From Bacteroidota bacterium (GTDB taxonomy: Bacteria > Bacteroidota > Bacteroidia > Bacteroidales > JAAYUG01), in the NCBI GenBank assembly GCA_029571215.1, contig JAKPTE010000001.1, positions 1 through 64,000 on the forward strand: a stretch of DNA of 64,000 bases. The letters run 5' to 3'. The position numbers and the translations under genes are program-made. Below are positions 1 through 64,000 of this stretch, in pieces. The notes below the pieces were generated by a model, which was not told the DNA's origin, searched no databases, and worked only from the letters and a program-made list of their open reading frames with translations. The stretch's first letter is position 1. Each line of letters begins with the position of its first letter.

Positions 1-515
1 TTCTGAAGGGTGGTGAATATCAGATGATGGATAAGGACGAACTTAAAAAACAGGTGAGGGAAGGAAGGATCAAGGTACTATTTGGTACCGATGCGGCCAG
101 CGAAGGGCTGAATCTTCAACGGCTGGGTACCCTGATAAACCTTGACCTGCCATGGAATCCCACCCGTCTTGAACAGCGCAAGGGAAGAATTCAGCGGATA
201 TGCCAGCTCAGAGAAACTGTGTACATTTACAACATGCGGTACAAGGATTCGGTTGAAGACAGGGTGCATCAGCTGTTATCGGGTCGTCTGGAGGGTGTGT
301 ACCGTCTGTTCGGCCAGATACCGGATGTACTGGAAGACGTATGGATTGAAATGGCAGTCGGAAATAAAGAAAAAGCAAGGCAGATCATAGATGCCCTTCC
401 TGAAAAACATCCCTTTGAAATGAAATATAATAAGATAGAGAATATAAACTGGGAGAGTTGTGCAGAGATTCTCAACAAAACCGAGAGGAGACACATTCTG
501 CTCAAGAACTGGTAG
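1..515 (+). CDS. SNF2-type helicase, C-terminal part (cut by window edge)
   Basis: The frame is open to the left edge, so only the last part of the protein is present. It shows the end of the second RecA-like helicase lobe: a motif V block (GTDAASEGLNLQ, nt 84-119) and a motif VI block (PWNPTRLEQRKGRIQRICQ, nt 150-206) with the conserved arginines. About 100 residues follow with no motif I recognise. These motifs are typical of SNF2/HepA-like DNA-dependent ATPases, a family also used in phage-defence systems such as DISARM and Zorya. Motif VI normally ends RIGQ; here it reads RICQ. The stop lies 5 nt before the next ORF, so the two are probably co-transcribed. Helicase assignment is firm; which system it belongs to is inference. 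Confidence 0.85.
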   Translation, partial: LKGGEYQMMDKDELKKQVREGRIKVLFGTDAASEGLNLQRLGTLINLDLPWNPTRLEQRKGRIQRICQLRETVYIYNMRYKDSVEDRVHQLLSGRLEGVYRLFGQIPDVLEDVWIEMAVGNKEKARQIIDALPEKHPFEMKYNKIENINWESCAEILNKTERRHILLKNW

Positions 516-520
516 AAAGT

Positions 521-1423
521 ATGCCGGATCAAATTCTTCAATATGCTCCAGCTGCAATAAATCCTTATGCAGAAATCAAAACACAAATTGCATCACTTGT
601 CGATACTCTGACTTTTCTTAAACAACACAATCATTGGGAAAAAATACTAATCAATCTTGAAAAAACGCGTTTTTTCCATCCTTTTACCATAATATCACTG
701 GCCTGTCTTAATTATAAACTGTCAGCGGAAAAAAGAGAGATAGATTTTTGTTTTCCAGAGAATTCAAATACAGCATTTTATTTAAAGAACGTTTCTTTTC
801 CTCATGGCTTGGAACCCGAGAAACATGAAAATTGGCCAGTCTTATTGGAAAATTATGCCGATAAAACATATCTTCCCCTTATAAAATTCTCTACTGATCG
901 TTCAGCTATATCTTCTTCAGTTGTTGAAAAAGTGCTTTCAAAAGTTAATGGTCTCATTATTAAAAATTTTAAAATCAAAGATTGCTACAAGGACAGTACA
1001 TCGTATCTGATTTCGGAAATTACGGATAATGTCATTGAGCATTCGGGGGAGAAAAGAGGATGGTTAATGGTTCAATATTATCCCAAAATGCGAATAATTG
1101 ACATATGCATTGCAGATACAGGGATAACAATACTTGGATCTTATCAGAAGTTTGGATTTTCGAACATAAAAGATGATTATACAGCCTTAAAAAAGGCATT
1201 GTCCGGTCTTTCTACCAAAAACTTAAAGGAGCGAGGAAGAGGTTTATATTCGACAAATAATGTGGTTACGCTATCGCTTAATGGCTTCTTTACAATTGTT
1301 TCGGGCAATGCCCTTTTCTTTGAAAGGAAATATTATTCTATTCCTGTTGAATGGCCAGGAACTTTAGTCTCAATGAGAATACGAACTGATATACAAAATT
1401 TGAACTTATATAATTATATTTAA
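521..1423 (+). CDS. GHKL-type ATP-binding protein
   Basis: A 300-residue protein starting at the first ATG after the helicase stop; the frame stays open upstream, but only with non-ATG starts inside the helicase gene. The C-terminal half has a Bergerat ATP-binding fold: an N-box (ISEITDNVIEHS, with Glu166, Asn170 and His174), a G1-like box (IADTGIT, about residues 198-203, second glycine replaced by Thr) and a G2 box (ERGRGLYS, about 237-244). The N-terminal 150 residues are not recognised. Small GHKL proteins of this sort resemble anti-sigma kinases more than sensor kinases, since no transmembrane, HAMP or phosphoacceptor His region is visible. Base composition is clearly more AT-rich than the rest of the window. 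It pairs with the STAS-like gene that follows by 39 nt. Confidence 0.75.
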   Translation: MPDQILQYAPAAINPYAEIKTQIASLVDTLTFLKQHNHWEKILINLEKTRFFHPFTIISLACLNYKLSAEKREIDFCFPENSNTAFYLKNVSFPHGLEPEKHENWPVLLENYADKTYLPLIKFSTDRSAISSSVVEKVLSKVNGLIIKNFKIKDCYKDSTSYLISEITDNVIEHSGEKRGWLMVQYYPKMRIIDICIADTGITILGSYQKFGFSNIKDDYTALKKALSGLSTKNLKERGRGLYSTNNVVTLSLNGFFTIVSGNALFFERKYYSIPVEWPGTLVSMRIRTDIQNLNLYNYI

Positions 1424-1462
1424 CTTATCAATCAAGGCAATTTATATTAAATTTGTCTTGGA

Positions 1463-1819
1463 ATGCAGAACTATATTAACATATTTCTGAAAGATCACTT
1501 TGCTGATTCAATATCGACACGCATAGCAGTGCGGAGTTTATTTTTTGACCTTCCGGAAAATGTTGAAAATGAAGTTATTATTATTGATTTTTCTGGAATT
1601 GAATTCATTTCTTTATCTGCAGCTCATGAACTTAATCTCTTTTTCAGGAAATTTACTGAAAAGGGTAATAAAGTTGAGTTTTTACACACCTCTGACAAAG
1701 TAAATCGTATGCTTTCAAAAGCAAAAGAACCACAAAAGAAAAACAGGCCGAAACAAAAAACAAAACATATTTCTTTCAGGTCATCCAAGGAATTAATCAA
1801 TTATTTTTCAAATATTTAA
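1463..1819 (+). CDS. STAS-like small protein (DUF4325-like)
   Basis: A 118-residue protein with an ATG start. Residues about 10-80 fit a STAS-like fold of the DUF4325 type: a hydrophobic strand (EVIIIDFSGIEFIS) followed by a helix (SLSAAHELNLFF) and a second strand (KVEFLH). The C-terminal 40 residues are basic (KAKEPQKKNRPKQKTKH) and may contact nucleic acid or simply be a flexible tail. In known partner-switching systems a STAS protein is the antagonist of a GHKL kinase; here the GHKL gene is directly upstream, so a regulatory pair is likely. No Ser/Thr phosphoacceptor can be assigned with certainty, although a Ser lies where SpoIIAA-type proteins carry theirs (ISLSAAHE). Confidence 0.65.
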   Translation: MQNYINIFLKDHFADSISTRIAVRSLFFDLPENVENEVIIIDFSGIEFISLSAAHELNLFFRKFTEKGNKVEFLHTSDKVNRMLSKAKEPQKKNRPKQKTKHISFRSSKELINYFSNI

Positions 1820-1837
1820 TATCCACGAAAAATCCTA

Positions 1838-3481
1838 TCATTCCTTCGCAAACTTCCCTGTAACAATTGCTCCATTGTTGGTCACGATTCGCACAACATA
1901 TAACCCTGGTGGCAAATGGCTGACGGTAGCCTGATAGCCGTTTTCACCAAAGGGTTCAAAGATGGCTGTGCATAATGTTCCGGTAATTGAAAATATGCGC
2001 ATACTTATGGCCGGACGGGACACTATTACAAATAGCCTGTCTGATGCGGGATTCGGATACAGACGTACCGGCCTATCAATGGGAAGTGAATCGCCGGGGT
2101 ATTCCAGATACGCTCCGGGCATATTTTGGTCAAGCCAGGCCAGCCTTTTGCTGATCCAGTTTCTGAACTGGTCAATAACACCTTCGTAGGAGTCGGGCTG
2201 AGGATCCACTTCGGGAGTTCCCACATTGATGCCCAGAATAGGCCACCTTGCATAATGCCTGTTCTGGGCATAATCAATACGTACACTTACCGAATCAATA
2301 TATCCGAGAAGGGCCTTTTCGCTCAGCACAGTTTTTCTCAAATTTCTGTAACGTGTCTGTAATTCATCGGCAAAATGCTTATCCTGCAGGAGCCGCTCCA
2401 TCCAGGTAACCGCCACGGGCCAGTTCCCGCAGCTGTTCACCTGCCAGGCCCAGCCTGAACCATCCGTGGCCCTGAAAATATCGCATTCATCAATATTCTT
2501 CCATGCCCAGTCAAAATCCCACACAGGACCGGCATGCAACCGTCCATCCCTGCTATCGCGGTCTTTATAATAATAGCAGCTCTTTTTGTAAGCATCAATA
2601 TTTCGTGAGAGTTCTCCCACAATGAAATAATCAATAAACGAGCCAACATCGGTATAGGGTCTGTATCCCATGAATGGATCGGTGAATGCATCTCCGTACA
2701 ACGCTTTTTCAAATGTAAAAACGAAACTTCGCAGGTACTGTTTTTGTTGCCAGGTTATTTTTTCCGGCCCGGGGTATTCATAAACAAAATAAACCGAACT
2801 CCCCGGCCGGTCAAGGGCAGGATAAAGGCTCATCCAGCTGTTGGATTCATCGTAGTAATCCTGTTTAAAGATATACCCGCCGGTAAGACTGTCGCCGGTG
2901 TTGTCGTCAGTATCCAGTTTTGCAATGGAAACCCTGTTTCTGTCAACCTTAATTTTCTCACAAAACAGGTAAATTCCCTGGTAATCGCCGTTCAGAATCA
3001 CTTCGCAAAGCGTTGACCGAGGAGCATAGTGCCCCATCTGGCGAAAAATACGGAAAGCAAGGTCATTTCTCAGAAAGGTCTTGTCATTGTAACTGGGAAT
3101 GAGAATCCATTCGTTTTCCGGAGGAAATCCGAGCAGCGGAATATTCAGCTTTTCACCGGCGGCATTACGGGTTTCAAAAAGATACGGTTTCTGAGGAAAG
3201 GTTTGTGAATATCTGCCACGGTATTCTATGCCTATGTTTCCTTCGTATACATTTCCCGGATCATCTGAACTGTTGATTTTCCCTAAACCATGAAATATAA
3301 TCTTCAGAAAAGCGTCCGTCTTGGGTTCGTCCAGGATGATATTACCACGGGTATCTATAACGAATAACGGAAGGCTGGATGTATCAGCCACTGACCCGGT
3401 GGCAGTGGCCGATATTAAGATATTGACAACAACTACTCCTGCTGCCAGAAAAATTCGTTTTGTCTTATTCTTGGAAGTCAA
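1838..3481 (-). CDS. CotH-like secreted protein with T9SS sorting domain
   Basis: A 547-residue protein. The only usable start near the signal peptide is a TTG (complement of 3479-3481), since no ATG lies between the upstream in-frame stop and residue 149. The order is: a hydrophobic signal segment (about 10-30), an N-terminal beta region (IEYRGRYSQTFPQKPY), a CotH kinase-like core (about 115-420) with the hallmark PVWDFDWAW (Asp322 and Asp324), and a C-terminal type IX secretion sorting domain (about 470-547) that starts at LYPNPASDRL and ends in KFAKE. CotH proteins are atypical kinases first known from spore coats; in Bacteroidota they are common as secreted surface proteins with unclear substrates. 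The gene follows the esterase by 42 nt and is probably its operon partner. Confidence 0.85.
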   Translation of the reverse strand: MTSKNKTKRIFLAAGVVVVNILISATATGSVADTSSLPLFVIDTRGNIILDEPKTDAFLKIIFHGLGKINSSDDPGNVYEGNIGIEYRGRYSQTFPQKPYLFETRNAAGEKLNIPLLGFPPENEWILIPSYNDKTFLRNDLAFRIFRQMGHYAPRSTLCEVILNGDYQGIYLFCEKIKVDRNRVSIAKLDTDDNTGDSLTGGYIFKQDYYDESNSWMSLYPALDRPGSSVYFVYEYPGPEKITWQQKQYLRSFVFTFEKALYGDAFTDPFMGYRPYTDVGSFIDYFIVGELSRNIDAYKKSCYYYKDRDSRDGRLHAGPVWDFDWAWKNIDECDIFRATDGSGWAWQVNSCGNWPVAVTWMERLLQDKHFADELQTRYRNLRKTVLSEKALLGYIDSVSVRIDYAQNRHYARWPILGINVGTPEVDPQPDSYEGVIDQFRNWISKRLAWLDQNMPGAYLEYPGDSLPIDRPVRLYPNPASDRLFVIVSRPAISMRIFSITGTLCTAIFEPFGENGYQATVSHLPPGLYVVRIVTNNGAIVTGKFAKE

Positions 3482-3523
3482 AACTATCCGTAATGCTTCT
3501 AAAAGCGGAACAAGCCCGGCTTA

Positions 3524-4387
3524 TCAATACTGATGAAATGCTTCCGAAACGAAATGAAGAACTTCCGGCAGAGACTCCCTCCAGTACGTCCAGTTATGGG
3601 CCCCGTCACGGATACGGAATTCATGCGGAATCTGTTTTTTGCGCATGGCGATGTGGACAAGGCTGTTTCCTTCGAAGAGAAAATCATCATCCCCACAGTC
3701 AATATACCAGCGGACTGATTTGACCTGGTCTACCGGCATGTCATTGAACAGGTTCAGTGCATTGTGTTTTTTAAAGTAGGTTTCTATCTCCTCATCCGTT
3801 GCTTTGATATTCATCTGGTTCAATCGGCTTTTTGCTTCATCAAGGGTCAGTGGTCCGACATACGCGCTGAGCGGGCAGGCCGAGGAGAACAATTCCGGGT
3901 GGTGCAGGGCATACATGAAGGTTCCACCACCTCCCATAGAAAGACCTGCCACAGCCCGGTAACGCTTTTCTCCTTTTATCCGGTATGTTTTTTCCACATA
4001 GGGCATCAGTTCCTGGAAGAAGAAATCTTCGTATCTCCATTCGCCTTTGATATCATTGAAATAACCTCTCTGACCCGTGTTGGCATCAGGCATAACGATG
4101 ATCATGGGGGTAGCGGTTCCTTCCCGGATTGCTTTGTCGGCAATCCATTGTACTTCGCCAAATTGTACCCAGCCCGTCTGATCATCCCCTCCTCCGTGAA
4201 GCAGGTACAATACCGGATAACTTCGTTGCGATGTTTCGTAATCAGGGGGCAAATAAATGGCAAATTTCCGGTCCATCTTCAGAATTTTGCTGGGAATGGA
4301 CAGGTTGTCGTAAACCTTGCCCTGCTGGGCATTCAGTAAGGCATTCAAAAGAAACAGACTCAGACTGAGAGACAAAATCTTCTTCAT
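3524..4387 (-). CDS. Secreted CE1-like esterase (alpha/beta hydrolase)
   Basis: A 287-residue esterase with a signal peptide (about 1-20). The oxyanion-side motif is YLLHGGGDDQTGW. The nucleophile elbow is GLSMGGGG (Ser150). A candidate acid lies in CGDDDFL (about Asp233-235), and the catalytic His is probably His264 in DGAHNWTYW. This set matches the esterase D / CE1 group, which holds acetyl-xylan and feruloyl esterases and related surface esterases. It would act in the periplasm or at the cell surface, removing acyl groups from a polysaccharide, but the substrate cannot be read from sequence. The CotH-like gene lies 42 nt downstream on the same strand, and an insertion sequence sits in its upstream region. 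Confidence 0.85.
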   Translation of the reverse strand: MKKILSLSLSLFLLNALLNAQQGKVYDNLSIPSKILKMDRKFAIYLPPDYETSQRSYPVLYLLHGGGDDQTGWVQFGEVQWIADKAIREGTATPMIIVMPDANTGQRGYFNDIKGEWRYEDFFFQELMPYVEKTYRIKGEKRYRAVAGLSMGGGGTFMYALHHPELFSSACPLSAYVGPLTLDEAKSRLNQMNIKATDEEIETYFKKHNALNLFNDMPVDQVKSVRWYIDCGDDDFLFEGNSLVHIAMRKKQIPHEFRIRDGAHNWTYWRESLPEVLHFVSEAFHQY

Positions 4388-4650
4388 AGCAAGTATTTTT
4401 TTTCATTTTCGAAGATAATAAAAGCTTCCGTAAAGCGTGTTTTTATTTAACTCTTTCATTTCTCATGGAAATATTTCTTCCGGAAGAGAATCTGCAAATG
4501 TTGTTTGAGCAAGCTCATCACAAATTTGAACAAATCAGCCGTCATTAATTGTACAGGCAAGTTGTAATGGTAAACCCAATTATTGAGGCTGTCTAAAAAG
4601 ACAGAATTGTGTTTTATTTAAAACGAAGACTTGTTAATAAAAGTTGAAAA

Positions 4651-4681
4651 GAGGGTGGAAAAAACACCCTCTTTTTTTTTG
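4651..4681 (+). terminator. Internal intrinsic terminator upstream of transposase
   Basis: A perfect 7-bp stem (GAGGGTG / CACCCTC) with a GAAAAAA loop is followed by nine T residues. It lies inside the insertion sequence, between the left end and the transposase start, where it would stop transcription entering from outside the element. Confidence 0.8.
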
Positions 4682-4728
4682 TTATCAGCACTGATATTGA
4701 TACATTAGAGGTTGACAATTAAATAATC

Positions 4729-6405
4729 ATGGCCAAAATAGCATTTAAACCTGTAACCTCACAACAAGCCGTACTTTTTCCTCAGAATATAGGTGAGAAA
4801 ATTCCCGAGAATCATCCCGTAAGGCTTGTAAATCAGGTGGTTGACGCGTTAAAAATTGACGATATTTTAGGTACCTACAAAGGAGGGGGAACAAGCAGCT
4901 ACCACCCGAGAGTAATGATCAAGATACTTTTTTACAGCTACCTAAACAACATATACTCTTGCCGAAAAATAGAGCGAGCCTTGCATGAGAACATTTATTT
5001 CATGTGGATATCGGGCAACTGCACTCCCGACTACAGAACGATCAACTACTTCAGAGGGAAGCGACTTAAAAATCGAATACATAGGCTTTTTGCAGAGGTA
5101 GTCAGGCTGCTGGCCGGCCTTGGATATGTATCCCTTGACCAACAGTTTGTTGATGGGACAAAAATAGAGGCATGTGCCAACCGGTACACTTTTGTTTGGC
5201 GGGGCACTGTGGAAAAGAATAAGGAGAAGCTGGAGTCGAAAATCAGGTCGGTGTTATCCGAAATCGAGGCGTCAATAAAAGAGGATAGCAAGCCCAATGG
5301 CGAAGGAGTAAAAGAGATCAATCCGGAAGAGCTAAAAGCCAGGTTGCAGGAGCTGAACGAAAAGCTGGGCAGCCTAAGTAAAAAGCAGAGGAAATCGTTG
5401 GAAAAGGTGGAGAAAGAGCAGCTTCCGCGTTTGCAAGAGTATGAGAAGCAGTTGGCAACCCTTGGCGAAAGAAATAGTTACTCAAAAACAGATCCTGACG
5501 CCACCTTCATGCGCATGAAGGAAGATCACATGAAGAACGGCCAGCTAAAGCCAGCCTATAACATCCAGCTATCAACAGAAAACCAGATTGTTACCAACTA
5601 CTCAGTACATCAAAGACCAACCGATACGGGAACGCTAATTCCCCATCTTGAGCAGTTCCGGCAGCTTTACGGGAGGCAGTCGGAAAAAGTCATCGCCGAT
5701 GCCGGCTATGGCAGTGAAGAAAATTACAGCTACATGGAGAGCAATGGCATTGAGGCCTATGTGAAATACAGTTACTTTCATAAAGAGCAGAAACGTCCAT
5801 TTAAGAAAAACATATTTCATCAGGAAAACCTATATTACAATGCTGAAAAGGATTACTTCGTCTGCCCGATGGGGCAAAAAATGCAAAAAATCGGAATGGG
5901 CAAACGGCAAACGGAGCTAGGCTACATCTCATCGGTAACTTACTACCAGGCCAGCAGGTGCGATGGATGCCCTTTGCTCTGGGGCTGCCATAAGAGCAGA
6001 CATCCGAGAAGGATTGAGGTGAACCATAAGCTGCGTGAGTACAAGGCCACTGTGAGAGAACGCCTGGTAAGCGAGGAAGGGGTAAGGCTACGGGGGCAAC
6101 GGGCTATAGAACCCGAAGCCGTATTTGGGCAACTCAAAAGCAATAGCATGTTTAACAGGTTTAAAATGAGAGGTTTATGCATGGTGGAAATCGAATTTGG
6201 ATTGGCTGTAATCTCGCACAACCTGAGAAAGCTGGTAAAGCTATGGGCTGGATTCCAAGGATGCGATGGTTATCAACAGCTTGCTCGGCTTTATCAACAT
6301 ATTTTTAGCTTCCTAAAAGTTTATCTAAGAGAATTTTTGGCACACAAAGGTGCAGGAATGATTTATTTGCGAACAAAACTTGAACTTCAACAGTTAATTG
6401 CATAA
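4729..6405 (+). CDS. IS1182 family transposase
   Basis: An intact 558-residue DDE transposase. The N-terminal region carries the DUF772-type block (RVMIKILFYSYLNNIYSCRKIERAL). The candidate catalytic acids are Asp at FVDGTKIEA (about residue 139), Asp at VIADAGYGSEEN (about 322) and Glu at RAIEPEAVFGQLK (about 460). A Cys-rich segment (CDGCPLLWGCHKSR) typical of this family lies between the last two. A highly charged coiled-coil-like insertion occupies about 160-245. No frameshift or stop interrupts it, so the element looks transposition-competent. The stop codon lies just inside the right inverted repeat. Confidence 0.93.
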   Translation: MAKIAFKPVTSQQAVLFPQNIGEKIPENHPVRLVNQVVDALKIDDILGTYKGGGTSSYHPRVMIKILFYSYLNNIYSCRKIERALHENIYFMWISGNCTPDYRTINYFRGKRLKNRIHRLFAEVVRLLAGLGYVSLDQQFVDGTKIEACANRYTFVWRGTVEKNKEKLESKIRSVLSEIEASIKEDSKPNGEGVKEINPEELKARLQELNEKLGSLSKKQRKSLEKVEKEQLPRLQEYEKQLATLGERNSYSKTDPDATFMRMKEDHMKNGQLKPAYNIQLSTENQIVTNYSVHQRPTDTGTLIPHLEQFRQLYGRQSEKVIADAGYGSEENYSYMESNGIEAYVKYSYFHKEQKRPFKKNIFHQENLYYNAEKDYFVCPMGQKMQKIGMGKRQTELGYISSVTYYQASRCDGCPLLWGCHKSRHPRRIEVNHKLREYKATVRERLVSEEGVRLRGQRAIEPEAVFGQLKSNSMFNRFKMRGLCMVEIEFGLAVISHNLRKLVKLWAGFQGCDGYQQLARLYQHIFSFLKVYLREFLAHKGAGMIYLRTKLELQQLIA

Positions 6406-6551
6406 AAAAGGCTGCCTTTTTAGACAGCCTCAATATGATTAAGAAAAATCAACTTTTCCGGTTTGCTGGCGCTACACCATAAAAGTGATTTTTCTAAATC
6501 GGGATAACCCCAAATAATCCATTGGTTCGCTCCTTCTGAGAGCTCCCAATG

Positions 6552-6567
6552 AATAATTTGGGTTAAA
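6552..6567. repeat. Partial inverted repeat of the sequence left of the IS
   Basis: AATAATTTGGGTTAAA at 6552-6567 is close to the reverse complement of 4571-4584 (TAAACCCAATTATT), which directly abuts the left end of the insertion sequence. The two would have formed a hairpin before insertion, or they are a chance AT-rich match. Confidence 0.3.
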
Positions 6568-6610
6568 GCATATTTCAATTAAATTTACAGCAAATTATAA
6601 AACAACAGCT

Positions 6611-7147
6611 GTGTCGTACATTGATATTATTCTTCTGATTTTTCTTCTCTGGGCGGCTATACGTGGCTTCATCAAGGGCTTCATCAAGGAAGCCGCTGCC
6701 CTGCTGGCATTGATTCTTGGCATCTATGCCGCTGCGAAATTTTCAGGGTATGCAGGGCAATGGCTGGCAAAGTATATTCATACAAACCCCCAGACACTCT
6801 CAGTAGTTTCCTTCATTCTCACCTTTACGGCCGTGGTAATCGTGATATACCTGCTGGGCGCTTTTTTTGACTGGCTGGCCAAAGCCGTAGCTCTTGGTCC
6901 CGTGAACCGGATACTGGGTATCCTTTTTGGTGTGCTGAAAACAGCATTTATTCTAAGCGTGCTGATTCTTGTCATCAATACAATCCAGCCCTATTTCCGC
7001 ATCCTTCCCGAACAGGAAATTGCCCGTAGCAAAATATACAAACCTCTGTCAGTTTTTGCTCCGGCTGTTTTGCCTGTTCTTACAAAAGGATATTTTATCC
7101 TTAAGCCTGATTCTACCAGGGTTCCTGAGAACAAACCTGCACCCTGA
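6611..7147 (+). CDS. CvpA family membrane protein
   Basis: A 178-residue integral membrane protein starting at GTG (6611). Four hydrophobic segments are visible (about 3-22, 28-47, 63-86, 102-124) with the family's N-terminal pattern YIDIILLIFLLWAAIRGFIKGF. CvpA proteins are inner-membrane proteins linked to colicin V export in Escherichia coli and to envelope homeostasis more widely; no biochemical activity is established. The C-terminal 30 residues are soluble and proline-rich. It is followed by tyrS after 256 bp, so co-transcription is uncertain. Confidence 0.85.
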   Translation: MSYIDIILLIFLLWAAIRGFIKGFIKEAAALLALILGIYAAAKFSGYAGQWLAKYIHTNPQTLSVVSFILTFTAVVIVIYLLGAFFDWLAKAVALGPVNRILGILFGVLKTAFILSVLILVINTIQPYFRILPEQEIARSKIYKPLSVFAPAVLPVLTKGYFILKPDSTRVPENKPAP

Positions 7148-7254
7148 AACAGGGCTTGCCTTTTCCGCGAATAGGCTTCCCATGTGAATCAAAAGTGCTT
7201 TTCAGTTCAACTCTTGAGCCTTATTAATGTTGCATCATTAAGCAGGATGGAAAA

Positions 7255-7315
7255 TTTGGTATGAAGACAAAGCGCTCCCCGTCCTTTTCCCTTTTTGTCA
7301 GCGCGAAATACCAAA
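7255..7315. other. Nested inverted repeat between cvpA and tyrS
   Basis: Outer arms TTTGGTAT (7255-7262) and ATACCAAA (7308-7315) enclose inner arms GCGCT (7272-7276) and AGCGC (7300-7304). The structure lies upstream of the predicted tyrS promoter, so it is more likely a cvpA 3' structure than a tyrS leader. No T-run follows. Confidence 0.35.
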
Positions 7316-7375
7316 CCTGTTACAACAAACGGGCAATAATCCCATCGCATATCCTCGTCAGAAATTTAGAATTGC

Positions 7376-7383
7376 TATCTTTG
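7376..7383 (+). promoter_or_regulatory. Putative tyrS promoter (-7 element)
   Basis: TATCTTTG fits the Bacteroidota -7 consensus TAnnTTTG and lies 20 nt upstream of the tyrS ATG, giving a short leader. A clear TTTG -33 element is not seen at the right distance. Confidence 0.4.
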
Positions 7384-7403
7384 ACCGCTTATTATTCAGA
7401 ACG

Positions 7404-8681
7404 ATGGACTTTATTTCAGAACTGCGCTGGAGGGGCATGATACACGACATGATGCCCGGAACGGAAGAACAATTGCGCAAAGAGCCAACCACCGGCTATA
7501 TTGGTTTTGACCCTACGGCCGATTCCCTGCATATTGGCAATCTGGTACCGATTCTTTTGCTGATGCATTTTCAGAGGGCCGGACATAAACCCATTGCCCT
7601 GGTTGGGGGAGCAACAGGAATGGTTGGTGATCCTTCCGGTAAATCGGAAGAAAGGAAATTTCTTGACGAGGAAACCCTCCGGTACAATCTTTCCTGCCAG
7701 AAAAAACAACTCGAAAAATTCCTTGATTTTACCACCAGAATTAATCCAGCCGAGATTGTCAACAATTATGACTGGTTCAAGGACATGGGGTTTCTTCAGT
7801 TTCTGCGTGAGGCCGGAAAATACATCACGGTCAATTACATGATGGCCAAAGATTCGGTGAAAAAACGGCTCGAAACCGGGATTTCCTTTACAGAATTTTC
7901 GTATCAGTTGGTTCAGGGATACGATTTTTATTGGCTTTACAGGAATAAAAACTGCAAACTTCAGATGGGAGGAAGTGATCAATGGGGCAACATTGTTACG
8001 GGAACGGAACTGATTCGCCGAAAGGACGGGGGTGAAGCCTATGCGCTTACCACCCCTCTGCTTACCCGTTCCGACGGAAGCAAATTCGGGAAGTCGGAAG
8101 GAGGTAATGTATGGCTGGATCCCGGCAAAACTTCGCCGTATAAATTTTATCAGTACTGGCTCAACCTATCTGACGAAGATGCCGAGAAGTATATCAAAGT
8201 CTTTACATTCCTTTCACAGGAAGAAATAGCCGCCCTTACCGAAGAGCATAAAAAGGCACCCGAGACACGTCTGCTCCAGAAGACCATCGCCAGAGAAGTT
8301 ACAACTCTTGTCCATTCCCGGTCGGATTACCAGACAGCAGCTGAAGCTTCGGAAATACTGTTCGGAAAAGGCACAACAGATGTTCTTAACAAACTTTCCG
8401 AAAATGATTTTCTCTCGGTGTTTGAAGGAGTGCCAACATATGAAATTGACAGTCAGTTGGTTCATAAAGGGACCCCGGCTATTGTTCTGCTGACAGAACA
8501 TGCACCTGTTTTCCCTTCGAAAGGAGAAATGCGGCGCCTGGTGCAGAACGGTGGGCTTAGCATTAACAAGCAGAAATGGTCTCAACCCGATGCTCCTATT
8601 ACTGCCAGTTTTCTGATCAGGGAAAAATATCTTCTTGTTCAGAAGGGAAAGAAAAACTATGTACTTTTAAAAATTGTCTGA
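7404..8681 (+). CDS. tyrS: Tyrosyl-tRNA synthetase
   Basis: A 425-residue class I aminoacyl-tRNA synthetase that attaches tyrosine to tRNA-Tyr in the cytoplasm. The HIGH-type motif is HIGN (residues 43-46), the tyrosine-binding region is [13 protein letters not shown] with [10 protein letters not shown], and the KMSKS-type loop is KFGKS (about 228-232). The C-terminal 80 residues form an S4-like RNA-binding domain. The length is normal for bacterial TyrRS. The start is the ATG at 7404, preceded by a plausible -7 element. Confidence 0.97.
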
Positions 8682-8705
8682 TCTGTTCAATTAACCTTTA
8701 CCGGT

Positions 8706-9731
8706 ATGGGAAACAAGAAAAAATCTGCCTTCAGCTTTGAATCAGGGAACATCTTTTTTTACATAATACGAAGATGGCGTTTTTTTGCCACGGTTCTTGT
8801 TGCTGCTGTGTTGGTCTCCTCAGTTGTTTCCCTGCTGATTCCGCCCCGGTATAAATCAACTGTGATTCTCTTTCCGGCCGCTTCGGTTCCGGTTTCGCAG
8901 GTTTTGCTGGCACCCGGATATTCAGGTTCACGGGTCGGCATCACTTCTTTCGGAGAGGAAGAAGAGGCAGAACAGGTTCTTCAGGTACTGAACTCCGAAG
9001 TAATCCGCGATGCCGTTGTTCAACAGTTCAATCTGATGGAACACTACGGTATTGATACCTCATCCCGAACAAAAAGGACCCAGCTTCTGAGCGAGTATAA
9101 AAAGAATTTTTCTTTCCGCCGGACAGAGTTCCTCTCTATTGAGATTTCAGTTCTTGACAGGGACAGGCAGATGGCTGCTGATATTGCCAACTATGTGGCA
9201 TCGCTCATCGATTCTGTGATGAATGGCATGAAGCGGGCCCGGGCTGTCAAGGCATATGAAATTGTAGCCCGTGAGTTCCAGGATCTGCAAAAACATGTAG
9301 AGATGCTTCAGGATTCTGTTGAATTGATGCGAAAAATGGGGATTCCCGATTACGGCACACAAATCGAAGTCCTTACGGAGCAATATGCCCAGGCTCTGAT
9401 TAGAGGAAATACATCAGCTGCCAATACTCTGAAGGAAAAACTGGATCTGTTCAACAAATATGGAAGCCGCTATATTGCACTACGTACCAATTTAGATCTT
9501 GAAACCCGTCAGCTGAATGAACTCCGCAACAGGTACATCCAGGCTAAGGTGGAAGCGGAACAGGATCTGCCCAATAAATTTATCGTTGACAGTGCTGTTC
9601 CGGCCGAAAAGAAATCCAAACCCGTACGTTGGCTGATTGTGGTGGTATCCACCTTTTCAGCTTTTATATTTGCCCTGATGGCACTGTTGTTTTTTGAAAA
9701 TTACTGGAAAAAAATCCGCCGGGAAATCTGA
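8706..9731 (+). CDS. Wzz-like polysaccharide chain-length protein
   Basis: A 341-residue inner-membrane protein with the Wzz/BexE topology: one transmembrane helix near the N-terminus (about 19-45, RWRFFATVLVAAVLVSSVVSLL) followed by PPRYKSTVILFP, a long periplasmic coiled-coil region (about 140-280), and a second transmembrane helix near the C-terminus (about 308-332). The short cytoplasmic tail carries no tyrosine-kinase domain. Such proteins set the chain length of lipopolysaccharide O-antigen, capsule or exopolysaccharide. The stop codon overlaps the start of the next gene by one base (TGATG), so the two are translationally coupled. Confidence 0.85.
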   Translation: MGNKKKSAFSFESGNIFFYIIRRWRFFATVLVAAVLVSSVVSLLIPPRYKSTVILFPAASVPVSQVLLAPGYSGSRVGITSFGEEEEAEQVLQVLNSEVIRDAVVQQFNLMEHYGIDTSSRTKRTQLLSEYKKNFSFRRTEFLSIEISVLDRDRQMAADIANYVASLIDSVMNGMKRARAVKAYEIVAREFQDLQKHVEMLQDSVELMRKMGIPDYGTQIEVLTEQYAQALIRGNTSAANTLKEKLDLFNKYGSRYIALRTNLDLETRQLNELRNRYIQAKVEAEQDLPNKFIVDSAVPAEKKSKPVRWLIVVVSTFSAFIFALMALLFFENYWKKIRREI

Positions 9732-11215
9732 TGTATCTTTTGAAAAAGAAAGTCCGCCAGGCCCTGCTACTATCCCTTGCCTTCATTTTACTGAATGCGC
9801 TGGCAATTTATTTCGACAAGTACCTGCTCAACCTCATTCCTATTGGTCTTCTTGTACTAGCCATCGCCTTTTTTCATCTCGACTGGCTTTTCTTTATTCT
9901 GGTATTTCTTGTTCCTTTGTCTGTTCAGCTGAAATACCTCGTTCCGGGTCTTTCCTTTGATTTGTTTCTTCCTACGGAACCACTGCTGGCCGGAATACTG
10001 ATCCTCTTCATCCTAAAGCTGTTCAACGGTGAAAAAATTGAAAAACCCTTGCTGATCCATCCGGTAACGCTGGCTATATTGTTTTACCTTGCCTGGATGG
10101 CAATTACTTCAGTTACTTCCACCATGCCGCTGGTTTCCTTTAAATATTTGCTGGCACATATCTGGTTTATTGTTTCCTTCTATTTTCTGGCGGTGTATAT
10201 TTTCAGGAAGAGGAAAAACATGTTTCGTTTCTGGTGGATGTACATAGTTCCCTTTGCAATAGTTATCATATATACGGTTTCGCGGCATATTACCTTTGGA
10301 CTGAATAAAAAGACGGTCTATTTTGCCATGAAGCCTTTTTACAATGACCATACCATATACGGGGCTGCCCTGGCCATGTTCCTTCCGGTCCTGATCGGAA
10401 TGGCTGTTTATTATTACCGGAAAGGTAATTTGTTAAAAAACATTGTTCTCTGGTTGCTGACAGTCCTTTATACGTTTGGGGTTGTTTTTTCCTATACCAG
10501 GGCGGCATGGATCAGTCTGGCAGGTGCAATGGTCGTGTTTTTGTTGATTCGCCTTTTCCGCATCCGCTTTGGAGTTCTTCTTGGAGGGACAGTTCTTCTG
10601 GCAGGGCTTTTCTTTGCTTTTCAGACCCAGCTGATGATCAAACTTGAAAAAAACAAACAGGATTCATCCGTTGATCTGGCAAAACACCTGCAAAGCATTT
10701 CCAATATTGCCTCAGATGCTTCCAACCGCGAACGGATCAACCGGTGGCATTCAGCCATACGTATGTTCAGGGAAAAGCCTGTTTTTGGATTTGGTCCCGG
10801 TACGTATATGTTCCAGTATGCGCCTTATCAGAAATGGTATGAAGAAACCATTATCAGCACCAATTTCGGAACTCTCGGAAATGCGCACAGCGAATATATC
10901 GGACCTCTGGCGGAGTCAGGTTTGGCAGGCACCCTCAGTGTTCTTGCCATTATGATCCTCACATTCTTTACCGGAATGAAAGTATTTTATGCTGCATCTT
11001 CGTTCAAAACCAAAGTTCTGGTCTTGTCTTCCCTGCTGGGCCTCCTCACGTATTACATTCACGGTTTGATGAACAATTTTCTCGACACGGATAAGATATC
11101 GGCTCCATTCTGGGGTTTTACGGCGATTATTGTTGCCCTGGATATATACCACAAGGAAATTATGACAACCGAGGATAGTAGTGGGCAGGTATTTACTGAT
11201 GCCGGTCAGGCATAG
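9731..11215 (+). CDS. O-antigen ligase / Wzy-like polysaccharide protein
   Basis: A 494-residue polytopic membrane protein with about ten hydrophobic segments. The large periplasmic loop holds a Wzy_C-type signature (FGFGPGTYMFQY followed by NAHSEYIGPLAESGLAGTL, about 365-410). The family joins O-antigen to lipid A-core or polymerises repeat units. Together with the coupled Wzz-like gene it forms a small surface-polysaccharide module, but no glycosyltransferases or flippase lie nearby, so the rest of the pathway must be encoded elsewhere. Its last 10 bases overlap the 3' end of the opposing phosphatase gene. Confidence 0.85.
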   Translation: MYLLKKKVRQALLLSLAFILLNALAIYFDKYLLNLIPIGLLVLAIAFFHLDWLFFILVFLVPLSVQLKYLVPGLSFDLFLPTEPLLAGILILFILKLFNGEKIEKPLLIHPVTLAILFYLAWMAITSVTSTMPLVSFKYLLAHIWFIVSFYFLAVYIFRKRKNMFRFWWMYIVPFAIVIIYTVSRHITFGLNKKTVYFAMKPFYNDHTIYGAALAMFLPVLIGMAVYYYRKGNLLKNIVLWLLTVLYTFGVVFSYTRAAWISLAGAMVVFLLIRLFRIRFGVLLGGTVLLAGLFFAFQTQLMIKLEKNKQDSSVDLAKHLQSISNIASDASNRERINRWHSAIRMFREKPVFGFGPGTYMFQYAPYQKWYEETIISTNFGTLGNAHSEYIGPLAESGLAGTLSVLAIMILTFFTGMKVFYAASSFKTKVLVLSSLLGLLTYYIHGLMNNFLDTDKISAPFWGFTAIIVALDIYHKEIMTTEDSSGQVFTDAGQA

Positions 11216-12435
11216 AATTCAATACCAAGGATAGTGATATCATCAAAAATGGCTGTACTGCCGCTAAGTATGCGCCTTGACTCAATAATGCTGTTAATGT
11301 TTTCAGCAACAGGAGCATCATTTGCAATGTTTTCCTCAATGACGGCAGTCCCGAAACCTACTCCTGTATCATCAATTACTTCTACCAGTCCGTCAGTATA
11401 ACATATCATCTTCGAAGGTTCTTCAATCAACATACTTCCATGATGAATAAAGGGAATTTCATCCAGCATGCCGATTCCCACACAACCACTGCGAAGGAAC
11501 ACAAGCTTGCGGCTCTCTTTATGGTATAATACCGGCGGATTATGACCTGCATTCACAAAATTCAGCTCTCGGGTTCTGTAATTGTATTTGGCAACAAACA
11601 ACGTGATGAATTTTTCCCCATTAGCGCTATTCATAACCCTTTCATTCAATCTTTCCACGAGAGCCGTCAGGGAAATCTCGTGCGAAAACAATGCCCGCAG
11701 GTTGGCCTGAAAATTCGACATAAGCAGCGCTGCTGAAATTCCTTTTCCTGAAACATCTGCTATGCAAAACCCTACTTCATCGCGGCTCAACCTGATACAA
11801 TCGTAATAGTCTCCACCCACCTCATAATGCGGATGATAAAAAGAAGTAACCTGGATATGATTATTCCTTGGGAGTGTATCGTTCTTGGGGATCAGCATGT
11901 TCTGCATACGCGATGCCAGTTCCAGCTCTTTCTTCAGCGCTTCCTGCCGCAGCAATTCATTGAACATCCTTATGTTCTCAATAGCTACCATAATGATGTT
12001 CGACAGGGTTTGTACAAAAGGAAGATGTTTGATGACCGGACTTACCCCTTCTCCTTCCTCTATGTCGCCTATGAGTACATAGGCAATTGGATTGGTGGTT
12101 TTATATACGGGGATAACGATGTCGAAGTGCTGGGCAAGGTTTTCACCTGCTGAAGTAAGGGTTGTTATTTCCGCATATTTCAGGAGATCCCTTTCAACGT
12201 CGATTGTTCGGGATACTTCTTCCTCCAGACCCCAGTATAGCAAGCATTCCCATTTCTTTTCATCAAATTTGTATATGAGAATCTTTCCGATTTTCAGGTC
12301 TTCTTCCAGCAGGCTGCGATAACGGGCAAGCAGCTCCTCAACAGACAAATTCTCATTGATGGCCTGCGTAATTGATAGCAGGGCATGCAGTTTAAAACTT
12401 GAAATCCTGTGCCGTTCACCCAGTGTCTTAGCCAT
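11206..12435 (-). CDS. GAF-SpoIIE family serine phosphatase
   Basis: A 409-residue cytoplasmic protein. Residues about 10-165 form a GAF-like sensor, about 165-190 a helical linker (EALKKELELASRMQNMLIP), and about 200-405 a PP2C-type SpoIIE phosphatase domain with the metal-binding motifs VGGDYYD, IADVSGKG and CYTDGLVEV. Such enzymes dephosphorylate STAS-type antagonists in partner-switching pathways. No STAS or kinase gene is adjacent, so its target is unknown; the nearest STAS-like gene in the window is at 1463-1819 and the distance makes a link speculative. It is convergent with, and overlaps by 10 bases, the O-antigen-ligase-like gene. Confidence 0.88.
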   Translation of the reverse strand: MAKTLGERHRISSFKLHALLSITQAINENLSVEELLARYRSLLEEDLKIGKILIYKFDEKKWECLLYWGLEEEVSRTIDVERDLLKYAEITTLTSAGENLAQHFDIVIPVYKTTNPIAYVLIGDIEEGEGVSPVIKHLPFVQTLSNIIMVAIENIRMFNELLRQEALKKELELASRMQNMLIPKNDTLPRNNHIQVTSFYHPHYEVGGDYYDCIRLSRDEVGFCIADVSGKGISAALLMSNFQANLRALFSHEISLTALVERLNERVMNSANGEKFITLFVAKYNYRTRELNFVNAGHNPPVLYHKESRKLVFLRSGCVGIGMLDEIPFIHHGSMLIEEPSKMICYTDGLVEVIDDTGVGFGTAVIEENIANDAPVAENINSIIESRRILSGSTAIFDDITILGIEFYA

Positions 12436-12558
12436 CTGAAACCATCCTGAAAATCAAATATAAAAGTACAAAAATGTTTCAAGCAGACAATTTCCGCAAC
12501 AAGGTATATTTTGGTCTGAATCGAAACTGTCTGCAGCTACCTGCAAGAATAATGCAGA

Positions 12559-15165
12559 TTATTTTCCCTGGTTCACATAACTTCCGGCAAGTGAAACAAC
12601 CCGCAAATCGTCCAGTCGACTGCAGTCATTTTTCGGGTAAAATGTTATCCTGTAGTCCCTGCCTGGAAGCATATCGAAATAATTGTCATCAAACCATCCG
12701 TCACACGATACGGAATTCAGGTAAACATCCCTTGCCGGTTTATCGGTTGAAAGGGTAATTTCGTAAACTTTTCCTTTCTTCTGAACCCTGTATTTTATTG
12801 CAGGAATGGCAAGATTCAGGTTTTTTGGGGCATCAAAATAGAAATAACGCTCAGCTTCCTGAGTCTTTCCGGCAACAAATTCAAGGTACAGAAAAACGTC
12901 CTGCAGTTTTCCCAGTTGTGTAAATGTTTGTATGGGCTCTACCCAGACAACGGTACTTGTATTTCCCGGTATATTTGCTTCCTTTTCCCGTTTCAGGAGC
13001 AAATTCCCATCGAAATTATACAAAGCGAATCTCAGGACACCATGCTGATCGTTCAGGCTGTCCGATACCATGTAAATAAATAATGAATCATTTTTCACTT
13101 CCGGTGAAATAAGGAGAGGCTTGTAAGCTTTTCTTGCATAATAATGCAAGGCCTTCCACCGGCCGAAATAATCGGTGCTTGACCAGGAAGGAGCCTGCCA
13201 GCAGTCGTTAATTTGCCAGAACAGCGACCCCATGCACCATGGCATAGCTCTTCTGTGGGCTTCCATAGCCAGAGATACGCCTTCGGCCTGCAATACCTGG
13301 TTCAGGTAAAGAAAATGTTCGAAATTCAGGGCAGGCTTATAATACATATCAAGGTAGGTTTTAATCAGCATATTCCCAGGTCCGCTTCTCTGGTGCCAGT
13401 TCAGTACTTCAGAAGTGATATCCCTGTCTTCAGGCAAAGTAAATGACTCAATGGTCTTCATTTCGGGGAATGACTGGAATCCATACTCGCTCATAAAACG
13501 TCCGATGTATTTTTCATACAGGCTGAAGGGTTGTTTCCCATGCCATACAGACCACATGTGCACATCACCTGAATACAGTTCCCTGTAGGGCCGGTTGTAG
13601 TCAGTTACGTTCAGTCCCTGGGTGGGGGAGGACCACCAGTAAGGCATTCCGGGAGCATATTCATTGACAACGGAAGGCAATAATTTGTGGAAGAGGGTGT
13701 CGTAGGCCTTCCATATTTCCTTCTTTTGCTGTTCATTATACAGATTCTGCCATCCCCAGTTTCTCCAGGCAGTTTCAATTTCGTTGTTTCCGCACCACAA
13801 GGCAATGGAAGGATGGTTCCTGAGGCGCATTACATTCTGAACTGCTTCGTTTCTTACATTCTCAAGGAATTCGTTGTCTCCCGGATACATACTGCAGGCA
13901 AACATAAAGTCATGCCACAGTAGTATCCCGTATTTATCGCATAAATCATAAAACACATCGTTTTCGTAAATACCGCCGCCCCATACCCTGAGCATGTTCA
14001 TGTTGGCATCTGCAGCCCGTTTCACAACATCTTCGTATCGTTCATTAGTAACTCTGGGCAAGAAGGCATCATTGGGAATATAATTGGCCCCTTTCATGAA
14101 AACAGGCACCCCGTTAAGCTGAAAATAGAAACTTTCGCCTTTACCGTCAGGGTCTGTTTTTTGGATGAGTTTTATATCCCGTAATCCGGTACTTACCATC
14201 CGGCTGTCAAGGAGGGTATTCCCGGTCAGCAACGAACCTGTGAACGTGTAGATGTTCTGTTCCCCCAGGCCATGTGACCACCAAAGCCGCGGATTGCTGA
14301 TCTTCACAGGGATATCGAAAGTATTATACCCCTGTTTTAATTGCACTTCCCTCGTTCCGAGAACCTGCTTCAGGTCATTGTCCGAAATACTCAGCATGGC
14401 CGGCATTTCTTTATCAGAATAAACTGTAAACAGGGCAGTAATTTCGGCCTGTTCCCTGGTTATATGATCCTGCCTGATAAACAGGTCTTCCATATGAGCT
14501 TCATTCCATCCCTGCAATTCAATAGGTCTCCAGATACCGCTGGTAACAAGTCGTGGACCCCAGTCCCATCCAAAATGATAGGGAGCTTTCCGGATGAAGA
14601 TGCTCACCCGCTTGTCCCCCATGCCACCGATTTCGGAATAATCATTCGCTGCAGGTAGTGGGTAACCGTTCTTCTCCAGTTTTTCGAGTCCGATTTTTAT
14701 GGGTGAATGAAAGTATATGCGCAGTTCGTTTGATCCTTCCTTTAGCAAACTGGAAATATCGGCCTTCCATTCTCTGAACATATTTTCTGCCTTCAGAATG
14801 AGTGAATCATTCAGGTAAACATCGGCATAAGTATCCAATCCTTTGAAGATGATTTCTTTGTGTTTCATTTTCTGGAAGGAACGATCTGTAGTGAAAACTA
14901 CCCGATATTCCCAGTCCTTCTTATCGATCCACTGAAGATCCTTCTCATTCATCCGGTAAAACGGATCTTCAATTTGTTTGTTTTTCAGCAAATCGGTATG
15001 TACACAACCGGGTACTTCAGCCGGATACCATTTTTCTGTCCCTGCCTGCCTGAATTCCCATCCACCGGTAAGTTCTTTTTTAACAACCTGTTTCCCTTCT
15101 CCGGAGCAGGATATCAACAGTGTGGCACCTGCCAATAAACTGATAATGAAGTATATGTTTTTCAT
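12559..15165 (-). CDS. GH2 beta-mannosidase (lipoprotein)
   Basis: An 868-residue exo-glycosidase predicted to release mannose from beta-mannosides. The start is taken at the ATG complementary to 15163-15165, which gives a lipoprotein signal peptide ending in LLISC; the longer in-frame start adds 15 residues with no signal character. The family architecture is present: an N-terminal jelly roll, an immunoglobulin-like domain and a TIM barrel. The acid/base is Glu462 in LWCGNNEIE and the nucleophile Glu560 in MSEYGFQSF. It is the last gene of the polysaccharide utilisation locus on this strand and the best pointer to a mannose-containing substrate. Lipidation suggests periplasmic membrane or surface location. 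Confidence 0.92.
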   Translation of the reverse strand: MKNIYFIISLLAGATLLISCSGEGKQVVKKELTGGWEFRQAGTEKWYPAEVPGCVHTDLLKNKQIEDPFYRMNEKDLQWIDKKDWEYRVVFTTDRSFQKMKHKEIIFKGLDTYADVYLNDSLILKAENMFREWKADISSLLKEGSNELRIYFHSPIKIGLEKLEKNGYPLPAANDYSEIGGMGDKRVSIFIRKAPYHFGWDWGPRLVTSGIWRPIELQGWNEAHMEDLFIRQDHITREQAEITALFTVYSDKEMPAMLSISDNDLKQVLGTREVQLKQGYNTFDIPVKISNPRLWWSHGLGEQNIYTFTGSLLTGNTLLDSRMVSTGLRDIKLIQKTDPDGKGESFYFQLNGVPVFMKGANYIPNDAFLPRVTNERYEDVVKRAADANMNMLRVWGGGIYENDVFYDLCDKYGILLWHDFMFACSMYPGDNEFLENVRNEAVQNVMRLRNHPSIALWCGNNEIETAWRNWGWQNLYNEQQKKEIWKAYDTLFHKLLPSVVNEYAPGMPYWWSSPTQGLNVTDYNRPYRELYSGDVHMWSVWHGKQPFSLYEKYIGRFMSEYGFQSFPEMKTIESFTLPEDRDITSEVLNWHQRSGPGNMLIKTYLDMYYKPALNFEHFLYLNQVLQAEGVSLAMEAHRRAMPWCMGSLFWQINDCWQAPSWSSTDYFGRWKALHYYARKAYKPLLISPEVKNDSLFIYMVSDSLNDQHGVLRFALYNFDGNLLLKREKEANIPGNTSTVVWVEPIQTFTQLGKLQDVFLYLEFVAGKTQEAERYFYFDAPKNLNLAIPAIKYRVQKKGKVYEITLSTDKPARDVYLNSVSCDGWFDDNYFDMLPGRDYRITFYPKNDCSRLDDLRVVSLAGSYVNQGK

Positions 15166-15391
15166 AGGGTACTGATTTATTTCCGTCAGGCAAGATACAA
15201 AATCCCACACTAACCTTTACGGAAGGTTTTGAAAAACAGAAAACATTTGATAATTAATTATTTAGAAAAAGGTTTGGCTGCTTTCCAGGTGCGAACGGCC
15301 ATTATTTTAATAAAATTAAATACCATTCGCTTCCAGTTTATAGTGAATTTTTTTTTGTCATCCAGAATTTTTTTTTGTCTGTAAGGAGAGT

Positions 15392-16852
15392 TTATTTTTC
15401 CCGGGTTACTATTAAGGCAACGTCTTCCTCATATAGGGGAGGAGTTGCCACCCAGCCATTGCCCGTGATATGTATTCTATCACTTTGCAATGTATCACCT
15501 GTTGCAGGGGAAATCCAGCGGGCCGAATATGTTCCGGAAGGTAAGGCAAGTGGAAGAGCAGGAACATCTTTTTGTGCGATGTAAATTAAATAGTTTTTGC
15601 CTTGTTCAGCCAGACCATACACTTCATTATTGGTTGCTGGTATCGGCTTCATTTTGACAAAGGGTAAGGAATACAAACAATCTTTCAGGAGTTTGATCTG
15701 TTTTCTGAAAGCCGGGCCGCCCCAGCCGGGATTCCCTTCCGGGATGGGCCATGTTCCGTCTTCAAAGCCAACCACAAAGGAGTAATCCAGATTATTGTAC
15801 AACCCTCCGCCGGAAAGAAGGAATTTCCATGCCTGAGAACGGTACAGAAAGTCCTTGTGGGGCATAAAGCCGGTTTCATCGAGGGCTATCACTTTGTTCA
15901 GGTTGTAGTTCCAGCTTGCTGCTTCAGGCAATGCATAGTGGAAGTTAAAAACGGAAACAAGGGAGTCGGGAGTTGTAATTTTTGCCCTGAAATTGGAAAT
16001 GTTTTCAGAAATAAGATGTTGGTAAGTCAACGTGTTTTCCGTTTTGGTTATTATTTCGGCCATATGGTGCTGCCAAAGATGAGAGACCGGGTCGGCTGTT
16101 TCAGCCAGTTTTTGCCATGCAAACGGGTGTGTTTTATTGTCATTGGGTATAATTTCCTGCAGACAGGGATGGTCAGACCATGGTTCATTCTGAATTTCAT
16201 ATATAATATTATCAAATTCATTCAGTTCGGTTACAATTTTACTGATGTATCGTTCCTGGAACAGGAGCATCTCTCCGTTGTACAGGGTATTTGCCAGTTT
16301 AAAGTACCTGGGATCGCTGAGGTTGATGTTGTTTATAGGATTCAACGGGTTGTAAGACCAGATCGATTCGTTATAAATTGAGCTGGAAAGCGTGATTTCA
16401 ACCACGATTCCTCTCAGGGAAGCTTCCTTCACGAATAATTTCAGCCGTTGGAAATATTCATCATTCCACTGATCGAGGTCATAAACACCGGGGGATTTAG
16501 GTTCCCCGTCCTTTATTTTCTTCCAGGGTGCCAGATAGGATTCCTTGCGTGGATTCATTGTATTCCGCTCAATGCCAAAGGTGGCATCATTCATCTCGAG
16601 GTGCCCCGAACAAAAGAGCCGGGTATAATTAAAACCTTCTTTTTGAAGTGTATTGAGGTATTTTATGAAATCGAAGTCCTTGTTCATTACCGATCCGTAA
16701 TGTTCGGCCGAAGTAATCAGAATTTCTGGTTTTCCGCGGAAAAGAAAATAATGCGGATTTTCCGGGTGAAGACGCACAGGATTGGCCTTCTGTGCTGGAA
16801 TGTTTACTTCAGCAAAAAGAACTGCCAGTAAAAAAAGAATGGGTGTTTTCAT
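15392..16852 (-). CDS. Secreted clan-A-like glycoside hydrolase, family unassigned
   Basis: A 486-residue protein with a signal peptide (about 1-20) and an (alpha/beta)8-barrel signature. The putative acid/base is Glu223 in YEIQNEPWSD and the putative nucleophile is Glu326 in IALDETGFM, the pattern of retaining clan A enzymes such as GH5. Residues about 30-60 (HPENPHYFLFRGKPEILITS) resemble the start of several cellulase-like families found in Bacteroidota loci. A C-terminal beta domain covers about 405-486. It lies between the glycan-binding protein and the GH2 beta-mannosidase on the same strand, so it probably attacks the backbone or side chains of the same glycan. I cannot place it in a numbered family with confidence. 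Confidence 0.8.
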   Translation of the reverse strand: MKTPILFLLAVLFAEVNIPAQKANPVRLHPENPHYFLFRGKPEILITSAEHYGSVMNKDFDFIKYLNTLQKEGFNYTRLFCSGHLEMNDATFGIERNTMNPRKESYLAPWKKIKDGEPKSPGVYDLDQWNDEYFQRLKLFVKEASLRGIVVEITLSSSIYNESIWSYNPLNPINNINLSDPRYFKLANTLYNGEMLLFQERYISKIVTELNEFDNIIYEIQNEPWSDHPCLQEIIPNDNKTHPFAWQKLAETADPVSHLWQHHMAEIITKTENTLTYQHLISENISNFRAKITTPDSLVSVFNFHYALPEAASWNYNLNKVIALDETGFMPHKDFLYRSQAWKFLLSGGGLYNNLDYSFVVGFEDGTWPIPEGNPGWGGPAFRKQIKLLKDCLYSLPFVKMKPIPATNNEVYGLAEQGKNYLIYIAQKDVPALPLALPSGTYSARWISPATGDTLQSDRIHITGNGWVATPPLYEEDVALIVTREK

Positions 16853-16976
16853 AAAAGAAAAGTAAATATACTACATAACTTGCTGAAAGTATATCCTTTA
16901 GCATTACTTTAAAAAATAGGAACTGTATCTTCAATAATTCCAAATATACGGATGAATTTAAAAGTACGTATAAAGA

Positions 16977-17004
16977 AAGCGGGCAGGAAAAAGTCTGCCC
17001 GCTT
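16977..17004 (-). terminator. Hairpin after the SusCD/glycan-binding genes
   Basis: A perfect 10-bp inverted repeat (AAGCGGGCAG / CTGCCCGCTT) with an 8-nt loop lies 43 nt past the stop of the glycan-binding protein gene. Read on the minus strand it is followed by CTTTCTTTA, a modest U-rich tail. It probably reduces read-through from susCD into the two glycosidase genes. Confidence 0.65.
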
Positions 17005-17046
17005 CAAACCATCATCTGATCAACTATAAAAAATGCAGCCCCTCTT

Positions 17047-18183
17047 TTATTTTTTGATTTTGGGAACAATCCTGAAATTGTCGAAAGCAAAATCAAAAGT
17101 CATTCCCACCTGTGATTTCCAGGAACCAAACCGATCGAGGTGGAAAGGTTTGCCGGCAATGTTGGGCCATTTATCAAGAGGAATACTTACTGTCATCCAG
17201 CCTGTCTTTTCATATACTTTGTTTCCAAAATCTGCAGTATAGGGTTTCCATTCGATAAATCCCACATCGACCATTCCTACCTCAAACCAGTTTTTATCGA
17301 ACTTCGTATCACCTACCCACATTTCAAAGCGCAGGTCGTAATCGGCAGGATTTCCTTCGACCTGCAGACCACCGCAGTAAGCAATGACCGTTTCCTGAAT
17401 CCACCATTGATTATCACCGTAATCCTGTTTCAGGTAGTAGAATTTTCCGCTGATTGGTTTTACAGGGAAATCGGAAGGCAGTGTTTCAGGATCGCGTACA
17501 TAGGCATCTCCTCCCCAGCAGATCGGCAGATCGTCGAAATTGATAAACACGTTGCGGTTATCACGGAACCATGAATCGGTTGAATCCATACCTGCCACGG
17601 CGTACACCTTGATCTTGCCGGGTTGGGCTCCCTCAGGGACTTTTACATTGATCAGCTTGTCAGTGTAGCTCACAATGGTTCCTTCCACCTCTCCCGGGAA
17701 GACAACTTTAATCAGGTTTACGAAGTATTTGCCTTTGATCTGCAAAATTTCGCCATCGGGTACATACTCGAGAGGAATCGTATCGGCATCAGGAGGAGGA
17801 ATCAGAACCGGGAAATCATAGGTTGTTTGTCCTCCTTTGGTAACAACAGTAATCTTATTATTGATCTCTGTGGGGAATTCTCCGGGGATGGTAACGATAA
17901 TGTTTTTGTCGGTTACCAGGGTAGGCATAAAGAAAGCTTCCACATTGTTAAAATAGATGTGCATTGTTGAGCTGAGGTTTTTACCCTGGATAACAATCAT
18001 TTGTCCCAACTGTCCCTCGGTTAGTGCGCTGTCTTTTGCGACAATTCTGACTTTAGTAATAACAGGTACGCCATAGTCTTCCTCCTGTTCGCAGGAAGTG
18101 ACAAAATACCCGGCTGCAGCGATGATCAGAGCCATCATGAGCCAGGATATTTTTTCCGAAATGTTGTTTATGTATTTTTTCAT
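17047..18183 (-). CDS. Surface glycan-binding lipoprotein with IPT/TIG domains
   Basis: A 378-residue lipoprotein (signal helix about 12-30, lipobox before Cys31 in VTSCEQEED). Two IPT/TIG-like immunoglobulin folds span about 38-125 and 128-205 (IVIQGKNLSS, LQIKGKYFVN). The C-terminal 170 residues are beta-rich and aromatic-rich (DNQWWIQET, GFIEWKPY, RFGSWKSQVG) and end in a sheet-like segment (FDFAFDNFRIV), suggesting a carbohydrate-binding module. Its position after susD matches SusE/SusF or SGBP-B-type proteins, which sit on the outer membrane and capture glycan for the SusC/D transporter. Ligand specificity cannot be read directly. Confidence 0.8.
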   Translation of the reverse strand: MKKYINNISEKISWLMMALIIAAAGYFVTSCEQEEDYGVPVITKVRIVAKDSALTEGQLGQMIVIQGKNLSSTMHIYFNNVEAFFMPTLVTDKNIIVTIPGEFPTEINNKITVVTKGGQTTYDFPVLIPPPDADTIPLEYVPDGEILQIKGKYFVNLIKVVFPGEVEGTIVSYTDKLINVKVPEGAQPGKIKVYAVAGMDSTDSWFRDNRNVFINFDDLPICWGGDAYVRDPETLPSDFPVKPISGKFYYLKQDYGDNQWWIQETVIAYCGGLQVEGNPADYDLRFEMWVGDTKFDKNWFEVGMVDVGFIEWKPYTADFGNKVYEKTGWMTVSIPLDKWPNIAGKPFHLDRFGSWKSQVGMTFDFAFDNFRIVPKIKK

Positions 18184-18209
18184 ATTCGTTCAGATTGACT
18201 GGATAATAC

Positions 18210-19838
18210 TTATTTACCGAAGTTATACGGAACCGGGGGGTCCAGGAGTTTTGGATTCTGGTCAGTTTCTGAAGCCGGAATTGGTAAAACAAAACTGTCG
18301 TCGGTTGCAGTAATCTTGAAAGAGTTCAGCATGCGGGTTGTTCCCTGCCAGTAATAGGTACCCCTTTCCTGGTTATTGATAAAGGCAATGGCAGCAGTGG
18401 GATTCCAGTAATGCCATCTTATCAGGTCGTACCAGAAATCGGCTTCATAGGCAAACTCAACCCTTCTTTCGTGAAAGATATCCTGAAAAGTAATACTTGT
18501 TTTTGCATCCAGTCCGGCACGTGTACGCACCGCATTGAAGGCAGCCAGAGCATCGGCATCCGATGTGGAGGAATTGTTACCGAGAACAGCTTCCGCGTAA
18601 ATGAGATAAACATCAGCCAACCGGAGCACGTACGTATTTATTCCGGTAGACATAAAACATACTTTTCCGTTATTGTCTTCCGGGGTTCCGATGACATATT
18701 TCTTGATAGCGGCAAAGCAGGCATTTTCACCGATATTATCGTTAGGTTGGGCCACAAAGGTATATCCGCCGTCCTTTTTCTTTAATTCGGGATAATAATC
18801 GCCGTCCTGCATAATCGTTTCATGACGTCGTTTGTCTCCCGGTTCATATTCATTCTGCAGGTCGATGGTCGGGCCGATGTATCCGCCCCAGCCATCACCA
18901 ACTCCGGTAAGGGTATTGTCTTTGGCCCAGTAGGCCTGGTTGGTATTTTGAGTGCCCCAACCCTGGCAGGGTATCCATTGAAAGGCAAACAGGGATTCCT
19001 GGTTGTCCTTTTCAGCGTCTTCTCCCTTATACAGGAACAGATCAGCATACTCGGGTTTCAGTTTAAGCCCGCTGCTGTTGATAACATCACCTGCCAATTC
19101 CTTGGCTTTGTCAAGATCGGCCTGGTTGCGCGACCCGCTTTGTCCCCATCCAGACCTGGCAAGATATACTTTTGCCAGCATACCTTCGGCCGCCCATTTG
19201 GTAACCCTACCCCGGTCATTACCTGAATACGATGCCGGTAATTTACCTGCTGCATCCGTCAGATCATTGATGATAAACTGATAAACACTTTCCACCGTAT
19301 TGCGGGGAATTTTGGAATCAAAAACAATGGCGCTGTTATTTTCAATAATAGGGACAGGGCCCCAAAGCCTTACCAGGTAAAAATAGGCAGTAGCCCGCAT
19401 AAATTTAGCTTCCCCGACCACTCTGTTTTTCAATTCAGCAGGCACTGAGGCACCAGCTTTGGTGGGAATATTGTTTATTACCATATTCGAATGGGCTATT
19501 ACCCTGAACAATGAATTCCATGCTTCGTTCAAACGCGGATTGTTTTGGGTAACACCCAGCTGATAAAACTGTGCCATGTCACCGTCGTTGGTCCAGTGGT
19601 TGCCTGAAGTGGCGTCACCAATTACCCAGTGAGCCTTGTCATTCAGATCAAACCAGGGCCATCCGTAAAGAGAAGCCGTTGACGCATTTACCTGTTCAGA
19701 CGTCTGATAAAAATTATCAAGTGTCAGTGCGTCCTGCGGGGGTCTGTTCAGAAAATCCTCACTGCAGGCAAATCCTGATAACAAAAGGATTACCGGGACA
19801 ATTATGCGAAGTAATCTATATTTCTTTTTCATATACAT
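18210..19838 (-). CDS. SusD/RagB family glycan-binding lipoprotein
   Basis: A 542-residue outer-membrane lipoprotein (lipobox LLSGFAC, Cys25) of the SusD/RagB family, which forms the lid of the SusC channel and binds oligosaccharide. It carries the typical start SEDFLNRPPQDALTLDNFYQ, the helical TPR-like region with KFMRATAYFYLVRLWGPVP, and the late family block FNAVRTRAGL followed by FHERRVEFAYEADFWYDLIRW. Two start codons two residues apart are possible (19838 or 19832). It follows susC by 22 nt and precedes the glycan-binding protein by 26 nt. Confidence 0.95.
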   Translation of the reverse strand: MYMKKKYRLLRIIVPVILLLSGFACSEDFLNRPPQDALTLDNFYQTSEQVNASTASLYGWPWFDLNDKAHWVIGDATSGNHWTNDGDMAQFYQLGVTQNNPRLNEAWNSLFRVIAHSNMVINNIPTKAGASVPAELKNRVVGEAKFMRATAYFYLVRLWGPVPIIENNSAIVFDSKIPRNTVESVYQFIINDLTDAAGKLPASYSGNDRGRVTKWAAEGMLAKVYLARSGWGQSGSRNQADLDKAKELAGDVINSSGLKLKPEYADLFLYKGEDAEKDNQESLFAFQWIPCQGWGTQNTNQAYWAKDNTLTGVGDGWGGYIGPTIDLQNEYEPGDKRRHETIMQDGDYYPELKKKDGGYTFVAQPNDNIGENACFAAIKKYVIGTPEDNNGKVCFMSTGINTYVLRLADVYLIYAEAVLGNNSSTSDADALAAFNAVRTRAGLDAKTSITFQDIFHERRVEFAYEADFWYDLIRWHYWNPTAAIAFINNQERGTYYWQGTTRMLNSFKITATDDSFVLPIPASETDQNPKLLDPPVPYNFGK

Positions 19839-19860
19839 AAGTTTTTCAGGGTTACATCAA

Positions 19861-22800
19861 TTAGAATCCAAGGGTTAATCCAACCGAAACAATCCGTGGC
19901 ATCGGATAACGCCCGTTATCAACACCGGTCAGAAGCGGATCCTGGTTGTAAGAACCAATTTCGGGATCAAATCCGGTGTACTTTGTGAATGTCAAGGCAT
20001 TCTGAATGTTCATGTAGATGCGCAACTGATTGGCTTTAATCTTTGATATCAGTGCGCTCGGGAAAGTATACCCAAACGAAATATTTTTTATCCGCAGGTA
20101 GGATCCGTCTTCTACGTATCGTGACGATACCCTTGTGTTCTCATTCGGATCAGTGTTTATTGCCCTTGGCATGGTAGTTTCCGGATTAATAACCCTCACA
20201 TTTTTCGGGTCGGTTAAGGATCCTTCGGGATCAATCAGTTCAAACCGCACGCGGTCGTTAACGGTCTTAAGCTGATTCCCGTAAAGATTCCTCATTCCTT
20301 CCGTGCTCCTACGGGTAAAATTATAGATATCGTTTCCGTAGGTTCCCTGGATAAAAATGCTCAGATCAAAATTGTTCCAGCGGAATTCATTACCCAATCC
20401 ATAAGAGAATTTGGGATAGGGGTTTCCAATGTAAGTCCGGTCGAGGTCATCAATAACCTGAACATCGTGGAGGGTATCCCCTTCGATTATCCAGTCGGCC
20501 GTTGATGTATGGTCTATGTTTTTGAACTTGATATCACCAGGGAATACCCCTGACCAGGCATCAATCTTATCGCGTTGTTTGGGGCTGTTGATGATATCAT
20601 TATAATCAACGAAGATTCCGTCAACCACATATCCGTAAAACTGACCTAAAGGTTTTCCGACGGCTGTTTTGGTTACAGTGTTAAACCACTGCACATTTCT
20701 AAAAATAGCCGCTCCTTCTTCACCAAGGCTCAGCACTTTATTGGCATTGTGCGAAAGCGAAAGGGTGGTAATCCAGGAAAATCTGCCTGTGAGATTATGG
20801 GTGGTAAGGCTAAGTTCCCATCCTTTATTTTCCATTTTTCCGAGGTTGACAAAAGGAGCCTCGATACCCATCCAGCTTCCTCCTCCCATGTAGTTTGGCA
20901 AGGGCATGCGGAGCAACATGTTGTCTGTATTGCGTTTGTAAATTTCAAGGGTCATGTCAATACGGTTCTGGAAGAGGGCAAGATCAACACCAAGGTTTTT
21001 GTCGATGGTTGCTTCCCACTGGACATCCGGATTGGGCAGGTTTGTCAGCAGAAATCCATTTCCGATTCCTGAAGGTGCTGTACGCAGGGCTGAGCCATAA
21101 GCATATCCGGGGATGGCCTGATTACCGACTTCTCCGTAACCCAGACGGAGTTTCAGGTTGCTCACAAACTGCAGGTTCTGCATAAAGTTCTCATTGGAAA
21201 TTCTCCATGCTACCGATACTGAAGGGAAGTATCCCCAACGTTTATTGGGTCCAAAATTGGAAGAACCATCTGCCCGGAATGTAGCTGTAAGCATATATTT
21301 ACCGGCATAGGTGTACATCATCCTTGCAAAATAGGATGCCAGGGCATTACTGCCTTTGTATCCACTGTTTGTTGCTGTTGTTGCTTCTCCCGCATTCAAT
21401 TCCTGGACGTCGTTGCTGACAAAATTCTTACGAACCCCTTCAATTCCTTCCCAATTTGATTCCTGGGCTTCCTGGGCCAGCATCAGGGTAACATCGTGTT
21501 TTTCGCCGAAAACCTGCTGGTAGGTCAGATAGTTATTCAACGACCAGTAGAAGCTTTGTGAGTAATTTCTCCTTGACTGGTTCTGGGTATTCACAATCAG
21601 CCCATACTGGTAAGTTGGCTGAAAGGCATAGTTATTAATAAACTGTATATCAGTACTGAATTGAGAGTGTAATGTAAAATGCTTCAGGAAAGTAATATCG
21701 GAATAAGCACTTCCGAGAGCACGAGTGCGTGTTACATTCAGATCTCTGTCGAGTGCCATGGCCACGGGGTTGGTGACACCAAACTGGGTAGTAACCGGAC
21801 CTCCCCAGCTTCCGTCAGGAAATTTCAATGGGATATCGGGTGCCTGAAGCAGGGTAGCCGTAATAACCCCGTCATCGGAATCGTTAAGGGTAATCCGCTC
21901 GTTGGTACGGCTTACCATAAAGTTACTTCCCACTTTGATCCAGTCTTTTGCCTGGTTTTCAAGATTAAGTCGGGCAGAATACCTGTCAAAATTCGAACCG
22001 ATTACAATTCCGTCCTGCGCAAAGTAGCCGCCTGTCAGAGCGTAGGTGGTTCTTTCGTTACCGCCTGAAACGGAGATCTGATGGCTTTGCACCGGTGCTG
22101 TGCGGAAAACAGCGTCCTGCCAGTCGGTTCCGTTCCCAAGAATAGACAAATCCTGAAATTCCTGCCTGTGGGTAATGAGGCCCAGATCGGCCAGTTCATT
22201 CTGGTATGATGCATATTCTCTCAGATTCATAACATCCATGCGTTTTGGCAAGGTTTGCCAACCGTAATATGCGTCATAGTTTACCTTCGATTCACCTGCT
22301 TTACCCCGCTTGGTGGTAATAATAACCACTCCGTTAGCTCCGCGGGAACCGTAAATGGCACTGGCTGAAGCATCTTTCAGGATTTCAACCGACACGATAT
22401 CAGCCGGGTTGAGGGTTGAAAGGGCGCTAACAGCAGTCTGTCCATTACCGCCGCCAGCCCAGTCAAAACCTACCGCTGTTCCCTGAGCCTGCGCTGAAAC
22501 CTGGACACCATCAATGACATACAAGGGTTCACTGCCGGAGTTGATAGAACCTGCACCGCGGATTCTTATGGAAACTCCGCCGCCCGGCTGGCCGGAATTC
22601 TGAAATACCTGCACACCGGCAGCCTTTCCCTGCAGGGCCTGGTCAATAGAAGTGGAAATGGTATTTTTCAAAGCCTGTTCCGAAACGGTAGCCACAGCTC
22701 CCGTCAGGTCGGTTTTTCTTTGTGTCCCGTAGCCGATAACAACAATTTCCTCCAGCTTTTTAATATCTTCAACCAGGCTCAGATTGATTACCGTTTTCCC

Positions 22801-23466
22801 TGACACGGCAACTTCCTCTGTTTTATATCCTACATAGGAAAACGATAGTATGGCATCAGGACCTGTGAGAGTAATGCTGTATTCTCCGTTAGCATTGGTA
22901 ATGGTGCCATTGGTTGTTCCTTTTTCGAGTACTGTAACTCCGGGCAAAGGTTCATTGGTTTCGGCGGCCACTACCCGTCCTTTTACCTGAAAGGTTTGTT
23001 GAAGGGCAGAGATTTCCCGGAGGCTGAGCATTTCCAGTTGAATTTTTTCTTCGTTTCTGCTGCTGTTGCTCAGTCCTGCTATTCTCTGAAGCAGGGGCAT
23101 CAGTTGCTTGTCCTGTCGGGGCGTAATCACATAGTACCCAAGCCCAACCTTATCGACCTGATACTTGCTAGCCCTTTGAATTTCCTTAACATAGGGATCG
23201 ATCTCATCCGCCTGAAAATTTCTAAGGGCTTCCGGAACGGAAACATTGTCCAGCAATCCCGACTCATAACTGAAAACAACATTGAAGCGCTGTTCCAATT
23301 GAGTGAGGTACTGGCTTAATGACTCCCTGGATGAGATTGCCTGCCTTCCTTTGTTCGAATCGGCGGTAAGAGCAAACATCTCCTGGGAGAAGGAGTTTGC
23401 CTCCAATACAAGAACTGCTGTAAGCATCAGCAGTCTGGTCCACAAAAAGTGATCTTTCTTTTTCAT
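19861..23466 (-). CDS. SusC/RagA TonB-dependent transporter with STN domain
   Basis: A 1201-residue outer-membrane transporter that imports oligosaccharide using TonB energy. After the signal peptide come a secretin/TonB short N-terminal (STN) domain (about 40-117), a carboxypeptidase-regulatory-like domain (about 158-232, VKGRVVAAETNEPLPGVTV), a linker with the TonB-box-like EEIVVIGYGTQ, a plug (about 245-380, with LYVIDGVQV and ASAIYGSRGANGV), and a long beta-barrel ending in the aromatic VGLTLGF. The STN domain marks transporters that signal to an inner-membrane FecR anti-sigma factor, and that gene lies immediately upstream. Confidence 0.96.
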   Translation of the reverse strand: MKKKDHFLWTRLLMLTAVLVLEANSFSQEMFALTADSNKGRQAISSRESLSQYLTQLEQRFNVVFSYESGLLDNVSVPEALRNFQADEIDPYVKEIQRASKYQVDKVGLGYYVITPRQDKQLMPLLQRIAGLSNSSRNEEKIQLEMLSLREISALQQTFQVKGRVVAAETNEPLPGVTVLEKGTTNGTITNANGEYSITLTGPDAILSFSYVGYKTEEVAVSGKTVINLSLVEDIKKLEEIVVIGYGTQRKTDLTGAVATVSEQALKNTISTSIDQALQGKAAGVQVFQNSGQPGGGVSIRIRGAGSINSGSEPLYVIDGVQVSAQAQGTAVGFDWAGGGNGQTAVSALSTLNPADIVSVEILKDASASAIYGSRGANGVVIITTKRGKAGESKVNYDAYYGWQTLPKRMDVMNLREYASYQNELADLGLITHRQEFQDLSILGNGTDWQDAVFRTAPVQSHQISVSGGNERTTYALTGGYFAQDGIVIGSNFDRYSARLNLENQAKDWIKVGSNFMVSRTNERITLNDSDDGVITATLLQAPDIPLKFPDGSWGGPVTTQFGVTNPVAMALDRDLNVTRTRALGSAYSDITFLKHFTLHSQFSTDIQFINNYAFQPTYQYGLIVNTQNQSRRNYSQSFYWSLNNYLTYQQVFGEKHDVTLMLAQEAQESNWEGIEGVRKNFVSNDVQELNAGEATTATNSGYKGSNALASYFARMMYTYAGKYMLTATFRADGSSNFGPNKRWGYFPSVSVAWRISNENFMQNLQFVSNLKLRLGYGEVGNQAIPGYAYGSALRTAPSGIGNGFLLTNLPNPDVQWEATIDKNLGVDLALFQNRIDMTLEIYKRNTDNMLLRMPLPNYMGGGSWMGIEAPFVNLGKMENKGWELSLTTHNLTGRFSWITTLSLSHNANKVLSLGEEGAAIFRNVQWFNTVTKTAVGKPLGQFYGYVVDGIFVDYNDIINSPKQRDKIDAWSGVFPGDIKFKNIDHTSTADWIIEGDTLHDVQVIDDLDRTYIGNPYPKFSYGLGNEFRWNNFDLSIFIQGTYGNDIYNFTRRSTEGMRNLYGNQLKTVNDRVRFELIDPEGSLTDPKNVRVINPETTMPRAINTDPNENTRVSSRYVEDGSYLRIKNISFGYTFPSALISKIKANQLRIYMNIQNALTFTKYTGFDPEIGSYNQDPLLTGVDNGRYPMPRIVSVGLTLGF

Positions 23467-23511
23467 ATCTGGTTAGTTGAGTTAGTAAAGAATGTCACAA
23501 TATTTAGCTTG

Positions 23512-24522
23512 TCATTTTCTTTCCAGAAGAATTTCATCACCATTACGGGTGATTTTCAGATCAAAAACTTTTTCGATGGTGAGCAGCAGTACGTCAATAT
23601 TATCGGTTGGTGCTGCGCCCCTCATTTTTCGCTGTGCCAGATCACGGTTATCAATTTTAACCCTAACACCATACGTGGCCTCAATTTTCCTTGCTATTTC
23701 CATCAGCGTATTGTTATCAAAAATCAGTTTACCCTGAGTCCATGCACTGAATTCGTCAGCGGCAACTTCTTTTCTTACCAGGGTTTTTCTTTCCTTGGAA
23801 TAAGTGACCATTTCGCCGGGTTTCATGAGCAAGGCCCTGTCGGTTTCCCTGTTGGGCAGATTAATTAAGATCTGACCTGAATTGAGTGTGACCGTTGTAT
23901 TTTCTCCCCTTGCATCAACATTGAAACGTGTTCCCAGAACCTCAATAACAAGATCAGCCGTATGAACAAGGAACCGTTTATTCGGCAGATCGCCCAATTT
24001 GCGTACATCAAAAAACGCTTCACCTTCCACCCATACCTCTCTGGGTTGATCTTCCTTCCAGTTGCGTGCAAAGTGAATGCGTGAATTGCCGTTCAGCATA
24101 ACTTCTGACTGATCGGGAAGAACAACTTTCCGCACTTCTCCGTACCCTGTGGAAAAACTGACATTTCCGGTATATCTTTGTATCAGAAATGTTCCGGCCA
24201 AAACAAGCCCAGCTATTATAGCTGCTGCCCTGAGCCACCTGCCCGAAACAGGCATTCTGAAAATTTTCTTCCTCCGGTTCGATTCATGCTCCAGGATTTC
24301 TTTAAGAATCATTTCCTGTTTTTGGGGATTGAGATCAGGTTCCTGTATCAGGAACGTCTTTACCATTTCTACAGCAAGATCAAGTTCCTGTTTCTGCTCA
24401 GGATGATTTTCCCAGTATTGCTTCCAGAACCTTTCAGTATCAGGAGACTTGTCCTTAACCATTGAAACAAACAGAGGATCCTGTGCAAAATCTTCGGCCC
24501 GGTATAACCGATAATCGTTCAT
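23512..24522 (-). CDS. FecR family anti-sigma factor
   Basis: A 336-residue inner-membrane signal transducer. The cytoplasmic N-terminal about 90 residues would bind the sigma factor. One transmembrane helix lies near 103-122 (RAAAIIAGLVLAGTFLI). The periplasmic part has a FecR domain (about 130-225, with STGYGEVRKVVLPDQSEVMLN) and a C-terminal DUF4974-type domain (about 262-335, LIFDNNTLMEIARKIEATYGV) that would contact the STN domain of SusC. The gene lies between the ECF sigma gene and susC, the standard order for trans-envelope control of such loci. Confidence 0.93.
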   Translation of the reverse strand: MNDYRLYRAEDFAQDPLFVSMVKDKSPDTERFWKQYWENHPEQKQELDLAVEMVKTFLIQEPDLNPQKQEMILKEILEHESNRRKKIFRMPVSGRWLRAAAIIAGLVLAGTFLIQRYTGNVSFSTGYGEVRKVVLPDQSEVMLNGNSRIHFARNWKEDQPREVWVEGEAFFDVRKLGDLPNKRFLVHTADLVIEVLGTRFNVDARGENTTVTLNSGQILINLPNRETDRALLMKPGEMVTYSKERKTLVRKEVAADEFSAWTQGKLIFDNNTLMEIARKIEATYGVRVKIDNRDLAQRKMRGAAPTDNIDVLLLTIEKVFDLKITRNGDEILLERK

Positions 24523-24603
24523 TTTGGAATGAGTTTAAAATTTCTCCCGGACATCTATCCGGATTAAATAAGACCAGGTATCAGAATTTGTATTAATTAA
24601 ATT

Positions 24604-25185
24604 TCAAGTTTTTGATAAGTGCCCTCCGGAGGAAAAAATTTCACGCAATGATTTAATTGCCAGATACACCAGGGTGCGTGACGACTGATACTTTATTTCC
24701 ATTATTTCGGCAATTTCCTGATAGTCAAGTCCTACGTAGAATCTCAGATAAATCGCTTCGCGCTGCTGCCGGGTCAATAGGCCCAGAGCTTCCCGGAGTT
24801 TTTCTCTTTTTTCCTTTTGATCTTCCTGCTTATCGGAAAAAGTTTCCATTGAAAATTCAAGGGTAAAATTCAGGTCATCGGTCAACGGGGTTCCTTTATA
24901 CCGCAGTCCGGATTTCACCTTTCTGAAAAGAAACCGCCGAAATGATTTGAGAAGATAGTAACGGACAGAAGTGGTTTTTCCAAGATTATAACGGTGATCG
25001 ATCAGATAGAGAAAGAAATCCTGCAAAATATCTTCCAGCATGGCCGGATTCCCAACAAAGCGAAACCCATACCGGTACAAAATAACAGAATACTGCCGGT
25101 AAATTAACTCCAGGGCTCCGTGTTCTCCGTGACGGAAAGCATCCCAGATCCGGCTCTCATTCTCATGGTTGAGATTTTGCGGCAT
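24604..25185 (-). CDS. ECF-type RNA polymerase sigma factor
   Basis: A 193-residue sigma-70-family factor of the ECF group used with FecR proteins. The ATG complementary to 25183-25185 is chosen; the longer frame begins with TTG inside the putative promoter. Region 2 is seen in LIYRQYSVILYRYGFRFVGN and LEDILQDFFLYLIDH, and region 4 in LTRQQREAIYLRFYVGLDYQEIAEIMEI, a helix-turn-helix that would read the -35 region of its targets. It should direct transcription of the downstream susC operon when FecR releases it, and is separated from fecR by 81 bp. Confidence 0.93.
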   Translation of the reverse strand: MPQNLNHENESRIWDAFRHGEHGALELIYRQYSVILYRYGFRFVGNPAMLEDILQDFFLYLIDHRYNLGKTTSVRYYLLKSFRRFLFRKVKSGLRYKGTPLTDDLNFTLEFSMETFSDKQEDQKEKREKLREALGLLTRQQREAIYLRFYVGLDYQEIAEIMEIKYQSSRTLVYLAIKSLREIFSSGGHLSKT

Positions 25186-25206
25186 AAAAAATTGAAAACC
25201 TTTCAA

Positions 25207-25214
25207 CAAATGTA
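25207..25214 (-). promoter_or_regulatory. Putative -7 element of the ECF sigma gene
   Basis: Read on the minus strand this is TACATTTG, matching TAnnTTTG, 21 nt upstream of the chosen sigma-factor ATG. The match supports the shorter start. No convincing -33 TTTG was found. Confidence 0.4.
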
Positions 25215-25250
25215 ATCAGTTCCCTGTTATTCATATGAATATTTATACAA

Positions 25251-25937
25251 TTATCTTCCTTCAGCTTCAGGATACAGCGTATCCACCCTGTCGCTCTGAA
25301 AAATTTCACCGGTAGTGACTTCAATAAATGACAAACGGCCGCCTTCCCATCCGGCTCCCGTATCGGTGAGAATGATTTCGCACACTCTCATAGGTTTATC
25401 GGTTCCGAAATTCAGGGTAGGAGTATGGCCTACGTAAATTTCATGGTAATTACTTAAACGGGATCCGGGCTTTTCGGCTTCCAGTTGAAGAGCTTTCATC
25501 ACCAGGCTGCGGTCCCACAGAAACACTTCAGGATCCTGTTCATCCAGGGGTATTCCCGGCAGTATCCCTGCATGGACAAAAAGACGGTCATTCCATTCAT
25601 AATAGTATAGTGCTCTTTCCATAAATGCAATATCCTCCTCAGTTAATCCATTTTCAAAACTGGTTACGGTTGCCTTTCCCCCCTGCATCCACCAGCCGGG
25701 GGTGATTGCTCCAGTTTTCATCCAGTGTAAAGCCCATTCATCATGATTTCCTCTGAGCAGAATCAGACGGTTAATACCCGACAATGCTCTGATTACATGA
25801 TGTGTTTCAGGCCATCCGTCGCAAATATCTCCCAGAACAATCAGCTGATCTTCTTCAGGCTGGAAGCCACTGCGGAGAAGGCACTGTTCCAGAGCCCTAT
25901 AAGCACCGTGGATGTCGCTGGTCACAAAAATTCTCAT
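25251..25937 (-). CDS. PrpE/ApaH-like metallophosphoesterase
   Basis: A 228-residue cytoplasmic calcineurin-type phosphatase. The metal-binding motifs are in order: SDIHGAYRAL (residues 8-17), LGDICDGWP (about 35-43), LRGNHDEWALHW (about 60-71), FVHAGILPG (about 120) and YVGHTPT (about 170). Serine/threonine protein phosphatase or dinucleoside-polyphosphate hydrolase activity is typical of the group, and sequence alone does not separate the two. It lies 41 bp upstream of the sigma-factor frame on the same strand, but there is no functional reason to count it in the polysaccharide locus. Confidence 0.85.
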   Translation of the reverse strand: MRIFVTSDIHGAYRALEQCLLRSGFQPEEDQLIVLGDICDGWPETHHVIRALSGINRLILLRGNHDEWALHWMKTGAITPGWWMQGGKATVTSFENGLTEEDIAFMERALYYYEWNDRLFVHAGILPGIPLDEQDPEVFLWDRSLVMKALQLEAEKPGSRLSNYHEIYVGHTPTLNFGTDKPMRVCEIILTDTGAGWEGGRLSFIEVTTGEIFQSDRVDTLYPEAEGR

Positions 25938-26296
25938 GGCCGGATAACAGTGAAAAGTATATCTACGGAACAGCTATTGTTCAGTTAGCAACACCAGACA
26001 AGCTTTTTATCTCGCGGTCAATCCGGATTCAGTACTAACCTGCGAAATATGGCCTACTGAAGTTTTCGCTTCATTCCCGAAATCCTGCTACCTATTCAGG
26101 CCTGAAAATTTCGGCAATTTTTATCAAAAATCCTTGCTTTGAAAAAATTTCTGGCACAGCAAACAGATAAAAAAAGGACACAGCATATGTAATGCTCAGA
26201 ATGCCGGCAAATAAAAACCGGCATAGTATTATCACAGGCTATGATTGTTCCGGTGAAGATAGTAATTCCGGGCAGGAATCTTGCTTGGCTTTCCTG
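25938..26296. other. Gene-free stretch with a weak hairpin
   Basis: No credible coding frame is seen in these 359 bases. A 7-bp inverted repeat (ATGCCGG 26201-26207 / CCGGCAT 26218-26224) lies about 70 nt past the stop of the neighbouring secreted-protein gene and could end its transcript, though no T-run follows on either strand. Confidence 0.35.
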
Positions 26297-26893
26297 TTAC
26301 TTTGCGTATTTTGCTATGATATCAACCGGCAATGCATTCACCATTGACATGACAGTAGTTTCTTCAGCCACGCCGGTAACATTCACGGTAAGAAGAGTCT
26401 GGTCAATAGGTATTTGCACATTATACGACGGATTATCTCCGGTTTCTTTTTGCAGAATTCCCTTATAGCCTGCTACCCTGATTCGTTTCTGATTTGGATC
26501 AGAAGCGCCCATGATTGCCGGGAGGGAGAGAAGAGCGTTAATACTTGCCAGCAAGGGGGAATCTCCAAGAATTTCAACACGGGCTGATTTTTCTTCCGTA
26601 GCATAAACACGGGTTATTGAGAGTCCTGTAAACCCAACGGCACCTGAAATATTATCCTGCTTCATATCAGCGGGTAATCCGCCAAGATTTGCCGGCAGGG
26701 CTTTCAAAATTTCTTTTCCGATTTCCTGGTTAATGCCGGCGATTGCTTCCTGCAAAGCAAACCTTGTTTCTTCCAGTTGTCCGGATGTATAGGATTTTTC
26801 TGCTTCCTGCAATCGGGTGATGACATCCTGGGCCCTTAAAGGCAGAAATGCCATAAGGACAATCCATAACTGAATAAAAATCAATTGTTTCAT
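26297..26893 (-). CDS. Secreted protein of unknown function, paralogue A
   Basis: A 198-residue protein with a signal peptide ending near LRAQ; the ATG complementary to 26891-26893 is chosen because the longer frame puts a non-signal stretch in front of it. I do not recognise the family. It begins with a helical region (VITRLQEAEKSYTSGQLEET) and continues into a part clearly related to the upstream neighbour: both contain EIGK or EMGK, a LP...GL...D..QD block, GF.GL...R.Y, and a C-terminal beta-like half. The stop is followed by a weak hairpin. Exported, probably periplasmic or surface; function unknown. Confidence 0.7.
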   Translation of the reverse strand: MKQLIFIQLWIVLMAFLPLRAQDVITRLQEAEKSYTSGQLEETRFALQEAIAGINQEIGKEILKALPANLGGLPADMKQDNISGAVGFTGLSITRVYATEEKSARVEILGDSPLLASINALLSLPAIMGASDPNQKRIRVAGYKGILQKETGDNPSYNVQIPIDQTLLTVNVTGVAEETTVMSMVNALPVDIIAKYAK

Positions 26894-26953
26894 ACTGTAT
26901 GATTTTTTAGGGAACAGTAAATTCACCGCAAATAGTAGCATTCCGGTGAAGCA

Positions 26954-27739
26954 TCATTTTTCCCCAAGACCCTTTTTAATTTTTTCGATATCAAACTGTC
27001 CGGCCGCTGCCATAAATGCATTTTCGCTGCTGTAATTGATTCCCTGCACCGTAAACATGGATGATTGCCCGAACGGTACATTCAGTGTATATCCCGATGC
27101 ATCGTCATAACTAAGCAAAGACTTGTAATTCTGAAACTGCACCACTTTTTTCCCTGGTTCATCGGTTGATACATAACCAGCATTCAGATACACATTTACT
27201 GATGACAGCAGAAGGGCATCATTGTTAACGAGAATACGCAGTTCCTTTTCATCCGACCTATAGGTACGTTCCATGGCAAGCCCGACGAAACCGATTCCTG
27301 TGCTGGTAACTCGGTCCTGTGAAGGATCTACCTCCAAACCATCCACTTTCTGGGGAAGCGAAGCAAGAACCTGTTTCCCCATTTCCATTTCCACCCCCAG
27401 CAAGGCCTGCCGCGCCGCATACCGGGCATCCCCATAACTGCCCGATGCAAAGGAGGAACGGGCAGCAGTTAGATTTTTCTTTACATCAGGAGGTGTCGAA
27501 ACCAGGCCTCCTCCCGAAGTATTCTGCATTCTGCCCTGCCGGGTTTCCGTTCCGGAAGAAGCAGCAGTACCCGTGGAAGTACCGGTGGTGGTACCCGAAT
27601 TATCGTCCCCGAATACTTTGTTGACAACCTTGTCTTCCGCCTTATCCTTCAGTTTCTTTAAAAGATTCTGCGAATGAAGCGGGCTTTGGGCAAGCATACA
27701 AGACAAGAGGAAGAACAGTAAATACGTAAGGTATTTCAT
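26954..27739 (-). CDS. Secreted protein of unknown function, paralogue B
   Basis: A 261-residue protein starting at the ATG complementary to 27737-27739, with a signal peptide (KYLTYLLFFLLSCMLAQSP). After it come a charged segment (LLKKLKDKAEDKVVNKVFGD), a low-complexity Ser/Thr/Gly linker (about 50-75, TTTGTSTGTAASSGTE) and a globular half (about 90-261) homologous to the downstream gene. The gene pair therefore arose by duplication, with one copy gaining or the other losing the linker. The gap between the two is 60 nt, so they are probably co-expressed. No catalytic motif is evident. Confidence 0.7.
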   Translation of the reverse strand: MKYLTYLLFFLLSCMLAQSPLHSQNLLKKLKDKAEDKVVNKVFGDDNSGTTTGTSTGTAASSGTETRQGRMQNTSGGGLVSTPPDVKKNLTAARSSFASGSYGDARYAARQALLGVEMEMGKQVLASLPQKVDGLEVDPSQDRVTSTGIGFVGLAMERTYRSDEKELRILVNNDALLLSSVNVYLNAGYVSTDEPGKKVVQFQNYKSLLSYDDASGYTLNVPFGQSSMFTVQGINYSSENAFMAAAGQFDIEKIKKGLGEK

Positions 27740-27952
27740 AGGAAGTTGCATTGAAAAGATAAAAGTACTTCAAAATAGATACAAATCAAATGAACAAGCG
27801 GAAATTGGTTTTAGAAAACTTTTCCGGAGATCCGTTCCCCATCCTGTCAGACATCGCACCATGGGAAGAATAACGGAAAATTATGGGTATAACGATTAAA
27901 ACCGAAGATTCTTGCAGTTCTCTGCCTCATAAATATTTTATAGGAAGAAAAT

Positions 27953-29206
27953 TCAGAAAATCCATTTCAAAAGCGGATAGATGGTTGCCCAGACAGGGGC
28001 CTCAAGAAAATTGCGGTAACCCTGGCGGTACAATTCCATAATTCTGGAAGGCTGACGGAAAAAGGGTATGTACATCCGGTTGTGAGGCACGAGATTCGCC
28101 AGCGGATCCACAATCAGATCGACAAAAAAAATCAGAAGGAAGAAACCAAGATAAATATAAGGACCTGTAACAATCTGGTGTTGAGAAGTAATCCGGCTTA
28201 AAGCCCCGAGAACAACCAGCCAGATGATTATTTTAATGAGCATGGTGGCATTCAGCAGGTACAGGGTTTTCGGACGGGTGCGTGTAAAAAGATGAAGGAA
28301 GGTGCTCAATATGCCTCCCGTAAAAAGTCCAAGGATAAATTTCCAAAGGATACTTCCGACCGGAACAAAGAGAAGAAAAATTACCAGTGTGAGGAGTTTC
28401 GTTGCGGATGCACCGAGATGAACCAGAAAGGCCTTATGGCTGCGGGGAATCTGTGCAGTGATATTTTTTCGTTTGTACTTTACTTCGTGCCAGAGGGCTC
28501 CTTTGCTGCGGAGATCAACATCCTGCACTTTCAGCAGGAAAATCTCAAACGGAATACCATTGGCTTTATATCCTTTACAGTAGAAGCATGGATCGCTGTT
28601 TGTCACCGGTTTGGATGAAAGGAACTGACGGATCACAGCTGGTTTAAAATACAATTCTCCCAGCCGGAACCAGGTTTTCCGGTTTGACCAGATGTACCAG
28701 AGAAGAAATGTACCGATAATCCAGAAATAGGCAAGATAAAAAAAAGCTGCTAATTCAACAGCAAAGGCCATAACGATGGGAAAGGCAATCAATGCAAGGG
28801 CAATCAACACTGCAGCTAAGTGAAAAAAATACCGGAGCAGGAGGGAAAGATCGTAGAGCCCGCTTTTCTGAAAAGCTTCATGTTCTTTCTGGAGTTTTTC
28901 AAAACGCATTTCCGACTGTCTTTTGGCTCTTTCGCGGGCTTCGCGGATAACCTCCTCCCAGGATGCCAGATCGGCGCGTTCTTCAGGGGTAGGAAAATGA
29001 AAGGAAGTAGCAGAAACGTTTTCCCTCTGCACATAACGGATAAGGATCTCATAGGCTTCACATATTTCAATAAAGCGCTGGTGAGCGTCGGGTGCCTTAT
29101 TAACATCAGGATGCAGCTGAAGCGCGAGCCGACGGTAAGCCTGTTTGATTTCGTCGGGGCCTGCATCTTCGGGAATACCGAGTATTTCGTAATAGCGACG
29201 ATACAT
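27953..29206 (-). CDS. Membrane protein with N-terminal J-domain
   Basis: A 417-residue protein. Residues 1-65 form a J-domain with the HPD tripeptide ([12 protein letters not shown]), which stimulates DnaK-type Hsp70 ATPase. A charged helix (about 80-110, [26 protein letters not shown]) follows, then several transmembrane segments (about 127-150, 155-175, 262-310, 320-345, 350-375). A soluble insert (about 200-255) contains [13 protein letters not shown]. It lacks the Gly/Phe-rich region and zinc-finger repeats of DnaJ. The protein would recruit Hsp70 to the inner membrane; its client is unknown. A TAnnTTTG element lies just upstream. Confidence 0.8.
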
Positions 29207-29234
29207 GAAGCAGAAGGGAAATTTGTACCCGAAT

Positions 29235-29242
29235 CAAAGGTA
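29235..29242 (-). promoter_or_regulatory. Putative -7 element of the J-domain gene
   Basis: Minus-strand TACCTTTG matches TAnnTTTG, 29 nt upstream of the start codon, in the 58-bp gap behind the DUF3108 gene. No -33 TTTG is visible. Confidence 0.35.
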
Positions 29243-29264
29243 GTTAATCTGCCGCATTTTGGTT

Positions 29265-30065
29265 CTATTTTGCTTTTGGCAGAGGTGCCGGCAGGTTATG
29301 GTATTCGATCAGGTCGCATTTTACCGAACCGACAATCAGGTTCATTTTTACACGAACAGGAAGGCGCATGGCATCGTCGGAAAACCAGATGGTCATATCG
29401 TCTTCTGTTTTAAACATTCGTCCTACTTCTGTAACCGGTGCAAATCGAAGACATGGTATTTTTCCAAGGTCGGTCTTTATGGTCTCTTTTCCCTGATAGC
29501 GAAGGATAACCGGGAAGAGGTCCCCGCCGAAAAATGTCTGAATTTTAATAACATCTCCGTTTTTCAGGCCGGAAAGGTCGGACCGTCTGAAGTAATAAAG
29601 CACAGATACAATATCGTGCAGGTATTCCGGCACACTAATGGTGCCTTTCTTCAAGCTTTTCAGGGTGTTATTTTCACGGTAGAAATAGATTTCATCATAG
29701 TCTCTGTATCGACCTTCCTGAATATTTCGTATTGCCTTGTAAGGAAGCCCGGTCACCGGATCAAAATAACTTTCATATACGTCTTTGATATGGTAAAGAA
29801 CTTCGGCGAGACCGATGGTTTTTGCCTCAATGCGGGCATGATACACTTCTCCTCCGTTATAGGGAGTTTTTTCCAGTGTGGCTGTGGCAAGGCCTCCGTC
29901 AATGGGTCCATAGTAGAGAAGATAAACCAGTTTTTCTCCTGCTTTGTAAGCGTTGTTGGGCAATGAATTAATTGGTATCTGCGCCTTTGAAATCATGAAT
30001 GCTGCCAGAAAAAGAAAAAGTATCAGTACTGGAAAGGGAGTTATATTTAAAGGCTTATTTCTCAT
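29265..30065 (-). CDS. DUF3108 family exported protein
   Basis: A 266-residue protein with an N-terminal signal segment (about 12-30). The body matches the DUF3108 pattern: YKAGEKLVYLLYYGPIDGGLATATLE near the start, a DVYESYFDPVTGLPYKAIRNIQEG block (about 95-120), and the late IWFSDDAMRLPVRVKMNLIVGSVKCDL. Members are beta-rich envelope proteins without a proven activity. It lies 44 bp after tsaB on the same strand. Confidence 0.85.
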   Translation of the reverse strand: MRNKPLNITPFPVLILFLFLAAFMISKAQIPINSLPNNAYKAGEKLVYLLYYGPIDGGLATATLEKTPYNGGEVYHARIEAKTIGLAEVLYHIKDVYESYFDPVTGLPYKAIRNIQEGRYRDYDEIYFYRENNTLKSLKKGTISVPEYLHDIVSVLYYFRRSDLSGLKNGDVIKIQTFFGGDLFPVILRYQGKETIKTDLGKIPCLRFAPVTEVGRMFKTEDDMTIWFSDDAMRLPVRVKMNLIVGSVKCDLIEYHNLPAPLPKAK

Positions 30066-30109
30066 TGATAACTGTATTCTCTTTCAGGATACCCAAAATA
30101 TATGCCAAA

Positions 30110-30826
30110 TCAAATTGACAGTTTCTTTTTTGGAATGGTTGCAACAAAATCTTTGAGGTAGAAGGGTTCGAAATATGCAACATCCCGGAAATGCTGCTGA
30201 CGGAATTCGAAGTCTGCCGGTTCTGCCAGATAAGCAGCCCTGGGCCGGAAATCAGTCCGGAAAAAAGCATTGGGATGGCGGATCAGTTTTGAGGCTTTTT
30301 CGGCCCCTGATCCGAAAAAAAAGACCGGCTGTCTGCTGAGGTAATCGGAAAAGGAATCTTCTCTCAGCACAAGGGCAGTGGTTTCAAGAATGAATTCCAG
30401 GTTTTCATTCAGCAAAGCTGTATAAACTTCCATGCGCCTGGCATCAGTCATAGGGCAGAAAAGAAAAGGTTTGCCGGAGTGAAGGGAAAAGATGTTGCTG
30501 TTAAGCTCCTTCCTCATACCATAGCTCATGGCAAGGAGAGTATTGACAGCAAGAAGAGGCAGACCTGCACCGTAGCAAATACCTTTTGCCACTGACACTC
30601 CTATACGGAGGCCTGTGTAGGAACCAGGTCCCTGGCTTACGCAAATACCCTGGAGATCCCTGATGGTTAATGAAACCTCTGTCAATAGGTCCTGAATGAG
30701 CATTGTAAGCACAGCCGCATGCGATTTTTTTTCATAATCTTCCTTTACGGCAAGAACATTACCGTTTTCAGCAATAGCTGCGGAACAGACATCTCCGGTG
30801 GTTTCAATCAGCAGCAATTTTGACAT
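30110..30826 (-). CDS. tsaB: tRNA t6A synthesis protein TsaB
   Basis: A 238-residue ASKHA-fold protein that works with TsaC, TsaD and TsaE to make N6-threonylcarbamoyl-adenosine at position 37 of ANN-decoding tRNAs. The recognisable blocks are LLIETTGDVCSAAIAENG at the N-terminus and the conserved GICVSQGPGSYTGLRIGVSVAKG (about 61-83). The C-terminal half is variable, as in other TsaB proteins. It lies 17 nt behind the periplasmic-adaptor gene, so it may be transcribed with that efflux pair. Confidence 0.93.
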   Translation of the reverse strand: MSKLLLIETTGDVCSAAIAENGNVLAVKEDYEKKSHAAVLTMLIQDLLTEVSLTIRDLQGICVSQGPGSYTGLRIGVSVAKGICYGAGLPLLAVNTLLAMSYGMRKELNSNIFSLHSGKPFLFCPMTDARRMEVYTALLNENLEFILETTALVLREDSFSDYLSRQPVFFFGSGAEKASKLIRHPNAFFRTDFRPRAAYLAEPADFEFRQQHFRDVAYFEPFYLKDFVATIPKKKLSI

Positions 30827-30843
30827 GCGCTTAAGGCAAAGGA

Positions 30844-32184
30844 TTATTTTTCCTCCCTGAACAGGTCTTTCTTATCAACAATCTTAATGGGCGAGTTATA
30901 CTTCAGCGTGCGGGAAACAGCACTGAAGGGAGCTGCGATTACTTCTGTATTTTCTTCCAGTCCTGAAATAATTTCAATGTAATTGTTATCCTGGATTCCT
31001 GTTTTCACAGGGCGTATGTCAGCTTTCCCCTGATTGGGTACAAAAACAAATTCAATCAGTTCTCCTTTTTTCACAGAAGGAAGTTTGATACGGGAGGTAT
31101 CTGCCCCGATCTGGGATATCAGTACAGAATCGGTACGTGTAGTAACCGCCATGATGGGCACGGAGAGAACATTTTCGCGAGTTTCGGTCTGGATTTCGAC
31201 GGTGGTTGACATTCCAGGCCGAAAGGGGGTACGCTGTCCGGGTTTAAGAAGGTGTGTATAAGAAGATTCAAGAATCAGAATTTTGACATCAAAGTTTGTC
31301 ACCTGATCGGTCGACATGCCGGCGGTAACATTTGCAGAGTTGGCAATTTCCGTCACAATTCCTTTAAATTTTTCACCCAGGTAAGCGTCGATTTCAATCA
31401 GGGCTGTATCGTGCAGTTTAACGCGGACAATGTCGTTTTCATTAACTTCGACTTTGGCCTCCATACGTTCGGGATTGGCAATGCGCATAATTTCTGTACC
31501 TGTCATAAGGTTTGTACCTACCACCCTCTCGCCCTTTTCGACATTCAGCATGGTAATGGTGCCCGACATGGGGGCATAGATCGTTGTTTTCGACAGGTTT
31601 TCCTCGGCTTGTTTGAGGTTTGCTTCTGCGCTTCTGACGGTGAATTCGGCTGAGACAACAGTTTGTTTGGCAGCTTCCACATCGGCTTTGGCCATTTTAT
31701 AGGAAGCCTGTGCCTGTTCCCATTCTGCTTCCGAGATGGTGCGCTGTTCCCATAATTTCTGGCTGCGCTGGTATGACAGTTCAGCCTGGGCAAACTGGGC
31801 CTCAACCTGAAGAAGTCTTGCCCGGGCATTGGCCAGATTGGCTTTGGAGGTGTTGACTGCAGCTGCTGCCTGATCCCGGGCCGATATATATACTTCAGGC
31901 TTGATTTTCAATAGAAATTGGCCTGCCTTAACCTCATCCCCTTCCCTGACAGCCAGTTCCACAATTTCTCCTGACACATCGGGTGTTATTTTCACTTCTG
32001 TTTCGGGCTGAATCTTGCCGTTAGCGGTAATGACTTCTGTGATGCTTCTTCGCTGCACTTTTTCAACAGCCACCTTTACGGGTTTTTCCTTACCAAACCA
32101 TCCAGCTTTTTTACCGACAATGGCCAGAATAATCAGAAAAACTACAATGCCAGAAAGGTACTTTACAAGCTTGCTTGTGTTCAT
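30844..32184 (-). CDS. Periplasmic adaptor (HlyD/MacA-like) of an efflux system
   Basis: A 446-residue membrane-fusion protein. One N-terminal transmembrane anchor (about 7-26) is followed by a biotinyl-lipoyl-like half (ITPDVSGEIVELAVREGDEVKAGQFLLKI, about 68-96), a long alpha-hairpin (about 105-195), the second lipoyl half (IYAPMSGTITMLNVEKGERV), a beta-barrel and a membrane-proximal domain. It would link an inner-membrane pump to an outer-membrane channel; the channel gene lies immediately upstream. No pump gene is found next to it, which is unusual for such operons. Confidence 0.9.
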   Translation of the reverse strand: MNTSKLVKYLSGIVVFLIILAIVGKKAGWFGKEKPVKVAVEKVQRRSITEVITANGKIQPETEVKITPDVSGEIVELAVREGDEVKAGQFLLKIKPEVYISARDQAAAAVNTSKANLANARARLLQVEAQFAQAELSYQRSQKLWEQRTISEAEWEQAQASYKMAKADVEAAKQTVVSAEFTVRSAEANLKQAEENLSKTTIYAPMSGTITMLNVEKGERVVGTNLMTGTEIMRIANPERMEAKVEVNENDIVRVKLHDTALIEIDAYLGEKFKGIVTEIANSANVTAGMSTDQVTNFDVKILILESSYTHLLKPGQRTPFRPGMSTTVEIQTETRENVLSVPIMAVTTRTDSVLISQIGADTSRIKLPSVKKGELIEFVFVPNQGKADIRPVKTGIQDNNYIEIISGLEENTEVIAAPFSAVSRTLKYNSPIKIVDKKDLFREEK

Positions 32185-32190
32185 GATGTA

Positions 32191-33618
32191 TTATTTTACA
32201 GTAAGAGGATTACCACGATAAAAGTTCAGAATGTTGATGCGGAAAAGGTAGTCATATTTGGCTTGGAGAAGTTCCGACTCAGCGCGGGCCAGTGAGGTTT
32301 TGGCCGTGTTGAAATCCACGGTGGTTACCAGACCTACCTCATACTTCTGCTGTACATATTTAAACGATTCTTTTTGAGCTTCTAGTGATTTTTCACTGGC
32401 GAGATACCTTTTTACGGCAGCAAGTGCATCGGCATGCGCCTGCTGAATGTCCTTGTAAAGAAGGTTTTTGCTAAGGTCAAGGTTGTATCGGGCGTTCTGC
32501 ACATTCAGGCGGGCATTACTAACCTGGGTATTTACCGACCAACCATTAAACAGAGGTACAGAAAGGCCAAAGGTCAGGGTGGTGCTTGCATTGTCTTTCA
32601 GCTGCATTTTCAGGGGGTAGGTGTCGTAAATTGGTTGCTCTATCTGGCTGTAAACCAGTTCCCCTCCCTGCGTAGCTCCAATCGGGATAGTTTGAGGGGT
32701 TGTACCGATGATGCGCTGCCGGATATCAGAATAACCTGTTCCGTAGGAGGCGGCAATGAAAAGCCGGGGCGAACGGCCGCCGCGTGCCACACTGAGCCCG
32801 GCTTCCGAACTTTTCAGCTGGTATTCGGCAATTTTTATCTGGGGAAGGTTTCGCAGAGCGTCCTGATATATGTCGGCCACCGGATCGAGTACTTCTTTAA
32901 ACTGAAAGTCGGAAAAATCAGGAATTTCAATTCGGAATCCTTCAGTATCTTTCAATTCAAGAAGCTGGGCAAGGGTAAGATAAGAAATATCGAGCTGATT
33001 CTGGTAATTTACAATCTGGACTTCTTCAGTAGCATGCTGAGCCTGTATTTCCAGCAGATTTCCCATTGGCAGGCTTCCTGCATCCACCAGTTTTGCTGTG
33101 CGTTCAACCTGTTGACGTGTCACTTCGGCCTGCTGTTGGGCAGAATTCAAAAGTTCCATATTGAAAAGAATCTGCAGATAGGCTGCAGCCACGTTCAACG
33201 CGAGATCATTTTTCAGTTTTTCCAGTTGCTGCAAACTGGCCATCAGGTCAAACCGGCTTTGCCTGATCAGATTAATTTTCTGAAGTCCGTTAAAAACAAC
33301 CAGGTTGGCATTCACACTGGAACTAAGACTGGTTATCGTCTGGTTCTGGGTAAACGTGTAAGTCGTCTGGTCAAGGGCTCGGCCAAAGGATTTGCTCTGT
33401 GCTGCGGAAGCATTTATAGTGGGCAGCAGCGACATTTTTGACTGCAAAAGGTTGTTTCCTGCATATTCCGAATTTAGCTGCTGCTGCTTAATCTGAATAT
33501 TGTTTTCAAGGGCATACCGCACACACTTTTCCAATGACCACGGTTCCTGCGGGTATCCCTTAAAAATAGCAGCAGTCAGCAAAAAAATGACGGGCAATAT
33601 GGATCTTAACGTCTTCAT
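32191..33618 (-). CDS. TolC-like outer-membrane efflux protein
   Basis: A 475-residue outer-membrane channel of the OEP family. The signal peptide (about 1-23) is followed by WSLEKCVRYALENNIQIKQQQLN, the typical first OEP helix, and by two internally similar halves of long helices (about 50-240 and 260-460) with the second-half cue LSVPLFNGWSVNTQVSNARLNVQNA. It is the first gene of the adaptor operon, 6 nt before the adaptor start, with a good -7 element in front. Confidence 0.92.
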   Translation of the reverse strand: MKTLRSILPVIFLLTAAIFKGYPQEPWSLEKCVRYALENNIQIKQQQLNSEYAGNNLLQSKMSLLPTINASAAQSKSFGRALDQTTYTFTQNQTITSLSSSVNANLVVFNGLQKINLIRQSRFDLMASLQQLEKLKNDLALNVAAAYLQILFNMELLNSAQQQAEVTRQQVERTAKLVDAGSLPMGNLLEIQAQHATEEVQIVNYQNQLDISYLTLAQLLELKDTEGFRIEIPDFSDFQFKEVLDPVADIYQDALRNLPQIKIAEYQLKSSEAGLSVARGGRSPRLFIAASYGTGYSDIRQRIIGTTPQTIPIGATQGGELVYSQIEQPIYDTYPLKMQLKDNASTTLTFGLSVPLFNGWSVNTQVSNARLNVQNARYNLDLSKNLLYKDIQQAHADALAAVKRYLASEKSLEAQKESFKYVQQKYEVGLVTTVDFNTAKTSLARAESELLQAKYDYLFRINILNFYRGNPLTVK

Positions 33619-33637
33619 TCCCGGAAATTTTAAAGAG

Positions 33638-33645
33638 CAAAGATA
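33638..33645 (-). promoter_or_regulatory. Putative promoter of the TolC-like/adaptor operon
   Basis: Minus-strand TATCTTTG matches TAnnTTTG. A CTTG sequence about 16 nt further upstream (33661-33665) could serve as a weak -33 element. The start codon is 19 nt downstream. Confidence 0.45.
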
Positions 33646-33693
33646 TTTATTTCCTGATTATCAAGAGGCAGTAATTGAAACAATTCCGGTTCA

Positions 33694-33734
33694 TTTTTCA
33701 ACTTTGGGGCAACACGGTGGAGAAAGTTGAAAAA
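33694..33734. repeat. 12-bp perfect inverted repeat in divergent region
   Basis: TTTTTCAACTTT (33694-33705) and AAAGTTGAAAAA (33723-33734) flank a 17-nt spacer. It lies between the divergent TolC-like and YgjP-like genes, so it could be an operator or a transcript hairpin. No other copy was noticed in the window. Confidence 0.55.
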
Positions 33735-33800
33735 TTGATGAAAAATTCGTGCCTGTGGAAGGTAAAAACACAATAGTTTGCTATAGTTTTGGCAGGGATT

Positions 33801-34520
33801 ATGGAGCAGTCGGTTCAGAAAACATTCGGCACACTGCAGTTCCGGTTAATACGATCACCCCGTTACCGGTGCATGACGATATCAGTTAAGCCGGTGGAGG
33901 GGGTTGTGGTCACCTGTCCGGCCTCGGTGAGCGATCAGGAAGTATATAAAGTTCTGCAGGAAAAAAGCCAATGGATCCAGCGTCAGTCGGTTCGTATTGC
34001 CAATTGGAAAAGCCATTTTACCCGGTTTGAAGAAGGGAGGGAATACCGCACACGGGCACACCGGCTTATAACGGAAACACATAACAAACCAACGATCCGT
34101 ATAACGGTTGCAAAGGGGATCATTAAAGTGATTTATCCTGAATTTGCCCGGATCAGTGACCCGAAAATTCAGGCGGCCATTAGAAAAGGGGTTGAAGAAG
34201 CCTGGCGCATTGAAGCGAAATCGTGGCTGCCGGTGCGAACGAAGCAACTGGCAATGAAATTTGGTTTCAGGTATGGAAAAGTTACGGTACGCGATAGCAG
34301 AACCCGCTGGGGAAGCTGTTCCTGGGACAACAACATCAGCCTAAGCCTTCATCTCATGATGCTGCCCGATCATTTAATTGATTATGTTATTCTTCATGAG
34401 CTGGTGCATACTGTGCATAAAAACCACGGCAAAGGATTCTGGCAGATGCTGGATACCATCACCGGCGGAGTAAGGAAGCTGGAAAAGGAAATCGATTCAT
34501 ATCAGATAGGTATTTATTAA
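33801..34520 (+). CDS. YgjP-like zinc metallopeptidase (M48-type)
   Basis: A 239-residue protein. The ATG at 33801 is chosen over the TTG four codons earlier. The zinc-binding signature is HELVHTVHKNHGKGFW (about 200-215), an HExxH motif with the downstream His typical of the YgjP/SprT-like group (DUF45). The block KVTVRDSRTRWGSCSWDNNISLSLHLMMLP (about 158-187) is also diagnostic. Physiological substrates of this group are unknown. The OsmC gene follows after 10 nt and is probably co-transcribed. Confidence 0.88.
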   Translation: MEQSVQKTFGTLQFRLIRSPRYRCMTISVKPVEGVVVTCPASVSDQEVYKVLQEKSQWIQRQSVRIANWKSHFTRFEEGREYRTRAHRLITETHNKPTIRITVAKGIIKVIYPEFARISDPKIQAAIRKGVEEAWRIEAKSWLPVRTKQLAMKFGFRYGKVTVRDSRTRWGSCSWDNNISLSLHLMMLPDHLIDYVILHELVHTVHKNHGKGFWQMLDTITGGVRKLEKEIDSYQIGIY

Positions 34521-34530
34521 ACAGAACATT

Positions 34531-34920
34531 ATGACGTACGAAGTAATACTGGAAGGCGGCAAGAAAGTCAGTATGATTCTGCACAACCACAAGGTTGTAA
34601 CTGATCAGCCCGCAAAAGCAGGAGGGGAAGATTCAGCGCCGGCCCCGTTCGATTTGTTTCTTGCATCCATTGGTACCTGTGCTGGCTACTATGTTAAGGC
34701 TTTCTGCGACCAGCGAGGAATACCTTCAGAAGGTATCCGTATTCTGCAGCACGTCAACTACAATCTCGACCAGAGGCGGGTCGACCGGATTGATATTGAA
34801 ATAAAACTTCCGCCGGAATTTCCTGATAAATACAAAGAAGCCGTTGTGCAGGCTGCTGCTTCCTGTGCAGTGAAAAAGCATCTCGCTGTTCCTCCTGAAA
34901 TTGAAGTGTTTACTTCATAA
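34531..34920 (+). CDS. OsmC family protein
   Basis: A 129-residue protein of the OsmC/Ohr fold, cytoplasmic thiol peroxidases that reduce organic hydroperoxides. The first cysteine region is LFLASIGTCAGYYVKAFC (Cys51 and Cys60) and the second is AAASCAVKKHL (about Cys112). The extra Cys60 next to the first motif and the short length set it closer to YhfA-like members than to classical OsmC. It is the last gene of the two-gene unit with the YgjP-like protease. Confidence 0.85.
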   Translation: MTYEVILEGGKKVSMILHNHKVVTDQPAKAGGEDSAPAPFDLFLASIGTCAGYYVKAFCDQRGIPSEGIRILQHVNYNLDQRRVDRIDIEIKLPPEFPDKYKEAVVQAAASCAVKKHLAVPPEIEVFTS

Positions 34921-35021
34921 CGGAACGGAGAATATTTGTCAGACCCTTATAAGAAATTTAACAGGCCTTCGTTCCTGTGAAGGAAAAGTTTTCCCTGAAA
35001 ACAATAGAATTATCCTGATTC

Positions 35022-35083
35022 ATGCATTATAAATGCATTCATCATCCTCCGGGCCGATTGAATCTTTGATTCATCGGGGTTAA
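35022..35083. other. Inverted repeats in convergent gap
   Basis: The gap between OsmC (+) and the metallophosphoesterase (-) holds ATGCATT-ata-AATGCAT (35022-35038), a stem-loop from CCGATTGAATC to GATTCATCGG (35054-35077) and the palindrome GGGTTAACCC close behind it. They may end transcription from both sides, though no T-run is seen. Confidence 0.35.
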
Positions 35084-35153
35084 CCCGGATGCCATCCTTC
35101 ATCTCCTTCCCGCTATGCGTTAGTTCGCTTCTCTCCTAATGCATAATCCGGGA

Positions 35154-36317
35154 TTATTTTTCCCCGGATTCCAGCGTAATAATAGCAATTTCCGGACGGT
35201 TTCCGATTCGTACGGGAGGCCCCCAGGTTCCGTAACCATTGCTCACATAAAACTGGGTATTCCCTTTTCGGAGGTATCCGTGACTGACTTCATACATCTT
35301 TTTCACAATAAGGGAGAAAGGCCATAATTGTCCATGGTGAGTGTGGCCTGAGAGCTGAAGATCGACACCAGCTTCAACGGCCTCATTCAGGCCGAGCGGC
35401 TGATGATCAACCAGCAGAACAGGCTTTGACCGATCAATGCCGGTCAGAATATCACTCAGCGGCACCCGTTTTTTCCCGTTAAATCGTCTGATATCACGAT
35501 CTTCCCTCCCGGCCAGCCACAAAAAGCCTCCGATATCGGTTACTGAATCGCGCAATACTTTAATCCCGAGGCTTTCAATGTACTGAACTGCTTTTTCAAC
35601 TCCGCCAATGTATTCGTGGTTTCCAGTAACTGCGAATGTTCCGTAAGGAGCCGACAGAGTGCGAAGGGGAGAACCAAGGTCGTTTCTCAGCACAGGTTGC
35701 TGAATTTCATCCATCAGATCGCCTCCGAAAATGATGAGATCGGGTTTCTCATTCTTAAGCACAGCTGCAAGTTTTTCCAATGGCCTTTTCCCAACAAGAA
35801 TTCCAAAGTGCATATCCGTGATCAGAGCGACACGAAATGGATTTTTTGGAATGGTTTTACTAATGGAAATACTTAAATGGCGGACAACAGGAGAACGGGC
35901 ATTCACATAACCGGCCAGGAGTATGATTGAAGTAATAACTGTTACGGCAAGAAAGGCAATTTTTCGCACTTCAGCCGGATTATCGGTAAGAAAGGGTGGA
36001 AAAAACGGAATGAAATGATTGGTCAGCCGGAACAGATCTATCAGCAGAACCAGCAGAAAAGAATACATCAGTCCGGCAAACCAGAATGAGCCGGGCCAGA
36101 CAAACAAATGGAGTACGGGGCTGTCGGGGATGATTCTTTCTATGAAGCGGACGAGGATGTAGGAAGTGGAAAGAAAGATCATCAGGATCGTAAATAAAAT
36201 GCGGATCCATGGAACAGAAGGTAAAGCCTGCATTCCCCGGTGGTATACATAGTAGTTCGCTCCGAACCAGATACTGAAGAATGTGAGAAAAAACAATGAA
36301 AAGGCAAGATACTTCAT
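35154..36317 (-). CDS. Membrane-anchored metallophosphoesterase (YkuE/YaeI-like)
   Basis: A 387-residue protein. The N-terminal 140 residues hold four to five transmembrane segments; the C-terminal part is a calcineurin-type phosphoesterase with ITDMHFGILVG (about 171-181), FGGDLMDE (about 205), VTGNHEYIGG (about 240), LLVDHQP (about 300) and LQLSGHTHHGQLWP (about 320). Related proteins act on lipid or nucleotide phosphoesters at the membrane (UDP-diacylglucosamine hydrolases and YkuE); the substrate here is not known. The domain faces the cytoplasm or periplasm depending on the helix count, which is uncertain. Confidence 0.88.
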   Translation of the reverse strand: MKYLAFSLFFLTFFSIWFGANYYVYHRGMQALPSVPWIRILFTILMIFLSTSYILVRFIERIIPDSPVLHLFVWPGSFWFAGLMYSFLLVLLIDLFRLTNHFIPFFPPFLTDNPAEVRKIAFLAVTVITSIILLAGYVNARSPVVRHLSISISKTIPKNPFRVALITDMHFGILVGKRPLEKLAAVLKNEKPDLIIFGGDLMDEIQQPVLRNDLGSPLRTLSAPYGTFAVTGNHEYIGGVEKAVQYIESLGIKVLRDSVTDIGGFLWLAGREDRDIRRFNGKKRVPLSDILTGIDRSKPVLLVDHQPLGLNEAVEAGVDLQLSGHTHHGQLWPFSLIVKKMYEVSHGYLRKGNTQFYVSNGYGTWGPPVRIGNRPEIAIITLESGEK

Positions 36318-36500
36318 AGAATCGGTAGTTTAAATTTTGTGTTCCGTGAATCGTGATTGATTGTGGGTTTTGGATTGCAACTGGTGTGGGTCGAGGAGCT
36401 CAGTGAGTAGGGCACAGTGCTTATTGTGGTAACAGAATGAACAATAGCGGTTCATGAAAGTTCATTTCACTGAAAACGCAGGGCAAAAAAAGGGAAGGAA

Positions 36501-38219
36501 TTACAAATCGTCCGGGAGTTCTTCAGACGGTTCGTGGGAAGTAGCTTTTTCAGGCGCACCATAGGATCCGTCAAGCACAGACTGGTAAAGACGTTTGTCT
36601 TTCAGAACTTCCCTTGCTTTCTGTACCACGGGATCATTGGGAAGAGAAGCACGAATACGTCCTTTCTGGTAATAATACCGGCTGACTATTTCTTCAGCCA
36701 AAAATTTGCTGATTTCGTTGCGAAAAGTCTGAAGATCCTTGTTCTTGTCATGGGAAATTTTCTGTTGCAGCTTCTCAAATTCTTCCCGGGCCAGGTCGTA
36801 GTATTTATCACGTTTTGCAGCTTTTTCAAGTTCCTGAAATTTCGTCTCGCTCTCGGTCTGGTAATCGAAGTCTTTGCCCTGTAAAAAACTGATAAATTGC
36901 TGATAGTCTGCATCGGATACTGAGAATTTTTCAGGGGCAGGTATTGTATCGTGTGTGCTGTTGTAAACAGTGGCAAAATCAAAAACAAGATTTTTGGTAA
37001 CGAGGCTCACGGTGATGCGGCTAAAAGTTTCAGGGTTTACGGGAACATCAGGTTGAATTCCGCCACCGTCATATACTGTACGGCCATGTCGGGTTCTGAA
37101 AGAGCGAATCAGAGAATCAGGGATATATCCTACGCTTCCGTCTTCGTTTCTGTGCGAATAATCGACAGCCTGGATGCAACGTCCACTGGGGATATAGTAT
37201 TTGGCGGTAGTAACTTTAAGCTGGGTATTATAGCTCAGAGGCCGGGTTGTCTGTACGAGCCCTTTGCCGAAGGTGCGCTGGCCGACGATCACGCCACGGT
37301 CGAGATCCTGAATGGTGCCGGCTACTATTTCGGACGCAGAAGCTGAGCCCCGGCTGGTAAGAACAACCAGGGGTATGAGTGTATCAACCGGTTCCTGATT
37401 TGTGGTATAAACCGCATCGAACTGCTTAAGTTTGCCTCTGGTTCGTACCACTTCCTGTCCTTTGGGGATGAAGACGTTTACCACATTGACGGCTTCGAAA
37501 AGAAGACCACCCGGATTTCCCCGCAGGTCGAGAACAATTGCTTCAGCACCCTTCTCTTTGAGATCGGTTACAGCATTCCGGACTTCTTTTCCGGCATAGG
37601 TTGTAAAACTGGAAAGATTTATATATCCAGTTTTGGCATCAAGCATGCCATAGTAAGGAACATTGGATATATTGATTTTTTCGCGTACAAGTTTCTTTTT
37701 CACTTCTTTTCCATCTTTTCCCCGGCGGATCAACAGATGGACGGTTGTTCCCGGAGTACCTTTCAGCATGTCGCTTACCTGGGAAACTTCTTTGTTTTTA
37801 ACCGATTTTCCGTCTACCTCCAGAAGAACATCTCCTGCCCGGATCCCGTTTTTAAAAGCAGGGAAACCTTCATAGGGTTCGGCAATGACCGTATATTCAC
37901 CACTTTGCCTTATCAATGCCCCGATACCTCCGTATTCACCTGTAGTCTGAAACCGGAAATTTTCCAGTGCTGATTCAGGAATGAATTCCGTATAAGGGTC
38001 AAGCGATGCAAGCATGGCATTGATCCCTTTTTCAATCAGTTTCTCGGGCTGAATGGTATCGACGTAAAACATGTTTAATTCCCTGATGAGGGTGTAGAAG
38101 ATATCGAGGCTTTTAATAATCTCCAGGTCCCTGTCACGACTCAGGTAAAAGGAAGAAGAAGTCCCTATCAGCGCGGTGATGGATACCAGGATCACTATAC
38201 GCCGTATGGTGCGTTTCAT
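36501..38219 (-). CDS. S41 family C-terminal processing protease
   Basis: A 572-residue periplasmic serine protease. After a signal anchor (about 8-25) come an N-terminal helical region, a PDZ domain (about 95-175, with GIRAGDVLLEVDGKSV) and the S41 catalytic core with GYINLSSFT, LDLRGNPGGLLFEAVNVV and TSRGSASASEIVAGTIQDLDRGVIVG. The catalytic Ser lies in GSASASE, with a downstream Lys in FGKGLVQ. These tail-specific proteases trim or degrade envelope proteins. The C-terminal extension is rich in charged helices. A TAnnTTTG element lies upstream. Confidence 0.93.
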   Translation of the reverse strand: MKRTIRRIVILVSITALIGTSSSFYLSRDRDLEIIKSLDIFYTLIRELNMFYVDTIQPEKLIEKGINAMLASLDPYTEFIPESALENFRFQTTGEYGGIGALIRQSGEYTVIAEPYEGFPAFKNGIRAGDVLLEVDGKSVKNKEVSQVSDMLKGTPGTTVHLLIRRGKDGKEVKKKLVREKINISNVPYYGMLDAKTGYINLSSFTTYAGKEVRNAVTDLKEKGAEAIVLDLRGNPGGLLFEAVNVVNVFIPKGQEVVRTRGKLKQFDAVYTTNQEPVDTLIPLVVLTSRGSASASEIVAGTIQDLDRGVIVGQRTFGKGLVQTTRPLSYNTQLKVTTAKYYIPSGRCIQAVDYSHRNEDGSVGYIPDSLIRSFRTRHGRTVYDGGGIQPDVPVNPETFSRITVSLVTKNLVFDFATVYNSTHDTIPAPEKFSVSDADYQQFISFLQGKDFDYQTESETKFQELEKAAKRDKYYDLAREEFEKLQQKISHDKNKDLQTFRNEISKFLAEEIVSRYYYQKGRIRASLPNDPVVQKAREVLKDKRLYQSVLDGSYGAPEKATSHEPSEELPDDL

Positions 38220-38265
38220 GATGTTTGGACTTAACAGTTGAATAAAAAAAATTTATGCAAGCTGA

Positions 38266-38273
38266 CAAAAGTA
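38266..38273 (-). promoter_or_regulatory. Putative -7 element of the S41 protease gene
   Basis: Minus-strand TACTTTTG matches TAnnTTTG, 47 nt upstream of the start codon. A -33 TTTG is not seen. The rest of 38274-38619 holds no feature I can support. Confidence 0.4.
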
Positions 38274-38619
38274 AAAATTATCCGGTTTAAAGCACCAGGT
38301 TATAAAAAGTAAACCAGATACCGCACGTTTACTATTGGTTTCGACCCTGCACCTTCATTCCCAATGTTTTGCCCCCAATACGGCCTATGTATTCTTTTTG
38401 AATCAATTTACCAGCAGTCCAGAGCTTTGCTCTGTGCAACAATAAATGAAGAACCGCGAACAGTCAAGTGGAAAACCATGGATTACAGAGTGATCAATGA
38501 ACAACGGAAAATGTCAGAAATTATTGAATTTTTGCGAAAGATTGAAATCAAATAGAGTCCTTCACACATGGGAATTTGATTAAAAAAGCCTTAAATTGCA
38601 TGGTAAAAGAATTATTTCA

Positions 38620-40305
38620 ATGAAAAAGTATTTCTTCCTAATTCTGGCAATCCTGAGTCTGGATATGGAAGGCCAGGACCGTATCACAGGAAAGGTATTT
38701 GCAACTCGTTCCGAGATTATCGCAACCCATGGAATGGCAGCCACCAGCCATCCTCTGGCTACGCAGGTTGCCCTTGATATTTTGAAAGCAGGAGGATCGG
38801 CAGTGGATGCGGCAATCGCCGCCAATGCCATGCTTGGGCTTGTTGAGCCCATAAGTTGCGGAATAGGAGGTGATCTTTTTGCCATCATTTGGGATGCCAG
38901 AACGCAGAAATTATATGGATTGAATGCCAGTGGCCGATCTCCCATGGGGCTGACCCTTGATTACTTCAGGAAAAACGGATATACAAAAATACCGGCGTAT
39001 GGACCCCTGCCGGTTTCAGTTCCCGGTTGTGTGGATGGATGGTTTGAAATGCATGCCCGTTTTGGACGTCTGCCCATGAAGAAAAACCTGGCTCCTGTGA
39101 TCCGTTATGCCCGGGAAGGGTTTCCGGTGTCGGAACTGGTTGCCTACTATCTTGCAGGGAATGCCAGGATCCTGAAACAATACCCCGGTTTTGCCGATAC
39201 ATATATGCCAGGGGGAAAAACTCCGGCCAAAGGAGAAATATTTAGGAACCCGAAGCTTGCTGCTACGCTGGAACTCATTGCACGGGATGGAAGAGATGCT
39301 TTTTACAAAGGAGAGATAGCCCGTAAGATCGACCAATACATGAAGCAGAACGGAGGTTTTTTGTCGTATAAAGATCTTTCCAGGCATCGCTCGGAATGGG
39401 TTGAACCGGTATCGGTTAGTTACCGTGGGTATGAGGTATGGGAACTTCCACCCAACGGGCAGGGAATAGCCGTTCTTCAGATGCTGAATATTCTGGAGAA
39501 TTTTGATCTCAGGAGCATGGGGTTTGGAAGTGCTGATTACATTCATGTATTTACCGAAGCCAAGAAACTGGTTTTTGAGGACAGGGCAAGGTATTACGCT
39601 GATCCGCATTTTTCAAGGATTCCGTTACAGGAATTGCTTTCAAAAGATTATGCTGCGAAGCGGGCGGCACTGATTGATATGAACAGGGCCGGGCAGGCCT
39701 ATGAGGCAGGCGGACCGTTTGAAGGGAATACAATCTATCTCACGGTTGCTGATTCTGCAGGGAATATGGTTTCACTTATCCAAAGCAATTACCGGGGCAT
39801 GGGTTCGGGTATGACACCGGGAGATCTTGGATTTGTGTTACAGGACAGGGGAGAACTTTTTACATTGGAGGAAGGCCATCCGAATTGTTATGCACCCGAA
39901 AAGAGGCCATTCCATACCATTATCCCTGGATTTGTGACCCGTGATGGGAAACCGTGGCTGAGTTTTGGAGTAATGGGAGGCGATATGCAACCGCAGGGAC
40001 ATGTACAGGTATTAGTGAATCTGATCGACTTCGGAATGAATCTTCAGGAGGCAGGAGATGCCCCGAGGGTTCAGCATCTTGGATCTTCCGATCCGACGGG
40101 AGGAAAAATGACAGATGGTGGATGGCTTTGTCTGGAAAGCGGATTTGGTTATGAAACTATCCGAAGCCTGATGCAAAGAGGACATAAAATCCGCTGGGAC
40201 CTGGGTGGCTACGGAGGTTACCAGGCTATTATGCGCGATCCATTAACCAGTGTGTATTACGGAGCCAGCGAATCAAGAAAAGACGGGCAGGCGGCGGGTT
40301 ATTAA
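38620..40305 (+). CDS. Gamma-glutamyltransferase family protein
   Basis: A 561-residue exported protein starting at the ATG at 38620, which gives a short signal peptide (KKYFFLILAILSLDMEGQ). It is a self-processing Ntn-hydrolase: the precursor would be cleaved before the Thr in EGNTIYLTVADSAGNMVS, leaving two subunits. The start of the large subunit has the family block ATHGMAATSHPLATQVALDI, and the small subunit carries NYRGMGSGM, FHTIIPG and GVMGGDMQPQGHVQV. The MGGDMQPQ pattern is that of the YwrD-like and cephalosporin-acylase-like branch rather than of classical glutathione-cleaving GGT, so the substrate is open. Confidence 0.9.
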   Translation: MKKYFFLILAILSLDMEGQDRITGKVFATRSEIIATHGMAATSHPLATQVALDILKAGGSAVDAAIAANAMLGLVEPISCGIGGDLFAIIWDARTQKLYGLNASGRSPMGLTLDYFRKNGYTKIPAYGPLPVSVPGCVDGWFEMHARFGRLPMKKNLAPVIRYAREGFPVSELVAYYLAGNARILKQYPGFADTYMPGGKTPAKGEIFRNPKLAATLELIARDGRDAFYKGEIARKIDQYMKQNGGFLSYKDLSRHRSEWVEPVSVSYRGYEVWELPPNGQGIAVLQMLNILENFDLRSMGFGSADYIHVFTEAKKLVFEDRARYYADPHFSRIPLQELLSKDYAAKRAALIDMNRAGQAYEAGGPFEGNTIYLTVADSAGNMVSLIQSNYRGMGSGMTPGDLGFVLQDRGELFTLEEGHPNCYAPEKRPFHTIIPGFVTRDGKPWLSFGVMGGDMQPQGHVQVLVNLIDFGMNLQEAGDAPRVQHLGSSDPTGGKMTDGGWLCLESGFGYETIRSLMQRGHKIRWDLGGYGGYQAIMRDPLTSVYYGASESRKDGQAAGY

Positions 40306-40413
40306 CAAGAATTGTTGAAAAGTATTGAAATAGAATATATTGCAATAACATTTCGGTAACATTATGGAAATACTGTCAACCTATTTTTGGAGTGTTTCTA
40401 ATGCAGAATTTCC

Positions 40414-40557
40414 ATGGATGCTGAAATTGAACTGACACAGGAATTATCAGGCGTAAATACAGATGGCCTGATTTCAGATTATGAATTCGAACGCCGTGTT
40501 TATTTCGAACAGGAAATGATGGATTTCGAAGTTGAGCAACTCATGGCGGAAGTTTGA
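40414..40557 (+). CDS. Small acidic protein, hypothetical
   Basis: A 47-codon ORF in the 313-bp gap between the gamma-glutamyltransferase and ICMT-like genes. It is strongly acidic: 14 Asp/Glu against two Arg and no Lys, and the C-terminal half (RRVYFEQEMMDFEVEQLMAE) looks amphipathic-helical. I do not recognise a family. An ATG start and the lack of any other feature in the gap are the only support, and no clear ribosome-binding site precedes it. Confidence 0.35.
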   Translation: MDAEIELTQELSGVNTDGLISDYEFERRVYFEQEMMDFEVEQLMAEV

Positions 40558-40618
40558 AAATCAATTCATTTTTCCGGAATTGGCCAGATGAGACTGAGAA
40601 TTTTTTACCTGAAATATT

Positions 40619-41290
40619 ATGAACAGGAATTACATTTTCAAACATCTGGCCGGCTCCATCTTCTTTATTGCTGTTCTGTTTATTTGTGCAGGCAGGCTTG
40701 ATTACTGGCAGGGTCTGGTTTATGTTGCCATTGGTTTCATTATGTCGGTGTTACATTATACCCTTCTGAAACCGGACAAAGAACTGTTGGAGGAACGCAG
40801 TAAACCAGGAGAGAATACCAAGAAATGGGACACAATCATACTGGGTTTGTCCTTTGTGTTCACTATATCAATGTACGTTGTTGCCGGGCTTGATTCCGGA
40901 CGGTATCATCTGTCTCCTGATTTCTCTGTGAGCCTATATTTTGCGGGTTTCTTTCTGACCATTGCAGGCCAATTGCTTTTTTTGACTGCCCAAAAGCAGA
41001 ACAAATTCTTTTCCAGCACCGTACGCATTCAAAAAGAAAGAAACCATGCTGTTTGTGATACCGGCCTGTATAAACTGGTAAGGCATCCCGCCTATCTGGG
41101 ATCTATTATACAGGCAACAGGATTTCCGTTACTCTTAGGTTCGGTATGGAGCATTCTGCCTGCAAGTGCCCTTGTCATCCTGTTTGTTGCAAGGACGATT
41201 CTTGAAGACAAAACACTGCAGAATGAGTTGGAAGGATATCGGCAGTATTCGGCCAGGGTGCGATACCGGCTTATTCCATTTGTTTGGTAA
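40619..41290 (+). CDS. Isoprenylcysteine-methyltransferase-like membrane protein
   Basis: A 223-residue polytopic membrane protein with about five hydrophobic segments. The C-terminal block GLYKLVRHPAYLGSIIQATGFPLLLGS followed by RTILEDKTLQNELEGYRQYSARVRYRLIPFVW is the SAM-binding signature of the ICMT / phospholipid methyltransferase superfamily. Bacteria lack prenylated CaaX proteins, so the methyl acceptor is more likely a lipid or small molecule; the family name should not be read as its activity. Confidence 0.85.
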   Translation: MNRNYIFKHLAGSIFFIAVLFICAGRLDYWQGLVYVAIGFIMSVLHYTLLKPDKELLEERSKPGENTKKWDTIILGLSFVFTISMYVVAGLDSGRYHLSPDFSVSLYFAGFFLTIAGQLLFLTAQKQNKFFSSTVRIQKERNHAVCDTGLYKLVRHPAYLGSIIQATGFPLLLGSVWSILPASALVILFVARTILEDKTLQNELEGYRQYSARVRYRLIPFVW

Positions 41291-41490
41291 AATGCCTGGT
41301 TATTAAAAAATTTCCGGGACAAGATCGCTGCCAAAAAATGCTGAATGGATAGTTTTTCGAGTGATAATCCGGATTTTACTGAAAATTTCAAATTAAACCT
41401 CCGGGCATGAGGCATATGGTCAGGCTGCCATAGGAGAAAATGTTCAGTAAATTTCAGTATATTTCCTCCGAAAAAATACACACATTGAAT

Positions 41491-42654
41491 ATGCACAGAA
41501 AATTGCGCATGGGAATGATCGGAGGGGGCATTGGCTCCTTTATCGGAGGGGTTCATCGGATGGCCGCCACACTGGATAACGAAATTGAACTGGTATGTGG
41601 AGCATTCAGCTCCGATCCCGGGCGTTCAAAGGAAAGTGGTCTGCGATGGTACCTGCCGGAAAACCGTATCTATGGGTCTTTTGAAGAAATGATTATTCGG
41701 GAAAAAGAATTACCTGAAGGTGAAAGAATGGATTTTGTTGCTATCGTTACACCAAATCATTTGCATTTTCACCCTGCAAAGCTGGCTCTGGAGAATGGAT
41801 TTCATGTTGTGTGTGATAAGCCGATGACATTCTCCCTTCAGGAGGCATATGAACTGGAAGATTTGGTGAAAAAAACCGGATTGCTGTTTGCCCTAACACA
41901 TAATTATACCGGTTATCCGATGGTCAGGCAGGCCAGGAAAATGGTTCAGGGAGGTGAACTTGGTCAAATCCGTAAAGTGGTCGTTGAATATTTGCAGGGG
42001 TGGTTATCAACGAAGGCGGAAGCCGCCGGAAACAGGCAGGCTGAATGGCGTACCGATCCTGCCCGTTCAGGGATTGCCGGATGTATGGGTGATATTGGCA
42101 CCCATGCCGAAAATCTCTGTGAATTTGTTACAGGGCAGAGAATAACTGAAGTTTGTTCAGATCTGAATACATTTATTGACGGCCGCTTACTGGATGATGA
42201 CGGAAGCGTGCTGGTTCACCTGGAAGGAGGTGCTAAAGGCATTCTTTATGCCAGCCAGGTTTGCGCCGGGGAGGAAAACGGTTTGCGATTCAGAATTTAT
42301 GGAGAAAAGGGTGGATTGGAATGGAGTCAGATGGAACCTAATACATTATGGGTGAAATGGATCGACAGGCCGGTTGAGCTTTACCGGACAGGTACAAGCT
42401 TCAAACCTATCCATGCAGAAGCTATAAAGCATGCACGGATTCCGGCCGGTCATCCGGAAGGTTTTCTGGAAGCTTTTGCCAACATTTACCGGAATTTCGC
42501 CCTGGCCCTGAGGGCAAGAATGGAGGGGAAAGAAGCCCCTGAAGGATTCGATTTCCCAACAGTCCATGACGGGGTACGCGGAATGCAGTTTCTGGAAACT
42601 GTGGTGAAAGCCTCAGCAGGTGCGCAGAAATGGATGCCATTTATCACCAAATAA
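41491..42654 (+). CDS. Gfo/Idh/MocA family oxidoreductase
   Basis: A 387-residue NAD(P)-dependent oxidoreductase. The ATG at 41491 is chosen because the Rossmann start LRMGMIGGGIGSFIGGVHR follows at once. Other family marks are VTPNHLHFHPAKLALENGFHVVCDKPM (with the catalytic-type Lys of CDKP), THNYTGYPMVRQARKMV, and GCMGDIGTHAENLCEFVTG. Such enzymes act on sugars, inositols or related cyclic polyols. No transporter or isomerase sits beside it that would narrow the substrate. Confidence 0.92.
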   Translation: MHRKLRMGMIGGGIGSFIGGVHRMAATLDNEIELVCGAFSSDPGRSKESGLRWYLPENRIYGSFEEMIIREKELPEGERMDFVAIVTPNHLHFHPAKLALENGFHVVCDKPMTFSLQEAYELEDLVKKTGLLFALTHNYTGYPMVRQARKMVQGGELGQIRKVVVEYLQGWLSTKAEAAGNRQAEWRTDPARSGIAGCMGDIGTHAENLCEFVTGQRITEVCSDLNTFIDGRLLDDDGSVLVHLEGGAKGILYASQVCAGEENGLRFRIYGEKGGLEWSQMEPNTLWVKWIDRPVELYRTGTSFKPIHAEAIKHARIPAGHPEGFLEAFANIYRNFALALRARMEGKEAPEGFDFPTVHDGVRGMQFLETVVKASAGAQKWMPFITK

Positions 42655-42680
42655 CTATGTCAAACCAATTATGTAATTCT

Positions 42681-43055
42681 ATGAAAAAGATTTTGATTTT
42701 TTTTGTCCTTCTTGGAATGTTTTCCATTTCTATTGCCGGTACCACCTCAGGAAGTCCCGACAAATTCATTGGTAAGTGGAATATCAGTGTTCCTGACTCT
42801 CCTTTGCCGGAGTACAGCAACTCAACATTGGTATTCAGTAAGGAAGGGAATACTTTCAAGGGGACCATGGGATTAGGAGAATATATGACCATGGATGTAG
42901 AAAATCTCGTCATTAAAGGGAACAAGGCCGAATTTGTGATTTATATTCAGGGAGAAAAAATTAGCATCAGTCTGAAAAGGAAGGGGAATACACTTAACGG
43001 AACGGCAACTTATTCGGAGGGTATTCTTACAGTTAACGGGACGAAACAACAATAA
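42681..43055 (+). CDS. Small secreted protein of unknown function
   Basis: A 124-residue exported protein. The ATG at 42681 gives a signal peptide (KKILIFFVLLGMFSISIAG); the longer frame begins inside the preceding gene. The mature part is beta-rich: GKWNISVPDSP, TLVFSKEGNTFKGTMG, KAEFVIYIQGEKISISLKRK and NTLNGTATYSEGILTVNGT, a repeated pattern resembling lipocalin-like or DUF4488-type proteins of Bacteroidota. The stop lies 2 nt from that of the opposing GH16-like gene. Confidence 0.75.
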   Translation: MKKILIFFVLLGMFSISIAGTTSGSPDKFIGKWNISVPDSPLPEYSNSTLVFSKEGNTFKGTMGLGEYMTMDVENLVIKGNKAEFVIYIQGEKISISLKRKGNTLNGTATYSEGILTVNGTKQQ

Positions 43056-43057
43056 GG

Positions 43058-44521
43058 TTATTCAGTTTTTTCATATACCCTTACCCAGTCAATTTCGAAT
43101 GTGGCGGGCAGACTGCCATTTACATTGTCTTTGTATATTCCTGAGCTGAAATTAAGATAGAGTGGTTCCTGAGGAACAGCTTCCTTCATTTCAGCCAGTT
43201 TTACACCGTTCACTTTCCAAACAAGGGAAGAGGGAGTCCATTCGAGGGTGAAAATGTAAAATCCCTTCATCAGGCGGGAAGCTGACAGGCGGATGGTTTG
43301 GTGCCTGATACCATCTTTTTCGGTTATATTTCCCCAGAAGGTACTCATCAGTATTTTGCTGTTGTCTGTCTTGAATACATCCACCTGGGGTACGATGCGA
43401 TCGCCTGTAAGCCAGAAAGCGTGTGTAACCTTACCCGGATTATTGAACCGAACCTTGGCCTGAATGACACCATATTTCTGGCGGAAACTTTTTCCGGTAT
43501 TGACAATACCTGACGTGTAGTTAAAATCTTTCGGATAAAAGCCGAGAGCCGGATCCCATGCTTTACCTGTCACTTCTTCCTTACGGGTGATAATTTTCAA
43601 TACACTGCCTGCCAGTTCCAGGTTTTTCCCGTCAGTAAGAAAATGTTTGTCGGAAGCAAGAGAATAAGCATCTTTCAGAACAGTCTCCCCCCAGAAGTAC
43701 CGGGTAATCCATTTGGAAGTGTCAAGGCTTTTTGCCGCAAAATCCTCTTCAAATTTCAGGGTCAGCTTTTTCAGTTCCCTGAATTTATCCTGTTTCAGCA
43801 CCCTGAAGTACCATCTAATTTTTTCGGATTTCTTCAGGGTCAGATATTCCTGAAGTTGTTTATATTCCTCTGACAAAAGGTATTTTTTCTTTGGTGAGAG
43901 GAGCATGTATTCCTTTACCTTTCTGAAATCTTCCGATGCAAGGTATTGTTCAAGTTCCATATACCGGCCAGGGAGATCAGAGGAATCAACCTGGGAATAA
44001 ATGCTGTACTTCGGAGAGGCTTTGAAGGAGAAATACTTTCTGGCTTCGGGCAATTTTTTCAACTGAAGGTATTCATTCCAGAGTTCCGATTCGGGAGTGA
44101 CCCTGAATTCGCGGGCTGACATGCTGCTTCTTTTCTGCCGGAATTCCTGGGAAGTAACAAGCTTGTCAAGTTCCCCAAGGCGATGGTATTCAGGTGATTT
44201 TTCAAAAGCCTCGGCAGCTGCAAGAGCAGATGAATTCTTAACTTTTATATAGGTTCTCCAGCGGGGATCTTTTTGTATTCTTTTAAATTCCTGTTCTTTA
44301 CGAAATTCTTCCGTATCAGAATATTTCTGTGCTTTTATGGCATTTACCCGACGCGGGAATTCCGGTGAATTAATGAATTTGTCCAGTTCCTGGTACCGTT
44401 TGAGTTCTTCTGAACCGGTGTACGAAGTAAACTCCCTGAATTCGGCCCAGAGAGCATTTTCTCTGGACTCAAGTTTTTCGGTATTGGGAATCAATCCGAG
44501 AAACAGGCGTAGGTTTATCAT
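43058..44521 (-). CDS. Helical-repeat protein with a catalytically dead GH16 fold
   Basis: A 487-residue protein without an evident signal peptide. Residues about 20-250 are highly charged and contain about six related helical units of roughly 33-39 residues, for example SEELKRYQELDKFINSPEF (37-55), SPEYHRLGELDKLVTSQEF (109-127) and LSEEYKQLQEYLTL (216-229). Residues about 258-485 match a GH16 / concanavalin-like jelly roll (FEEDFAAKSLDTSKW, YGVIQAKVRF, HAFWLTGD, FTLEWTPSSLVWKVNGV, FEIDWVRVYE). The GH16 catalytic motif ExDxxE reads PQVDVFK here, so both acids are replaced (Gln379, Lys384) and only Asp381 remains. It is thus probably a binding rather than hydrolysing domain. Confidence 0.75.
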   Translation of the reverse strand: MINLRLFLGLIPNTEKLESRENALWAEFREFTSYTGSEELKRYQELDKFINSPEFPRRVNAIKAQKYSDTEEFRKEQEFKRIQKDPRWRTYIKVKNSSALAAAEAFEKSPEYHRLGELDKLVTSQEFRQKRSSMSAREFRVTPESELWNEYLQLKKLPEARKYFSFKASPKYSIYSQVDSSDLPGRYMELEQYLASEDFRKVKEYMLLSPKKKYLLSEEYKQLQEYLTLKKSEKIRWYFRVLKQDKFRELKKLTLKFEEDFAAKSLDTSKWITRYFWGETVLKDAYSLASDKHFLTDGKNLELAGSVLKIITRKEEVTGKAWDPALGFYPKDFNYTSGIVNTGKSFRQKYGVIQAKVRFNNPGKVTHAFWLTGDRIVPQVDVFKTDNSKILMSTFWGNITEKDGIRHQTIRLSASRLMKGFYIFTLEWTPSSLVWKVNGVKLAEMKEAVPQEPLYLNFSSGIYKDNVNGSLPATFEIDWVRVYEKTE

Positions 44522-44668
44522 ACAAATAAGATTGAATAAGTGGTTAAATTTAGAAAAAAATATTCACTAAACAGGAAAAGGGAAAAAATCCAATAAAAGA
44601 AAAAATGTATCCTTTGAGCATACCTGGGTTAAAAGCAGGTAAATAGTGCTAAGGATCAACAAAATTTT

Positions 44669-45376
44669 TCAGCGCGAAAGAACTTTCTGCAGGTTATCTT
44701 TGATGATGGATGACCAGAGCAGATAACCTTCATGGTTGAGATGAAGCTGGTCGTTAATAAAAAGTTCGGGTCTGGGCTGAAGTTCCGGAGTTAGAAATGC
44801 CCCGGAAGTTTGAATGAACCAGGTATTTTTATGGTGCTGACAAAATGATTGTATTTTTCGATTGGCTTTTTGGATCCGTGGCCAGGCAGACCAGCGCGAC
44901 GGAGTAGGAGTAATTTCAATCCAGAAAATCGGTACGGAGGGAAATTTTGCCCTGATGGTATGGTGGATTGATTTGACCAAGGCCTCAATTTCATGGGGTG
45001 TCTTGTCGGTGGGAGAGCCGGTAACATCATTCGCAATAAAGATAACGATGGCAGAAGGGTTATGCGGATAAATAATCCGTGAGGCATACACAGCAAAATC
45101 GCTTAGTTTTGCCCCTCCATATCCTCTCCGGACGACCTTCCAGGGCGACATATCTTCCTGAATGGTATTCCAGAGACGAATGCTTGAACTACCTGTAAAG
45201 AGAATGGCATTTTCAGGATCCGTTTCAATTGAGTCGAGGTGTTCAAGTGCACGGATATCCTTTTCCCAGGCAAGTACATCGGGTGTTTTCTGGTAATGCA
45301 ATACCGGGGAACAGGCAATGAGGAGGTACAGAAAAACGGATGCAAACAATGGTAGGAAAAAACTTCGCTTTTGCAT
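44669..45376 (-). CDS. SGNH/GDSL-type lipoprotein hydrolase
   Basis: A 235-residue protein with a lipoprotein signal peptide (lipobox LLIAC, Cys22). The SGNH blocks are FTGSSSIRLW (block I, Ser nucleophile), RGYGGAKLSDF (block II, Gly), VIFIANDVTG (block III, Asn) and INDQLHLNHEGYLLW (block V, Asp and His). These hydrolases remove acyl groups from polysaccharides, lipids or peptidoglycan. It follows carB by 9 nt on the same strand, so it is probably transcribed with a gene of unrelated function. Confidence 0.88.
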   Translation of the reverse strand: MQKRSFFLPLFASVFLYLLIACSPVLHYQKTPDVLAWEKDIRALEHLDSIETDPENAILFTGSSSIRLWNTIQEDMSPWKVVRRGYGGAKLSDFAVYASRIIYPHNPSAIVIFIANDVTGSPTDKTPHEIEALVKSIHHTIRAKFPSVPIFWIEITPTPSRWSAWPRIQKANRKIQSFCQHHKNTWFIQTSGAFLTPELQPRPELFINDQLHLNHEGYLLWSSIIKDNLQKVLSR

Positions 45377-45385
45377 AATTCCAAT

Positions 45386-48300
45386 TTAATATTCATCCCA
45401 GCTTCTGATGGCAATATCTTCCATTTTCAATTTGCAGAAAGCAATGATAAATGCGCTGGCCAGACGGGCATTGGTAATAAGGGGGATGTTGAAATCGACG
45501 GCACTTCTCCGGATCATGTAGTCATTACTGAGTTCGGTCTTGGAGAGGTCTTTGGGAATATTGATTACCAGGTCGATTGTCCGGCTGCGCAGATAATCAA
45601 GCACGTTGGGTTTTTTGTCTTCATCAGGCCAGTGCAGGGCAGTAGCCGGGATTCCGTTCAGTTCCAGGAATTGTTGTGTTCCTTTTGTGGCAAAAAGGTT
45701 ATAGCCTTTTTCATAAAGCATCCGGCAGCTGTTGAGCAGTTCGACCTTGGAGCGCATTTCGCCGGTTGACAGGAGAATATTTTTCTTTGGGATGGTATAT
45801 CCGACCGAAAGCATGGCTGTAAGAATCGCTTCATAGAAGGTATCGCCAAGGCATCCAACTTCGCCGGTGGAGGCCATGTCAACACCAAGCACCGGATCGG
45901 CTTTCTGAAGGCGCGAGAAAGAGAACTGGGGAGCCTTGACTCCGATATAATCTATATCGAATGCTGATTTATGGGGTTTCTCAACGGGAAGTCCCAGGAG
46001 AATTCGGGTGGCAATGTCAATAAAGTTCACCTTCAGTACTTTGGATACAAAGGGGAAACTGCGGGAAGCACGGAGGTTACATTCAATAACCTTGATGTCG
46101 TTATCCTTAGCCAGAAACTGGATATTGAAGGGGCCGGTAATATCTAATGCTTTGGCAATTTCACGCGTAATGCGTTTGATCCGGCGCATGGTTTCAAAAT
46201 ATACTTTCTGTGCCGGAAAAACCATGGTAGCATCTCCTGAATGAACTCCTGCAAATTCAACATGTTCGGAGATGGCGTAGGTTATCAGCTCACCGTGGCG
46301 GGCCACCGCATCAATTTCGATTTCCTTTGCCTGCTGTATAAATTCAGAAACAACCACTGGATATTGTTTGGATACGTTGGCAGCGAGCTTCAGGAAGTAT
46401 TCAAGTTCCTCTTTATTGGAAACCACGTTCATAGCTGCACCGGAGAGAACGTACGAAGGGCGGATGAGGACCGGGAATCCGATGTCATCGACAAACTGAT
46501 AGATATCGTTCATGCTGGTAAGCTCCTTCCAGCGGGGTTGATCAATTTTCAATGTGTCAAGGAGGCTGGAGAACTTATGCCTGTTTTCAGCCTGGTCGAT
46601 AGAAACCGGAGAAGAACCGAGAACCGGAACCTTCTGCTCGTAAAGGCGCATGGCAAGGTTGTTGGGTATTTGCCCACCCATGGAAAGGATAACACCTTTC
46701 GGAGTCTCCAGTTCAATAATATCCATTACCCGCTCGAACGACAGCTCATCAAAGTAAAGGCGGTCGCAGATATCATAGTCTGTACTTACGGTTTCCGGAT
46801 TGTAGTTAATCATTACCGAACGGTAACCCTGTTGGTTAACCGTTTGAAGTGCGCTGACGCTGCACCAGTCAAATTCGACTGAACTGCCGATACGATATGC
46901 TCCTGAGCCCAGTACAATAACTGACTTGCCGTCTTTTTCGAAAGGAATATCGTGTTCTTCGCCGCTATAAGTAAGATAGAGATAATTGGTTTGGGCAGGG
47001 TATTCAGCGGCGAGGGTATCGATTTGTTTAACATACGGAATGATTCCGGCCTTTTTACGGAATTCTCTCACTTTAAGAAGGTTCTGGTGCATGTCGCTTT
47101 TGGAAGAGTGCAACACCGAACGGGCGATCTGAAAATCGCTGAATCCCGCTTTTTTTGCGTCCAATAGCAGGTTAAGTGGTAATTCTTCGAGAGAAGAGTA
47201 TGTTTCAAGTTCCTGTTTGAGATGGAAAATGCGCTGCAGTTTAATGAGGAACCATTTGTCAATTTTCGTCAGATCGTGGATGCGGTCGATGGAATATCCT
47301 TTTTCGAAAGCACTGGCAATAACAAAAATCCGCATGTCGGTTGGTTCCGACAATTCCCTGTCAATATCGTCAAATTCCAGGTCACGATTCCCCACAAAGC
47401 CATGCATACCCTGCCCGATCATACGGAGCCCTTTTTGAATCGCTTCCTCAAAGGTTTTGCCGATAGCCATCACTTCCCCCACACTCTTCATGCTGCTGTT
47501 GATGGTTTTGGAAACTCCAATGAATTTATTGAGGTCCCATCTGGGGATTTTGCAAACGATATAGTCAAGGGCTGGTTCGAAAAAGGCCGTAGTAGTTTTT
47601 GTAATGGAGTTTTTCAGTTCATGAAGTCCGTATCCCAGTGCGAGTTTAGCGGCCACAAAGGCCAGGGGATAACCGGTTGCCTTGGAAGCAAGGGCACTGG
47701 AGCGCGACAAACGGGCATTTACTTCAATTACCCTGTAATCTTCACTTTCCGGATCGAGGGCATATTGAACATTGCATTCGCCGATAATTCCGATATGGCG
47801 TATAATTTTAATGGAAAGCTGACGCAGCTTGTGGTATTCACTGTTGGTAAGGGTCTGGGAAGGAGCCACGACAATGCTTTCACCGGTATGGATTCCAAGG
47901 GGATCAAAATTCTCCATATTGCACACGGTGATGCAGTTGTCGTACTGATCTCTTACCACTTCGTATTCAATTTCTTTCCACCCTTTCAATGATTCTTCCA
48001 CAAGAACCTGAGGAGAATAGGAAAAAGCTTTTGTGACGGTGCGCAGGAGTTCCTCCTCGTCGGAACAAAAACCGCTTCCCTGGCCTCCCAGAGCATAGGC
48101 GGCACGGACAATTACCGGGAATCCCAGCTTTTTTGCAGCGGAAAGGGCATCGTCAATGTTGGTGACAGCTATGCTGCGTGGCGTTTTGACATCAATTTCA
48201 TTCAGCCGTTCGACAAATTTCTCCCTGTCTTCTGTATCGATAATAGCCTGAACAGGCGTTCCCAGGACCCTGACCTGGTATTTTTCCAGAATTTTGTTTT

Positions 48301-48607
48301 CGTAAAGAGCTACGCCACAATTCAGGGCGGTTTGTCCTCCAAAAGCCAGAAGAATTCCGTCAGGTCTTTCTTTTTCAATTACTTTTTCTACAAAATAGGG
48401 TGTAACGGGCAGGAAATATATTTTGTCGGCAATGCCTTCGGTTGTTTGAACGGTTGCAATGTTGGGATTAATGAGAATAGTGTAAATATTCTCTTCGCGC
48501 AGAGCTTTAAGGGCCTGTGAACCGGAATAGTCAAATTCACCGGCTTCACCGATTTTAAGGGCACCGGAACCCAGGACAAGAACTTTACGGATTGGAATTT
48601 TCTGCAT
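45386..48607 (-). CDS. carB: Carbamoyl-phosphate synthase large subunit
   Basis: A 1073-residue ammonia-dependent synthetase that makes carbamoyl phosphate for arginine and pyrimidine synthesis. Both ATP-grasp halves are complete: [28 protein letters not shown] opens the first and [24 protein letters not shown] the second (about residue 550). The C-terminal MGS-like allosteric domain (about 930-1073) includes [19 protein letters not shown] and DLVINIPKD. The small subunit gene carA is about 15 kb away on the same strand, so the two are not in one operon. A -7 element lies upstream, and argR is divergent. Confidence 0.97.
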
Positions 48608-48629
48608 ACCTTACATGATAATTTCGTGG

Positions 48630-48637
48630 CAAATCTA
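48630..48637 (-). promoter_or_regulatory. Putative carB promoter (-7 element)
   Basis: Minus-strand TAGATTTG matches TAnnTTTG, 22 nt upstream of the carB start. The -33 region has only a T-rich stretch. Confidence 0.4.
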
Positions 48638-48657
48638 CGAATAAATTTTGTGGAAAA

Positions 48658-48690
48658 TTTGGAATGGAAAGAAAAAATTGCATATATTTG
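48658..48690 (+). promoter_or_regulatory. argR promoter
   Basis: TTTG at 48658-48661 and TATATTTG at 48683-48690 are separated by 21 bp, a good Bacteroidota -33/-7 pair. Transcription would start near 48695, almost on top of the first possible argR ATG. The -7 element lies inside the first ARG-box-like palindrome. Confidence 0.6.
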
Positions 48691-48715
48691 CAGCACTAAT
48701 GTATAAATATGCCAT
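48677..48715 (+). promoter_or_regulatory. Tandem ARG-box-like operator
   Basis: Two 18-bp boxes are separated by 3 bp. Box 1 (48677-48694) contains TGCATATATTTGCA, a near-perfect palindrome, and box 2 (48698-48715) contains TGTATAAATATGCC. Each core agrees with the TGAATwwwwATTCA consensus at 11 of 14 positions. The 21-bp centre-to-centre distance is the geometry known for hexameric ArgR. The boxes cover the argR -7 element and start codon, so autorepression is the likely outcome. Confidence 0.6.
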
Positions 48716-49190
48716 GCTAAAAACCCGAACACGCCGGCTTATGGAGATCCGGAAACTGATCAGTACCGGTACCATCGGTACCCAGGAAGAGTTGCTGCAA
48801 AAGCTCGAAAAGAAAGGATTCAGGTATACGCAGGCAACTCTTTCGCGGGATTTAAAGTTTCTGAAAGTCGGGCGGAAAGCTGACCCGAAAAAGGGCATGG
48901 TATATGTTCTTCCGGAAGAAACGGGCTGGAACGAGGTTTTACCGGAAGAAGCCACAGGGAAAAGTGGTTTTATTTCACTGGAGTTTTCGCATAATCTTGG
49001 CGTAATCAAAACCATACCGGGCTTTGCCAGCGGGCTTGCCTATCTGATTGACCACCATCAACCATATGAAGTTCTTGCCACCGTAGCAGGAGATGATACC
49101 ATACTGGTAATCGGAAGGGAAGGGGTAAAGAAGAGTGATATTCAGAAGGCTCTGGCATTGATTATTCCGGAAATAGAAAGGAAACCTTAG
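48714..49190 (+). CDS. argR: Arginine repressor ArgR
   Basis: A 158-residue arginine-responsive transcription factor. The ATG at 48714 is preferred because the promoter would start transcription near 48695; the in-frame ATG at 48699 would be nearly leaderless. The N-terminal winged helix has TQEELLQKLEKKGFRYTQATLSRDLKFLKV (with the conserved SR). The C-terminal hexamerisation and arginine-binding domain has GFASGLAYLIDHH and VLATVAGDDTILVIGREG, including the paired Asp. It probably regulates itself and the downstream arginine genes. Confidence 0.94.
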   Translation: MLKTRTRRLMEIRKLISTGTIGTQEELLQKLEKKGFRYTQATLSRDLKFLKVGRKADPKKGMVYVLPEETGWNEVLPEEATGKSGFISLEFSHNLGVIKTIPGFASGLAYLIDHHQPYEVLATVAGDDTILVIGREGVKKSDIQKALALIIPEIERKP

Positions 49191-49193
49191 GGA

Positions 49194-49260
49194 GGGTGTG
49201 GTCGTTTGTGTTGCATTTTCAGGGGGTTTGCACACGACGGCCACCCCTTATTTTACTTTA
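49194..49260 (+). terminator. Strong hairpin between argR and argG (terminator or attenuator)
   Basis: GTGGTCGT (49198-49205) pairs with ACGGCCAC (49237-49244), extended inward by TTGTG/CACAC and outward by GGG/CCC with small bulges, around a 20-nt loop. A U-rich tail (TTATTTTACTTTA) follows. It starts 3 nt past the argR stop, and argG begins 25 nt after the tail, so it would set how much transcription passes into the biosynthetic genes. Confidence 0.65.
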
Positions 49261-49285
49261 TTTAATGACTTAAAAATTTCATACA

Positions 49286-50527
49286 ATGAAAGAAAAAGTA
49301 ATACTTGCGTACAGTGGCGGTCTGGATACTTCGGTTATACTGAAGTGGTTGATTGACAAAGGATACGATGTAATCGCCTACATTGCTGATGTAGGACAGG
49401 AAGATGATTTTGACACAGCCCGTGAAAAGGCTTTGAAAATAGGAGCTTCCAAAGTTTATATTGAGGATCTGAAGGAGGAATTCGTTACAGATTATATTTT
49501 CCCGGCCATCCGTGCCAATGCTGTCTATGAAGGCCGGTATCTTATGGGTACATCGCTGGCCCGGCCTCTGATTGCAAAAAAACAGATTGAAATTGCTGAG
49601 GCAGAGAAAGCTGCCTATGTGGCCCATGGTGCGACAGGTAAAGGCAATGACCAGGTTCGTTTCGAACTGACCTATTATGCATTGAATCCCAAAATCAAAG
49701 TTCTTTCGCCCTGGAAGACGGCCGAATTTCTTAACGAATTCAAGGGAAGAAGCGATATGATCGCTTATGCACAGGCAAAAGGCATACCAGTAAAAGCGAC
49801 CATCAGCAAACCATACAGTGAGGATGACAACCTGATGCATATCAGCCATGAGGCTGGAATTCTGGAGGATCCGGCCTATAAACCGGAGAAGGACATGTTT
49901 ACCAAAATCGTTCTGCCCCAGAATGCACCTGATAAGGAAACCCATTTGGAAATCCATTTCAAGGACGGAACCCCAGTGAAAGTGGTAAACACGGATGATG
50001 GAACCGTAAAGGAAAAGCCACTGGAACTTTTCATGTACCTGAACAAGCTTGGGTCAGAAAACGGAATCGGATTGCTCGATATGGTGGAAAACCGGTTTGT
50101 GGGTATTAAATCAAGGGGAGTATATGAGACACCCGGGGCTACCATCCTGCATATAGCCCACATGGATATTGAAGGAATTGCCATGGACCGTGAAGTTATG
50201 CGGCTGCGCAATATGCTGTCTCCGGTTTTTGCCGAAATTGTGTATAACGGATTCTGGTTCAGTCCGGAAATGGATTTTCTGATGGCAGCCATAAACAAGA
50301 GCCAGGAGGTAATTGACGGGAAAGTGTTTTTAACACTATACAAGGGCAATGTCATAGTTGACGGAAGGGAGTCTCCCAGTTCACTTTACAATAAGGAATT
50401 GTCCAGCATGGATATTGAAGGAGGTTTCAATCAGATGGACAGTGCCGGTTTTATTAAAATCAATGCTATCCGTCTTATGGCGCATCATGCCATTCTGCAG
50501 GTCAGAAAGGCCAATGGCAGAATCTGA
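49286..50527 (+). CDS. argG: Argininosuccinate synthase
   Basis: A 413-residue cytoplasmic enzyme that joins citrulline and aspartate using ATP, the penultimate step of arginine synthesis. The ATP-pyrophosphatase P-loop is [16 protein letters not shown] (residues 8-23), and the citrulline and aspartate regions include [17 protein letters not shown] (about 112-128) and [12 protein letters not shown] (about 90). Length and motifs are normal for the type found in Bacteroidota. It starts the argG-argH-proB'-proB-proA-citrate synthase run, in which later gaps are 1-44 nt. Confidence 0.97.
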
Positions 50528-50571
50528 TAATATATATTTCCTAATTATTAACCCCCTTAAAATTTTTTGTT

Positions 50572-51915
50572 ATGAAACTTTGGGATAAGGGCATAGCCCT
50601 TGAAAAACTCATCGAAACATTTACCATTGGGAAGGACAATGAACTTGACGTAGTTCTTGCACCCTATGATGTTCTTGGAACAATAGCCCATATCCGTATG
50701 CTGAAGCATATCGGATTGCTGACAGAAACCGAACTGAAGAAACTGGAATATGAACTGATCCGGATTTACAACAAAATCAGGGAGGGTGAGTTCCGCATTG
50801 AAGAAGGAGTAGAGGATGTACACTCCCAGATTGAAATGATTCTTACCGATAGGCTGGGAGACATCGGGAAAAAAGTTCATACGGGCCGTTCAAGGAATGA
50901 TCAGGTTCTTGTTGATATCAAGCTGTACATCCGCGATGAAATCAGAGAACTGACAAAGCAGACCCGGTCGCTGTTCGATCTGCTTCTGAGCCTGAGTGAA
51001 AAATACAAGGATGTTCTTCTTCCCGGTTACACTCATTTTCAGATAGCAATGCCTTCCTCATTCGGCTTATGGTTCGGGGCGTACGCCGAAAGTCTGACCG
51101 ATGACATGCAGTTATTACTGGCGGCTTACCGCATTGCCAATCAGAACCCCCTGGGTTCGGCAGCAGGATATGGATCTTCCTTTCCCCTTGACCGTAAGAT
51201 GACAACCTCCCTTCTGGGTTTTGATACCCTGAGTTACAACGTTGTGAACGCGCAGATGGCAAGAGGTAAAGTTGAGAAAATTGTAAGTTTTGCCGTTGGT
51301 TCCGTCGCATCTACCCTTGGGCGTCTTGCCATGGATGCTTGTTTATACAGCAGCCAGAACTTTGGTTTTATTTCCTTCCCCGATGAGCTCACTACCGGTT
51401 CCAGTATTATGCCCCACAAGAAGAATCCAGATGTTTTTGAACTGGTCAGAGCACGATGCAATAAACTTCAGGGAGTGGCCAATGATCTGAGCCTGATGCT
51501 GGCCAATCTCCCTTCGGGATATCACAGGGATATGCAGGTCACTAAGGAAGTTTTTATGCCCGTTTTCTCTGAAATAAAGGAATGCCTTAAAATGACCGAG
51601 ATGATGCTGGAACATATCAGGGTAAATGAGCACATCCTTGATGATCCGCGATATGATTATCTGTTCAGTGTTGAGGAGGTGAACCGGCTGGTTCTGGAAG
51701 GAATGCCTTTCAGGGACGCCTATAAAAAGGTTGGGAAGTCCATCGCTGACGGTACTTATAAACATCCGGAAAACATACATCATACCCATGAAGGCAGTAT
51801 GGGGAACCTTTGCACTGAAGAAATCAGGAAGAAAATGGAAAATATACTGGAATCATTTCACTTCGAGATAATTGACAAGGCATACCAGTGCCTGTTGCAG
51901 GAAACATCGATGTAA
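50572..51915 (+). CDS. argH: Argininosuccinate lyase
   Basis: A 447-residue member of the fumarase/aspartase superfamily that splits argininosuccinate into arginine and fumarate. The signature GSSIMPHKKNPDVFELVR (about 281-298) holds the catalytic Ser loop, and other marks are EDVHSQIEMIL (about 82-92), HTGRSRNDQVLVD (about 103-115) and GYTHFQIAMPSSFG (about 150). It follows argG by 44 nt and precedes the ProB-like gene by 11 nt. Confidence 0.97.
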   Translation: MKLWDKGIALEKLIETFTIGKDNELDVVLAPYDVLGTIAHIRMLKHIGLLTETELKKLEYELIRIYNKIREGEFRIEEGVEDVHSQIEMILTDRLGDIGKKVHTGRSRNDQVLVDIKLYIRDEIRELTKQTRSLFDLLLSLSEKYKDVLLPGYTHFQIAMPSSFGLWFGAYAESLTDDMQLLLAAYRIANQNPLGSAAGYGSSFPLDRKMTTSLLGFDTLSYNVVNAQMARGKVEKIVSFAVGSVASTLGRLAMDACLYSSQNFGFISFPDELTTGSSIMPHKKNPDVFELVRARCNKLQGVANDLSLMLANLPSGYHRDMQVTKEVFMPVFSEIKECLKMTEMMLEHIRVNEHILDDPRYDYLFSVEEVNRLVLEGMPFRDAYKKVGKSIADGTYKHPENIHHTHEGSMGNLCTEEIRKKMENILESFHFEIIDKAYQCLLQETSM

Positions 51916-51926
51916 TTCTTTGAACC

Positions 51927-52595
51927 ATGCCTGATTCGTTACGCATTGTATTCCGGGTGGAGATTGCCACTTTGCTGAAGGAGGGACAGCTTGATCTTTC
52001 ACGGATGGAAAGGGTCTCCATGCTGTGTACCAACCTGATGAACTGCGGCCACAAGGTTGTGTTGGTATCGTCCGGAGCTATTTTCCTGGGATCGCAGCGT
52101 CTGGGAATGGACGGAATTCCCGATACACTGACAGGGAAACAGGCTGCTGCTGCCGTCGGACAGGCTGAACTCATTACCCAGTATCAAAATTGTTTTGACG
52201 GGTTCAACCAAACAGTGGCCCAGGTGTTACTTACACAGGATGTTCTTGAGAACAGAGTCTGGAGACTGAACGCAGAAAATACGTTTCGCCGCTTAATGGA
52301 TAAAGGAATTATTCCCATTGTCAATGAAAATGATTCAGTATCGACTGAAGATATTGAACTGGGCGATAATTATCCGTTGGCGTTGCAGGTAGCACGAATT
52401 GTACATGCTCATATGATTATTCTGCGGCATATATCAGAAGGTACCTATCTGGTCTATACTTATGGCGGCGAAGTTGTTCAGGCAGGAGAAAATGAAATTT
52501 TTGAGACAGCAAAGCGTCTGAAACGTGAAACCGGTTTCATGCAGCGGCCCAAACAGTATTTTCCTGCAGGAGTACCACAGGATTATATTTACTAA
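51927..52595 (+). CDS. Degenerate glutamate-5-kinase paralogue (pseudokinase)
   Basis: A 222-residue protein clearly related to the ProB encoded just downstream: VVLVSSGAI, KQAAAAVGQAELI, VAQVLLTQDVL and PIVNENDSVSTEDIELGDN all align. The kinase parts are lost, however. The N-terminal KIGSS phosphate-binding motif reads RVEIA, the ADP-site LSDIDGLYSGDP is replaced by LRHISEGTYLVY, and the GTGGMVTK loop is absent, with a different 35-residue tail. The frame is intact with a normal ATG and lies 11 nt after argH and 1 nt before proB, so it seems to be retained. It could be an allosteric partner of ProB or an inert remnant. Confidence 0.8.
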   Translation: MPDSLRIVFRVEIATLLKEGQLDLSRMERVSMLCTNLMNCGHKVVLVSSGAIFLGSQRLGMDGIPDTLTGKQAAAAVGQAELITQYQNCFDGFNQTVAQVLLTQDVLENRVWRLNAENTFRRLMDKGIIPIVNENDSVSTEDIELGDNYPLALQVARIVHAHMIILRHISEGTYLVYTYGGEVVQAGENEIFETAKRLKRETGFMQRPKQYFPAGVPQDYIY

Positions 52596-52596
52596 G

Positions 52597-53418
52597 ATGG
52601 AGGAGATGGATTACAGAGAGTTATTGAAAAACCGGAAGCGCATAGTTGTGAAGATCGGGAGTTCCAGTTTGTCGTATCCTAATGGTAAGATTAACTATTC
52701 GCGGCTGGAGCAGGTTGCCATAGCGCTGTCAAAACTGCAGTCGGAAGGCCGGCAGATGGTTCTGGTATCCTCGGGTGCCACTGCCGTAGGAGCCGGGAGA
52801 ATGGGGATTACCGGAAAGCCTTCAGACAAGGTTGAAAAACAGGCTCTGGCTGCTATCGGACAGGCAGGTCTTATCAAAATATACCAGCGGTTTTTTGACC
52901 GGCATCATCAGGCTGTAGCGCAGGTATTGCTTACGAAGGATGCCATTACCATTCCGGTTCGCCGCAGAAATGCCCGTAATACATTGGACACACTTCTGGG
53001 ACTGAATGTTATTCCTATTATCAACGAGAATGATACGGTTTCGACGGAACAGATTGAATTCGGGGATAACGATACCCTTTCGGCCTATGTAGCCGAGCTG
53101 ATTGATGCGGACCTGCTTATGATACTCAGTGATATAGACGGTTTGTATTCAGGTGATCCTCACAATAATCCGGAAGCAAAGATAATCTCGCTTGTTACAG
53201 AATTTTCACCATGGCTGGAAAACATTGCCTCAGGGTCTGCCTCTTCGTTTGGCACCGGAGGAATGGTTACCAAGATTATGGCTGCCCGTATCTGCTGGGA
53301 GGCCGGAATTGATGCTGTAATAGCCAGTGGAGAAGACCCTTTTGTGCTTTTTAGATTATTAAAGGGAGAACTACTGGGGACCTTATTTGCCTTTGGAAGC
53401 AGAATGACTGTATGTTAA
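52597..53418 (+). CDS. proB: Glutamate 5-kinase
   Basis: A 273-residue amino-acid kinase that phosphorylates glutamate in the first step of proline synthesis. The ATG at 52597 is chosen, as it lies 1 nt past the stop of the preceding paralogue. Motifs are VVKIGSSSLSYPNG (residues 18-31), MVLVSSGATAVGAGRMG, IINENDTVSTEQIEFGDNDTLSA (glutamate site), LMILSDIDGLYSGDP and GTGGMVTKIMAA (ATP site). It ends after the kinase domain and has no PUA domain, unlike the Escherichia coli enzyme. Confidence 0.96.
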   Translation: MEEMDYRELLKNRKRIVVKIGSSSLSYPNGKINYSRLEQVAIALSKLQSEGRQMVLVSSGATAVGAGRMGITGKPSDKVEKQALAAIGQAGLIKIYQRFFDRHHQAVAQVLLTKDAITIPVRRRNARNTLDTLLGLNVIPIINENDTVSTEQIEFGDNDTLSAYVAELIDADLLMILSDIDGLYSGDPHNNPEAKIISLVTEFSPWLENIASGSASSFGTGGMVTKIMAARICWEAGIDAVIASGEDPFVLFRLLKGELLGTLFAFGSRMTVC

Positions 53419-53437
53419 TGGCAAACGTCGAAAAAAC

Positions 53438-54697
53438 ATGGCAGGAAAGATGAACAATCTGGAAGAATATGGGAAAAAAGCAAAGATTGCGTCGCGGATT
53501 CTGGCAGGAATTCCGGTTGACCGGAAAAATGAGGTTTTGAATCAGGCGGCTGATCATTTGATCCGTTACCAGGGAAAAATTCTTGAAGAAAATAGTAAAG
53601 ATATCAAAGCGGCGCGCAATGCCGGAGTGAAGGGTGCACTTCTTGATCGTCTGATGCTCAATGAAGGTCGTATTGCTTCCATGGCCGAGGGGCTGAGGCA
53701 AATTGCCATGCTGGAAGATCCGGTGGGGGAAGTACTCTGGATGAAACAAAGGCCGAATGGTTTGTTGATTGGCCAGCAAAGAGTGCCATTGGGGGTGGTT
53801 GGTGTCATCTATGAAGCGCGGCCCAACGTGACGGCCGATGTAGCCGGTCTATGCCTGAAAACAGGAAATGCTGCGATTCTTCGCGGGGGAAGGGAGGCCA
53901 TTTTTTCCAATCGGGCCATTGTGGAATGCTTGCAGGATGCCCTGAAAAAGACCGGTTTACCAGAAGACAGTATACAACTGGTTACCGATACATCGAGGGA
54001 AAGTGCGTTGGCTCTCATGCGGATGAATCAGTACCTTGATGTTCTGATACCGCGTGGAGGAGCCGGTTTAATAAAGTCGGTAGTGGAAAACAGCACGGTA
54101 CCGGTTATTGAAACCGGTACGGGAAATTGCCATGTATTTATTGACAGCCCGAGTGACCTCAGGATGGGGATCGATATTATTGTCAATGCAAAGACACATC
54201 GTCCGGGAGTTTGTAATGCTGCCGAAACTCTGTTGGTGCACAAAGATATGGCTGAAATCTTTCTGCCGGAGGCTTGCAGGGCTTTATCAGAAAGGAATGT
54301 GGAAATAAGGGGGGATGAAAAGGTATGTACCCTTGTTCCATACGCAAAGAAAGCAACCGAAGAAGACTGGGCAACTGAATATCTGGATCTCATTCTGGCT
54401 GTGCGTGTTGTGGAGTCAATTGACGAAGCCATTGATCACATTCAGAAATACAGTACCGGTCATTCAGAAGCAATTGTTACGAACGATTATTCACATGCCA
54501 GAAGATTTTTACAGGAAGTAGATTCGGCCGCTGTATATGTCAATGCTTCCACCCGATTTACCGACGGTTTTGAATTTGGTTTCGGAGCCGAGGTGGGCAT
54601 CAGTACTCAGAAACTTCATGCCCGTGGCCCCATGGGGCTAAAGGAATTGACAACCTATAAATACATTGTTTTTGGCAACGGACAAATCAGGCAATAA
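53438..54697 (+). CDS. proA: Glutamate-5-semialdehyde dehydrogenase
   Basis: A 419-residue NADPH-dependent reductase that converts glutamyl 5-phosphate to the semialdehyde in proline synthesis. Typical blocks are PLGVVGVIYEARPNVTADVAGLCLKTGNAAILRGG (about 109-143) and the catalytic Cys in THRPGVCNAAETLLVH (about residue 255). HSEAIVTNDY and VYVNASTRFTDGFEFGFGAEVGIST lie nearer the C-terminus. Two ATG codons (53438 and 53450) are possible. It follows proB by 19 nt and precedes the citrate synthase gene by 12 nt. Confidence 0.96.
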   Translation: MAGKMNNLEEYGKKAKIASRILAGIPVDRKNEVLNQAADHLIRYQGKILEENSKDIKAARNAGVKGALLDRLMLNEGRIASMAEGLRQIAMLEDPVGEVLWMKQRPNGLLIGQQRVPLGVVGVIYEARPNVTADVAGLCLKTGNAAILRGGREAIFSNRAIVECLQDALKKTGLPEDSIQLVTDTSRESALALMRMNQYLDVLIPRGGAGLIKSVVENSTVPVIETGTGNCHVFIDSPSDLRMGIDIIVNAKTHRPGVCNAAETLLVHKDMAEIFLPEACRALSERNVEIRGDEKVCTLVPYAKKATEEDWATEYLDLILAVRVVESIDEAIDHIQKYSTGHSEAIVTNDYSHARRFLQEVDSAAVYVNASTRFTDGFEFGFGAEVGISTQKLHARGPMGLKELTTYKYIVFGNGQIRQ

Positions 54698-54709
54698 AAA
54701 TCAGAAACC

Positions 54710-56059
54710 ATGGAATGGATAAATCACCTAACCGGCCTTGTGCAGGATGCCTGCGAAATCGACAAGGAATTATTTACGCGGTATCAGGTAAAAAGAGGAC
54801 TGCGGAATGAAGATCATACCGGAGTTCTGGTAGGACTCACCAATATTGGCGATGTGCAGGGATATGTGAGGGAAGGAGATAAAATTATTCCCACCGAGGG
54901 CCGGTTATTTTACAGGGGTATCGATGTATATGATCTGGTACATGGTTTTCTGAGTGAAAATCGTCCGGGATTTGACGAAACAGTTTATCTGCTGCTGACA
55001 GGTAAGCTTCCATCAGCCAACGAACTGGAGAAATTCAGTGCGTACCTTGCCGGTCTGAGAGAACTTACACCCATGTTGACCAAGAGCATGGTACTCTCGC
55101 TTCGGGGCAAGGATGTCATGAACATGCTGGCACGGACAGTTCTGGTGCTTTATACCATGGATGATGATCCGGAAGATATGTCGTTGCAAAATCAACTCAG
55201 GCAGGCGCTGAATCTCATTGCTAAGTTCCCGACCATCATCACCTATTCTTATTATGGGATGCTGCATTCCTTTTACAGAAAATCTCTGATAATCAGGCAT
55301 CCTGAAATGCATTTGTCCACTGCAGAGAATTTTCTTCATATGCTCAAGGGGGAAGCTTATACTCCTCTCGAAGCAACCATTCTTGATCTGGTTCTTGTGT
55401 TGCATGCTGAGCATGGAGGGGGAAACAATTCCACCTTTACAACCCGTGTGGTTAGTTCAAGCGGTACAGACACCTATTCGGCCATTGCAGCAGCTATAGG
55501 AAGCCTGAAGGGAAACTTGCACGGAGGGGCAAATCTTAAAGTAATGGATATGATGGACCATTTGAAGGAAAACATTCGCGACTGGAACGATGATGAGGAA
55601 ATCGCAGCATACCTTCTAAAAATGCTCAGGGGAGAAGCCTTTGATCGTTCGGGAAAAATCTACGGGATGGGGCATGCTGTATATACCCTGTCGGATCCGC
55701 GTGCTGTGCTTCTGAAGGAAAAGGCAAAAGACCTTGCTGCTGAAAAGAACCGTACCGAGGAATACAACCTGTACGAAAACATTGAACGTCTTGTTCCACA
55801 GGTGTTTGAGAAGCATAAGGGGGCCGGAGCAAAAATTATCAGTCCCAATGTTGATTTCTATTCAGGTTTTGTGTACGATTGCATCCGTATACCCAGAGAA
55901 ATTTATACCCCGTTGTTTGCAGCGGCCCGCATTGCAGGCTGGTGTGCTCACAGGCTGGAGGAAATAACTTTCTCTTCCAGGAGGATCATCAGGCCGGCCT
56001 ACAAAAATGTCTGTCCAAAAGCCCAGTACGTTCCCATCAGTCAGCGCAAGGATGCTTGA
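54710..56059 (+). CDS. Citrate synthase
   Basis: A 449-residue citrate synthase, longer at the N-terminus than the Escherichia coli type and like those of other Bacteroidota. The catalytic and CoA-binding regions are LHGGANLKVMDMM (about 262-274, His), YGMGHAVYTLSDPRA (about 321-335, His) and SPNVDFYSGFVYDCI (about 380, Asp). It condenses acetyl-CoA with oxaloacetate at the start of the route to 2-oxoglutarate. Placed directly before the glutamate synthase genes, it would supply their carbon skeleton. 2-Methylcitrate synthase activity cannot be excluded from sequence. Confidence 0.93.
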   Translation: MEWINHLTGLVQDACEIDKELFTRYQVKRGLRNEDHTGVLVGLTNIGDVQGYVREGDKIIPTEGRLFYRGIDVYDLVHGFLSENRPGFDETVYLLLTGKLPSANELEKFSAYLAGLRELTPMLTKSMVLSLRGKDVMNMLARTVLVLYTMDDDPEDMSLQNQLRQALNLIAKFPTIITYSYYGMLHSFYRKSLIIRHPEMHLSTAENFLHMLKGEAYTPLEATILDLVLVLHAEHGGGNNSTFTTRVVSSSGTDTYSAIAAAIGSLKGNLHGGANLKVMDMMDHLKENIRDWNDDEEIAAYLLKMLRGEAFDRSGKIYGMGHAVYTLSDPRAVLLKEKAKDLAAEKNRTEEYNLYENIERLVPQVFEKHKGAGAKIISPNVDFYSGFVYDCIRIPREIYTPLFAAARIAGWCAHRLEEITFSSRRIIRPAYKNVCPKAQYVPISQRKDA

Positions 56060-56116
56060 ATGCAGAGAACATTATAAAATTTCAACCTGACATCAGGAAA
56101 TATATGTTTTATAGCA

Positions 56117-56124
56117 TAAATTTG
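56117..56124 (+). promoter_or_regulatory. Putative -7 element before gltB
   Basis: TAAATTTG matches TAnnTTTG and lies 73 nt before the gltB start, in the 130-bp gap after citrate synthase. No good -33 TTTG is seen. Confidence 0.35.
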
Positions 56125-56136
56125 TTGCGGAGGCAT

Positions 56137-56187
56137 ATGGCAGAAAGTAAGCCTGTGCCCATTGTGAAACAAACTAATATGAATTGA
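56137..56187 (+). CDS. Possible 16-codon leader peptide of gltB
   Basis: A short frame encoding MAESKPVPIVKQTNMN follows the purine-rich GCGGAGG (56126-56132), the best Shine-Dalgarno-like sequence in this region. Its stop ends 2 nt before the gltB ATG, which has no such sequence of its own. The arrangement suggests translational coupling. Bacteroidota ribosomes use Shine-Dalgarno pairing little, so the match could also be accidental. Confidence 0.4.
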   Translation: MAESKPVPIVKQTNMN

Positions 56188-56189
56188 TT

Positions 56190-59100
56190 ATGTGGAAAGG
56201 CTTACCAGATAAAAGCGGGCTTTACAATCCGGAAAATGAACATGACAGTTGCGGCATAGGCTTTGTAGCCCATATCAAGGGACAGAAATCAGGAGAAATA
56301 ATACGCCGCGGACTGGAGGTATTATTGAATATGAGTCATCGTGGTGCAGAGAGTGCTGACAATACCACAGGTGACGGAGCGGGCATTACTATTCAGATAC
56401 CGCACAGATTTCTTGTTTCGAAGGGTATTTCTCTTCCGGAACCCGGTGAATATGGAACCGGCATTGTTTTCTTTCCACCCGATGAAAAGGAGAGAAAAGC
56501 AATCGAACAGTGGTTTTACCGTACAGCGGAAGAGGAAAATCTTACAATACCTGCTTTCAGGGATGTTCCTGTGAACAGCAGTGTTCTGGGAGAAATTGCC
56601 CGCCGGAGTGAACCGGTAATCCGCCAGGTGTTTCTTACGGGAGATTATGAACAGGATGAACTGGAGCGCAAGCTCTACATTTTCCGGAAGAGAATTGAGA
56701 ACGAAGTCAGGAATTCGGGCCTCAGCCAAAGTAGTTACTTTTATATCAACAGCCTTTCCACACGAACAATTGTTTACAAGGGGCTATTCACTCCGGTGCA
56801 GTTGAAAGAATATTATCCCGATCTGTCCGATCCGGCAATGGAAAGTGCAATAGCGCTGATTCATTCGCGTTTCAGTACCAATACTTTTCCGACCTGGGAT
56901 CTGGCGCAGCCCTTCCGGTATCTTTCGCACAACGGGGAAATCAATACCATCAAGGGGAACAGGCTTTGGATGAAAGCCAGGGAAGCTTTGCTTCAGAGCC
57001 AGTTGTTCGGAAAGGATCTTGAAAAGTTGTTCCCGGTTATTGAGCCCGGGAAAAGCGATTCGGCTTCTCTGGATAACGTTTTTGAGTTTCTGGTAATGAC
57101 GGGGAGATCGATGCCCCATGCCATTACTATGCTCGTGCCGGAATCGTTTAATGACCGGAACCCCATTCCCAACAGTCTAAAGGCCTATTATGAATATCAT
57201 TCCATGATTATGGAACCATGGGATGGTCCAGCTTCCCTCGTTTTTACCGATGGCAGATACGTGGGTGGTACTCTTGACAGAAACGGCTTACGACCTTCCC
57301 GCTATGTTATTACCGATGACGATCTCATAGTAATGGGTTCTGAAGTAGGTGTTCAGAAATTTTCTGCTGAAAAAATCCGCGAAAAAGGCCGTCTGCGCCC
57401 GGGAAAAATTTTGCTGGTTGACACCAAACTAGGAATTATTATTCCTGATAATGAGATTAAGAGTCAGCTTTCCCGCCAGAATCCATATGGAAACTGGTTG
57501 AAGGAGAACAGGCTTGAACTGGAAAAGATAGAAGTCAAACAACGTATTCCTTCTACCATTGACCAGTATGAAACCTATCTCAGGATTTTTGGTTATACCA
57601 AAGATGATCTTGATATGGTATTCAAGCCAATGGCTCTGGAAGGGAAAGAGCCTGTCGGAAGCATGGGGAATGATACTCCACCTGCCGTTTTGTCAAAAAA
57701 ACCTCAGCGACTTTTCAGTTACTTCAAGCAGCATTTTGCCCAGGTAACTAATCCTCCCATTGATCCGATCAGGGAGGGATTGGTTATGTCGCTTACGAAT
57801 TACATCGGAGCCCTGCAGACGAATCTTCTGGAAGAAAATCCTGCCATGTGCAAGCTTATCCGTTTCCAGAGTCCTATTATTATCAACACCGATCTGGGAA
57901 AGATTAAAAGTTTGCAGCGGGAGGAATTTTCGAATATCACCATCAATATGGTTTTTGATGCCAATGGTGGGGGAAAGGCGCTTCAGGAGGCACTTGACCG
58001 GATTTGCCGTGAAGCAGAGCAGGCGGTTGACAATAAAATCAATTATCTCATTCTCTCCGACAGGGCTGTTGACAAGGATCATGCACCGATCCCCTCTTTA
58101 CTAGCTGTTTCAACCCTTCATCATTATCTGATCGGTGTGAAGAAGCGGATGCAGATAGGGTTTATTGTTGAAACAGCAGAAGCCCGGGAAGTGATGCATT
58201 TTGCCCTTCTCCTCGGATACGGAGCCAGTGTAATCAATCCGTATATGGCATTTGCCGTGCTTGATGATATGTGTAAGAAGGGAGAAATCACACTGGATTA
58301 CAAAATTGCCCGGCAGAACTATATTAAGGCTATTGATAATGGTCTGCTGAAGATCATGTCAAAAATGGGGATCTCAACATTGCGAAGTTACCATGGTTCC
58401 CAGATTTTTGAAGCCATTGGACTCAGCAATGAAATTGTTGAGAAATATTTTAATGGAACACCATCAAATATCGGAGGTATTGGCCTGGAAGAAATTGCCG
58501 AGGAGGCTCTTATTCCGCACAGGGAAGCTTTCAGGCTGGCACCGGTGAAAGAAGTTTATCCCAAAACCGTTGGAATCTATCACTGGAGAAAAGACGGGGA
58601 ATTTCATGGATGGAATCCAGAAACCATTGCTCTTCTGCAGTGGGCAACAAAGACAAATAATTACGAGAAATTCAGGGAGTTCAGTAACCTGGTAAATTCG
58701 CAGAACCGCGAGCCAAACTTTTTGAGAGGGCTGCTGAATTATAAAAAGAATCCGATTCCTCTTGAAGAAGTTGAGCCCGAAGAAAACATCATGAAACGCT
58801 TTGTAACCGGTGCCATGTCGTATGGGTCCATCAGCAAGGAAGCCCATGAAGCCCTGGCCAGAGCAATGAATTCCATTGGAGGCCGAAGCAATACAGGGGA
58901 AGGGGGAGAAGATGCGGAACGGTTCAAGCCCCTGCCAGATGGTACGCTTATTCGGAGTGCGATCAAGCAGGTTGCTTCCGGGAGGTTTGGTGTTACTACC
59001 AATTATCTGGTGAATGCTGACGAATTGCAAATAAAGATGGCCCAGGGGGCGAAGCCGGGTGAAGGTGGACAATTACCTGGCTATAAGGTTGATAAAATAA

Positions 59101-60719
59101 TTGCGCGCCTGCGGCATTCCACACCGGGAATTACCTTGATTTCGCCGCCACCGCATCATGATATTTATTCGATTGAAGACCTTGCCCAGCTGATTTTTGA
59201 CCTGAAATGCGTCAATCCGACGGCCAAAATCAGTGTCAAGCTGGTTTCGGAGCATGGTGTAGGTACTGTTGCAGCCGGCGTAGCCAAAGCACGTGCTGAT
59301 CTGATCACTATCAGCGGGAACGAAGGTGGAACCGGTGCCAGTCCGGTAAGCTCCATCAAGCATGCCGGATTACCTATCGAACTGGGTATTTCGGAAGCTC
59401 ACCAGACCCTTGTGAAGAACAATCTGCGCGGGCGGGTGCGGCTGCAAACTGACGGGCAGCTGAAAACGGGTCTTGACGTGGTTCTTATGGGTATTCTGGG
59501 AGCAGAAGAGTTTGGATTTGCCACGGCTGCTTTGGTTACTCTTGGTTGTATTCTCATGAGGAAATGCCACCTGAATACCTGCCCGGTAGGGGTTGCCACC
59601 CAGAACCCGGAATTACGTAAACGGTTCATCGGTCGATCGGAGTATGTTGTCAATTATTTCCGGTTTCTGGCAAGAGAGGTGCGGGAAATAATGGCAGAAA
59701 TGGGAATCCGCAAATTTGATGATCTGGTGGGCAGGACGGATTTACTGGAACAGCGCACAGATATCGACCACTGGAAGGCCCGTACCGTTGATCTTTCGCG
59801 GATACTTCACAAACCGAAAGAGGCTGAAAAATTTCCCTTGCATCAGGTAACACATCAGATCCATCCTATTGATGAGATTCTGGACCGGGAACTTGTTAAA
59901 TTGGCCGGAAAAGCGTTGAAAAACAAGGAAAAAGTCTGGATATCTAGAACGATTAATAATACTGATCGTGCCGTCGGAGCCATGCTTTCCGGAGAAGTTG
60001 CACGCCGTTACGGAGAATTCGGACTTCCTGACAATACCATCAATGCCCGGTTCTATGGCTCAGCGGGTCAGAGCTTTGGGGCTTTTCTTGCCGGAGGGAT
60101 TAGTTTCACACTGGAAGGTGATGCCAATGATTATCTTGGGAAAGGACTTTCAGGAGGACGGATTATAGTGGTTCCTCCTGCAGGAAGCAGGTTTGTCCCT
60201 GAAGAGAATATTATTATCGGAAATACCGTACTGTATGGAGCTACCAGCGGGGAATTGTATGTGAGGGGAATAGCGGGTGAACGATTTGCCGTGCGTAATA
60301 GCGGGGCTTTTGCCGTTGTGGAAGGAGTAGGTGATCATGGGTGTGAGTACATGACCGGTGGCCGCGTGGTTGTGTTGGGACCTACCGGGAGAAACTTTGC
60401 CGCTGGTATGTCAGGGGGAATTGCCTATGTTCTGAACCGGAACGGAAACTTTGAATATTTCTGCAACAAAGGCCTGGTTGAATTATCCCCGCTGGAAGAT
60501 CGCAGCGATATTCTCGAGGTACAGATGATGCTGAACAACCATCTGTTGTATACGGGAAGCCGGGTTGCAGAGAACATTCTTTCGAACTGGGATGAGTACC
60601 TGCCAATGTTTGTCAAGGTCATTCCCATGGAATACAGGAAGGTTCTTGAAGAGCAGAAATTGGAGGCATTACGTAGGAAACTGGAGGCAACAGAAGATTC
60701 ACCCCAGTATCATTATTGA
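56190..60719 (+). CDS. gltB: Glutamate synthase large subunit
   Basis: A 1509-residue flavoenzyme that moves the amide nitrogen of glutamine to 2-oxoglutarate, yielding two glutamates. The ATG at 56190 leaves a 20-residue propeptide before Cys21 (NEHDSCGIGFVAH), which becomes the N-terminal nucleophile of the glutamine amidotransferase domain. Further on are the central domain, the FMN-binding synthase domain (MSYGSISKEAHEALARAMN, GEGGQLPGYKV), the 3Fe-4S cysteines (CILMRKCHLNTCPVG, about 1120) and the C-terminal beta-helix with repeated Gly motifs. The gene is followed by gltD after 25 nt. Confidence 0.97.
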   Translation: MWKGLPDKSGLYNPENEHDSCGIGFVAHIKGQKSGEIIRRGLEVLLNMSHRGAESADNTTGDGAGITIQIPHRFLVSKGISLPEPGEYGTGIVFFPPDEKERKAIEQWFYRTAEEENLTIPAFRDVPVNSSVLGEIARRSEPVIRQVFLTGDYEQDELERKLYIFRKRIENEVRNSGLSQSSYFYINSLSTRTIVYKGLFTPVQLKEYYPDLSDPAMESAIALIHSRFSTNTFPTWDLAQPFRYLSHNGEINTIKGNRLWMKAREALLQSQLFGKDLEKLFPVIEPGKSDSASLDNVFEFLVMTGRSMPHAITMLVPESFNDRNPIPNSLKAYYEYHSMIMEPWDGPASLVFTDGRYVGGTLDRNGLRPSRYVITDDDLIVMGSEVGVQKFSAEKIREKGRLRPGKILLVDTKLGIIIPDNEIKSQLSRQNPYGNWLKENRLELEKIEVKQRIPSTIDQYETYLRIFGYTKDDLDMVFKPMALEGKEPVGSMGNDTPPAVLSKKPQRLFSYFKQHFAQVTNPPIDPIREGLVMSLTNYIGALQTNLLEENPAMCKLIRFQSPIIINTDLGKIKSLQREEFSNITINMVFDANGGGKALQEALDRICREAEQAVDNKINYLILSDRAVDKDHAPIPSLLAVSTLHHYLIGVKKRMQIGFIVETAEAREVMHFALLLGYGASVINPYMAFAVLDDMCKKGEITLDYKIARQNYIKAIDNGLLKIMSKMGISTLRSYHGSQIFEAIGLSNEIVEKYFNGTPSNIGGIGLEEIAEEALIPHREAFRLAPVKEVYPKTVGIYHWRKDGEFHGWNPETIALLQWATKTNNYEKFREFSNLVNSQNREPNFLRGLLNYKKNPIPLEEVEPEENIMKRFVTGAMSYGSISKEAHEALARAMNSIGGRSNTGEGGEDAERFKPLPDGTLIRSAIKQVASGRFGVTTNYLVNADELQIKMAQGAKPGEGGQLPGYKVDKIIARLRHSTPGITLISPPPHHDIYSIEDLAQLIFDLKCVNPTAKISVKLVSEHGVGTVAAGVAKARADLITISGNEGGTGASPVSSIKHAGLPIELGISEAHQTLVKNNLRGRVRLQTDGQLKTGLDVVLMGILGAEEFGFATAALVTLGCILMRKCHLNTCPVGVATQNPELRKRFIGRSEYVVNYFRFLAREVREIMAEMGIRKFDDLVGRTDLLEQRTDIDHWKARTVDLSRILHKPKEAEKFPLHQVTHQIHPIDEILDRELVKLAGKALKNKEKVWISRTINNTDRAVGAMLSGEVARRYGEFGLPDNTINARFYGSAGQSFGAFLAGGISFTLEGDANDYLGKGLSGGRIIVVPPAGSRFVPEENIIIGNTVLYGATSGELYVRGIAGERFAVRNSGAFAVVEGVGDHGCEYMTGGRVVVLGPTGRNFAAGMSGGIAYVLNRNGNFEYFCNKGLVELSPLEDRSDILEVQMMLNNHLLYTGSRVAENILSNWDEYLPMFVKVIPMEYRKVLEEQKLEALRRKLEATEDSPQYHY

Positions 60720-60744
60720 AATGTAACTGAGTAAAAGAAGCAAT

Positions 60745-62169
60745 ATGGGTAATCCAAAAGGTTTTCTGGAAGTCAAGAGAAAAGAGGGTGGAAACCGCCC
60801 TGTGAGTGAACGGATTCTTGATTTCAGCGAAGTTGAACAGACACTTGATGAGGAGGATCGCCGGCTGCAGGCTAGCCGTTGCATGGACTGCGGAGTGCCT
60901 TTCTGCCAATGGGGTTGTCCGGTAATGAACAATATGCCTGAATGGCAAGATGCGATCTATCGTGGCGACTGGCAGGCAGCTATTAATATTTTGCAGGCTA
61001 CCAATAATTTTCCTGAATTTACCGGCAGAATTTGTCCGGCACCGTGTGAAAAAGCCTGTACGTTGAACATACATAAAGAACCCGTTACCATCAGGGAAAA
61101 TGAAGCAGCAACTGCAGAAAGAGCTTTTGAGCGGGGACTGATAAAACCTCAGCCTCCGGCTTTCCGGACAGGGAAAAAGGTTGCAGTGATAGGTTCAGGT
61201 CCTGCCGGTATGGCATGCGCTGATCTTCTCAATAAGGCCGGTCATCATGTAACACTCTTTGAGAAGGATGATTCTGTTGGAGGATTGCTACGCTTTGGCA
61301 TTCCTGATTTCAAGCTTGCCAAGAATGTTATAGACCGTAGGGTTCAGCTGATGATGGAGGAAGGATTGGTAATTCGCACCAGCGTTCATGTTGGTAAGGA
61401 TATTTCTGCAGAAGAGCTTCTGAATGAATTTGATGCTGTCTGTCTGGCCATTGGTGCCATGAAACCAAGGGATCTTCCGGTAGAAGGCAGGGATCTGAAG
61501 GGAATCTATTTTGCAATGGATTACCTCACCCAGCAAAACAAAGTGGTTCGGGGCGACCAAGTCGCCGAAAAAGACCGGATTCTTGCAACCGGGAAAAAGG
61601 TACTGGTCATTGGAGGAGGTGACACCGGGTCAGATTGCGTAGGAACAGCAAACCGGCAAAAAGCGAAATCGGTGACACAGATTGAAATTCTGCCAAAGCC
61701 TCCCGAAGAACGTACTCCCGATAATCCCTGGCCATACTGGGCCAACGTGCTGAAGGTATCCAGTTCGCATGAAGAAGGTTGTGAGCGATTCTGGTCATTG
61801 TCGACCAAAAGATTTGTTGGGAAAAACGGAAGTGTTACCGGTGCCGAAGTTGTTGAAGTAGCATGGGAAAAGGATGCGAACGGAAAAATGCTAATGAAAG
61901 AAATACCGGGAACAAAGCGAATCATTCCGGCTGACCTTGTTCTGTTGTCGCTTGGTTTTCTTCACCCTGTTCAGGAGGGTTTACTGAAGGAACTTGAACT
62001 AAAGCTGACGGAAAGGGGAAATGTTCATGTGAGCAGGAACCATCAGACAAGCAAGGCAAAAATATTTGCCGCCGGGGATGCCGTTAACGGAGCCACTCTG
62101 GTGGTACATGCCATAGCATCCGGACGCAGGGCTGCACAGGATATTGACAGGTATCTGCAAAACCTGTAG
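60745..62169 (+). CDS. gltD: Glutamate synthase small subunit
   Basis: A 474-residue NAD(P)H-dependent subunit that feeds electrons to GltB. The N-terminal part has 4Fe-4S cysteines (CMDCGVPFCQWGCP and RICPAPCEKACTLN). FAD binding is seen at VAVIGSGPAGMACADLLNKAG (about 147-167) and NAD(P)H binding at VLVIGGGDTGSDCVGTANRQ (about 285-304). The C-terminal IFAAGDAVNGATLVVHAIASGRRAA completes the FAD site. Length and motif order are normal for bacterial GltD. Confidence 0.97.
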   Translation: MGNPKGFLEVKRKEGGNRPVSERILDFSEVEQTLDEEDRRLQASRCMDCGVPFCQWGCPVMNNMPEWQDAIYRGDWQAAINILQATNNFPEFTGRICPAPCEKACTLNIHKEPVTIRENEAATAERAFERGLIKPQPPAFRTGKKVAVIGSGPAGMACADLLNKAGHHVTLFEKDDSVGGLLRFGIPDFKLAKNVIDRRVQLMMEEGLVIRTSVHVGKDISAEELLNEFDAVCLAIGAMKPRDLPVEGRDLKGIYFAMDYLTQQNKVVRGDQVAEKDRILATGKKVLVIGGGDTGSDCVGTANRQKAKSVTQIEILPKPPEERTPDNPWPYWANVLKVSSSHEEGCERFWSLSTKRFVGKNGSVTGAEVVEVAWEKDANGKMLMKEIPGTKRIIPADLVLLSLGFLHPVQEGLLKELELKLTERGNVHVSRNHQTSKAKIFAAGDAVNGATLVVHAIASGRRAAQDIDRYLQNL

Positions 62170-62200
62170 GAGGAAAATGTACATTTTAACGGAAAAATGT

Positions 62201-62229
62201 TTTGATTATTCGAAGAATGGTTACCTTTG
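62201..62229 (+). promoter_or_regulatory. Promoter of the RRM protein gene
   Basis: TTTG (62201-62204) and TACCTTTG (62222-62229) are 17 bp apart, the clearest Bacteroidota promoter in the window. The start codon lies 22 nt downstream of the -7 element. Confidence 0.7.
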
Positions 62230-62251
62230 TCTGAATTAATTTTTTTTAGTC

Positions 62252-62533
62252 ATGAACATTTATATCAGAAACATCGATTTCAAGGTGACCGACCAGCAGT
62301 TGAACGATCTGTTTGCAACCTGCGGAGCGGTTCAGTCAGCAAAGGTAATCCGTGACAAGTTCACCGGCCGGAGCAAAGGATTTGGATTTGTTGAAATGCC
62401 GGATGATCAGGAGGCGGAAAAGGCTATTGCCAGCCTGAACGGATATGTTTTGAATAACAGGCCTATTGAAGTCTCTCAGGCCAGACCGAGAGAGGACAGA
62501 GGTAATTATTCAGATTCCGGACATCGACGCTAG
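62252..62533 (+). CDS. Single-RRM RNA-binding protein
   Basis: A 93-residue protein made up of one RNA-recognition motif. RNP2 is NIYIRNIDF (residues 2-10) and RNP1 is SKGFGFVEM (about 41-49), followed by the usual LNGYVLNNRPIEVSQARP and a short, charged Gly-poor tail. Bacteroidota lack Hfq in many lineages, and RRM proteins of this type have been shown to act in RNA-based control there. It has its own promoter and terminator, so it is a monocistronic unit. Confidence 0.92.
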   Translation: MNIYIRNIDFKVTDQQLNDLFATCGAVQSAKVIRDKFTGRSKGFGFVEMPDDQEAEKAIASLNGYVLNNRPIEVSQARPREDRGNYSDSGHRR

Positions 62534-62561
62534 GATCTTCTACCTATAACTGACTTTTCAG

Positions 62562-62593
62562 AAGGCTGTCCCACTTACGACAGCCTTTTTTAT
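62562..62593 (+). terminator. Terminator of the RRM protein gene
   Basis: A perfect 9-bp stem (AAGGCTGTC / GACAGCCTT) with an 8-nt loop is followed by a T-rich tail (TTTTTTATTT), 28 nt past the RRM stop codon. Confidence 0.85.
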
Positions 62594-62758
62594 TTGCCGT
62601 ATTCGAACTGCGATGAATTTATGTATTGAACGAGACTATCGCGTGATGGCAATGGGGTTAATCCCTCTGAAATAAAAGCAAAAGCAACCCTTAACGCAAA
62701 TTTAACAGATGAAACGAGCCGTTTAAGTTTATTTGTACCTTGGTCAAAAATTTTGGTT

Positions 62759-63403
62759 ATGACAGGAATTGTTTTTCGGATGCCATTGAATGTCAGATCG
62801 CTGATCGAGGCATCTCGTTTTTTTGATTCATTACCGGAAGCCTTTCCGATTAGGGTTTCACCCTGGAAAGAATATCCGTACGTACCGGAGGCAACAGTAA
62901 AATGTGCCTGGCAGCCACAGGGTCTGTTTCTGAAATACAAAGTAAAGGAGGATTGTGTGAGGGCTGTCTATACACAACCAAATGAACCGGTTTATAAGGA
63001 CAGTTGTGTAGAGTTCTTTGTTTCTCCTCCCGAAACAAGGGATTACTACAATTTTGAATTTAATGCCATCGGGAACATCCTTGCGGCAGTCGGTCCATCA
63101 AGACCTGACCGCGCATTTCTGCCAGCTGAAGAGATTGGAAGAATTCAGGTTCTGCCCTCTCTGGGCAAAAAGCCTTTTCAGGAAAAAACAGGGGAGATTA
63201 GCTGGGAACTAACAGTATTCCTTCCTGATTCACTTTTTAAGAAGCATATATCTGGTTTTCAAGAGAACATGGTTTTGAGGGCCAACTTTTACAAATGTGG
63301 CGACGAGCTTTCCAAACCACACTATCTATGTTGGTCGGAGATAAAAACAGTTGCACCTGACTTTCACTGCCCTGAATACTTCGGTGAACTGATACTGTCA
63401 TAA
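62759..63403 (+). CDS. CBM9-like domain protein
   Basis: A 214-residue protein starting at the ATG at 62759 (the longer frame starts with TTG two codons earlier). The fold cues are those of carbohydrate-binding family 9-like proteins: KCAWQPQGLFLKYKVKEDCVRAVY, YKDSCVEFFVSPPETRDYYNFEFNAIGNILAA, ISWELTVFLP and LRANFYKCGD, ending in HYLCWSEIKTVAPDFHCPEYFGELIL. No signal peptide is evident, so an intracellular or non-classically placed protein is likely. The ligand is unknown. Confidence 0.8.
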   Translation: MTGIVFRMPLNVRSLIEASRFFDSLPEAFPIRVSPWKEYPYVPEATVKCAWQPQGLFLKYKVKEDCVRAVYTQPNEPVYKDSCVEFFVSPPETRDYYNFEFNAIGNILAAVGPSRPDRAFLPAEEIGRIQVLPSLGKKPFQEKTGEISWELTVFLPDSLFKKHISGFQENMVLRANFYKCGDELSKPHYLCWSEIKTVAPDFHCPEYFGELILS

Positions 63404-63518
63404 AAGGAGAAACTGTTCTTCTTCTCTCTGCCGGAAATACATGAATGTCGGTTTCGGGTTCTCGATAATCAGGGGCACGGCAAAAAAATACTTGCACCAG
63501 AATTTTTCGATGATTAGG

Positions 63519-63545
63519 TAAAGCAAGTTGTGCAATCTTGCTTTA
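63519..63545 (-). terminator. Hairpin downstream of carA
   Basis: A perfect 9-bp inverted repeat (TAAAGCAAG / CTTGCTTTA) with a 9-nt loop lies 9 nt past the carA stop, in the gap between convergent genes. No T-run follows immediately. Confidence 0.45.
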
Positions 63546-63553
63546 AGAGGCTT

Positions 63554-64000
63554 TTATCCTTTGCTCTTTCTAATAAGTTCAATGAATTCGTCGAACAAGT
63601 ATTCTGTATCGGTAGGTCCTCCTGATGCTTCGGGATGAAACTGGGATGAGAAAAAGGGTTTTTTTCGGTGACGGATCCCTTCGTTTGTATTGTCGTTGAT
63701 GTTGATAAACAGAGGTTCCCAGTCGCCCGGAAGGGTATTGTTATTGATAGCATATCCGTGGTTCTGGGAAGTAATGTACGACCGGGGTGTTCCCACCTGA
63801 ATAACAGGCTGGTTGTGGCTGCGGTGACCATACTTCAGTTTATATGTATCGGCTCCGGCGGCAAGCCCCATCAGCTGGTTTCCGAGGCAGATTCCGAAAA
63901 CAGGTCTGTCATCCTGAAAGGCAAGTGTGAGGTTTTGAATGGTTTCGCGGCACATTTTGGGGTCACCCGGACCGTTGGTAATAAACAAACCGTCGTATTC
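63554..64000 (-). CDS. carA: Carbamoyl-phosphate synthase small subunit (cut by window edge)
   Basis: The C-terminal 148 residues of the glutaminase subunit that supplies ammonia to CarB; the frame is open to the right edge. The class I glutamine amidotransferase motifs are present: FITNGPGDP, the nucleophile elbow FGICLGNQLMGLAAG (Cys), SQNHGYAIN, and the catalytic dyad in SSQFHPEASGGPTDTEYLFDEF. carA and carB lie on the same strand about 15 kb apart, with the arginine, proline and glutamate genes between them on the other strand. Confidence 0.93.
   Translation of the reverse strand, partial: EYDGLFITNGPGDPKMCRETIQNLTLAFQDDRPVFGICLGNQLMGLAAGADTYKLKYGHRSHNQPVIQVGTPRSYITSQNHGYAINNNTLPGDWEPLFININDNTNEGIRHRKKPFFSSQFHPEASGGPTDTEYLFDEFIELIRKSKG

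Follow-up and report, generated by a model that had tools for sequence, protein, structure and literature searches.

Gene content of the locus

The window analysed here, a stretch of 64,000 nt starting at base 1 of contig C46, comes from a Bacteroidota assembly of 48 contigs that is 76% complete; since it begins with the first base of the contig, the left flank of the locus lies outside C46. Three open reading frames at its left end, followed by a convergent gene, are the subject of this analysis:

3..515, + strand: C-terminal ~171 residues of a helicase, the remainder cut off by the contig end
521..1423, + strand: predicted STAS-GHKL kinase of 300 aa with a VapK/CapK-like layout and no HTH (AlphaFold2 model, fold matches, motifs)
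1463..1819, + strand: predicted STAS partner, VapS/SpoIIAA-like, with a C-terminal helix at residues 108-117 (Pfam STAS, model)
1820..1837, no strand: right edge of the putative accessory island; the next gene is the first one shared in order with genome G395
1838-3481, - strand: CotH-type gene, convergent; the same-genus genome G395 has the same gene order from here

The helicase frame closes with a TAG stop codon (513-515), and only 5 nt separate it from the ATG of the GHKL gene at 521; the stop of the latter at 1423 is followed, after 39 nt, by the ATG of the STAS gene at 1463, which ends at 1819. We verified all three frames at the coordinates given in the earlier note, and both its positions and its spacings are correct. 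The 5-nt spacing makes co-transcription of the downstream genes with the helicase likely, an arrangement that one would expect of a functional partner. A Bacteroidota promoter pattern was not found before the GHKL/STAS pair, the pattern itself being not above chance.

To the right of window position ~2080, the sequence is collinear with G395, the one further genome of this genus, at 84-87% identity. G395 lacks the cassette: its tRNA-Arg(CCT) gene and the CotH-type gene are immediate neighbours. In the genome studied here, by contrast, contig C13 carries this tRNA-Arg gene, beyond which come unrelated, non-BR genes, and CotH stands next to the STAS gene instead. The simplest reading is that tRNA-Arg and CotH were separated by the insertion of an island whose distal end is formed by the pair; as no sequence spans the gap from C13 to C46, the island is deduced from two contigs. 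A search near the right edge for an att-like copy of the 3' end of tRNA-Arg found none. The housekeeping left flank that the earlier note had named as an outcome against its reading is true of the cassette-less G395 only. Further to the right, a transposase gene (4729-6405) lies inside ~2 kb (window 4422-6567) that are missing from the otherwise collinear G395, a recent insertion.

The helicase fragment and the predicted Type-2 BR operon

The helicase fragment matches Helicase_C in the Pfam scan (E 8e-15) and, far more specifically, two family profiles: NCBIfam NF042964 ('phospholipase D-like domain-containing anti-phage protein'; profile positions 725-895 of 895, E 1e-77) and PADLOC PLD_Helicase (positions 733-905 of 905, E 4e-46). 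Its 171 aa reach the last residue of the family-specific profile, the position of the PLD domain lying off the contig, and across the shared part it is 66% identical to a full-length helicase (L056). Full-length homologues are the last gene of an operon composed of DUF499, DUF3780, DUF1156 methylase and PLD-SNF2 genes; the complete four-gene order is seen in L101, L059, L132 and other loci. This DUF499-DUF3780-DUF1156-PLD helicase operon is the Type-2 'BREX-related' (BR) system (PMC12839542), in the description of which the main text makes no mention of GHKL/STAS. Judged from these profile matches, the fragment at 3-515 is probably the end of a PLD/HKD-SNF2 helicase and the terminal gene of a predicted Type-2 BR operon.

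Since this helicase ends BR operons in the homologues, a restriction-like defence operon is predicted in the left flank, and DUF499, DUF3780 and DUF1156 methylase genes would be expected upstream of the fragment. The suggestion of the earlier note that further genes lie to the left thereby gains definite candidates, and its description of the region as an accessory, defence-type cassette is supported by the match of the helicase to a component of a known anti-phage operon. Elsewhere in the assembly (76% complete), neither the missing helicase part nor DUF499 or DUF1156 was found. The locus resembles other Type-2 BR systems in that its helicase fragment matches their terminal gene, but differs from them in that the predicted operon is visible at its 3' end only and in its GHKL-STAS cargo.

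Predicted structures of the kinase and its STAS partner

The protein encoded at 521-1423 matches HATPase_c only weakly (0.0022, under the Pfam cut-off), and a sequence-only search of solved structures returned no informative match for it. Its AlphaFold2 model (pLDDT 83.5, pTM 0.85) places a STAS-like domain at the N-terminus, followed by a GHKL domain. The best PDB matches of this model are SpoIIAB (1l0o/1tid; TM 0.74-0.75, target-normalised, with a modest Foldseek E of 4e-3) and RsbW, and in the same kind of fold search the N-terminal part matches the STAS structure 4xs5. The Bergerat motifs (N-box E/N, DxG, GxG, G) are present, with E166, N170, D199, G201, G239, G241 and G280 invariant among 14 relatives. 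The models thus settle the fold well enough to describe the protein as a predicted STAS-like domain joined to a SpoIIAB-like GHKL kinase fold, and it would presumably act as a kinase. A weak match (7e-7) to residues 118-245 of the 1750-aa PADLOC DrmA profile was also noted, a hint that GHKL domains may be found fused to helicases of the DISARM-like kind.

The small protein encoded at 1463-1819 matches Pfam STAS above the cut-off (1.1e-5); membership in DUF4325 was rejected, this family scoring only 0.16 with STAS the better match. Its model (pLDDT 85.2) shows a STAS fold, a loose linker and a helix at 108-117. SulP/SpoIIAA STAS folds match the model weakly, and the STAS profile finds the anti-sigma antagonist TM1442 among solved structures (E 0.0036). 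Ser52 is located near the start of helix 51-66, the equivalent of the helix that bears the phospho-serine in SpoIIAA, and is the candidate phospho-acceptor. Its position is occupied by Ala in several relatives of one sub-clade and by Gly in one relative, so that phospho-transfer at this residue would not be universal; Ser50, two residues before it, is invariant in the 12-sequence alignment. The proposal that the two genes form a partner-switch pair holds structurally, in that the predicted folds match SpoIIAB/RsbW and STAS.

Comparison with described kinase-STAS systems

Two arrangements of this kind were described by Chambers et al. (EMBO J 2026; PMC13373217): CapK (HTH-STAS-GHKL) with CapS (STAS-wHTH), and VapK (STAS-GHKL) with VapS (STAS plus a C-terminal helix, with Ser48) and a third partner, VapC. 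In that work ssDNA activates CapK, which phosphorylates CapS; VapS restrains the VapC nuclease toxin through its STAS domain and C-terminal helix until the acceptor serine is modified, as tested with a phospho-mimic; and CapKS control adjacent immune operons, 88 of 443 capKS being located directly behind R-M systems.

The pair at our locus is most similar to VapK/VapS: the gene order is K-S, with a STAS-GHKL kinase that has no HTH and a small STAS protein ending in a helix, S52 is the candidate for the conserved Ser/Thr acceptor (Ala or Gly in some close relatives), and both pairs occur in the vicinity of mobile DNA and of genes for immunity. This likeness rests on domain layout and predicted folds rather than on sequence comparison with VapK/VapS; profile searches of the PDB with the kinase and the STAS protein did not return 9Z7O or 9Z71. 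In contrast to VapKSC, no VapC/PIN gene is encoded on the visible side, where the right neighbour is the convergent CotH-type gene. With CapK/CapS the locus shares a GHKL kinase and STAS substrate pair tied to immune operons (a fifth of capKS lying directly behind R-M), but the kinase here has no N-terminal HTH and the STAS protein no wHTH, as judged from lengths, Pfam scans and models, and no immune operon lies downstream of the pair. SpoIIAB/SpoIIAA and RsbW/RsbV resemble it in the fold of both proteins, the kinase motifs and the Ser at the STAS helix start, but differ in that the kinase here carries an extra N-terminal STAS domain and the STAS protein an extra C-terminal helix, and no sigma factor is present.

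Neighbourhoods of the helicase and of the pair in other genomes

We compared 40 other loci that hold a helicase of the BR family and extend for 1.3 kb or more beyond it on the downstream side; they come from genomes, viral contigs and plasmids, and some are mutually near relatives. A GHKL/STAS pair directly behind the BR helicase was found in 0 of these 40, nor did a GHKL or STAS gene of this kind occur there singly, and in many replicons the BR operon is complete without the pair. The 3' slot of these helicases (L056-L101) is highly variable and often filled by a nuclease, TIR or SIR2 gene: we observed TIR (L097), SIR2 (L059), Mrr (L081, L086), GmrSD/DUF262 (L077, L101, L136), GIY-YIG/DUF4357 (L065, L085) and CBS (L056) genes there. 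A helicase wired to a partner switch, the design that the earlier note had put forward, is thus unsupported by these loci.

Seen from the side of the pair, about 15 close relatives were available (L030/L042 from Algoriphagus, L041, L043, L044/L047, L045, L046, L048 and L150-L156). The two genes are kept together in nearly all of them and most are flanked by unrelated genes, with stand-alone pairs in L041, L043, L046, L048 and L150-L156; no BR gene was found near any close relative. The only other pair that follows a helicase is that of Algoriphagus (L030), located 147 nt behind genes for a PDC-S37 helicase-nuclease and a PDC-S48 exonuclease. With this one exception among ~15, the close relatives of the pair do not adjoin helicases, which comes close to the outcome that the earlier note had set against its own reading. 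Pairs both distant and close lie within ~10 kb of type I R-M genes (L036, L037, L039, L044/L047). Genomes of the phylum carry ~1-2 N6_Mtase genes each, and the pairs are near R-M loci more often than this would lead one to expect, a rough enrichment given without a formal test.

Kinase-STAS pairs also occur on phages: Bacteroides phage BF1-TP2 carries one, and the inserted fragment IFa of the Methanothermobacter prophage psiM100 (L098 4607-7532) holds a GHKL-STAS pair together with a third gene. This third gene of IFa encodes 492 aa without a Pfam match and is a candidate effector partner. Within the family of our genome the pair is absent from both of the 2 other genomes. Its nearest relative, at 43% identity, is that of L041 (5202-6502), which sits ~0.7 kb behind a tRNA-Ser gene (4454-4541), so that here too a tRNA gene is nearby. 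In L044 the pair is flanked on both sides by the same 194-aa gene (8970-9554 and 11211-11795), and likewise in L047; this gene has no Pfam or PADLOC match, and the arrangement looks as if the pair were placed between repeats.

Interpretation of the locus

Taken together, we consider it fairly likely that the locus holds an autonomous, mobile kinase-STAS module of the VapK/VapS-like kind, carried as cargo behind a BR operon on a tRNA-linked island. The pair and the BR helicase are normally found apart in their relatives, and the locus therefore looks like two known modules joined at an island edge and not like an established helicase switch. An accessory genomic island would have its distal end in this region, and the fragment would close a restriction-like operon of the Type-2 BR defence kind (DUF499 ATPase, DUF3780, DUF1156 N6-methylase and PLD-SNF2 nuclease-helicase), while the kinase-STAS module would travel separately and have landed in the variable cargo position behind it. 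By analogy with CapK/VapK, a damage signal, e.g. ssDNA from restriction or infection, may switch on the GHKL kinase; the kinase would then phosphorylate the STAS protein, probably at Ser52, and this would alter the binding preferences of the STAS protein and of its C-terminal helix, releasing a partner. No gene for an effector lies on the visible side; the effector would act from elsewhere or, less likely, be the co-transcribed BR nuclease-helicase itself. The pair is probably a DNA-damage sensor with its effector elsewhere.

Were the pair instead a functional part of the BR system, the unphosphorylated STAS protein would restrain the PLD-SNF2 nuclease-helicase and the ssDNA-activated kinase would release it, as VapK/VapS do with VapC. 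The shared strand, the 5-nt spacing, the VapS-like C-terminal helix through which a nuclease toxin is inhibited in the described system, and the second pair, that of L030, which begins 147 nt after genes for a helicase-nuclease and an exonuclease, all fit such an arrangement. However, the pair is missing from all 40 other BR helicase loci, its close relatives occur without any BR gene, and BR operons are complete without it in many replicons; we regard this reading as unlikely. The wiring that it entails, a BREX-related nuclease-helicase gated by an ssDNA-activated kinase-STAS switch in the same operon, is possible in view of the tight spacing, finds no support in the comparative survey and appears improbable to us. 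In the literature that we examined, no report of such switch-gated nuclease-helicase wiring was found for BREX or BR systems. If true, the gating would put a restriction effector under phospho-regulated release.

Alternatively, the pair alone could be a two-gene defence or stress element (e.g. toxin-antitoxin-like, or acting in superinfection exclusion) that needs no third gene. Its repeated stand-alone presence on chromosomes and phages, with both genes kept together, would agree with this, as would its occurrence on psiM100, where fragment IFa also carries a third gene. We nevertheless give this reading little credence, as neither protein has a recognised effector domain and the related GHKL-STAS pairs on record have a third partner as their target (PMC13373217). 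Transcriptional control of the CapKS type, in which the pair would regulate the BR operon or a neighbouring operon as CapKS do with adjacent immune operons (88 of 443 behind R-M), is very unlikely, for the kinase lacks the N-terminal HTH of CapK, the STAS protein lacks a DNA-binding wHTH, and the pair lies downstream of the operon and is followed by a convergent non-defence gene.

To return to the favoured reading of a mobile module carried as cargo, the locus brings together two modules of known kinds in a combination that is new, with no demonstrated new design. That kinase-STAS pairs sense damage and control immune genes is a recent finding (PMC13373217), to which the present locus contributes a pair that lacks a toxin and lies behind a BREX-related system. 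The survey portrays the pair as a self-contained mobile unit that occurs alone, on phages and beside several kinds of restriction system, and raises the testable question of what a stand-alone kinase-STAS pair acts on. The slot behind Type-2 BR helicases, in turn, is a variable cargo position and thus a candidate place to find new defence genes.
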